A DNA stretch of 38,896 nt from an uncultured Clostridia bacterium (GTDB lineage Bacteria > Bacillota > Clostridia > Oscillospirales > Butyricicoccaceae). Both the position numbers and the translations under genes were made by a program. Location: the NCBI GenBank assembly GCA_945872165.1, contig CAMBYS010000002.1:1-38896 (forward strand), in the 5' to 3' direction. The number at the start of each line of letters is the position of its first letter. Within the stretch, counting starts at the first letter, position 1. The notes under the pieces are model-generated. The model was not told the origin of the DNA and did not search any database. It saw only the letters and a list, made by a program, of their open reading frames with translations. Positions 1-38,896 of this stretch are shown one piece after another.

Positions 1-711
1 TGCGTTGGGAATCAGCGTGTCAAGATTGACGCTGAAGGATGGGAATAGGGATGCGATGCTCGCACCAACCAGCATCAGGATTTCAGACAGGACACCGAAG
101 CCGAGATACGCGAGGAAAGCGAAGCCCAGACGGTGCTTGTTGGCGAGAGAGCCCATAGACAGGCACGCATAGATATGCATGCAGAAGTTTGCGGTATAAA
201 TGATGCCGAGCACAATTGCCAGCAGTGGGACAAAGATCAGATGAATGCTGTATTCCTGCCACAGAGTATGCATCCCGGAAGCCAGCTGCAGCCGGAGCAT
301 GGTCAGACCCGCAGAGGTGATTTCGGAAAGCATAATCGGAACCATTAGCGCAAACAGGGAAATGCCGCACACGATGGTGGTGAAAAGCATCCACAGGGAG
401 GATGTAATGCACTTGGCCCAGATCAGCTGGGAGGAGCGTACCGGAAGGGTGAACATCAGATAGCCCTCATCACCCAGCAGGTTTTTGTAAAACCGGCTGA
501 TCATATAGGCAAAGGTCAGAATGCACACGGCGAACAGTGCCAGAATGTACACCGTCAGCAGTACGCCAAAGGGGGCGCTGATGGTATCCATGGAATTGGT
601 CAGCAGCATGCAGACACCGTTGATGATGGACAGCAGCAGGATGACTGCGTAGGCCGGAAGGAAAATCCGGCGGGTGGATTTAAATTCATATCCAATCAGC
701 TTGTTCAGCAT
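1..711 (-). CDS. ABC transporter permease (ABC-2-like membrane protein), truncated by the window start
   Basis: Reverse-strand reading from ATG at 711 gives MLNKLIGYEFKSTRRIFLPAYAVILLLSIINGVCMLL..., hydrophobic multi-TM, overlapping the ABC ATPase gene; open to the window edge. Confidence 0.8.
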   Translation of the reverse strand, partial: MLNKLIGYEFKSTRRIFLPAYAVILLLSIINGVCMLLTNSMDTISAPFGVLLTVYILALFAVCILTFAYMISRFYKNLLGDEGYLMFTLPVRSSQLIWAKCITSSLWMLFTTIVCGISLFALMVPIMLSEITSAGLTMLRLQLASGMHTLWQEYSIHLIFVPLLAIVLGIIYTANFCMHIYACLSMGSLANKHRLGFAFLAYLGFGVLSEILMLVGASIASLFPSFSVNLDTLIPNA

Positions 712-1406
712 GCGAACACCTCCCGGAACAGTGCGTCAACAGATTTGCCATATTCCTCACGGATATCATCCACGGTCTTATGCAGGGTAATCTGTCCCTG
801 ATGGAGGAAAATGACATCGTCCAGTACCTTTTCAATATCCGAAATCAGATGGGTGGAAATGACAACGGTACTGTTTTCGTTATAATTGGTCAAAATCGTA
901 TTGAGAATATAATCCCGGGCAGCGGGGTCAACACCGCCAATCGGTTCATCCAGCAGGTACAGGTCAGCTTCACGGCTCATGACCACAGCCAGCTGGATTT
1001 TTTCTTTGGTTCCCTTGGACATGGTTTTGAGGGAATCCTTGGGGCTGATGCCCAGACGGGTCAGCATATCCGCTGCCTTATCCAGATTGAAATCCTCATA
1101 AAAATTGGAAAAGAATTTCAACAGGTCATCTGCGGTCATCCAGTCGCTCAGATAGGTACGTTCCGGCAGATAGGAGACCTGGGCATGGGTGATGGGACCG
1201 GGCAGATTGCCTGCAATGCGGATTTCACCGGCAGTGGGGGTGAGCAGGCCATTGGCCAGCTTAATCAGAGTGGATTTGCCGCTGCCATTGGGACCCAGCA
1301 GACCCACAATGCGTCCACGCTCCAGGGCAAAGGTCACATCCCGCAGGGCATCCTTTTTACCATAGGATTTGCATAATCCGGTACACTGTAAAATCGGTTC
1401 GCTCAT
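705..1406 (-). CDS. ABC transporter ATP-binding protein
   Basis: Walker A GPNGSGKST, signature-like SKGTKEKIQLA, Walker B LYLLDEPIGGVD; overlaps the GntR gene (operon). Confidence 0.93.
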   Translation of the reverse strand: MSEPILQCTGLCKSYGKKDALRDVTFALERGRIVGLLGPNGSGKSTLIKLANGLLTPTAGEIRIAGNLPGPITHAQVSYLPERTYLSDWMTADDLLKFFSNFYEDFNLDKAADMLTRLGISPKDSLKTMSKGTKEKIQLAVVMSREADLYLLDEPIGGVDPAARDYILNTILTNYNENSTVVISTHLISDIEKVLDDVIFLHQGQITLHKTVDDIREEYGKSVDALFREVFAC

Positions 1407-1774
1407 TTCTCTTCCTCCTTTTCTGCCTGACGAATCAGTTCAATGGTTTCCTCGGTGGAATATCCCATGTCCTTCATGGAGGACAGAAATGCCTGAATCT
1501 GTTCCATAGCCAGTTCCTTTCTCTTTTGTGTGATGTTTGCAAATTGATCGGTGACAAACCGTCCTGCGGTGCGCTGGGAATACAGCAGACCGGAACGCTC
1601 CAGCTCGGACAGGGCACGCTGCATGGTGTTCGGATTGACACCTGCCTGTGCCGCCAGCTCACGGACGGAGGGCAGTCTGCTGCCTGCCGGCAGTGCACCG
1701 GAGGTGATGGCCAGTGTGATGGTGTCCATCAGCTGCAGGTAAATCGGACGGTTATCTGATAAATTCCACTGCAT
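1403..1774 (-). CDS. GntR-family transcriptional regulator (YtrA-like)
   Basis: N-terminal wHTH LQLMDTITLAITSGALPAGSRLPSVRELAAQAGVNPNTMQRALSELERSGLL; followed by ABC ATPase and permease as in Ytr-type operons. Confidence 0.92.
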   Translation of the reverse strand: MQWNLSDNRPIYLQLMDTITLAITSGALPAGSRLPSVRELAAQAGVNPNTMQRALSELERSGLLYSQRTAGRFVTDQFANITQKRKELAMEQIQAFLSSMKDMGYSTEETIELIRQAEKEEEK

Positions 1775-1795
1775 GGTTCTCCTCCTTTGTTTTGA

Positions 1796-1849
1796 ATTAT
1801 TGTACTAATTGATTGATACAATAATACAACGATACAATACAGATGTCAA
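1796..1849 (-). promoter_or_regulatory. Promoter and candidate autoregulatory operator of the GntR/ABC operon
   Basis: Minus-strand TTGACA (1849-1844), 17-nt spacer, TATTAT (1826-1821); perfect 9-bp inverted repeat ATTATTGTA (1796-1804) / TACAATAAT (1817-1825) overlapping the -10. Confidence 0.7.
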
Positions 1850-1962
1850 GAGGAAAATAAAAATTTTTTTCCACAGCCGGTCAATTCGTTGCGGTAGACA
1901 ACGGGGAAATGTACCCTATTATAATGCCTGTGAGCTGCAAAAATTGAAACCATAAGGGAGGT

Positions 1963-2226
1963 ATGCCTTTGGCGCAAGCAAAAAACAGCCGCAGACGGAA
2001 AAAAACACACAATGATGTGGTACGGGATATCCTGTGTGAGCATTCCCCGGAAGCGGCGCAGTGCCTGTGTGACATGCTGGAGGATGATTCCCTCAGCGGA
2101 ACCGCAAGAGCAGGTGTTGCAAAGGAAATCCTGGAACGGGCTGTGGGAAAGGGACAGCTTTCCGTACCGGAGACAGAGGACAAACCGGAGTCAGCCTTTG
2201 AGCTGATTCTCCGGGTGGTGGAATGA
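1963..2226 (+). CDS. Putative phage terminase small subunit-like protein
   Basis: 87 aa, basic N-terminus, directly upstream of and overlapping the large terminase ORF; assigned by position. Confidence 0.5.
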   Translation: MPLAQAKNSRRRKKTHNDVVRDILCEHSPEAAQCLCDMLEDDSLSGTARAGVAKEILERAVGKGQLSVPETEDKPESAFELILRVVE

Positions 2227-3530
2227 TGGAGCTTTCGGTTACCCGCAGGCAGCTGGAATTTATCCGTTCCACCGCCATGGAAACCCTGTTCGGCGGTGCG
2301 GCAGGCGGTGGGAAAAGCTATGCACAGCTGATTGACGCATTGATTTATGCTCTGACCTATCCGGCATCCCGCCAGCTGATTTTGAGAAGAACCCTGCCGG
2401 AGCTCAAACGCTCCCTGATTCAGGTTTCCCTGACCCTATATCCCCAGGAGGTGGGAAGCTATGGGGAAACCAGCCATTTATGGACATTCCGCAACAAATC
2501 CACCATTGAATTTGGCTACTGCGACAGCGAAAATGATGTGACCCGGTACCAGAGTGCCGAATATGATGTGATCCGGTTTGATGAGCTGACTCATTTTACC
2601 AAATTCCAGTTTACCTATATGTTGTCTCGTATCCGTGGCACGAATGCCTATCCCAAACAGGTAAAATCCTCCACCAATCCGGGCGGTGTGGGTCACAGCT
2701 GGGTCAAGGCACGGTATATTGATGTGCTGATTCCCGGTGAGGAATCGGATGGAAAATTATTTCTTCCCGCCAAAGTGCAGGACAACACCTTCCTGATGCA
2801 AAAGGATCCCGGCTATGTCAAACGGCTGGAAATGCTGGATGAGCGGAGCCGCAAAGCCCTGCTGTATGGACAGTGGGATCTGTTTGAAGGTCAGTATTTC
2901 TGTGAATTTTCCCCGGAGCTGCATGTTTGCCCGCCACCGGAATTCCCCAGCTGGTGGAAACGGTATCTTGCCATTGATTATGGTCTGGATATGCTGGCGG
3001 CTTTGTGGATTGCCCTGTCTCCGGACGGTACCGCCTGGGTGTATCGGGAGGTATACCAGTCCGGTTTGATTATTTCCGAGGCGGCGGAGGCAATCTGCCG
3101 TGCGGAAACCGGTGATGAGGTGATTTTCCAGCGGCTGGCACCGCCGGATTTATTCAACCGGCGGCAGGAAACCGGACGTTCCGCTGTGGATATCTTTGCC
3201 GAAGCCGGATTGTTTTTCGACAAGGCCATGGGGGAACGGATTGCCGGCTGGTATGCCGTCAAAGAATACCTTCGACCGTTTACCGATGAGCAGGGCATTC
3301 TGACGGCAAAGCTGAAAATCAGCCCGGTGTGTAAAAATCTCATCCGTACCTTGCCCATGCTGGCGGCGGATGAAAAAAATCCCAATGATACGGCGAACCA
3401 TCCCCATGAGCTGACCCATGCGCCGGATGCTCTGCGGTATTTTGCCGCTACCATCCAGCCCCAGGGACAGGCATGGAAGCCGGGACAGTCTGACGGCGAT
3501 ATGGACGCCTTTCTGTCCTATCAACGATAA
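2223..3530 (+). CDS. Phage terminase large subunit
   Basis: Walker A-like LFGGAAGGGKSYAQ, RRTLPELKRSL, nuclease-like LAIDYGLDMLAALW segment; 435 aa. Confidence 0.92.
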   Translation: MMELSVTRRQLEFIRSTAMETLFGGAAGGGKSYAQLIDALIYALTYPASRQLILRRTLPELKRSLIQVSLTLYPQEVGSYGETSHLWTFRNKSTIEFGYCDSENDVTRYQSAEYDVIRFDELTHFTKFQFTYMLSRIRGTNAYPKQVKSSTNPGGVGHSWVKARYIDVLIPGEESDGKLFLPAKVQDNTFLMQKDPGYVKRLEMLDERSRKALLYGQWDLFEGQYFCEFSPELHVCPPPEFPSWWKRYLAIDYGLDMLAALWIALSPDGTAWVYREVYQSGLIISEAAEAICRAETGDEVIFQRLAPPDLFNRRQETGRSAVDIFAEAGLFFDKAMGERIAGWYAVKEYLRPFTDEQGILTAKLKISPVCKNLIRTLPMLAADEKNPNDTANHPHELTHAPDALRYFAATIQPQGQAWKPGQSDGDMDAFLSYQR

Positions 3531-3540
3531 GGAGGAAGCG

Positions 3541-3747
3541 ATGGAATATGTAATTTGCTGTCTGTGCAGTCTGCTGTGCTTTGCCTGCGGCGTATGGGCA
3601 GCCAGAGGAATCCCCCATTTGCCGCGGCGGAAGAACAAACAGGAACCTCTCCGTCCCACTGATGCGGAGGATGCACTGAGCCGGGATATTGCGGCGCTGC
3701 TGGCATATACCGGTCCGGGAAAGGAGGAGGAAGATGCGGACAGCTGA
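3541..3747 (+). CDS. Small protein with N-terminal TM segment, between terminase and portal
   Basis: MEYVICCLCSLLCFACGVWAARG... ; SD-like AGGAGG upstream; overlaps the portal start. Confidence 0.6.
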   Translation: MEYVICCLCSLLCFACGVWAARGIPHLPRRKNKQEPLRPTDAEDALSRDIAALLAYTGPGKEEEDADS

Positions 3748-5302
3748 CGCGGTATGGAAGGAATACCAGCGGGGTGTGGATTATAACAACCGGATTGGCC
3801 TGTATGACCGGGTCAAAACCAATGAAAATTTCTTTATCGGACGGCAGTGGGAAGGATTGAATGTCACCACATTGGACCCGTTGATTTTCAATGTACTGCG
3901 GCGTGTGGTCAATCTATTCATTTCTATGCTGGTATCGGATGATATCGCTGTGACCACGCAGCCGTTTCAATCAGCACCGGATAAAGAAACCATGCAGAAG
4001 GTGATTGATCGTGCTGTGGCATCGGTGATTGAACGTGCCGGCATGAAAAGCAAAAACCGTTATATGCTGCGCAATGCCTGTGTGGATGGGGATGGATGCT
4101 TTTATATCCGTTTTGACCCGGATCGGGAAAGCGGCCAGCCCATTGCCGGGGATATTGAAGTGGATCTCATTGAAAATACCGATATCTTTTTTGGCAATCC
4201 TGCAGTAGATGAGGTACAGCGTCAGCCCTATCTCATCATTTCCATGCGCCGGTCAGTGGACAGTGTCCGGCAGGAAGCCATGGCCCGGGGATTAAGCCGC
4301 AGTGAAGCGGAAAATATCCAGCCGGACAGCCTGCTGGAGCCTCAGTATGATCCCCAGACCGAGGACACCGACAACATGGTGACAGTACTGCTGCGTATGG
4401 AACGCACCAAAGATGGCATTGCCTTTTTCAAGTGCACCCGGAATACCGTTATCATGCCGGAGACAGTGACACCGTACCGGCTGTATCCGGTGGCATATAT
4501 GAGCTGGATGAAGGTGAAAAACTGCTTCCATGGCGAGGCACCGGTGACCGAAGCCATTCCCAACCAGATTGCCATTAACAAGCTGTATTCCATGTATGTG
4601 CAGTGCATCAAGCATGTGGCATTCCCCAAGATCATCTATGACATGACCCGGTTCCCCTCCGGCTATTCTTCCGATGTAGGAAAAGCCATCGGCATGCGGG
4701 GCAATCCCAATGAAGCTATTGTCACGGCATTCCAGGCACCGGACATTTCCGCACAGGTCATGCCGCTGCTGGAGCAGATGATTAAGGATACCATGGAGCT
4801 GATGGGTGCGTCCGATGCGACCCTTGGCAATGTCAAGCCGGACAATACCTCCGCGATTGTGACGGTACAAAAGGCAACCATTGCGCCGCTGGAGCTGGTA
4901 AAAATGGAATTTTACCGCTTTGTGGAGGATACGGTACGGATTTTTGTGGATTTAATGCGTGTCCATTACGGTACCAGAACGGTTTGCATTACCGATGATA
5001 CCGGAGAAGAAACGGCAGTATCCTTTGATTTTGACACACTGGATACCGCCACACTGGAACTGAATGTAGAGGTAGGCTCCAGTTCCTACTGGTCAGAGAC
5101 CATGCAGACCATGACCAATGACAATCTGCTGGCCCGGGGCATTATCACAGACCCGATTCTGTATGTGGAAAATATCCCGGACAACCAGATTCGCGGCAAG
5201 GCCCGCCTGCTGCGTGCTCTGCGGGAACAGAAGGAAAGCGGACAGATGACCGAAATCCAGCCCCGGAAGAATGTGGAAACACAGCAGACAACCCAGCAGT
5301 AA
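3734..5302 (+). CDS. Phage portal protein
   Basis: ~522 aa from MRTADAVWKEYQRGVDYNNRIGLYDRVKTNENFFIGRQWEG; position after terminase and portal-like composition. Start chosen at 3734 (after GGAGGAAG) instead of 3689. Confidence 0.85.
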   Translation: MRTADAVWKEYQRGVDYNNRIGLYDRVKTNENFFIGRQWEGLNVTTLDPLIFNVLRRVVNLFISMLVSDDIAVTTQPFQSAPDKETMQKVIDRAVASVIERAGMKSKNRYMLRNACVDGDGCFYIRFDPDRESGQPIAGDIEVDLIENTDIFFGNPAVDEVQRQPYLIISMRRSVDSVRQEAMARGLSRSEAENIQPDSLLEPQYDPQTEDTDNMVTVLLRMERTKDGIAFFKCTRNTVIMPETVTPYRLYPVAYMSWMKVKNCFHGEAPVTEAIPNQIAINKLYSMYVQCIKHVAFPKIIYDMTRFPSGYSSDVGKAIGMRGNPNEAIVTAFQAPDISAQVMPLLEQMIKDTMELMGASDATLGNVKPDNTSAIVTVQKATIAPLELVKMEFYRFVEDTVRIFVDLMRVHYGTRTVCITDDTGEETAVSFDFDTLDTATLELNVEVGSSSYWSETMQTMTNDNLLARGIITDPILYVENIPDNQIRGKARLLRALREQKESGQMTEIQPRKNVETQQTTQQ

Positions 5303-5367
5303 AACAATGACACAAGGGCTCCTGCTGATGCGGGAGCAGGAAACAACAGAAAGGAGGCTGCTTTTTT

Positions 5368-5835
5368 ATGCAGAACAAAACCAATGCGGCGCCGGAAACC
5401 GGTGCGCCGAAGGACATGCCGCTGAGGGACAGTGAGGAACAGACCTATGCGGTCAATGTGGATGGCCAGACCATGGAGCTGACACTGGAACAGCTGATTG
5501 CAGCGGCAGAACAGGGACTGTCCAAGGCCAATGCCGCCGCATATCGTGGACAGGCAGCGGAAAATATGCCGGGCGGCAATGTTTATCAGGCATTTCTGGA
5601 GGAATATCCGGAAATTCAGCCGGATGAAATCCCGCCGGAGGTGTGGGATAACGCAAACCGTTCCGGTGACCTGCTGGGCGCATATCGCGTTTATGAGCTG
5701 CACAAGCTGCGCAAGGAGCTGGAAGAACTGAAAAAGAATGCGGAAAACCGTAAACTGGATGTGGGTTCGGCACGCTCCGACGGGGAAAACAACATCACAG
5801 ATCCCATCATTCTCGCACTGATGGGAAAGGGCTAA
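5368..5835 (+). CDS. Putative capsid scaffolding protein
   Basis: 155 aa, acidic/helical (ELEELKKNAENRK), between portal and capsid; SD AAGGAGG upstream. Confidence 0.6.
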   Translation: MQNKTNAAPETGAPKDMPLRDSEEQTYAVNVDGQTMELTLEQLIAAAEQGLSKANAAAYRGQAAENMPGGNVYQAFLEEYPEIQPDEIPPEVWDNANRSGDLLGAYRVYELHKLRKELEELKKNAENRKLDVGSARSDGENNITDPIILALMGKG

Positions 5836-5849
5836 GGAGGTAAATAGAT

Positions 5850-6902
5850 ATGGCAGTAAATCTTGCGACAAAATATTCCAGTCAGATTGCAGAAGTCTTT
5901 ACAGCAGGTTCCTTTGTCAAGGGGAAAACTTCCACAACCTTTGACCTGACCGGTGTCAAGACCCTGAAGGTATATACCCCGGTGACCGTACCGGAGGTGG
6001 ATTACACCCGTGAGGGTATGACACGCTATGGCACCGTGACAGAAATGCAGGACATTGTGCAGGAGCTCAAGATGACACAGGATAAGGCGTTTACGCTGAC
6101 CATTGACAAGGGCAATTATCTGGATCAGAACATGAGCAAAAAGGCGGCAGATATGCTGCGTCTGCAGATCAATGAACAGTCCACACCGGCGGCAGACAAG
6201 TATGCCCTCAGACGGTTTGCCATGATGGCAGGTACCATTGCTACTGTGGATGAAGCACCCTCCAAGGACACCATTGTGGAGCTGATTTCCACCGGTGCCC
6301 AGGTGCTGGACGATAATCTGGTACCGGAAAGTGACCGTTATGTCTATGTGACCAGCGAGGTATACAAAATGATCCGCCTGTCTCCGGAATTTACCGGACT
6401 GGAGGGTCTGGGTGTGAAGTCCATTGGAAAGGGCGTATGCGGTGAGATTTCCGGCCTGAACATCGTGCGTGTGCCGAAGAGCTATATGCCGGAGGGCTGC
6501 TACTTTATCATCACCCATAAAAATTCCGTGCTGATGCCCTATAAGATTTCTGACGCAAAGGTGCACAATGACCCGGTAGGCGTTTCCGGCGCACTGATTG
6601 AAGGCAGACATTATTATGATGCCTTTGTACTGGGTGCCAAGTGTACCGGTGTGTATGCACTGGTGCTGGCAAAGAATAAGCTGGCAGCACCGACCATCAG
6701 TATTTCCAGCCTGAAGGCAACGGTAACGGCACCCTCCGGTGCAGAAGAGGTGCGCTATACTGTGGATGGCACTGATCCTCGTTATTCCGACAGTGCAAAG
6801 GTGTATGCCGCACCGGTTACACTGACGGCGGGTACCACCATCCGCACGGCAGCATTTGCCGCAGGCAAGTTTACCTCTGATCTGGCAGAGGCTTCCTGCT
6901 GA
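5850..6902 (+). CDS. Phage major capsid protein with C-terminal Ig-like/CHB_HEX_C-like domain
   Basis: 350 aa after portal/scaffold; C-terminus VRYTVDGTDPRYSDSAKVYAAPVTLTAGTTIRTAAFAAGKFTSDLAEASC resembles the chitobiase/beta-hexosaminidase C-terminal repeat (YTxDGTxPxxxS...Y..PxxL..tTxIkAxA). Confidence 0.8.
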   Translation: MAVNLATKYSSQIAEVFTAGSFVKGKTSTTFDLTGVKTLKVYTPVTVPEVDYTREGMTRYGTVTEMQDIVQELKMTQDKAFTLTIDKGNYLDQNMSKKAADMLRLQINEQSTPAADKYALRRFAMMAGTIATVDEAPSKDTIVELISTGAQVLDDNLVPESDRYVYVTSEVYKMIRLSPEFTGLEGLGVKSIGKGVCGEISGLNIVRVPKSYMPEGCYFIITHKNSVLMPYKISDAKVHNDPVGVSGALIEGRHYYDAFVLGAKCTGVYALVLAKNKLAAPTISISSLKATVTAPSGAEEVRYTVDGTDPRYSDSAKVYAAPVTLTAGTTIRTAAFAAGKFTSDLAEASC

Positions 6903-6984
6903 ACCAGTCAGGCAGCGGCGGGCGCGTGATGCGCCCGCCCGCTGTGTATACACGGCATGTTTCCCATTGAAAGGAGGAAAAACA

Positions 6985-7368
6985 ATGACTGGCAGACAGC
7001 TGTATGAACAGGCCCTGGTGCTTCTGGGGCTGGAGGCGGAAAATGTGCCGCATCTGGAAGAAATGGCGCCTGGCTGTATCAACCAGATGCTGTATGACCG
7101 CAATTATGAGCAGAATGCGCTGCTGCGTGCACAGGGGGATGAAGCTGCCCTGACAGGCTGTGTTCCCGCAGCAGGGCTGGACAGTCTGGAGGAGGAAATT
7201 CCCTATGACGAACGGTTTGTACAGGAATGCTTCCCCTATGGACTGGCAGCCCTGCTGATTGCGGAGGATGACCGCACCATGTTCAACTGGTTGATCAGTG
7301 AATATCAGCAGCATGCGGCGTATTATGCGCCGTGTACCGAAACCATCATCCGTGGAATGGAGGAATGA
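6985..7368 (+). CDS. Putative head-tail connector/adaptor protein
   Basis: MTGRQLYEQALVLLGLEAENVPHLEEMAPGCINQMLYDRN..., ~127 aa acidic helical, directly after the capsid gene; SD AAAGGAGG. Confidence 0.55.
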   Translation: MTGRQLYEQALVLLGLEAENVPHLEEMAPGCINQMLYDRNYEQNALLRAQGDEAALTGCVPAAGLDSLEEEIPYDERFVQECFPYGLAALLIAEDDRTMFNWLISEYQQHAAYYAPCTETIIRGMEE

Positions 7369-7370
7369 GC

Positions 7371-9152
7371 ATGGTATATCAGTTCCCGGATGCGGAGCCC
7401 ATACAGGAGCTGACAGTGGAACGGTTTGCCGGTGTGGATTTTGCCAACCATCCTACCAAGGTGGACTGGTCCCGTTCTCCGGATGCCTGCAATATGATCG
7501 CCAATGAAACCTATTTTCCGGTAAAGCGCACCGGATACCGGTGCAGGGCGCAGTTTGACGGTGCCATTTATGGACTGCACCGGCTGGATGAGGATGTGCT
7601 GTGCCATGCGGGCACACATCTGTGGCGGCTGAAGCAGGATGGCACCACGGAACTGCTGTATTCTGATATGCATGAAGCACCCTCCACCTCCTTCCTGATG
7701 AATGGAAAGCTGTGGATGCTGGATGGAAAAACCTATCTGGTATATGACGGCAGTACGGCAAGACCGGTGCGGGAGGTAGCTTTTATTCCCACCACCACCA
7801 TCGGCAGTCCGCCGGGTGGCGGCGGCACCAGTCTGGAAGCAGTCAACCTGCTGACACCCTGGCGTATCAATACCTTTGTAGGTGACGGCACCAGCAAGGT
7901 ATTTCAGCTGGACAGTACCTTTATTGATCTGGATGATGTGGTATGTGAAGGCTATGAGGTGGATCATGTGGACACTGCCAGCGGCAAGGTGACATTGAAA
8001 ACCGCACCGCCGGATGCCGGCGGACTGGCCAATGTGCGTATCCGGTTTGCCAAGACCACCGAACATATTGATATCAATGCCTGCCGGATTTACGGTCTGT
8101 ACGGCGGTAAAAATGATACCCGTGTCTTTGTCTCCGGCAATCCGGAAGCGCCGAATTGTGACTGGCAGTCCGGTTTATATGACCCGACCTATTTCCCGGA
8201 TACCGGGTATACCAAAATCGGCTCGGATGCATCGGATATCATCGGATATGTCCGGCAGTATGATACCCAGATTGTATTGAAATCCGATGGACAGGATGCC
8301 AAACAATATCTGCGCACCTTCCAGCTGGATGCCAATGACAAGCCCACCTATCCATTGAAGCAAGGCGCTGAGGCGGCGGGCGCCATCAGCCCTTATGCCA
8401 TTGATGTGCTGGACGGCACGCCATATTATCTGTCTGCCCAGGGTGTGATGGGCATTTATGGCACCTATGTCACGGAATACCGTACCATTGCCGGTGTTTC
8501 CCAGCGCATCAATCCCCGGCTGCTGCAGGAACCGCTGGATCAGGCGGTGGCCTGTGTTTGGGATGGAAAATATTATCTGGCTGTTGGCGGGCATTGTTAT
8601 GTGGCAGACAGCCGGCAGATGGAAAACAATATCCCGGAATGGTACTATTGGGACAATATTCCTGCTCTCTGTTTTCTGGCAGATGCGGATACCAGCGGCA
8701 ATCTGTGGTTTGGCACGGCAGACGGAAGGGTGTGCACCTTCTGCCATGTGGACGATGTGGATGCCTATTCCGATGACGGAGCTCCCATTGCCGCACGCTG
8801 GGTGACGCCATTGTCTCCGTTGGGAGCATGGGAAAAGGGGAAAACCATCCTGGCCTGTCAGGCAGCTTTGATGCCCTATGGATATTCCGGCGCAGAGCTG
8901 TGGTATCGCACGGAAAAACTGCATGCCTGGGTGAAAACCGTGGTATTTTCCCAGTTTTCCTTTGCACATATGGATTTTTCCCGGTTTTCCTTCCGTTCCA
9001 CGGCGGCATCTTATCCGGCAGATGTCCGCCGGCGCATCCGACGGGCCTATCAGTTCCAACTGATTGTGAAAAATGAACAGGAGGGTGAGCCCTTTGGATT
9101 GCTGGGCATGACCATACGGTATATTGTGCGCAGGGATGTACGCCGGATCTGA
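7371..9152 (+). CDS. Putative podovirus-type tail nozzle/stabilization-like protein
   Basis: ~593 aa, beta-rich, repeated WDGKYYLAVGGHCYV / LWFGTADGRV segments; N-terminal DACNMIANETYFPVKRTGYRC reminiscent of short-tail tubular/nozzle proteins. By-eye resemblance. Confidence 0.5.
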   Translation: MVYQFPDAEPIQELTVERFAGVDFANHPTKVDWSRSPDACNMIANETYFPVKRTGYRCRAQFDGAIYGLHRLDEDVLCHAGTHLWRLKQDGTTELLYSDMHEAPSTSFLMNGKLWMLDGKTYLVYDGSTARPVREVAFIPTTTIGSPPGGGGTSLEAVNLLTPWRINTFVGDGTSKVFQLDSTFIDLDDVVCEGYEVDHVDTASGKVTLKTAPPDAGGLANVRIRFAKTTEHIDINACRIYGLYGGKNDTRVFVSGNPEAPNCDWQSGLYDPTYFPDTGYTKIGSDASDIIGYVRQYDTQIVLKSDGQDAKQYLRTFQLDANDKPTYPLKQGAEAAGAISPYAIDVLDGTPYYLSAQGVMGIYGTYVTEYRTIAGVSQRINPRLLQEPLDQAVACVWDGKYYLAVGGHCYVADSRQMENNIPEWYYWDNIPALCFLADADTSGNLWFGTADGRVCTFCHVDDVDAYSDDGAPIAARWVTPLSPLGAWEKGKTILACQAALMPYGYSGAELWYRTEKLHAWVKTVVFSQFSFAHMDFSRFSFRSTAASYPADVRRRIRRAYQFQLIVKNEQEGEPFGLLGMTIRYIVRRDVRRI

Positions 9153-9169
9153 GGAGGTAACAGCATAAA

Positions 9170-9802
9170 ATGGCAACGATTAATATTGACGAATTATACC
9201 GCGCAGCGGAAACCAGCAGGCTCAATGCCTTTCAGACCGCGCAGCAGGAAAGTCTGGACCGGCTGCAGGGAAACCTGCGGGATATTGGGGAAACCCATCG
9301 CAGCAATGTGACACAGGCCCAGACAGCGGCACGGATTTCTGCCCTGGGACAGGAGGAAAAGCTGGCGGCAGCAGGACTCAGCGGCGGCAATGCCTATGCA
9401 GCGCCTACCAGCGGATATACCGAAAGCTCCCGGGTGGCAGCGGACAATACCCTGCGCAGCAATCTGAATACCCTGTCTGTGGAACGGCTGAAGGCGGAAC
9501 AGGAGGCACGCAATACCAGTGCTTCGGAAATTTCCCAGGCAACACAGGACTATCACAATGGACTGGCTTCCATTCAGCTGCAGAAAGCACAGGCGAAAAT
9601 TTCTCAGTACAATGAGGACAGGAATTATAATTATAATGTGAAAAAGACCGCATATGAACAGGCCATGGAACGTTGGAAAACCTATGGCGTTGTGCTTCCG
9701 GCAGATGCCTCGATTCTGGGCGTCAAGGCTGGAACACGCACGGCCAGCAGTGCCTATGACAATGCAAGGCTTGCATTGGATCGCTGGAAAGCCACGTTAT
9801 AA
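9170..9802 (+). CDS. Putative internal/ejection or minor virion protein (coiled-coil)
   Basis: 210 aa rich in A/Q/N/S with long helical stretches (QESLDRLQGNLRDIGETHRSNVTQAQTAARIS...); last gene before the terminator. Confidence 0.5.
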   Translation: MATINIDELYRAAETSRLNAFQTAQQESLDRLQGNLRDIGETHRSNVTQAQTAARISALGQEEKLAAAGLSGGNAYAAPTSGYTESSRVAADNTLRSNLNTLSVERLKAEQEARNTSASEISQATQDYHNGLASIQLQKAQAKISQYNEDRNYNYNVKKTAYEQAMERWKTYGVVLPADASILGVKAGTRTASSAYDNARLALDRWKATL

Positions 9803-9807
9803 GCAAA

Positions 9808-9842
9808 AAAAATCCCGCAGACATCCAATCTGCGGGATTTCA
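9808..9842 (+). terminator. Rho-independent, probably bidirectional terminator of the head operon
   Basis: AAATCCCGCAGA-catccaa-TCTGCGGGATTT hairpin directly after the last phage ORF, convergent with the antiporter gene. Confidence 0.85.
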
Positions 9843-9856
9843 TATATCACATAATG

Positions 9857-11038
9857 TTATGCCTTTTTCTTGTCACCCATAACGATTTTCAGCAGGATTG
9901 GGGTAATCAGGGTTGTGACAATAACAACCAGAATCACCGGACCGAACAAGCTGTCCGGTACCAGACCAAATGCGGCACCCTTCTGGGCAACGATCAGAGC
10001 AACTTCACCACGGGATACCATGCCGATACCAACCGACAGGGCTTCATGGTTTGTGAATTTGAACAGCTTCGCACCCAGTGCACAGCCGATAATCTTGGAA
10101 AGGATAGCAACAACCAGCAGCAGCAGTGCGAACACCAGCAGGCTGACGGTCAGACCGCTCAGGTCAGTTTTCAGACCTACACTGGCAAAGAATACCGGGG
10201 AAAACAGCATATAAGCACAGATGGTAATTTTCTGGCTGATATAATCACGGACGCCGGACAGGTTGCAGAGCAGAAGGCCGGCAAAATATGCGCCGGTGAT
10301 ATCTGCAACACCGAAAAAGGTTTCAGAGCAATAGGAGAGAATGAAGCAGAATGCCAGGCCATAAATGGCAACACGGCGGTGCATCTTATCGTTGAAAGCC
10401 TTGTTCAGATGCTTGAAGTATTTGTAGACCACAAAGCCCACAACGGCAATAAACACAAAGAACAGGACAATTTTAATCAGGACAGTCAGAATCTGGACAT
10501 CCGGATTGGTGAAGCTGGATACGATCGTCAGGGCGATGATACCCAGGATATCGTCGATGACAGCAGCACCGAGAATGGTAACACCCACCTTGCCCTGCAG
10601 TTTTCCCATCTCAAGCAGCGTTTCAACTGTGATGCTCACAGAGGTAGCAGTCAGGATAACGCCGACAAAGATAGCCTTTAACAGATGCTGGGGATCTCCT
10701 TCACCGTTGAACCACACGAGGTACAGGGCAGCACCGCCGAGAAGCGGAACAATAACACCTACCATGGCGATGACAAAGGAGGCAACACCGGTTTTTTTCA
10801 GCTCCTGCAGGTCGGTTCCCAGACCGGCAGAAAACATCAGCATGATAACACCGATTTCAGAAAGAACGGTAATGACACTGTCTTCCGTAACAAGGTTCAG
10901 AACGGAAGGTCCGAGAATGAGGCCTGCGAGCAGTGCGCCTACAACCTGCGGCATGTTGACTTTGCCGGAAGCAAGGCCCAGCACCTTCGTGGACAGAAGG
11001 ATAATTGCCAGAACCAGCAGGAAAGTATAGTTTTCCAT
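9857..11038 (-). CDS. CPA2-type cation:proton antiporter
   Basis: 393 aa, ~12 TM; LGLASGKVNMPQVVGALLAGLILGPSVLNLV and GAAVIDDILGIIAL motifs typical of Kef/Nha-type exchangers. Confidence 0.9.
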   Translation of the reverse strand: MENYTFLLVLAIILLSTKVLGLASGKVNMPQVVGALLAGLILGPSVLNLVTEDSVITVLSEIGVIMLMFSAGLGTDLQELKKTGVASFVIAMVGVIVPLLGGAALYLVWFNGEGDPQHLLKAIFVGVILTATSVSITVETLLEMGKLQGKVGVTILGAAVIDDILGIIALTIVSSFTNPDVQILTVLIKIVLFFVFIAVVGFVVYKYFKHLNKAFNDKMHRRVAIYGLAFCFILSYCSETFFGVADITGAYFAGLLLCNLSGVRDYISQKITICAYMLFSPVFFASVGLKTDLSGLTVSLLVFALLLLVVAILSKIIGCALGAKLFKFTNHEALSVGIGMVSRGEVALIVAQKGAAFGLVPDSLFGPVILVVIVTTLITPILLKIVMGDKKKA

Positions 11039-11263
11039 AGTTTACACCTTCTATAAATATATTATTTGTGCAGAGCGGGAAATGTGACCGGATCATCCGT
11101 AAAAAATCCATAAGGCTCCTGATCCACACTGCGACTGTATTATACATGCTTTTCCTTGTCAAAACAAGATAAAAAACGCATAGATTTTGCTAGGATTTGG
11201 TATAAAACGAGAGAAAGTTGAACAAGGACAAAGGATAGTATCTCCATCATGGGGGCAAAGAAA

Positions 11264-11293
11264 AAAGACCCGGTAAGCAAATACCAGGTCTTT
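11264..11293 (-). terminator. Terminator downstream of the ferredoxin gene
   Basis: AAAGACCyGGTA stem-loop with a minus-strand T-run. Confidence 0.6.
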
Positions 11294-11313
11294 CTTGCAT
11301 GTAGTTTGCCGGA

Positions 11314-11484
11314 TTACTCCTGGGAGATTGCACCCATCGGGCAGGAACCAGCGCAGGAACCGCATTCGATGCAGGAACCAGCGTCGATTACGTACTGACC
11401 ATCACCCTCGGAGATTGCGCCTACCGGACACTCGCCAGCGCAGGAACCACAGCTGATGCAAGCACTGCTGATAGTATAAGCCAT
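11314..11484 (-). CDS. 2[4Fe-4S] ferredoxin
   Basis: Reverse-strand reading MAYTISSACISCGSCAGECPVGAISEGDGQYVIDAGSCIECGSCAGSCPMGAISQE*; two CxxCxxCxxxCP motifs; SD AGGAGGTG. Missing from the supplied ORF track (56 aa). Confidence 0.96.
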   Translation of the reverse strand: MAYTISSACISCGSCAGECPVGAISEGDGQYVIDAGSCIECGSCAGSCPMGAISQE

Positions 11485-11676
11485 AAAAGTAACACCTCCT
11501 GTTTCAAATTCTACTCTATTGTATCACAAAGTCTAAAAAAAACAACTCCCCAAAAGCAAAAAACCGATCCATTTTGGCAAGTCAAAAAATTACCCGGGAA
11601 ATGACCAAAAACACGTCTAAAAAGGAAGGAATTGGGTAAAGATGAAGAAAGGAGCAAAGGAAAGTGAGGGAGTGGA

Positions 11677-13887
11677 ATGGAATTTCAGGGACCGTTTGAC
11701 CGGAACGCAAAGCGTGTACTGGAAACATCGGCACGGCGTGCCGGATTGCTGGGAAAGAATACCGTAGGAACGGAACATCTGCTGCTGGGCCTTGCAGCAA
11801 GACGAAGCTCTGCTGCCGGCAGAATCCTGACCCAGGCCGGTGTCAGCAGCTGGCGGGGATTGTATTATACAGCAAAACTTACCGGGACAGGCATGCCGCG
11901 GCAGAAGCCCCAGCATATCAGCCGGAATTTACAGCTGGTATTGCGGCAGGCTGCCGGTGCCGCCGGAAACGGCACGGCGGGAGAAAATCATCTGCTGTGT
12001 GCATTGATCAGCTGCCGCAAATGTACGGCACGGCGGGTTATGGAAGAAATGGAAGCGGATATCCCGTCATTGGAACGGCAGACCGGTATTTCTGTGGCAC
12101 AGGAGCCGGCAGGCTGGCGTTCCATGGCACGGCTGGCATCCACCTCTACGCTGGATCGGTATACCACGGATTTGACAGAGCTGGCACGAAACGGCAGGCT
12201 GGACCCGGTCATTGGACGGGAGGAAGAATTATTTCGGCTGATTACCATTTTACAGCGCCGGACCAAAAATAATCCGGTGCTGTTGGGTGATCCGGGCGTA
12301 GGCAAAACCGCCGTGGCGGAAGCATTGGCACTGGCAATTGCCAATGGGCAAGTGCCGGAGGAGCTGCGGGATGCCAGACTGGTGTCACTGGATATGGCAA
12401 GCCTGATTTCCGGAACCAAATACCGGGGCGAATTTGAGGAACGATTAAAAAATATTGTGCGGGAGCTGAGTGCTTCCCATCATATCATTGCCTTTATTGA
12501 CGAAGTGCACACACTGGTGGGGGCAGGCTCTGCGGAAGGTGCCATTGATGCCTCCAATTTGCTCAAGCCTGCACTGGCCCGGGGAGAAATCCGTTTGATT
12601 GGCACCACAACCACAGCGGAATATCATAAAACCATTGAAAAGGATGCGGCACTGGAACGGCGGTTTCAGCGCATTGATGTCTCTGAACCGGATGAAGCTG
12701 GTGCGGAGGAAATTCTGCGGGGGATTGCGCCGCGGTATGAACAGCATCATCATGTGCACATTCGTGGGGATGCCCTGCATGCAGCGGTAAGTATTTCTGT
12801 GCGTATCAGTCCGGAACGGCATCTGCCGGATAAGGCAATTGATCTGCTGGATGAGACCTGTGCCGCCGTGCATCTGGAGGGCGGTACAGAGGTAACTGCC
12901 CGGGAGATTGCCCGGGCAGCCAAACGGTTTGATGGGTTTTCCGCCGTGGCGGAGGGCAATACGGCACAGCGGCTGCTGCAGCTGGAACAGGAGCTGAGCC
13001 GGACGGTCATCGGACAGGATGATGCGGTCAAAGCCATCTGCCGGGCAGTCCGCCGTGGCGGAGCCGGTCTGCGGGATGAAGCCCGTCCGGTGGCCGCTTT
13101 GCTGCTCACCGGTTCCACCGGTGTGGGAAAAACCTCGGTATGCACAGCACTGGCACAGGCTTTGTTCGGCAGAGATGGACTCATCCGTATTGACCTGTCG
13201 GAATACCAGCAGTCACAGGATGTCTCCCGGCTCATCGGTGCACCGCCCGGGTACAAAGGCTATGGTGACGGCGGACAGCTGACGGAAAAAATCCGCAGGC
13301 GTCCCCGTTCCCTGGTACTGTTTGACGAGGTGGAAAAAGCCCATCCGGATGTGCTGCGTCTGCTGCTGCGTTTGCTGGAGGATGGCAGGCTGACAGATTC
13401 CGAGGGCAGAAGTGCGGATTTCCGCCATGCAGTCATCGTACTGACCTCCAATCTGGGCAGCGGACGGCAGGGAAGAAAGGTAGGCTTTTCTTCCCAGGAG
13501 AATCCCCGGCAGGAGCAGGCAGAGGAAGAAGCAAGACGGGTGCTGCAGCCGGAGCTGGCGGCGCGTCTGGATGACATTATCGTTTTTTCGCCCCTAACCC
13601 AGGCGGAATGCAGGGCAATTGCCGCTCAGGAGCTGACCCGGCTGGCAAACCGTTGTCTGGCAAGAGGAACCCGGCTGACCTGGGATGCCCGGACCGAGGA
13701 ACTGCTGGGTGTTGTGGATGTGAACCGGGGAGCACGGGCAGTGCGTGACGCAGTGGCACGGAAGGTGACCGATCCGTTGGCAGGATTGCTGTTGTCCGGC
13801 GGAGCAGGGCAGCAGGTGGAACTGCGGGTGGAAAATGGAACCATTGCCCTGCTGGTCAGCCAGAGTGCAACCACCTGCGGGGCATGA
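11677..13887 (+). CDS. ClpC/ClpA-like AAA+ ATPase (two AAA modules)
   Basis: Clp N-domain, [12 protein letters not shown] and [11 protein letters not shown] Walker A motifs, [24 protein letters not shown], and a VGF tripeptide where ClpP-binding loops lie. Confidence 0.92.
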
Positions 13888-13963
13888 ATCATAGCGATAT
13901 CCTATGTATGGTTCGCTATACCAGCATCTGGACTTAAATTCCTGCTTTTGTTGAAACTGGCGG

Positions 13964-13992
13964 TTGACAACAACTTTTAACAGAGGTAAAAT
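13964..13992 (+). promoter_or_regulatory. Promoter of the T-box/thrS unit
   Basis: TTGACA, 17-nt spacer, TAAAAT. Confidence 0.8.
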
Positions 13993-13998
13993 AAATAA

Positions 13999-14272
13999 CA
14001 TCTATAGACAAACAGCGTTGATGGGAATAGACAGACTGCAATCGGCAGGCCTGCAGAGAGTGGATGCAATAGCTGGGAGCATCCATGGCAGCGGCAGTTC
14101 TGTACACCGGTCCCGGAGCTTCGCAGGGGAAAACCAAGTATTCTGCGACGGAGTCCGCACGTTACAGCGGAAAATGTGCGGGTACAGTTTTTTGCTGTGC
14201 CAAGCAGGGTGGAACCGTGAGATGCATTGTCATCCCACCCCTGATTCTGGTCAGGGGTGGGATTTTTTTTCT
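13999..14272 (+). promoter_or_regulatory. T-box leader upstream of thrS
   Basis: Conserved T-box AGCAGGGTGGAACCGTGA (14203-14220), structured upstream stem I region with AGAGAG-type element, then a perfect 12-bp terminator hairpin TCCCACCCCTGA/TCAGGGGTGGGA plus T8, then thrS. Confidence 0.9.
14233..14270 (+). terminator. T-box attenuator terminator
   Basis: 12-bp perfect stem followed by TTTTTTTT. Confidence 0.9.
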
Positions 14273-14300
14273 GCCCCGTGAAAATAAGGAGGAATTTTTC

Positions 14301-16085
14301 ATGGCAGACAATCAGTATACGTTTGAAAATGAGCAGTATCGCAAAACATACTGGCATACCTGCTCCCATATCCTGGCACAGGCTGTCAAGCGCCTGTACC
14401 CGGAGGTAAAGCTGGCAATCGGTCCGTCGATTGACAACGGCTTCTATTATGACTTGGATTCTCCATTTCCGTTCACCCCGGAGATCATGGAGCAGATCGA
14501 GGCAGAAATGCGCAAAATCTGCAAGGAAAAGCTCAAGATGGAGCGTTTTGAGCTGCCCCGGGCGGAAGCACTGGAGCTGATGAAGGATGAGCCGTATAAG
14601 ATTGAGCTCATCAATGACCTGCCGGAGGACGAGGTCATCTCGTTCTATAAGCAGGGCGAATTTACCGACCTGTGCGCCGGTCCGCATCTGGATTCCACCG
14701 GACGCATCAAGGGCAATGCCATCAAGCTGACCGCATGTAATGCAGCATACTGGCGCGGCGATTCCAGCCGTGAAACCCTGCAGCGTATTTACGGCATTGC
14801 GTTCCCGAAGAAGGATCAGCTGGATGAATATCTGGCAAAGGTGGAAGAGGCAAAGAAACGTGACCACAACAGACTGGGTCGTGAGCTGGAATACTTTACC
14901 ACAGTAGATACCATCGGTCAGGGCCTGCCGGTGATTCTGCCGAAGGGTGCCCGTGTCATCCAGCAGCTGCAGCGCTGGGTAGAAGACGTGGAGCAGGCAC
15001 ATGGCTATCTGCTGACCAAGACGCCGCTGTTTGCCAAGCGTGAATTCTTTAAGATTTCCGGTCACTGGGATCATTATCTTGACGGTATGTTCATCATGGG
15101 CGATCCATATGATGAGACAAAGGAATGCTTTGCCCTGCGTCCGATGACCTGTCCGTTCCAGTATCAGGTCTATCTGAACCGTGCCCGTTCCTATCGTGAC
15201 CTGCCGATGCGCATGGGTGAGACCTCCACCCTGTTCCGCAATGAGGATTCCGGTGAAATGCATGGTCTGATCCGTGTCCGCCAGTTCACCATTTCCGAGG
15301 GACACAATGTGGTTCGCCCGGATCAGCTGGAGGAAGAATTTAAGGATTGTCTGGAGCTGGCAAAGTATATGCTGGATACCGTCGGTCTGCTGGAGGACTG
15401 CACCTTCCGTTTCTCCAAGTGGGACCCGGCAAACCCGAACAATAAGTATGAGGGCACCGCAGAGCAGTGGGAGGTTGCACAGGCAACCATGGCACAGATT
15501 CTGGATGACCTTGGCGTGGAATATGAAGTTGGCATTGATGAGGCAGCATTCTATGGTCCGAAGCTGGACATTCAGTATAAGAATGTACATGGCAAGGAGG
15601 ACACGCTGGTTACCATCCAGATTGACATGTTGCTGGCAGAGCGCTTCGGCATGTATTATACGGATACCGATGGCGAGAAGAAGATCCCGTATATCCTGCA
15701 CAGAACCTCTCTGGGCTGCTACGAGCGCACCCTGGCATATCTGATTGAAAAGTATGCAGGCTCTCTGCCCACTTGGATGGCACCGGAACAGGTACGTGTT
15801 CTGCCGGTTACCGACCGTGCTGCGGATTATGCAGATGAGATTACCGCAAAGCTGCGGGCAAAGGGCTTCCGTGTGGAAGTTGACCATCGCTCGGAGAAGC
15901 TGGGCTACAAGATCCGTGAGGGTCGCAACGAGCGCATCCCGTACCTGCTGATTGTAGGTGATAAGGATCTGGAAAACAACACCGTATCCCCGCGCCATCG
16001 TGCGGAAGGTGATCTGGGTGCCATGTCCTATGAGGAATTTGAAGCAATGCTGACTGAGGTTGTGGCAACCAAGGCAAAGAAGTAA
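14301..16085 (+). CDS. thrS: Threonyl-tRNA synthetase (lacks N-terminal TGS domain)
   Basis: ATG at 14301 with SD AAGGAGG; HTCSHILAQAVKRLYP editing-domain motif close to the N-terminus, MTCPFQYQVY, class II motifs, C-terminal anticodon-binding domain. Confidence 0.93.
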   Translation: MADNQYTFENEQYRKTYWHTCSHILAQAVKRLYPEVKLAIGPSIDNGFYYDLDSPFPFTPEIMEQIEAEMRKICKEKLKMERFELPRAEALELMKDEPYKIELINDLPEDEVISFYKQGEFTDLCAGPHLDSTGRIKGNAIKLTACNAAYWRGDSSRETLQRIYGIAFPKKDQLDEYLAKVEEAKKRDHNRLGRELEYFTTVDTIGQGLPVILPKGARVIQQLQRWVEDVEQAHGYLLTKTPLFAKREFFKISGHWDHYLDGMFIMGDPYDETKECFALRPMTCPFQYQVYLNRARSYRDLPMRMGETSTLFRNEDSGEMHGLIRVRQFTISEGHNVVRPDQLEEEFKDCLELAKYMLDTVGLLEDCTFRFSKWDPANPNNKYEGTAEQWEVAQATMAQILDDLGVEYEVGIDEAAFYGPKLDIQYKNVHGKEDTLVTIQIDMLLAERFGMYYTDTDGEKKIPYILHRTSLGCYERTLAYLIEKYAGSLPTWMAPEQVRVLPVTDRAADYADEITAKLRAKGFRVEVDHRSEKLGYKIREGRNERIPYLLIVGDKDLENNTVSPRHRAEGDLGAMSYEEFEAMLTEVVATKAKK

Positions 16086-16091
16086 ACAAAC

Positions 16092-16397
16092 CTATTCTTC
16101 GGGCTGTTCCAGGGTCCGGCGGAGCATGGTGTCAGCATGAATGCTGACCTGATACAGCACGCCGGGCTCCAACGGTCCAAAGACAAACCGGCCCAGTGCA
16201 TCGGAACATGTCACACCGGCAACCGTATCCGGCTGGGCACCGCCGGAGGCATACAGCACCGCAAGGGCATTTGCCAGCGGCTTGCCGTCATCCCCTACAA
16301 TGGTGCCCAGCAGAACCGGACGATCTGATGCATGCAGGGTGACGGTGGTTTCGACCTGTTCCCGCTGGGCGGGACGGACATAAAATACAGATTGCAT
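16092..16397 (-). CDS. Small protein with carboxypeptidase-regulatory-like beta-sandwich
   Basis: VLLGTIVGDDGKPLANALAVLYASGG...GVTCSDALGRFVFGPLEPGVLYQVSIHA pattern. Confidence 0.65.
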   Translation of the reverse strand: MQSVFYVRPAQREQVETTVTLHASDRPVLLGTIVGDDGKPLANALAVLYASGGAQPDTVAGVTCSDALGRFVFGPLEPGVLYQVSIHADTMLRRTLEQPEE

Positions 16398-16489
16398 GAC
16401 CTAAACCTCCTGACCGGGAAGAATTTGTTCTGCTTCCAGCGTATGATGGAACAGGGGAAAAGGTGCATGTCGAAAGGAATGGAAGCATT

Positions 16490-18205
16490 ATGAAAATGAG
16501 CAGCATGCTCGGCGCCCGCTTTAAGGAGACTCCGGCGGACTGCCAGCTGGACAGCCATAAGCTCATGGTGCGCGGCGGCTATATGAAGCAGCTGACCACC
16601 GGTATTTATTCGCTGTATATGCCGGCAAAGCGCATCACCAAGAAAATTGAGAATATTATCCGTGAGGAAATGGATAAGATTGACGGACAGGAAGTCATGT
16701 TCCCGGTGGTTATGCCTGCAGCTCTGTGGCAGGAATCCGGCCGGTATGAGTCCATCGGCAGTGAAATGGCCCGCTTTAAGGACAGAAGCGGTCAGCCGGT
16801 GGTTCTGGGCATGACCCATGAGGAAGCTGCGGTACATCTGGCACGGGGTACTGCCCAGTCCTATTCCCAGTATCCGTTCATGATTTATCAGATCCAGACC
16901 AAGTTCCGTGATGAGCCCCGTGCCCGTGGCGGTCTGATCCGTGTCCGTGAATTTACCATGAAGGATGCCTATTCCTTCCATACCTCCCAGGAGGATCTGG
17001 AAGCATATTATGAGAAGTGCTATCAGGCATATGAAAATATTTACCGCCGTGCCGGCATTCCGGAGGTTGTGGCAGTCAAGTCTGACTCCGGTATGATGGG
17101 CGGCAGCGTATCCCATGAATTTATGCTGCTGACCGACTGCGGCGAGGATACCATTGTGCTGTGTGACTGCGGCTACCGTTCCAACATGGAAGCAGCAGAC
17201 TGCATCGTGGAAGCACCGGAAACTGTGGAAGCACCGCTGGAGAAGGTGTTTACGCCGGAAACCAAGACTATCGAAGCAGTATGTGAATACCTGCATGCAC
17301 CGGCAAATGCTTCCTGCAAGGCAGTTGTATATCAGAAGAATATGACCGATCAGTATGTGGTTGCATTCATCCGCGGTGATCTGGAGGTCAATGAGACCAA
17401 GCTGCGCAATTTCCTGGGTGAGGAAATCCATCCGGCAGAAATTACGCTGGAAAGCGGTATTGTAGCAGGCTTTATCGGTCCGGTTGGCCTGCCGGAGGGC
17501 GTGGACTATGTGATTGACAAGTCTGTGGCTGCCCTGAACAGCTCAGTCTGCGGTGCCAACGAGGAAAATTATCATTACACCGGCTATAATGTCAAGCGTG
17601 ATACGCCGGATGCAAAGATTGCAGATTTTGCCAAGACTTATGAGGGTGCCATCTGCCCGGTATGCGGCAAGCCCCATATCCGTGTCAGCCGCGGCATTGA
17701 GGTAGGCAACATCTTCCAGCTGGGCACCAAGTATACCAAGTCCATGGAAATGACCTATATCGGTCAGGATGGCAAGCCTCATTATCCGATCATGGGCTGC
17801 TATGGCATTGGTGTCGGCCGTCTGTGCGCATCGGTATGCGAGGTAAAGCATGATGATTATGGTCCGATCTGGCCCATGTCGATTGCACCCTGGCAGGTAC
17901 ACATCTGTGCCATCAAGGCAACCGATCCGCAGGTGCGTGAGACCGCAGATATGCTGTACGATCAGCTGCAGAAGGCCGGTGTGGAAGTCATTTATGATGA
18001 CCGCAAGGTAAGTGCAGGCAATATGTTCTCGGATGCCGACCTGCTGGGCGTACCGGTACGTGTGATTGTCAGCCCCAAGACCGTCAAGCGCGGTGCCGTA
18101 GAGGTTTCCAAGCGGGACAAGTCTCTGCGTGAGGATGTGGCACCGGAAGAGGCTGCTGCATACGTAGAAAAGCTGGTACAGGCTATGCTGGACGAGCTGA
18201 AGTAA
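16490..18205 (+). CDS. proS: Prolyl-tRNA synthetase (bacterial type with insertion domain)
   Basis: MKMSSMLGARFKETPADCQLDSHKLMVRGGYMKQLTTGIYSLYMP; internal editing-type insertion, RDEPRARGGLIRVREFTMKDAYSFH. Confidence 0.96.
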   Translation: MKMSSMLGARFKETPADCQLDSHKLMVRGGYMKQLTTGIYSLYMPAKRITKKIENIIREEMDKIDGQEVMFPVVMPAALWQESGRYESIGSEMARFKDRSGQPVVLGMTHEEAAVHLARGTAQSYSQYPFMIYQIQTKFRDEPRARGGLIRVREFTMKDAYSFHTSQEDLEAYYEKCYQAYENIYRRAGIPEVVAVKSDSGMMGGSVSHEFMLLTDCGEDTIVLCDCGYRSNMEAADCIVEAPETVEAPLEKVFTPETKTIEAVCEYLHAPANASCKAVVYQKNMTDQYVVAFIRGDLEVNETKLRNFLGEEIHPAEITLESGIVAGFIGPVGLPEGVDYVIDKSVAALNSSVCGANEENYHYTGYNVKRDTPDAKIADFAKTYEGAICPVCGKPHIRVSRGIEVGNIFQLGTKYTKSMEMTYIGQDGKPHYPIMGCYGIGVGRLCASVCEVKHDDYGPIWPMSIAPWQVHICAIKATDPQVRETADMLYDQLQKAGVEVIYDDRKVSAGNMFSDADLLGVPVRVIVSPKTVKRGAVEVSKRDKSLREDVAPEEAAAYVEKLVQAMLDELK

Positions 18206-18228
18206 ACAGATAAAATAAGGCTTCAAGG

Positions 18229-18268
18229 GCACGCTGTGAGGAAGAACATTGCTTACAGCGTGCTTTTT
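18229..18268 (+). terminator. Terminator downstream of proS
   Basis: GCACGCTGTGAG / CTTACAGCGTGC stem followed by TTTTT. Confidence 0.75.
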
Positions 18269-18289
18269 GTCTCAGGAGAGGAGATTCAG

Positions 18290-19228
18290 ATGGTTTGGAA
18301 ATTAGTACAGGGCTCCGGTGTCGTGACCACGGATGATGCGGTAGAGGTCACCAATGATGCCACCGCCACAGCAATTGAAAGTGTTCAGACAGTCACCAGC
18401 TTTTTTCATCTGCCAACCTGGTTCGGACGGCTGCTCTTTATTCTGATTGCGGTTTTCGTTATGCTGATGGCGGTCAAGCTGGTCAATAAGGCATTCCGGC
18501 ACACCGTAGATACCATGACAGCGGCGGGCAATACCAATGTGACGCTGATTTCATTTGCCCGGTATATTGTGCTGGCAGTTGTATATTTTATCGGCGGCGT
18601 AGTGATCGTCTCCAGCATACCGGGGGCATCGGATTCCCTGGCTGCAATATTGGCATCCGGCGGCATTGTAGCGGTTATTGTAGGCTTTGCTGCCCAGGAA
18701 ACCCTGGGCAATGTGGCTGGCGGCGTGATGATTCTGTTTTTTCAGCCCTTTGTCATTGGGGATTTTGTACGGTATAACGATGTATCCGGCACCATTGAGG
18801 AGATCACACTGCGGCATACCGTCATCCGTACCCCTCAGAACAAGCGTATCATCATCCCTAACGGCACCATCAACGGCAGTGTACTGGAAAATGCCAACTA
18901 TGGTGACAGCCGAATTTGTGAATTTTTTAACGTAAGCATTACCTATGAAAGTGACATGGAAAAGGCCATCGACATCCTGCGGGATGAGGTTATACGCAAT
19001 CCGCTGCATTTGGATGTCCGGACACCGGAAACTGCATCCACAGAGCCGGAAGTGAAGGTTGAAGTGGTAGAACTTGCAGATTCTGCAATTATTATTCGTG
19101 CATGGCTGTGGGCGGAAAACCAGACAAATGCCATGGAATTGAAATTCGCCCTCAATCGCTCGGTGAAAAAACGGTTTGACGCAGAAGGCATTGAATTTGC
19201 GTATCCGCATCTGACAATCGTCAAATAA
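18290..19228 (+). CDS. MscS-family small-conductance mechanosensitive channel
   Basis: GFAAQETLGNVAGGVMILFFQPFVIGDFV pore/beta-domain signature. Confidence 0.94.
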   Translation: MVWKLVQGSGVVTTDDAVEVTNDATATAIESVQTVTSFFHLPTWFGRLLFILIAVFVMLMAVKLVNKAFRHTVDTMTAAGNTNVTLISFARYIVLAVVYFIGGVVIVSSIPGASDSLAAILASGGIVAVIVGFAAQETLGNVAGGVMILFFQPFVIGDFVRYNDVSGTIEEITLRHTVIRTPQNKRIIIPNGTINGSVLENANYGDSRICEFFNVSITYESDMEKAIDILRDEVIRNPLHLDVRTPETASTEPEVKVEVVELADSAIIIRAWLWAENQTNAMELKFALNRSVKKRFDAEGIEFAYPHLTIVK

Positions 19229-19244
19229 AGCATATTTTTCATGA

Positions 19245-19283
19245 GAAACCTGCTTCGGAATGGTACCGGAGCAGGTTTTTTTC
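19245..19283 (+). terminator. Terminator after mscS
   Basis: AACCTGCTtCGG...CCGgAGCAGGTT stem plus T-run. Confidence 0.85.
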
Positions 19284-19419
19284 TGCGATATATATGTTTT
19301 TAACTATGGAATGCACACAAATGATTGATAGTCAAAACGTACAAAAAGAAGGACTAGAGGTTGTGTGAATTAAATAACGAAAAGTGGTTAAATTATGTAA
19401 CATGCACAAATAATATGAG

Positions 19420-19480
19420 CATAAATTGGTTATATTTATGTTTTTTACGTGTTGCATGGGATGCGGAAAATGTGTATGAT
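19420..19480 (+). promoter_or_regulatory. Promoter and upstream inverted repeat of the small-ORF operon
   Basis: TTGCAT (19452-19457), 17-nt spacer, TATGAT (19475-19480); 7-bp inverted repeat CATAAAT/ATTTATG (19420-19440) just upstream. Confidence 0.7.
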
Positions 19481-19678
19481 ATAGCCAAGCTGAAGGAAAG
19501 AAATCCGAAAGCCCCATACGGCAAAGTCGTATGAAGCCGTTCCGAAGAAAAAATCCGGTATCCGGACTTCGGAACCCTGCCGAAGAAGGTTTGACAAAAT
19601 CAGATGCGGAACAGAAGCTCCGCAGCACAGAGCATTTCGCCAATCCTACTTCGTGAATTTTTTGGAGGTGAATCTATC

Positions 19679-19771
19679 ATGTTCCAGTGGTTAGATGCAA
19701 TGGCAAAGGCCCGTGAGCTGCAGCTGAGCAATGAAAAGATCACATCGGTTGTACGTGCGGCAAAGCACTGA
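19679..19771 (+). CDS. Micro-ORF 1 (30 aa), small-peptide family
   Basis: MFQWLDAMAKARELQLSNEKITSVVRAAKH*; SD GGAGGTG at 19664-19670; paralogous to the next four ORFs. Confidence 0.75.
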   Translation: MFQWLDAMAKARELQLSNEKITSVVRAAKH

Positions 19772-19813
19772 GACCAGAAAGACAGTTACGGATTATGTTT
19801 GGAGGGATGAACC

Positions 19814-19912
19814 ATGTTTAACTGGTTTAACAGCCTGGCACAGGCAAGAATGATGGAGCTTAACAACGAGAAGATTGGTTGCGTGGTCCGTCAGAAGAAA
19901 AACAGAGTATAA
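19814..19912 (+). CDS. Micro-ORF 2 (32 aa), small-peptide family
   Basis: MFNWFNSLAQARMMELNNEKIGCVVRQKKNRV*; SD GGAGGG. Confidence 0.75.
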   Translation: MFNWFNSLAQARMMELNNEKIGCVVRQKKNRV

Positions 19913-19956
19913 GTATAGATGACAGATAGATGCATCATTTGAAAGGAGAACACACC

Positions 19957-20049
19957 ATGTTTGGTTATATGCGTCAGCTTGTTAAGGCACGTGAGCAGCA
20001 GCTGAGCCAGGAAATGATCCGCTGCGTTGCACATCGCGCAAGACATTAA
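19957..20049 (+). CDS. Micro-ORF 3 (30 aa), small-peptide family
   Basis: MFGYMRQLVKAREQQLSQEMIRCVAHRARH*; SD AAGGAG. Confidence 0.78.
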   Translation: MFGYMRQLVKAREQQLSQEMIRCVAHRARH

Positions 20050-20104
20050 GTATAGTTTAGAAATCCCATACCTTTATTGTTCCAATATGAGAGGAGAACA
20101 CACC

Positions 20105-20197
20105 ATGTTTGGTTATATGCGTCAGCTTGTTAAGGCACGTGAGCAGCAGCTGAGCCAGGAAAAGATCAGCTGTGTTGCACATCGCGCAAGACATTAA
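20105..20197 (+). CDS. Micro-ORF 4 (30 aa), small-peptide family
   Basis: MFGYMRQLVKAREQQLSQEKISCVAHRARH*; SD GAGGAG; near-identical to ORF 3. Confidence 0.78.
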   Translation: MFGYMRQLVKAREQQLSQEKISCVAHRARH

Positions 20198-20256
20198 GCA
20201 TATTTTTACTAGAAATCCCACACCTTTATCGTTTTAATATGAGAGGAGAACACATC

Positions 20257-20349
20257 ATGTTTGGTTTTATGCATCAGCTTGTTAAGGCACGTGAGCAGCA
20301 GCTGAGCCAGGAAAGAATCAGCTGTGTTGCACGCCGCGAGAGACACTAA
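20257..20349 (+). CDS. Micro-ORF 5 (30 aa), small-peptide family
   Basis: MFGFMHQLVKAREQQLSQERISCVARRERH*; SD GAGGAG. Confidence 0.78.
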   Translation: MFGFMHQLVKAREQQLSQERISCVARRERH

Positions 20350-20407
20350 GCACATTTCGATCATTATAAGAGAACAATTAATCGTTCCAATGAAAGGAGA
20401 ACGACAT

Positions 20408-20545
20408 ATGAAATTTTTTGATAATATTGACAGAACGATGATGCTCGGCATGCTTCTCGGCACGAGAATGCTGAACGGCGAATATGTATCCCGTGCTGAG
20501 TTCAGCGATATGATGGCTGAGCGCCACAAGCATAACCATATCTGA
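20408..20545 (+). CDS. Small ORF 6 (45 aa)
   Basis: MKFFDNIDRTMMLGMLLGTRMLNGEYVSRAEFSDMMAERHKHNHI*; SD AAAGGAG. Confidence 0.65.
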   Translation: MKFFDNIDRTMMLGMLLGTRMLNGEYVSRAEFSDMMAERHKHNHI

Positions 20546-20618
20546 TTGTATTTGCCGGTACAGGTCTGGCAAGCCAACCGCCTGTAAGACGCATAAAGAC
20601 CCGGAAGAAGGGAATGCT

Positions 20619-20714
20619 ATGAAACGAACGAACATGACCCGAATCCGACCCGCAGACCGGCATATCCCTGTGATGCTATATGCACAGGAATTTCCCGGAG
20701 CCAAAGGTCTGTAA
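20619..20714 (+). CDS. Small ORF 7 (31 aa), tentative
   Basis: MKRTNMTRIRPADRHIPVMLYAQEFPGAKGL*; weak SD GAAGGG. Confidence 0.4.
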   Translation: MKRTNMTRIRPADRHIPVMLYAQEFPGAKGL

Positions 20715-20737
20715 TCGTCCGGAAGGAGGACTGCCAT

Positions 20738-20869
20738 ATGAAGGGCAGAGAATTTTTTCGCGGACTTGTCCAGGCAAGACGTGTTGGACTGTCCCATGAA
20801 CGGCTGGCAGAACGGCTGCGAGCAGAAAACTGCGGACAACAAAAAGACGAAAGAAACCACTTAAAATAA
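20738..20869 (+). CDS. Small ORF 8 (43 aa), divergent member of the micro-ORF family
   Basis: MKGREFFRGLVQARRVGLSHERLAERLRAENCGQQKDERNHLK*; SD AAGGAGG; shares (L)V-x-A-R-x3-L-S-x-E with ORFs 3-5. Confidence 0.7.
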   Translation: MKGREFFRGLVQARRVGLSHERLAERLRAENCGQQKDERNHLK

Positions 20870-20884
20870 AAGAAATCCCATGAT

Positions 20885-20926
20885 GCGGTATTCCAATGCC
20901 TGGCGGCGGAATACCGCCTTCTTTTT
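20885..20926 (+). terminator. Terminator of the small-ORF operon
   Basis: GCGGTATTCC / GGAATACCGC 10-bp stem followed by a T-rich tract. Confidence 0.88.
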
Positions 20927-21004
20927 TATCTGTTTTCCGGAAAACCCATGACAGGGATAGGATGGCTGTGGTATGATGGAAAGATAAATAAAGGAGTGAA
21001 CGAG

Positions 21005-21958
21005 ATGCATTGGGAACGAACTGTCCGCCGACAGACCCGCCGCAGTGCGGATATCATCGGTGTGACCATTCTGGCAAGCCTTGCCATCAATTACCTGCTG
21101 TACCCGCTGATGTGGCTTCTGCCGGATTTTGCCGATGGAACGGCAGGCGGTGAGCTGATAGATATCATCCTCTATGTGATTGTATTTGCCATTCCGTTTG
21201 CCCTGGGCAGCAGGCTGTCCGGCATGACAGTACAGGATCTGATGGGGACAAAACGCCCGGAACCGGGCGTGTATTTCATGACCATCGGGCTGGTGCTGGG
21301 CTGGTCGGTTTTGGCAGGCAGCATGGGCCTGGGGATTGAAGGCATTCTCAACCAGTTTGGCCTGACAGAGATTGCAGAGGAATATCAGCTGCCCTCCAGT
21401 CCGGCAGCATTGGCGATACAGTTTCTTGGAACCGCTGTGATTCCGCCGATTGTGGAAGAGCTGTGCTATCGGGGCTTTTATCTGCGCACAGCCGAACGTG
21501 CCATGGGCTCCTGGGCAGCCATTGCCCTGACTTCCATTGCCTTCTGGCTGGCACATTACAGCATTGAGATCATGCCGCTGGCAGTGGGCTTTGGCGTGAT
21601 CGGCGGCTATATCCGGGAACGGTATGGCTCGCTTTTGCCGTCCATGTGCGCACATTTTGCGGTCAATACCGTGTATCTGCTGGTGAATATCAGCTTTGCT
21701 GCAGGCGGGGATCGGATCGGAAGCGTGCTGTCAGCCGGGATCTATTTGCTGGAGCTGCTGCTGGGCGCTGTAGGCGTGGTGCTGTTTGTACGCCGGGGCT
21801 GTTTGAAGGAAATCTGGAACGGCATCTTTGGCAATCCGGCGGATGTGCCGGCGAAGCAATTGGTCTTTGCCGTACTGACCAGTATACCGGCGCTGCTGGT
21901 ACTGCTGCTGTCGATGTATTTCACATCAGGAAATCTGGAGGTGCTGCCGTTACCATGA
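21005..21958 (+). CDS. CPBP (CAAX/Abi) family intramembrane metalloprotease
   Basis: PPIVEELCYRGFYLRTAERAMGSWAAIALTSIAFWLAHYS (EExxxR and downstream H) and SLLPSMCAHFAVN motifs; multi-TM. Confidence 0.9.
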   Translation: MHWERTVRRQTRRSADIIGVTILASLAINYLLYPLMWLLPDFADGTAGGELIDIILYVIVFAIPFALGSRLSGMTVQDLMGTKRPEPGVYFMTIGLVLGWSVLAGSMGLGIEGILNQFGLTEIAEEYQLPSSPAALAIQFLGTAVIPPIVEELCYRGFYLRTAERAMGSWAAIALTSIAFWLAHYSIEIMPLAVGFGVIGGYIRERYGSLLPSMCAHFAVNTVYLLVNISFAAGGDRIGSVLSAGIYLLELLLGAVGVVLFVRRGCLKEIWNGIFGNPADVPAKQLVFAVLTSIPALLVLLLSMYFTSGNLEVLPLP

Positions 21959-22491
21959 TGACAGAACAGGAAAAATTTATGAAGGCTGCCCTGCGGCTGG
22001 CAAAAAAGTCCGCGGAGGAAGGTGAAGTGCCGGTGGGCTGTGTGATTGTCTGCGATGGAAAAATCGTAGGCCGTGGCCGCAACCGCCGGGAGACAAAAAA
22101 AACAGCCCTTTCCCATGCGGAAATTGAAGCAATCGGAAAGGCCTGCAAAAAGCTTGGGGGCTGGCGGCTGCACCGCTGTGATTTGTATGTGACACTGGAG
22201 CCCTGTCCCATGTGTGCCGGTGCAATTATTAATGCCCGCATCAAAACGGTATATTATGGCGCAGATGACCCGAAGGCAGGGTCCTGTGGCAGCCTGATCA
22301 ATCTGTTTGATGTGGCATACAACCACAAGCCGGAGATTGTCCGGGGCGTGCTGCAGGAGGAATGCTCCGGCACACTGACGGAGTTTTTCCGGGAACTGCG
22401 CAAAAAACGCAAGGAACAGCGCAGACTGCTGCGGGAGCAGCAGGAAGCCATGCAGCCGGAGTCTGAGCTGTGTGAAATGAAAAAGCCATGA
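21955..22491 (+). CDS. tadA: tRNA-specific adenosine deaminase
   Basis: SHAEIEAI and TLEPCPMCAGAI zinc motifs; PVGCVIV. Confidence 0.93.
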   Translation: MMTEQEKFMKAALRLAKKSAEEGEVPVGCVIVCDGKIVGRGRNRRETKKTALSHAEIEAIGKACKKLGGWRLHRCDLYVTLEPCPMCAGAIINARIKTVYYGADDPKAGSCGSLINLFDVAYNHKPEIVRGVLQEECSGTLTEFFRELRKKRKEQRRLLREQQEAMQPESELCEMKKP

Positions 22492-22509
22492 CCATTGGTC
22501 ATGGCTTTT
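22481..22509. terminator. Bidirectional terminator
   Basis: AAAAGCCATGACC-att-GGTCATGGCTTTT perfect stem. Confidence 0.85.
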
Positions 22510-22517
22510 CGTCTGTT

Positions 22518-22817
22518 TTACTGCATGATGACACCGCAGACAATGGCACCTGCCAGACAGACCACGGAGAGGACAGAAAACAGCAGCTGGCTGCGGAATT
22601 TGCTGTCCGCTTTTTTCTGTGCTTTTTCCACATCCACGGCAATGCCCTTGCCCATCTGCATGGCACGACCGTCACGCCGGGCAACGGAATTTTCATCCAG
22701 TTTATCGGTTTCCACGGTGAGCTTGTTCCAGTCATGAGTCAGGCGGAAATACAGCCCGATGGCGCCGAACACAAGGAAGCCGATCAGGAAAGCAATCATA
22801 ATGGTTTTCATATACAT
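22518..22817 (-). CDS. Small two-TM hypothetical protein
   Basis: Hydrophobic N- and C-terminal segments; SD GGAGGTATG upstream on the minus strand. Confidence 0.6.
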   Translation of the reverse strand: MYMKTIMIAFLIGFLVFGAIGLYFRLTHDWNKLTVETDKLDENSVARRDGRAMQMGKGIAVDVEKAQKKADSKFRSQLLFSVLSVVCLAGAIVCGVIMQ

Positions 22818-22840
22818 ACCTCCGGAATAAGGGAAACAGA

Positions 22841-22867
22841 AAGCGGATGGAGCATGTCCATCCGCTT
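22841..22867 (-). terminator. Hairpin downstream of secG
   Basis: AAGCGGATGGA-gcatg-TCCATCCGCTT. Confidence 0.55.
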
Positions 22868-22885
22868 TGCGTCATACGTCAGATC

Positions 22886-23119
22886 TCAGCCCAGCAGGAC
22901 GAGAATCAGGGAGTCAACAATAAAGATGACACCAAAAATTTTCGTCAGGTTTGCAAGAATTGCTTCGATACCGGTAGCCTTATTGGAACCAAAGAAGGTT
23001 TCCTGCTGACCGGATACTGCACCGGAAAGACCCTGGCTCGGTGCCTTCTGCAGCAGAATGGTAACGATCAGAAACAGGCATGCAATGACCTGAACAATAG
23101 ACAGAATTGTAACAACCAT
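22886..23119 (-). CDS. secG: Preprotein translocase subunit SecG
   Basis: MVVTILSIVQVIACLFLIVTILLQKAPSQGLSGAVSGQQETFFGSNKATG... SecG pattern. Confidence 0.93.
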   Translation of the reverse strand: MVVTILSIVQVIACLFLIVTILLQKAPSQGLSGAVSGQQETFFGSNKATGIEAILANLTKIFGVIFIVDSLILVLLG

Positions 23120-23203
23120 GAAAAAATCAACCTCCGAAACATGGTAAAACAACGGCAGCGTCACGGTGCCGATTGGATACGATTTGACAATAACGCTATC
23201 ATA

Positions 23204-23329
23204 TCACATGTCGGACAGATTTTCAAGGATAGAATCCAGTTTTTTGTTGGTGAGGAACAGGCTGCAGCTGAAAAACACAATCAGCCCCACCAGTGTGGCA
23301 AACATAAAATTCAGCTTATTCTGATTCAT
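23204..23329 (-). CDS. 41-aa single-TM small protein
   Basis: Reverse reading MNQNKLNFMFATLVGLIVFFSCSLFLTNKKLDSILENLSDM*; SD AGGAGG. Not in the supplied ORF track. Confidence 0.6.
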   Translation of the reverse strand: MNQNKLNFMFATLVGLIVFFSCSLFLTNKKLDSILENLSDM

Positions 23330-23361
23330 ACAAAAAACCTCCTGTCATGCCGGGATAAGGG

Positions 23362-23898
23362 TTACAGCCCCAGAGCCACACGGCGTGCAGTCAGCTTCAC
23401 CCGATTGCCCAGTGCACTGCCGTGGCGGTTGGTATAGCAGGTACCGGTCTGCATATCCACAATACACAGCCGTCCGCTGCACCAGCCATAGCCATCCTCC
23501 GGCTTTTTCTTCTTTTCCTCATGCTTATATTTGCGGATCTGTTTGGCCAGTGCCTTGTCCGGTGCACCGTTTACCAGTACCACCATGCTCAGCATGGAGA
23601 AGCTGTGGGAGCGTTCGGTCCATGGTACATAGCGGGCTGCCATATCCTCTAAAATGCCGCAGTAATACGCTACAGCATCCGCATCCAGCTGGTCACACAC
23701 ATCAAAATAACAGAACTCGTAGGAAATCGCGGATTTTCCGTTGCGCTGGAGCAGGGTAGCCGTTTCTTCAATCTGCATGACGCCATACAGCGGAAACCGG
23801 CGGTCTCCATATTCCGCATTGGGAATCAGATGGAAATTGCGGCGCATATCATCCTGAAATGCCTCTAGATAGACGGAAGCCTGGGTGGAAAGGTCCAT
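23362..23898 (-). CDS. Conserved hypothetical protein (178 aa)
   Basis: Full ORF with SD GGAGG; no family assigned from sequence alone. Confidence 0.75.
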   Translation of the reverse strand: MDLSTQASVYLEAFQDDMRRNFHLIPNAEYGDRRFPLYGVMQIEETATLLQRNGKSAISYEFCYFDVCDQLDADAVAYYCGILEDMAARYVPWTERSHSFSMLSMVVLVNGAPDKALAKQIRKYKHEEKKKKPEDGYGWCSGRLCIVDMQTGTCYTNRHGSALGNRVKLTARRVALGL

Positions 23899-23914
23899 CA
23901 GATCAGCCTCCTTT

Positions 23915-24817
23915 TTATTCTGCCGGATAGATGCCGTCTTCCGTCATGTGGCGAAGAGCCTCCACAACCACCGGCTTATCCTCCTGATAGGTAACACCAT
24001 ACCACTGTGCTGCGGTCTGCAGAACCTTTGCCGTGGCACGACCCTCCTGAATCAGATGGTCAACGGCAAATGGCAGGTAATATTCTCCCTTGAGGGGATT
24101 GCCGGGCAGTTCTTTCTGCAGGAAAGTGGTCAGACCAGCCTCCAGCTCGTCCAGGAAGGAGGGGGTAAAGCCCCACATGTTCATGGAAACCAGGGTGCCT
24201 TCCGCAATTTCACCGGCTTCCGGATCGGAAATCACGCCGTCTGCATTGCGGGAAATGGCAGTACGCTCCACAATATCGGTGAGATAGCCCTCTGTATCTG
24301 CTTCACAGATGCCGCGGGATACGGTACCGTTTTCTGTCAATGTATTCTCCACACGATAGCCCACCATGCAGTAACGGTATTTGTCATCATCCTTGGCATC
24401 CTTCAGGTAGTCATACATGCACTGGAAGGCTTCGGAACCATAGAAATCATCCGCATTGATAACGGCAAAGGGTTCATTTACCACACCGCGGACACAGTAA
24501 ATCGCATGACCGGTGCCCAGAGGCTTGGTGCGGTCAGCGGGAACAGAGCAGCCCTCCGGCAGGCGGTCCAGGCTCTGGAACACATAATCCACCTGCATCA
24601 GCTTCTGTGCCGCATTGCCGATGCGTTCCTGGAATGCTTTTAGCAGTTCCTCTTTTATGATGAATACGACACGGCGAAAGCCTGCCTTCCATGCATCGTA
24701 AATGGAATAATTCATAATAATCTGGCCATTGGGACCTACCGGGTCAATCTGCTTCAGACCGCCGTAACGGGAGCCCATACCGGCGGCCATAACCACAAGT
24801 ACCGGATTTGCCATCAT
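23915..24817 (-). CDS. Sugar-phosphate nucleotidyltransferase family protein
   Basis: NPVLVVMAAGMGSRYGGLKQIDPVGPNG nucleotide-binding motif; NADDFYG. Confidence 0.9.
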   Translation of the reverse strand: MMANPVLVVMAAGMGSRYGGLKQIDPVGPNGQIIMNYSIYDAWKAGFRRVVFIIKEELLKAFQERIGNAAQKLMQVDYVFQSLDRLPEGCSVPADRTKPLGTGHAIYCVRGVVNEPFAVINADDFYGSEAFQCMYDYLKDAKDDDKYRYCMVGYRVENTLTENGTVSRGICEADTEGYLTDIVERTAISRNADGVISDPEAGEIAEGTLVSMNMWGFTPSFLDELEAGLTTFLQKELPGNPLKGEYYLPFAVDHLIQEGRATAKVLQTAAQWYGVTYQEDKPVVVEALRHMTEDGIYPAE

Positions 24818-25034
24818 TGATATCCTCCTTCTGTTTCTGCAATATCCACAGAAAACCTAAGCATATTATACGGCATTTCCGTCAGGATTACAATAGGTCG
24901 GGATTTACACAGATGCAAAGGAATTGTGAATTTTTGTAGAAAATTTGTGGGAGTAAGTTGCATCCGGCGGTCAGGGCGTGTATCATAAAGATGACAATAT
25001 GAGGAAACCGTAACAGGGGAAAGGAAGCTCGCCT

Positions 25035-26222
25035 GTGAGTAACAAGAAAAAATTTGAGTATTATGATGAATATGGACAACCGGTGGATCGGTATGGTCGC
25101 GCAATCAATCCGAAAACCGGCAGGCTCTATGAGGAGGAAGGGGACACAAAAGGACGGGAAGCGCCCCAGCGAACTGTCCGCCGCCAGCCGCCTGCACCGC
25201 CGCAGCACTCCCGCAGCCGTGGAGGAGGAAGCAAGGGCAGAAAACGGGCTCCGGCAAAACGGGGAAAACGGAAGATGCCTCTGCTGAAAAAAATCCTGTT
25301 GGTTTTTGTGCTGCTTGTGGCACTGGCAGTAGGAGATGTCTGTTACCTGCTGACGCTGTATGAATATGATAACACCAATGCCAGCAGCCTTGCTGCCAAT
25401 ACAGAGGATGGCATGATGAATATTGCGTTGTTTGGCGTGGATACCCGGGAAAACAATGAAGAAAGCGGCACCCGGTCAGATGCCATCATGATTATGAACG
25501 TCAATCCGGCGAACCGGTCGGTAAAGCTGGTTTCCCTGATGCGTGACAGCTATGTGGATGTGCCGGGATATGGCAGCACCAAGCTGTGCCATGCCTATGG
25601 CTATGGCGGTCCGCAGCTGATGATGGAAACCCTCAATGAGAATTTTGACCTGCATATCACCGAATACATGGTGGTGGATTTTGCCCAGATGGCATCCATC
25701 ATTGATGCGGTGGGCGGTGTCACTGTGACACTGACGGAAGAGGAGCTGGCGGAAACCAATAAATATATTGATGAATACTGCTGGGAAAATGATATGCCGG
25801 CAGATGAAATCAAGGAAGCCGGGGAACAGAAGCTGAACGGCGTGCAGGCCATGACCTATGGACGCATCCGTAAGGGCAATACCGGCGGTGACTGGCAGCG
25901 TACCGAACGGCAGTCGGTGGTGCTCAATCAGGTATTCTCCCGTGCCACCAGCAACCCGATCCGCCTGCTGCGGTTCCTTCATGGACTGATGCCCAACATC
26001 AAGTCCTCCATGAGCAAAATTGACTTTGTCTATATGGGTCTGCGCACCATTGTGCATGGCTTCCCCTCCATGGGACACCTGCGTTTGCCTTTGGATGGCG
26101 AATGGCAGTATGGAACCCGGGATGGCATGTCCGTCATTGCATTCAGCAATGAAGCATTGGCTGCCCACCTGCGCAATTATTTTTACCATAACATTGACCC
26201 AACAGCGGAGAACGCAGAATAA
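25035..26222 (+). CDS. LytR-CpsA-Psr (LCP) family cell-wall protein (GTG start)
   Basis: Basic cytoplasmic tail, one TM, NIALFGVDTRENNEESGTRSDAIMIMNVNP...VSLMRDSYVDVPGYGSTKLCHAYGYGG. Confidence 0.93.
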   Translation: MSNKKKFEYYDEYGQPVDRYGRAINPKTGRLYEEEGDTKGREAPQRTVRRQPPAPPQHSRSRGGGSKGRKRAPAKRGKRKMPLLKKILLVFVLLVALAVGDVCYLLTLYEYDNTNASSLAANTEDGMMNIALFGVDTRENNEESGTRSDAIMIMNVNPANRSVKLVSLMRDSYVDVPGYGSTKLCHAYGYGGPQLMMETLNENFDLHITEYMVVDFAQMASIIDAVGGVTVTLTEEELAETNKYIDEYCWENDMPADEIKEAGEQKLNGVQAMTYGRIRKGNTGGDWQRTERQSVVLNQVFSRATSNPIRLLRFLHGLMPNIKSSMSKIDFVYMGLRTIVHGFPSMGHLRLPLDGEWQYGTRDGMSVIAFSNEALAAHLRNYFYHNIDPTAENAE

Positions 26223-26238
26223 AAAAGAATATAACAGA

Positions 26239-26293
26239 AAAGCAGCACCCGGCATCTCCCAAAAGAGACAAAGGGTGCTGCTGTTATTTTTTT
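26239..26293. terminator. Terminator between the convergent LCP gene and rnr
   Basis: AGCAGCACCC...GGGTGCTGCT stem followed by a T-run. Confidence 0.8.
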
Positions 26294-26304
26294 TAAGAAG
26301 AATA

Positions 26305-28482
26305 TCAGCCCACAGAATGCTCATCCGGCGTAAAGATGAAATCAATCAGGCCGGAGGTGCTGGAGGCATTGACCAGTGTGACGTTGACACGCATGCCCAG
26401 ATGGTAATTCTGTCCGGTATGCTTGCCGAACAGTGTCATGCGGTCGGGGTCAAATTCAAACCAGTCGTTGTGCATGGTATCCAGACGAACCATGCCTTCC
26501 ACCATGTTGTCCAGCTGGACATAGACACCAAAGCTGGTGATACTGGAAATATAGCCGTCAAAGCTGTGGCCGATATAGCCGGACATATATTCCGCCATAT
26601 ACAGCTTTTCAATGTCGCGTTCTGCTTCTGCTGCTGCCTGTTCCCGGTCGGTGGACTGCAGAGAAGCCTGCTCACAAAATTCTGCCAGCTCACGGGACCC
26701 CTGTTCGCCTGCCAGCATCCGGGTCAGCATACGGTGTACCACAAGGTCAGGATACCGCCGGATGGGAGAGGTAAAATGCAGGTAATATTTTGCTGCCAGA
26801 CCATAGTGTCCCGCACATTCCGGCGCATACCGTGCCCGTGCCAGCGAACGCAGCAGCAATGTGGGCAGCGCCTGCTGTTCCGGGTCAGCTGCGGCATGAT
26901 CCAGAACATTCTGCAGCTGATGGGTGTCATTCAAATCCTTTTCCCGCAGGCGATAGCCGAACAGGCGGGCCTGAGAAGCAAAAACACGCAGCTTTTCCGG
27001 GTCCGGGTCCTCATGCACACGATAGACCGTGGGCATCTGATGGCGGTACAGCGCTTCCGCTACCGCTTCATTGGCAACCAGCATAAATTCTTCAATGAGG
27101 GATTCTGCATCACCACGGCTGCGTTTTTCCACGCCGCAGGCTTTGCCATTCCGGTCACACAGGATGACTGCTTCCGGAATGTTCAGCTCCAGTGCACCCC
27201 GGCGCATGCGTGCAGCATGCAGCTGCCTGGCAACCTCGTTCATTTCATCCAGAATCGGTGCCAGATCCGGGCGCAGATTGCGTTCCTTCCAGTCTCCAGC
27301 CAGCATCCGGTTGACCTGATTGTAGGTCAGACGGGCATAGGAACAGATGACGGAACGGTGGAAATCCACGGAATAACGGGAACCATCTTTTCCCAGCTCA
27401 ATGAAAACCGAAAATGCCAGACGATTGACGCCCGGATTCAGAGAGCAAATACCATTGGAAAGGGTCAGCGGCAGCATGGGGATGACCTTATCCGCGTAAT
27501 ATACCGAGGTACCCCGCCGGTACGCATCCTGATCCAGCGGAGAGCCTTCCGTGACATAGTAGGAAACATCTGCAATATGCACGCCCAGCCGGTAATGTCC
27601 ATTGGGCAAGGTTTCCAGAGATACGGCATCATCAAAATCCTTGGCGGAATCGCCGTCAATGGTAAACAGCTTCTGGCTGCGCAGATCCAGCCGTCCTGCC
27701 CAGTCCTTTTCCTGGACAAACAGCGGGATGGCATCCGCCTGCCGGATGGCTTCCGGAGAGAAGGGAACCGTAATGCCATGCTCATACAGGATGGCTTCCG
27801 CAGCGGCATCCCGTGTCAGGCCGGAACCGAATATTTTTGTGACAACGCCCTGGGGCAGGTATTTTTCATTGCCGCGGAACAGTACTTTGATGGCAACACG
27901 GTCACCCGGATGGGCTTCGCCGATGTTTTTCTTGCTGATGACAATTTCCGGCAGTTTGCCGGAGTCATCCCGGAAGGTTGCCATTTTTCCCCGCATGACA
28001 ATACAGCCGATCAGATCCTCCCGGGACTGGTTGAGAATACGGAGTACCTCACCTTCCTGGTGACCGGCTTTGCCGGATGGTTTTCCTGGCTGTTTGCCCC
28101 GTGCGCGTCCATTTTGCGGTGTTTCCGCATGGATACGGATGAGAACACGGTCACCATGCCAGGCGCCCTTGTCCCGATGGGGCGGAATGAATACATCCGG
28201 AGCATTGCCGGATTCCGGACGGACAAAGGCATAGCCCCGACCGGTGGCGCAGAAGGTACCTGCTGCACAGCCGAATACTTCCGGTCTGCCATAGCGGTTG
28301 CTGCGTGCGCGCATCAAATAACCTTCATCTACCAGCTGGGCAAGGACACGGACAATTTCACTGTGTTTGGCATGGATGCCATGCCGGTCCAGTGTGCGGA
28401 TGATTTCATCCGGCGTGCAGATGGTCTGTGTTGCCTGTATAATCAGATCCCGTAATACGGTGTCTTTTTTTTCAGCACTCAT
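26305..28482 (-). CDS. rnr: Ribonuclease R
   Basis: IDGDSAKDFDDAVSLE catalytic motif, HFTSPIRRYPDLVVHR, C-terminal S1 domain. Confidence 0.95.
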   Translation of the reverse strand: MSAEKKDTVLRDLIIQATQTICTPDEIIRTLDRHGIHAKHSEIVRVLAQLVDEGYLMRARSNRYGRPEVFGCAAGTFCATGRGYAFVRPESGNAPDVFIPPHRDKGAWHGDRVLIRIHAETPQNGRARGKQPGKPSGKAGHQEGEVLRILNQSREDLIGCIVMRGKMATFRDDSGKLPEIVISKKNIGEAHPGDRVAIKVLFRGNEKYLPQGVVTKIFGSGLTRDAAAEAILYEHGITVPFSPEAIRQADAIPLFVQEKDWAGRLDLRSQKLFTIDGDSAKDFDDAVSLETLPNGHYRLGVHIADVSYYVTEGSPLDQDAYRRGTSVYYADKVIPMLPLTLSNGICSLNPGVNRLAFSVFIELGKDGSRYSVDFHRSVICSYARLTYNQVNRMLAGDWKERNLRPDLAPILDEMNEVARQLHAARMRRGALELNIPEAVILCDRNGKACGVEKRSRGDAESLIEEFMLVANEAVAEALYRHQMPTVYRVHEDPDPEKLRVFASQARLFGYRLREKDLNDTHQLQNVLDHAAADPEQQALPTLLLRSLARARYAPECAGHYGLAAKYYLHFTSPIRRYPDLVVHRMLTRMLAGEQGSRELAEFCEQASLQSTDREQAAAEAERDIEKLYMAEYMSGYIGHSFDGYISSITSFGVYVQLDNMVEGMVRLDTMHNDWFEFDPDRMTLFGKHTGQNYHLGMRVNVTLVNASSTSGLIDFIFTPDEHSVG

Positions 28483-28752
28483 GGTTCACAACTCCATTCC
28501 AACAAAGAAATGTATTTTTTATATTATACCAGATTTGACAGGGAGAGCATACAGTCTCAGCAGAAAAAAGACGAAAACTGGTACAATGTTACAAACCGGG
28601 AAAAATGTCCGGGCGGGTGTTGAAAAATCAAAAATAACAATTATAATATAGGACGGACAAAAACAGCACGCATACATGCCTGTCATGGGGCAGAGGGGAC
28701 ACATATGCCTGTTGTTTTTTCTATTGATTTGAGAAGTGAAAGGGGATTTTCC

Positions 28753-29874
28753 ATGTTAGATAAACCAGCCGTTTCCACAGGCAAAAGAAAATATGAGCTG
28801 GATGTGATACGTGCATTGGCGATCATTTCCATCTCCATGAATCATGCTGTCAACCGTACCTATGAGAATTTCAGTTACGCATTTTTTGAATTCCGTACCA
28901 TTCCCCTGTGGTCCACCGGAATCAAAGCCCTTGCCATTGTATTCGGACACATTGGCGTACCGTTGTTCCTGATGATATCCGGTGCTTTGCTGCTCAATAA
29001 GCGGATAGAGGGGGAAGAGGATATCCGGAATTTTTACCGGCATAACCTGCTGTCCATTCTGATTACCACAGAGATCTGGTATGTGATTATGTATTGCTTT
29101 ATTCTGGTATTCCATACGGAATGGAGCGAAATCACTCCCTGGTCTGCCCTCAGCGGGCTGGTCTCCACGGTATTGTTTACCAATCAGACCACCATGGACA
29201 GTATGTGGTATATGCCGATGATTTTATGCCTGTATATGCTGGTGCCCTATGTGGTTATGATAGTCCGGCGGGTTTCCCTGCGCATGTTCCTGCTGCCCTG
29301 TCTGGTGTTATATGTGGCGGATATGGTGCTGCCGCTGGTCAATTCCATTCTCAAGCTGAACTTTGTGAACATGTACCTGTCCTTTGTCCCCCGTGCCTCA
29401 AACCTGTTTTCCATGTATTTCCTGTATGTGCTGCTGGGCTACTGGATCAACCGGGGAGGACTGAGCCGGATACGGGGACGGTATCTTGTGTTGGCAACAG
29501 CCGGGTGCTTTGCCCTGTGCACAATCTTTGTATTTTATGCGTATACCCGCCCGCCTCAGGTTGTGCTGGATTATGATTTCCCGCTGCTGCCGATTCTGGC
29601 GGCAGGCGTATTTGAGCTGATTCGCCGGGGAGCACACCTGTTAAAGGGGATGCAGCGGCCGGTTACTTATCTGGCGAAGATTTCCTTTGCCGTATACTTT
29701 GTCCATATCCTGATTATGTCCCTGCTGGAATGGTATTTCCCTTATGGAAGCTGGCCCAAGCCGGTGGCGATGCTGTTCCTGGAAGCGGTATCCCTCACAG
29801 GCAGTGTCCTCATCATCCGTCCGCTGTCCCGCAGCCGGTTCTGTCGGAAGTATCTGTTTATGATTAAGGGATAA
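28753..29874 (+). CDS. Acyltransferase family 3 membrane protein
   Basis: KYELDVIRALAIISISMNHAVNRT start, ~10 TM. Confidence 0.85.
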   Translation: MLDKPAVSTGKRKYELDVIRALAIISISMNHAVNRTYENFSYAFFEFRTIPLWSTGIKALAIVFGHIGVPLFLMISGALLLNKRIEGEEDIRNFYRHNLLSILITTEIWYVIMYCFILVFHTEWSEITPWSALSGLVSTVLFTNQTTMDSMWYMPMILCLYMLVPYVVMIVRRVSLRMFLLPCLVLYVADMVLPLVNSILKLNFVNMYLSFVPRASNLFSMYFLYVLLGYWINRGGLSRIRGRYLVLATAGCFALCTIFVFYAYTRPPQVVLDYDFPLLPILAAGVFELIRRGAHLLKGMQRPVTYLAKISFAVYFVHILIMSLLEWYFPYGSWPKPVAMLFLEAVSLTGSVLIIRPLSRSRFCRKYLFMIKG

Positions 29875-30386
29875 AAGGCAAAACAAAACGGCTCCGTCAA
29901 TACGAAGCCGTACACTTACCTGATTTTACTCTTTCTATATAAAATCATTGGATTTCATATGGAACACAGAACTCACAACAGAAATGAGATTGTATTCTGA
30001 CAATCATCCCGATATGGAGAGAAACACGTATTGCTGTCATTATTCCGTTATCAGGAGATAAAGACACATGCAATTGTCAGAACGGATCAAATTCCTCCTG
30101 CAAAACCAAAAGTGAAACATCGGTGCGATCTCCATTTCATATGCATTCACGACACAAGGGACAATTCTCATTTCTGGGGTACGCCCCATACGCTGCCCGG
30201 TTATCTGTTTGACAGATGAAAGAAATCTGCGTGTCCGGAAGGAGGTTCTCCTGCTTGTCAGGCAGGCATCCAACGGGAACAACCCGTAACACCGGAATTC
30301 AAAATCAATTTCCTGAAGCGGAAACGTAGGTTTTGCGGAATATGTGCGTTTTGGAAAGACGTTGCGCGGGAGGCTGACGGGTTACG

Positions 30387-30768
30387 AAAAAGGCAATTAA
30401 CCTGCCAGTCTGCTGCGAGTCCTGCTGTTCCAAAACTGGGATTCTACTGCCATCGGACTCACCTGCTTTCTCAATCAATAAAAGGATGGACACGATCTGT
30501 GATCGAAATTTGGATTTATTCCAGCTTATCGCTTCCCATTGGACTCACCTTTTCAAAAATACTGGAATGTCATCATCGGAATACCCGAACCATTCAGCAG
30601 AATGACCTGCCCATTGGACTCACCACTTTCTGGTTAATGGAAGGTGTTACGACCGGCTTGCCCGATCAGATGAAGCTGAGGTTCCATTGCCATCGGACTC
30701 ACCGCTTTCGATCAGATTCAAGAATCAGCTATCGGTATTACCGATATGTCTTAGCTGTTCTTTAGTGT
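30387..30768 (-). ncRNA. Candidate structured ncRNA with four tandem hairpin modules
   Basis: Minus-strand promoter TTGACA-17-TATCAT (30803-30775), 5' hairpin 30720-30762, four GGTGAGTCCRATGGS cores, weak terminator GGCAG-GTTAA-TTGCC-TTTTT (30406-30387); no credible ORF. Confidence 0.6.
30449..30703 (-). repeat. Four interspersed copies of GGTGAGTCCRATGGS
   Basis: Plus-strand SCCATYGGACTCACC at 30449-30463, 30535-30549, 30610-30624, 30689-30703; spacing 86/75/79 nt. Confidence 0.9.
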
Positions 30769-30774
30769 AGGTAT

Positions 30775-30803
30775 ATGATACCATGAAGGAGTGTTTTTGT
30801 CAA
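30775..30803 (-). promoter_or_regulatory. Strong sigma-A-like promoter of the minus-strand ncRNA
   Basis: Reverse strand TTGACA, 17-nt spacer, TATCAT. Confidence 0.8.
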
Positions 30804-30883
30804 TAACATTTTTCATTTTTTTGCGAAATAAACGGGCAAAAATGCGAAAAAGAAAAGAAATTTTGAATTTTTTCACCAGACTA

Positions 30884-30912
30884 TTGCTTCTGATGGGCAG
30901 TTGTGCTATACT
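30884..30912 (+). promoter_or_regulatory. Promoter of the plus-strand ncRNA candidate
   Basis: TTGCTT, 17-nt spacer, TATACT. Confidence 0.6.
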
Positions 30913-30918
30913 ATATTT

Positions 30919-31062
30919 GTTGAGGGTTATCTGTACAAATACAAAGTGTTGAATGCGATAATGTAATTACAGCCTGTATTTGCCGGAGGACACCATATCA
31001 CGTGAGAACGGCTTTGCAACGGCTGCAGAACAGGGCTTCTGCCGTGCATCGCCGCTTTTTTT
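30919..31062 (+). ncRNA. Candidate ~144-nt ncRNA
   Basis: Promoter just upstream; ends in a long imperfect hairpin (CGGC-TGC-ACGG-CAGAA / TTCTG-CCGT-GCA-GCCG, 31009-31054) followed by T7; no ORF. Confidence 0.45.
31009..31062 (+). terminator. Terminator of the plus-strand ncRNA candidate
   Basis: Long hairpin followed by TTTTTTT. Confidence 0.7.
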
Positions 31063-31239
31063 ATACCAGACCCGCCTGGGAAATGGGCGAAATGTGGAAA
31101 ACATATAGGGATAATTTTTAAAATTTGTTGCGTTTTTTGCTCGCATATATGGCAGGTTTGACGTATAATAAAGGGTAATATCAATGTGCGGGGATTTTAT
31201 CCCATCCGCAACACCAGAAGTTTTGAGGTTTTTGATTTT

Positions 31240-32319
31240 ATGAATAAACTGAACGTAATCGTCGTATTCGGCGGTGTTTCCTCCGAACACGACATTTCCT
31301 GTATTTCCGCCGCATCCATTCTGCGCAATACCGATGCGGAAAAGTATCAGATCTATCCGGTAGGCATCACCAAGTCCGGCAGCTGGATGCTGTATGAATC
31401 CACCGATTACGGCAGCATTGAAAACGGCAGCTGGGAGACCAGCGGTCATACCGTGCCGGCAGTTCTGTCGCCGGACCGTGAGACCCATGGACTGCTTGTC
31501 CTGCGGAAGGATCGTACCGAGGTCATTTATGCGGATTGTGTTTTCCCGGTGCTGCACGGCATCGGCGGTGAGGACGGCACCCTGCAGGGGCTGCTGGAGC
31601 TGGCACATATCCCCTATGTGGGTCCCGGCGTGGCAGCGTCTGCCTGCAGCATGGACAAGAGCCTGACCAAGGTCATTGTCCAGCAGGAGGGTGTGCGTCA
31701 GGCAGCCTTTTATCTGGCACGCAGCTTTGCCTTCCGTGAAGACCCGGAGGCACTGTGCGCTGCGGCTGAAGCACAGCTGGGTTCCTATCCGGTATTTGTC
31801 AAGCCCTGCAGTGAGGGCTCGTCGGTGGGTGTTTCCAAGGCAACCGACCGTGCATCCCTGAAGCGTGGTCTGGAGGATGCCTTCCGGTATGACTCCAAGG
31901 TATTGATTGAGGAATTTATCGACGGACATGAGATTGAGGTTGCCGTTCTGGGCAATGACAATCCCACGGCTTCGGTGGCCGGTGAAATCGCACCCAGCCA
32001 GGAATTCTATTCCTTTGAAGCAAAGTACGTGGATGGCACCTCCGGTCTGTATATCCCGGCAAAGATCAGCGAAAACGCTATGGAAAAGGTGCGTGAGGCT
32101 GCGGTGCGGGTTTACCGTGCGCTGGGCTGTAAGGGTCTGTCCCGTGTGGACTTCTTCTGCACCTATGCGGAGGATGAAATTGTATTCAATGAGATCAACA
32201 CGCTGCCGGGCTTTACCAGCATCAGCATGTATCCGAAGCTGCAGGAGCACATGGGCATTCCGTATTCGGAGCTGGTAGACCGCCTGATCAGCCTCGCAAT
32301 GGAGCGGTATGATGGATAA
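31240..32319 (+). CDS. ddl: D-alanine--D-alanine ligase
   Basis: VVFGGVSSEHDIS, VGPGVAASACSMDKSLTK, EINTLPGFTSISMYPKL. Confidence 0.95.
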   Translation: MNKLNVIVVFGGVSSEHDISCISAASILRNTDAEKYQIYPVGITKSGSWMLYESTDYGSIENGSWETSGHTVPAVLSPDRETHGLLVLRKDRTEVIYADCVFPVLHGIGGEDGTLQGLLELAHIPYVGPGVAASACSMDKSLTKVIVQQEGVRQAAFYLARSFAFREDPEALCAAAEAQLGSYPVFVKPCSEGSSVGVSKATDRASLKRGLEDAFRYDSKVLIEEFIDGHEIEVAVLGNDNPTASVAGEIAPSQEFYSFEAKYVDGTSGLYIPAKISENAMEKVREAAVRVYRALGCKGLSRVDFFCTYAEDEIVFNEINTLPGFTSISMYPKLQEHMGIPYSELVDRLISLAMERYDG

Positions 32320-33112
32320 CAGAGCAATCGGCGTTTTTGATTCCGGTCTTGGCGGGTTGACTGCCGTGCGTCAGCTGCACCGGGTCATGCCGAATGAATC
32401 AATCATTTATTTCGGTGATACCGGACGGGTACCCTACGGCTCCCGCAGCCGCCGCACGGTGCTCAAATATGCCAGACAGGATGTGGCATTCCTGAAGGAG
32501 CATAATCTGAAGGCAATTGTGATTGCGTGCGGAACGGTAAGCTCGCAGGTATTGGGTGATATCAAGTCGGAAAACACCGTTCCGATTGTAGGCGTGGTAG
32601 AGCCGACCTGTTATGCTGCCATGCAGGCCACAAAGAACAACCGTATCGGCATCATCGGCACAAAGGGAACCATCCGCAGCGGCGCCTATGAGGCCAAGCT
32701 GCATACGCTGGACCCGTCGGTACATACCATTGCACGACCCTGTCCGCTGTTTGTTCCGCTGGTGGAAAATGGCAGATTCCTGCCCAATGACAGGGTGACA
32801 AAGCTGGTGGTGGAGGAATATCTGACAGATATCCGGGACTTCGGCGTGGACACGCTGATTCTGGGCTGCACCCATTATCCGCTGCTGCGGGATGCCATTC
32901 AGGACTTTTTCGGCGATCAGGTAAGCCTGATTGATTCCGGTGCAGAAGCGGCAAAATATGTACAAAGATTCCTTGAGCCGGCAGAGCAGGACCAGGGACA
33001 TACGGAATATTATGTTTCGGATGATCCGGACAGCTTTGACGAGCATGCGGAAATGTTCCTGGGCGAGCCGGTAGGCGTACAGGCAAAGCTTGTCGACATT
33101 GCATCCTATTGA
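32309..33112 (+). CDS. murI: Glutamate racemase
   Basis: IGVFDSGLGGLTAVRQL, YFGDTGRVPYG, IACGTVSS, LGCTHYPLL. Confidence 0.94.
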   Translation: MMDNRAIGVFDSGLGGLTAVRQLHRVMPNESIIYFGDTGRVPYGSRSRRTVLKYARQDVAFLKEHNLKAIVIACGTVSSQVLGDIKSENTVPIVGVVEPTCYAAMQATKNNRIGIIGTKGTIRSGAYEAKLHTLDPSVHTIARPCPLFVPLVENGRFLPNDRVTKLVVEEYLTDIRDFGVDTLILGCTHYPLLRDAIQDFFGDQVSLIDSGAEAAKYVQRFLEPAEQDQGHTEYYVSDDPDSFDEHAEMFLGEPVGVQAKLVDIASY

Positions 33113-33122
33113 TGGAAAGGAA

Positions 33123-33596
33123 ATGATGACCATGGAAGCTGAACAGGAAAAACCACTCAAAAAAGACGTTATCATTACCATCGCCAGCCGTCAGAATTTT
33201 GACGGCTGTGAGCCGGACCGGATTGACCTGATTACCGCAGGCCGCCTGTACCGTCGCAACGGCAAATATTTTATTTCCTATGAGGAAAGTGAGCTGACCG
33301 GTATGGAAGGCACACGCACCACACTGAAGCTGGAGGAGAGGCAGGTAACCATGACCCGTACCGGCACCCATCCGGCACAGATGCTGTTTGCGGAGCACAA
33401 GAAGCATGTGGGTCTGTATCAGACGGAAATCGGTTCGATGACCATTGCCACCCATACCTCCCATCTGGTCAATACCATCGGGGAAAATGGCGGAAGCCTT
33501 GCCATTGACTATACCGTGGAAATTGACTCCAATCTGGCGGGTACCCATCGGTTTGAAATGGCGGTTACGCCTTCTGATGGAATCAGCCGGCTGTAA
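33123..33596 (+). CDS. DUF1934-like (YwiB-type) protein
   Basis: ISYEESELTGMEGTRTTLKLEERQVTMTRTG...NGGSLAIDYTVEID beta-barrel pattern. Confidence 0.7.
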   Translation: MMTMEAEQEKPLKKDVIITIASRQNFDGCEPDRIDLITAGRLYRRNGKYFISYEESELTGMEGTRTTLKLEERQVTMTRTGTHPAQMLFAEHKKHVGLYQTEIGSMTIATHTSHLVNTIGENGGSLAIDYTVEIDSNLAGTHRFEMAVTPSDGISRL

Positions 33597-33610
33597 TACA
33601 AACCAACCAT

Positions 33611-33640
33611 ACGGGCGGAATGTCTAGTTCCGCCCGTTTC
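33611..33640 (+). terminator. Hairpin upstream of argS
   Basis: ACGGGCGGAA / TTCCGCCCGT perfect stem; only a short T tract. Confidence 0.6.
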
Positions 33641-33679
33641 AGACGCTTGACAGAGAATCACAAAGAAAGGCACGATGAC

Positions 33680-35368
33680 ATGAATTTAATCGAACAGGCA
33701 AAGAATCAGGCAGCGGAAGCTGTCCGGAACGCATATCGCGCCGCAGTTGCTGCCGGTGACCTGCCGGAGGGCGATGTACCGGCAGTTGCGGTAGAAATCC
33801 CGAAGGATACCAAAAACGGCGACTATGCCTCTTCCTTCGCCATGCAGTGCGCACGTGCACTGCACATGGCACCGCGGAAAATCGCAGAGGGTCTGACGGC
33901 ACATATGGCACTGGACGGCACCTATTTTGAGGAGATCTCCATTGCAGGACCGGGCTTCCTGAACTTCCGCCTGGGCAAGCAGTGGTATGCGGATGCCGTA
34001 AAGCTGGTTGCAGACATGGGCAAGGATTATGGCCGTGTTACTGCTGAAAAGCCGGAAAAGATCATGGTGGAATTTGTTTCCGCCAACCCCACCGGTCCGA
34101 TGCATATGGGTAATGCCCGGGGCGGTGTACTGGGTGACTGCCTGTCTGAGGTGCTCAGCTGGGCAGGACATGATGTGACCCGTGAGTTCTATATCAATGA
34201 CGCAGGCAATCAGGTAGATAAGTTTGCCCATTCGGTTGAAGGCAGATATATCCAGCAGCTCAAGGGTGAGGATGCCATTGCATTTGATGAAAGCTGGTAT
34301 CAGGGCGCTGACATCAAGGAACTGGCAGCAGATCTGGTGAAGCTGCACGGCGACAAGCTGCTGGACATGGAGGGCGAGGAGCGCCGCAGAATCATTGTGG
34401 AATATGGCCTGCCCACCAACATTGCCCGGATGCAGCGTGACCTGGAGCGTTATAAGATCCATTATGACGTATGGTTCCGGGAAAGCGGCCTGCATGATTC
34501 CGGCTATGTCAAGGAAACCGTTGATATGCTGACCGCCAAGGGTGCGACTTACGAAAAGGAAGGCGCATTGTGGCTGCGTTCCACGGATTTCGGCTGTGAC
34601 AAGGATGATGTTCTGCGCCGTGCCAATGGTTTTTATACCTATTTCGCAGCGGACATCGCATATCATAGAAATAAGTTTGAACAGCGCGGCTTTGACCGTG
34701 TGATCAATATCTGGGGTGCAGACCATCACGGACATGTACTCCGCCTGAAGAGTGCACTGGATGCCATCGGTCTGGACGGTACCCATCGTCTGGAAATTGT
34801 CCTGATGCAGCTGGTTCGCATGATGCAGGGCGGCGAGGTAGTACGTATGTCCAAGCGTACCGGTAAGTCCCTGACCCTGTCTGACCTGCTGGATGAGATT
34901 CCGGTGGATGCAGCACGGTATTTCTTCAATTCCCGTGCAGCAGAAACCCAGATGGAATTTGATCTGGATCTGGCTGTCAAGCAGGACAGTGATAATCCGC
35001 TGTACTATTGCCAGTATGCCCATGCACGAATCTGCAGCCTGCTGGCAAAGATGGAGGCAGAAGGCATTGCTGTACCGGAGACCGCAGATCTGACCGTGCT
35101 GAATGAGGCAGAGGAGCTGGCGCTGGTGAAGCAGATCAGCCTGCTGCCGGAGGAAATTACCGCAGCTGCTGCAGAGCGTGATCCGTCCCGCCTGAACAAG
35201 TATGCGGTTGCCCTGTGCGCACAGTTCCATCGGTTCTATAATGCATGCCGCATCAAGGATGCTGAGGAAACCGTGCGTGACGCCCGTCTGGTACTGTGCC
35301 GTGCCGCACGCCAGACTATTTACAATGTCCTTTCAATTATTGGTGTAGAAGCACCGGAGCATATGTAA
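33680..35368 (+). CDS. argS: Arginyl-tRNA synthetase
   Basis: VSANPTGPMHMGNARGGVLGD (HIGH-like), VRMSKRTGKSLTL (KMSK-like). Confidence 0.95.
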   Translation: MNLIEQAKNQAAEAVRNAYRAAVAAGDLPEGDVPAVAVEIPKDTKNGDYASSFAMQCARALHMAPRKIAEGLTAHMALDGTYFEEISIAGPGFLNFRLGKQWYADAVKLVADMGKDYGRVTAEKPEKIMVEFVSANPTGPMHMGNARGGVLGDCLSEVLSWAGHDVTREFYINDAGNQVDKFAHSVEGRYIQQLKGEDAIAFDESWYQGADIKELAADLVKLHGDKLLDMEGEERRRIIVEYGLPTNIARMQRDLERYKIHYDVWFRESGLHDSGYVKETVDMLTAKGATYEKEGALWLRSTDFGCDKDDVLRRANGFYTYFAADIAYHRNKFEQRGFDRVINIWGADHHGHVLRLKSALDAIGLDGTHRLEIVLMQLVRMMQGGEVVRMSKRTGKSLTLSDLLDEIPVDAARYFFNSRAAETQMEFDLDLAVKQDSDNPLYYCQYAHARICSLLAKMEAEGIAVPETADLTVLNEAEELALVKQISLLPEEITAAAAERDPSRLNKYAVALCAQFHRFYNACRIKDAEETVRDARLVLCRAARQTIYNVLSIIGVEAPEHM

Positions 35369-35396
35369 TACGCCTTTTACAGGCAGAAGGAGAGCT

Positions 35397-36431
35397 ATGG
35401 AACCCGTTCCTTTATGTAGTGGGGAAGTCATTTTAACCTTGGAAACACCGGCACAGATGATGTCGGTGGACTGGAAGCATTGTCGTGCCTCCTCGTTTGT
35501 TGTGCCGGATGCCATGAGCATCGCGGCAGTGCGCAGCCATGCCGGCGGCAGGCCGGTGGGCATGCTCATCAATGCAGATGGATGGAATCCGGAGGAGGAC
35601 ATCGGTGCGGAATGGCCGTCGGAACGCCTGATCGGGCGGTTCCGCAATATGGTCAGCCGTGCCACCCATGCCAGAGCAGAGTTTATTTATATCCGTATGC
35701 GGCAGAATCTGCATGCCCTGCGTGCCGCCGTGCTGGCGGTAACCGATCAGTCCGGACTGGGGATTATCGTATCCCTGCCGGTGGATGAGGATGGACGCAC
35801 GCCGGATGGCTCGTCCGCACTGGCTGTAATGGGCATTATGCAGCGCATTGGCGTTGCCGGTGTGATTCTCAGCGGTGAAGCAGCAGATGTGGATGATGCC
35901 ATTGCGGAGCTGGCACCCTATGCCAATGTGGCGCTGGGTGTTTCGGTAGAACCCCAGGAGCTGACGCAGATGCAGCATCTGGAGAGTGTGGAATTTTACC
36001 ATACCAGTGACCTGCAGGCTGTGGATAAAATCCTGCAGCGTGCGCCGGAAAGCAGCAGCCGGAATGAACCGGAGGCAGATGATGACTATATTCTGGCACC
36101 GGTAGGACAACATACCCATTTTGTGGATGCCACCATTGACATTTCTGATCCGATTGATATGGAGGATCATTTTGGCGAAAAGCTGCTGGAGCTGGAGGAT
36201 CAATGGTCCGGAGCCTGGAAGCTGGAAATCAGCACGCCATATGATGTCCAGCTGCTGGCGGAAAACCAGTATATGCTGGAGCGTCCGGTGTGTCTGGAGG
36301 CGGAAAATCCGGAGCTTCTGGAACAGGCTTTGCGTGTCTTTGACGGCATTGCCCTGTATGATGGAACCTGGGAACTGGATGAAGATATTTTTGATTACTT
36401 CCGTCAGCATTATGGGCTGGTGGCATTGTAA
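35397..36431 (+). CDS. Hypothetical protein with homocysteine S-methyltransferase-like TIM-barrel segment
   Basis: RAAVLAVTDQSGLGIIVSLPVDEDGRTPDGSSALAVMGIMQRIGVAGVILSGEAADVDDAIAELAPYANVALGVSVEP resembles the HMT family (…FDEDGRT..G…GaDavGlNCs…l..l..yt..p…pN). Confidence 0.55.
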   Translation: MEPVPLCSGEVILTLETPAQMMSVDWKHCRASSFVVPDAMSIAAVRSHAGGRPVGMLINADGWNPEEDIGAEWPSERLIGRFRNMVSRATHARAEFIYIRMRQNLHALRAAVLAVTDQSGLGIIVSLPVDEDGRTPDGSSALAVMGIMQRIGVAGVILSGEAADVDDAIAELAPYANVALGVSVEPQELTQMQHLESVEFYHTSDLQAVDKILQRAPESSSRNEPEADDDYILAPVGQHTHFVDATIDISDPIDMEDHFGEKLLELEDQWSGAWKLEISTPYDVQLLAENQYMLERPVCLEAENPELLEQALRVFDGIALYDGTWELDEDIFDYFRQHYGLVAL

Positions 36432-36507
36432 TCTGTGGGATGCAGAAACGCAGGCGGGGGAAAAATACACCTTGTCTGCGTTTTTTCTCAGCAAAGGAGG
36501 CTATATT

Positions 36508-37473
36508 GTGAATAACTGGACTGAGGTAACCATCTGGACATCCACGGTGGGTATTGATGCCGTCACCGGTATGCTGATGGATCTGGGGATTGATGGCTTT
36601 GTCATTGAAGATGCCCAGGATTTTGCGGATTTTTTGCAGGATACCGAGATATACTGGGATTATGTGGATGAGGATCTGGCAAAACAGAAGAAGGATGCGG
36701 AAACCAATGTAAAGATTTATATTGAGGACAGTCCGGCAGGTGCGGAGATGCTGGCACAGGTGAATGCAGGACTGGCAGAGCTGCGTGCCCGGGATGGGGA
36801 GCACAGCTTTGGCCGCTGTGTGGCAGAGCTGGCATCCATCCGGCAGGAGGACTGGGAAAACAACTGGAAACAGTATTTTAAGCCGTTCCGTGTAGGAGAG
36901 AGCTTCCTGATTAAGCCTTCCTGGGAGAAATGTGAGCAGGAGGAAGGCAGACGGATTCTGGAAATCGATCCGTCCTCCAGCTTTGGTACCGGCACCCACA
37001 ATACCACCCAGCTGTGTATCTGTGAGCTGGAACGGCTGGTCAAGCCGGGAGATCGGCTGCTGGATATGGGCTGCGGCAGCGGCATTCTGTCGGTAGCGGC
37101 GCATATGCTGGGCGCAGAAGATGTGACAGCGGTGGATATTGACCCCAATGCCACCCGGATTGCAGCAGAAAACGCACAGAAGAATGACTTTGACCTGCGT
37201 ACCTATGTAGGTGATGTCATTGGTGATGCAGCATTGTCTGAAGCCATTGGCGGCAGCTATGATATCATCGTTGCCAATATTGTGGCGGATGTCATTATGG
37301 GCATGCGGCATATCCTGAAGGACAAGCTCAAGCCGGAAGGCACTCTGATTGTATCCGGCATCATTGCACCCCGGGCAGATGAAGTACAGCAGTCCCTGCT
37401 GGATGCAGGTTTTGTACTGGATCGCCGGGATCAGTCCGGTGACTGGGTTGCCATGACCCTGCATCAGGCATAA
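36508..37473 (+). CDS. prmA: Ribosomal protein L11 methyltransferase (GTG start)
   Basis: WKQYFKPFRVG, SSFGTGTHNTTQLCI, LLDMGCGSGILSVAA, DIIVANIVADVI. Confidence 0.94.
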   Translation: MNNWTEVTIWTSTVGIDAVTGMLMDLGIDGFVIEDAQDFADFLQDTEIYWDYVDEDLAKQKKDAETNVKIYIEDSPAGAEMLAQVNAGLAELRARDGEHSFGRCVAELASIRQEDWENNWKQYFKPFRVGESFLIKPSWEKCEQEEGRRILEIDPSSSFGTGTHNTTQLCICELERLVKPGDRLLDMGCGSGILSVAAHMLGAEDVTAVDIDPNATRIAAENAQKNDFDLRTYVGDVIGDAALSEAIGGSYDIIVANIVADVIMGMRHILKDKLKPEGTLIVSGIIAPRADEVQQSLLDAGFVLDRRDQSGDWVAMTLHQA

Positions 37474-37513
37474 TTATCGGTTTATACGGACAGAAACGGA
37501 GGGCGGCACAGCC

Positions 37514-38578
37514 ATGCGGAAAGGAATAAAATGGATATTGGTTCTGCTGGCTGCTGCTGCCCTTGTCTTGGTATTCCGCTGGAAGGCACCAAAACAGGAG
37601 GAAGTTTCCCTGGCACAGACCAATGTGGAAGCGGCAGCGGAGCTGCTGGAGGTCTATGCGGAAGGCCGGGATACCCTGTTGTTTTACCATCAGGATATTG
37701 ATGAAAAGCAGGTTTATCATCTGCTGCAGGCACAGCAGCCCTATTATGCCACCTTATCTACTGCATCATTCCAGAATGGCAGCTTGCAGCTGACCTATGA
37801 GATACCCCGGAAAGAGATGCAGCAAAAAGGCATTGAAGCGGCACGGAAGGCCGGAGCGCATGCAGCGGCTGATGAGTATTCCATTGAAGGAAAACTGAAA
37901 GCCATTCACCATGCCCTGATCCGCAGCTGTGTGTATGGACAAACCGGTGAGGATCGTGCTCAGATGGCAGCCGGTGCCATTGAGGACGGCGTGGCAGTAT
38001 GCGGCGGTTATGCCCGGGCATTTTGTGCCATGTGTGATGGTGCAGGTCTGGATGTCTATTATGTAGAAGATGATGACATGACCCATGCATGGAATGCGGT
38101 GCGATTGTATGGGGAAACCTATTTTATTGACTGTACCTATGATGATCCGGTGCCGGATCAGGGACAGCGTGCGGGAGATGCCTATTTTATGCTGACAGCA
38201 GAACAGCTGAAGGAAACCCATACATGGAATGAAGCTTTGTATGAGGATTTTCTGGACAGCCGGTATCCGGAGCAGTTTGCGTATATTCAGCGCATGCAGG
38301 ATTTACAGCTGGCAGCTCCGGCATTGCGGGCGGCGGATACAGATACTGCGGCGGAACAGAAAGAGCTGAACCGATTGAATGAGACATTGGGCACTACATT
38401 GGCAGAATCTGTGGTATATACCGATGAAAACGGACAGGAAGTCTGTATGACCTATGGCGAACTGTATCAGAAGGGCTATGAAGCGCTGTGGGATGAGGTG
38501 GATGGACGCCGCCGCATAGAGGATTTGATTGACCGGTATATTGTCCCGCCCCTTGCTGCCAGAAGCATGGGCTTTTGA
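37514..38578 (+). CDS. Transglutaminase-like domain protein with signal/anchor
   Basis: N-terminal TM; VAVCGGYARAFCAMCDGAGLDVYYV, MTHAWNAVRLYGETYFIDCTYDDP (Cys-His-Asp). Confidence 0.88.
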   Translation: MRKGIKWILVLLAAAALVLVFRWKAPKQEEVSLAQTNVEAAAELLEVYAEGRDTLLFYHQDIDEKQVYHLLQAQQPYYATLSTASFQNGSLQLTYEIPRKEMQQKGIEAARKAGAHAAADEYSIEGKLKAIHHALIRSCVYGQTGEDRAQMAAGAIEDGVAVCGGYARAFCAMCDGAGLDVYYVEDDDMTHAWNAVRLYGETYFIDCTYDDPVPDQGQRAGDAYFMLTAEQLKETHTWNEALYEDFLDSRYPEQFAYIQRMQDLQLAAPALRAADTDTAAEQKELNRLNETLGTTLAESVVYTDENGQEVCMTYGELYQKGYEALWDEVDGRRRIEDLIDRYIVPPLAARSMGF

Positions 38579-38611
38579 AAAAAGTTTTTTTGATTTTTTT
38601 GAAAAAAACAG

Positions 38612-38640
38612 TTGACAATTGGCGTTTTACGAGATATAAT
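38612..38640 (+). promoter_or_regulatory. Consensus promoter of the tRNA cluster
   Basis: TTGACA, 17-nt spacer, TATAAT. Confidence 0.95.
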
Positions 38641-38685
38641 AATCATCGTCATCTGACAGAACGACAGTTTGTCGGAGGATAACAT

Positions 38686-38762
38686 GGCGGTGTAGCTTAG
38701 TTGGCTAGAGCGTCCGGTTCATACCCGGAAGGTCATAGGTTCAAGTCCCATCACCGCTACCA
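38686..38762 (+). tRNA. tRNA-Met (CAT), elongator-like
   Basis: Cloverleaf with anticodon loop TTCATAC, stem TCCGG/CCGGA, encoded CCA. Confidence 0.93.
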
Positions 38763-38766
38763 TTTT

Positions 38767-38841
38767 GGCCCGTTGGTCAAGCGGTTAAGACACCGCCCTT
38801 TCACGGCGGTAACACGAGTTCGATTCTCGTACGGGTCACCA
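38767..38841 (+). tRNA. tRNA-Glu (TTC)
   Basis: Acceptor GGCCCGT/ACGGGTC, anticodon loop CTTTCAC, encoded CCA. Confidence 0.93.
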
Positions 38842-38843
38842 AT

Positions 38844-38896
38844 GGAAGTTTAGCTCAGCTGGGAGAGCATCTGCCTTACAAGCAGAGGGTCACAGG
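38844..38896 (+). tRNA. tRNA-Val (TAC), truncated by the window end
   Basis: GGAAGTTTAGCTCAGCTGGGAGAGCATCTGCCTTACAAGCAGAGG; anticodon loop CTTACAA. Confidence 0.9.

Follow-up and report, generated by a model that had tools for sequence, protein, structure and literature searches.

A vertically inherited podovirus-like virion operon with an unlinked tail-fibre gene, likely a split gene transfer agent, in a genus of Butyricicoccaceae

A compact operon of phage virion genes in an uncultured gut bacterium of the Butyricicoccaceae is inherited vertically and likely belongs to a podovirus-like gene transfer agent (GTA) comparable to FpGTA and split in two, the tail fibre being encoded at an unlinked locus. 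That particles are produced, package DNA, are released by lysis and transfer genes, and that the RNA pairing discussed below has an effect, is inferred: neither particles nor packaged DNA nor transfer have been demonstrated in this organism. GTA-like elements of this kind were first described in 2026 with the FpGTA of Faecalibacterium (Borodovich et al., Nat Commun 2026, PMC12946183). As a split system the present one is real and new; what is new here is the association of an unlinked fibre gene with the operon, the covarying leaders of both loci in two genera, the pairing of fibre and S-layer genes in related genera, and a prophage residing in the capsid gene. The window, that is, the whole stretch of DNA that was analysed, is 38,896 nucleotides long; three tRNAs lie at its end (38686-38896), namely tRNA-Met, tRNA-Glu and another that is only partial.

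The operon is made up of nine open ORFs, all on the + strand and tightly packed with short overlaps, which span positions 1963-9802 (~7.9 kb) and whose content corresponds to the virion genes of a short-tailed phage of P22/Pagevirus type. They encode, in order, a TerS-like small terminase of 87 aa (1963..2226), assigned by its position before the large terminase; the large terminase TerL (2223..3530; PHROG 979, 7e-48; Pfam Terminase_6N); a small protein that has a single membrane segment at its N terminus and is conserved within the lineage (3541..3747); a P22-like portal (3734..5302; Pfam P22_portal, 2e-10; PHROG 156); a scaffold-like protein recognised by its position and by profile matches in relatives (5368..5835); the major capsid protein (5850..6902; PHROG 422, 1e-37), with a C-terminal Fn3-associated domain (Pfam Fn3_assoc, 9e-10); a head-tail adaptor-like protein, whose function is inferred from position and conservation (6985..7368); a tail nozzle/hub protein (7365..9152; PHROG 3287, 2e-26); and a coiled-coil virion-like protein (9170..9802), whose possible role in ejection is likewise inferred. 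The nozzle structure model matches the PDB nozzles of P22 gp10 (8.8e-9), Sf6 gp8 and T7 gp12, and the capsid model matches HK97-fold capsids; both models are of low confidence (mean pLDDT 51 and 58, respectively) and served only to back up the sequence matches. The nearest complete phages are Pagevirus phages of Bacillus megaterium, to a protein of which the nozzle/virion protein is 31-34% identical over its length. Since every gene has full-length homologues in relatives, the locus is far beyond chance. The preliminary description of nine intact same-strand phage ORFs between host genes is thus upheld by the ORFs, the profile homology and the flanks, with the starts of the portal (3734), small membrane protein (3541), adaptor (6985) and nozzle (7365) corrected. 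Its view that there is nothing else has to be amended: the short-tail set is complete except for the fibre, which is found on another contig.

The operon promoter (1895..1922, + strand) was assigned from the aligned upstream regions of 10 genus-mates and is thus a consensus with no mapped transcription starts; it has a -35 TAGACA at 1895-1900 and a -10 TATTAT at 1917-1922. A TATAAT previously pointed out at 1920-1925 is present as letters, but across the genus the conserved hexamer is TATTAT. Upstream of the promoter lies a DnaA-box-like element, TTTTTTCCACAG (1868..1880, + strand), which reads TTATCCACAG in several relatives; in the aligned regions CACA is invariant and CCACAG nearly so. The role of this TTWTCCACA element is inferred from sequence alone. 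It was also observed 5' of the fibre gene in genomes G008 and G011. A terminator had been suggested at the operon end and is confirmed as the hairpin AAATCCCGCAGacatccaatCTGCGGGATTT (~9808..9841, no strand assigned), common to the operon and the convergent Na+/H+ antiporter gene (9857..11038, - strand). This antiporter, followed further downstream by ferredoxin and ClpC genes, is the downstream host flank; upstream are a GntR-family regulator (1403..1774, - strand; Pfam GntR and synteny) and, beside it, an ABC ATPase (705-1406), identified like the antiporter by synteny. Searches for an Rfam match inside the operon and for a plasmid-borne copy of it found none.

The operon is present in 11 of the 12 genomes of the genus (its own included, which has a single TerL), and in all nine genus-mates with a readable flank it occupies the same site, beside the GntR/ABC genes, the antiporter or both. 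Its ORFs are full length in the genus members, the lone interruption being a prophage in the capsid gene of G008. Internal stops that seemed to affect the portal, adaptor and nozzle of some relatives are confined to over-extended upstream ends. Compared with the closest relative, omega is 0.03 for TerL, 0.03 for the capsid and 0.06 for the portal; against the three closest relatives the values are 0.02-0.03, 0.03-0.06 and 0.04-0.06, and 0.02-0.2 over the operon genes, similar to the host neighbours. The trees of the module and of its flanks have 4 of 5 splits in common and nearly equal branch lengths, although their topologies are not identical (identity is rejected by the AU test). The one genome without the operon, G004, has a clean empty site in which the GntR gene adjoins the antiporter with ~160 bp between them and the terminator retained. 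G004 is nested inside the genus, and the empty site therefore reflects a precise loss. The operon has thus been vertically inherited, under strong purifying selection, at a fixed site.

These observations bear on the possibility that the locus is a recently trimmed or decaying prophage. The genes do descend from a P22/Pagevirus-like phage, and full elements with holin, lysin and fibre occur in relatives. Nevertheless, the operon is intact in every genus member that could be read through, omega is well below 0.3 in all genes, and the operon is old enough for TerL identity between genera to have fallen to 62% at conserved positions. Nor does the locus meet the definition of a temperate prophage, as it has no integrase, lysogeny or replication genes. 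On conservation, selection and the comparison of module and flank trees, a recent prophage remnant was rejected, and this scenario is all but excluded. The preliminary description had offered three options, a domesticated GTA-like particle, a satellite and a freshly trimmed prophage, of which the first is supported and the last rejected. The synteny comparison it proposed gives a fixed site across the genus and vertical inheritance, which favours domestication, and dN/dS on terminase and capsid is host-gene-like. It had also stated that a full prophage with a recent deletion, decay of the ORFs or absence in close relatives would refute its view; none of these was met, the sole empty site being a secondary loss and so no refutation by absence.

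The distribution of the operon extends beyond the genus (hereafter g1). TerL homologues are found in 142 of 197 members of the order, and in the related genera g6, g10 (genome G032) and g12 the nine genes occur in the same order with a TerL identity of ~62-65%. More generally, relatives in the family have the same gene order between housekeeping genes. In g6 the operon sits between FtsK/flavin reductase/UppP and enolase/phosphoglycerate mutase; the upstream neighbours in G022 are common with g6, and one downstream neighbour is common with G032. In the TerL tree, g1, g6, g12 and G032 form one clade that follows the genera. The coiled-coil protein is specific to this lineage, being conserved in g1, g6, g12 and G032, and a search for a phage match to it found none. 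Gene order, sites and the TerL tree indicate an ancient vertical spread of the operon among genera.

Alternatively, the operon could belong to a helper-dependent capsid-forming satellite that is mainly inherited vertically. Such an origin would agree with a structural set devoid of replication and excision genes and cannot be excluded in principle. Yet no integrase, excision, replication, mobility, lysogeny, primase or regulator genes were found at the locus, which lies between host genes in g1 as well as in g6; the integrase, own replication or transfer module that defines a capsid-forming satellite is lacking, and the element is not moving, as its fixed site, its host-like phylogeny in the genus and its ancient spread among genera attest. 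TerS, in addition, lacks the domain that would give specificity, and the satellite hypothesis is thus very unlikely. A helix-turn-helix was sought in TerS with Pfam without a match, whereas the TerS of other related elements (L082, L084, L091) carry one at the N terminus. From the absence of a DNA-binding domain it may be inferred that packaging is non-selective and involves chromosomal DNA; this support for random packaging of host DNA is at most indirect.

Further compact operons of 8-12 kb lie between host-like genes in the order (L090, L091 and L092 from other g10 genomes, L077, L067, L068, L070); several have holin, endolysin and fibre in one locus, and those of g10 have conserved flanks. 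In related compact elements, the nozzle is followed by a fibre with a conserved N-terminal motif and then by holin, endolysin and a coiled-coil protein. It is possible that the related compact operons are further, independently domesticated GTAs of Oscillospirales. Some short "phage" or "viral" records are made up of such operons, namely MT836592 (9588 bp), MT836833 (10829 bp) and L253 (IMG/VR, 7475 bp), and entries taken for viruses may include GTA loci or packaged fragments.

A profile of the conserved N-terminal fibre motif of the related compact elements was used to search for the missing fibre. The genome studied here has exactly one fibre gene (contig C48, ~4082-4804; PHROG 14469 tail fiber, 5e-13), unlinked to the operon, and each operon-bearing genus-mate searched also has one unlinked fibre gene, flanked in g1 by host genes. 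Fibre genes are present in 11 of 11 operon-bearing members of the genus and in 18 of the 26 other operon-bearing genomes of the family lineage, a homologue being undetected in the remaining 8; across the family they occur in 29 of 37 genomes with the operon versus 1 of 36 without it (Fisher p = 6e-12). No fibre gene was found in G004, the operon-less genome (88% complete). The operon and the fibre gene thus occur jointly across the family. The lysis genes that the preliminary description had suggested looking for elsewhere were sought in the genus and no partner was found. GH25 and Amidase_2 matches in g1 were discarded as candidates: they look like host cell-wall genes, and the amidase is also present in G004.

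The two loci have similar promoters, with a GACA-type -35, a spacer of 16-17 bp and a TATTAT-like -10, and the 5' ends of their predicted transcripts are complementary. In the genome studied here, the leader element GTGAGCTGC (1930..1938, + strand) has its complement, GCAGCTCAC, at the 5' end of the transcript of the unlinked fibre gene, on contig C48 just 5' of the fibre start near 4082; from ~7 nt past the -10, the operon transcript reads GUGAGCUG and that of the fibre gene CAGCUCAC. Both loci have changed in G010, to GUGAACUG/CAGUUCAC, as they have in G008 and G011, to GUAAGCUG/CAGCUUAC, and the leaders of G006 pair with one bulge. The g6 leaders are quite different yet complementary: CGGGAAAGUAAGCG with CGCUUACUUUCCCG in G069, where the complementary element (12-14 nt) is found in the leaders of all six fibre copies, and GACAAGC with GCUUGUC, or with G-U wobble, in other g6 species. 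Of the genomes of g1 and of the g6 group, 26 were tested; 23 of these have complementarity over ~+1 to +14 of both predicted transcripts, with compensatory changes. It is absent or unresolved in G049, G077 and G034 of the g6 group, and likewise in G022 and G032. Cognate leaders bind better than non-cognate leaders of the same group, both in g1 (p = 1e-4, 11 genomes) and in the g6 group (p = 5e-5, 15 genomes, one of them from g12), and pairs between both groups are at background level. The duplex energy in the genome studied here is not exceptional alone, as 2.8% of random windows do as well; single-genome energy was excluded as evidence and the case is built on position and covariation. The leaders were placed from consensus promoters, some anchored by hand patterns, and not from mapped starts. 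The covarying complementarity in two genera is thus shown for the predicted 5' ends.

Two scenarios may explain this covariation. The bolder one is that the mRNAs from both halves of a split, domesticated virus base-pair directly at their very 5' ends and so coordinate the halves, the paired sequences having evolved in a compensatory way species by species; this reading may equally well prove right or wrong. Trans pairing of two mRNA leaders is not known to hold a split GTA together, and no such case was met in the literature searched. The main rival, which concerns the coupling only, is that both motifs represent a single DNA operator, inverted at one promoter relative to the other and bound by a common regulator without any RNA duplex. 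The motif does lie right at the transcription start in both promoters, and other promoter parts are also common to both loci in G008 and G011. Nevertheless, the motif varies within one genus and always does so in both loci, it is wholly different in g6 while remaining complementary, and several differences are G-U compatible or bulges. The operator thus seems the weaker hypothesis, without being negligible, and RNA pairing the simpler reading.

In g6, GAACATTTGTTC-like boxes are found at the -35 of the operon promoters. Boxes of the form GAAC-N4-GTTC overlap the operon promoters in g6 and g12 (L055, L057-L061 and L053, 5' of TerS), and in G022 they are found in both the operon and the fibre promoters (fibre: L175, L176). 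These are likely LexA-like sites that would place the loci under SOS control, an inference from sequence alone. The genus g1 has no such boxes and has the DnaA-box-like TTWTCCACA upstream instead. The fibres of g6, g10 and g12 have a conserved stalk start and variable tips, are present in 1-7 copies, and in all examined loci but one are placed tail to tail with genes for SLH-domain proteins of ~800-1200 aa (Pfam SLH, 1e-22 to 1e-25). Such cassettes often take the form SLH> <fibre fibre> <SLH, with several copies per genome (L171 and L172 in G069, L173 and L174 in G032, L175 and L176 in G022, L169 in G016, L178 in G034). Each cassette would combine a receptor-binding protein with an S-layer of its own and might direct particles to kin.

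These features leave room for another scenario, in which the domesticated particle resembles PBSX: it would package host DNA, yet its effect on neighbouring cells would be killing or competition and not gene transfer. In its favour are the variable, multi-copy, S-layer-paired fibres of g6, g10 and g12 and the LexA-like boxes of the g6 operon promoters; the authors of FpGTA also keep open a killing or competing role (PMC12946183). Like PBSX of Bacillus subtilis, the operon would represent a defective phage particle kept in a Gram-positive genome, with SOS-controlled promoters by appearance in g6. PBSX differs from the present locus, however, by its long contractile tail and by possessing lysis genes and a regulator of its own. 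Since the nozzle and portal resemble functional injection machinery, tail genes of tailocin type are lacking and g1 has a single fibre gene, this scenario is unlikely, and a gene transfer agent remains the preferred explanation.

The interruption of the G008 capsid gene is a serine-integrase prophage inserted at codon ~82-85 (L051:8069-9540, L052:8335). In two IMG/VR contigs from separate metagenomes, an integrase with 80% identity adjoins the capsid gene at this very position (L304:3559-5273, L305:4537-6251). The GTA capsid gene thus serves as attB for a prophage that integrates there repeatedly, recalling comK-type lysogeny.

Among known systems, the closest is FpGTA, which forms ~40 nm particles containing ~9 kb of DNA and has split operons, the second with fibre and lysis genes, and a TerS with no obvious DNA-binding domain (PMC12946183). 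The present locus shares with it a compact podovirus-like operon (TerS without DNA-binding domain, TerL, portal, scaffold, capsid), the lack of replication genes, a fibre at a separate locus, the order Oscillospirales and fixation in one genus. It differs in its family, in size (7.9 kb and nine genes versus 10.5 kb and 10 genes) and in the second locus, where only the fibre was found and no holin and endolysin. Thus, the operon I content, the TerS and the second, unlinked fibre locus of FpGTA are matched and the lysis genes are not; as its authors did not detect locus II in seven strains (PMC12946183), holin and endolysin are not a strict criterion. Leader complementarity, S-layer pairing and attB use are found here and are absent from the bearing sections of that paper. 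The likeness rests on the published description with no direct sequence comparison; no Faecalibacterium genome was recognised among the genomes searched by 16S signature or 16S BLAST (best match 95%), the BLAST route serving only as a lead. Several traits generally expected of a GTA are present as well: the terminase, portal, capsid and tail genes are intact and of phage origin, genes for integration, excision and replication are missing from the locus, and inheritance is vertical, with a fixed site and purifying selection. RcGTA and CcGTA of Alphaproteobacteria are likewise vertically inherited, domesticated virion operons with genes over several loci, but they are siphovirus-like with long tail genes, whereas the present locus is short-tailed. 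The Pagevirus phages Page, Pony and Pookie are full-length (~40 kb), whereas only ~8 kb of virion genes are found here. The P22-type portal and nozzle fold recall the short-tail machine of P22 and Sf6, although the operon has neither tail needle nor tailspike, its fibre is unlinked and its capsid belongs to another HK97-fold family with an Fn3-associated domain.

According to the proposed GTA model, cells expressing the operon would assemble small HK97-fold capsids around the scaffold, which TerL and the TerS without DNA-binding domain would fill non-selectively with chromosomal DNA through the portal. The adaptor and nozzle would close the filled capsids, to which the tail fibre from the unlinked gene would then be added. 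The complementary mRNA 5' ends would tie both loci, probably through RNA-RNA pairing by which the supply of fibre is adjusted to capsid production, and the particles would be released by lysis and delivered to kin. Outside Alphaproteobacteria, only a few GTAs are known. In 2026, several groups of gut Clostridia were reported to show GTA-like packaging without the genes being found. With this locus a second bacterial family is added, vertical inheritance can be followed from genus to genus, and a searchable gene set becomes available. The covarying leaders suggest a simple way to keep the scattered genes of a domesticated virus in step, and the fibre/S-layer cassettes and the capsid-gene prophage make recipient recognition and the conflict between phages and GTAs directly testable.
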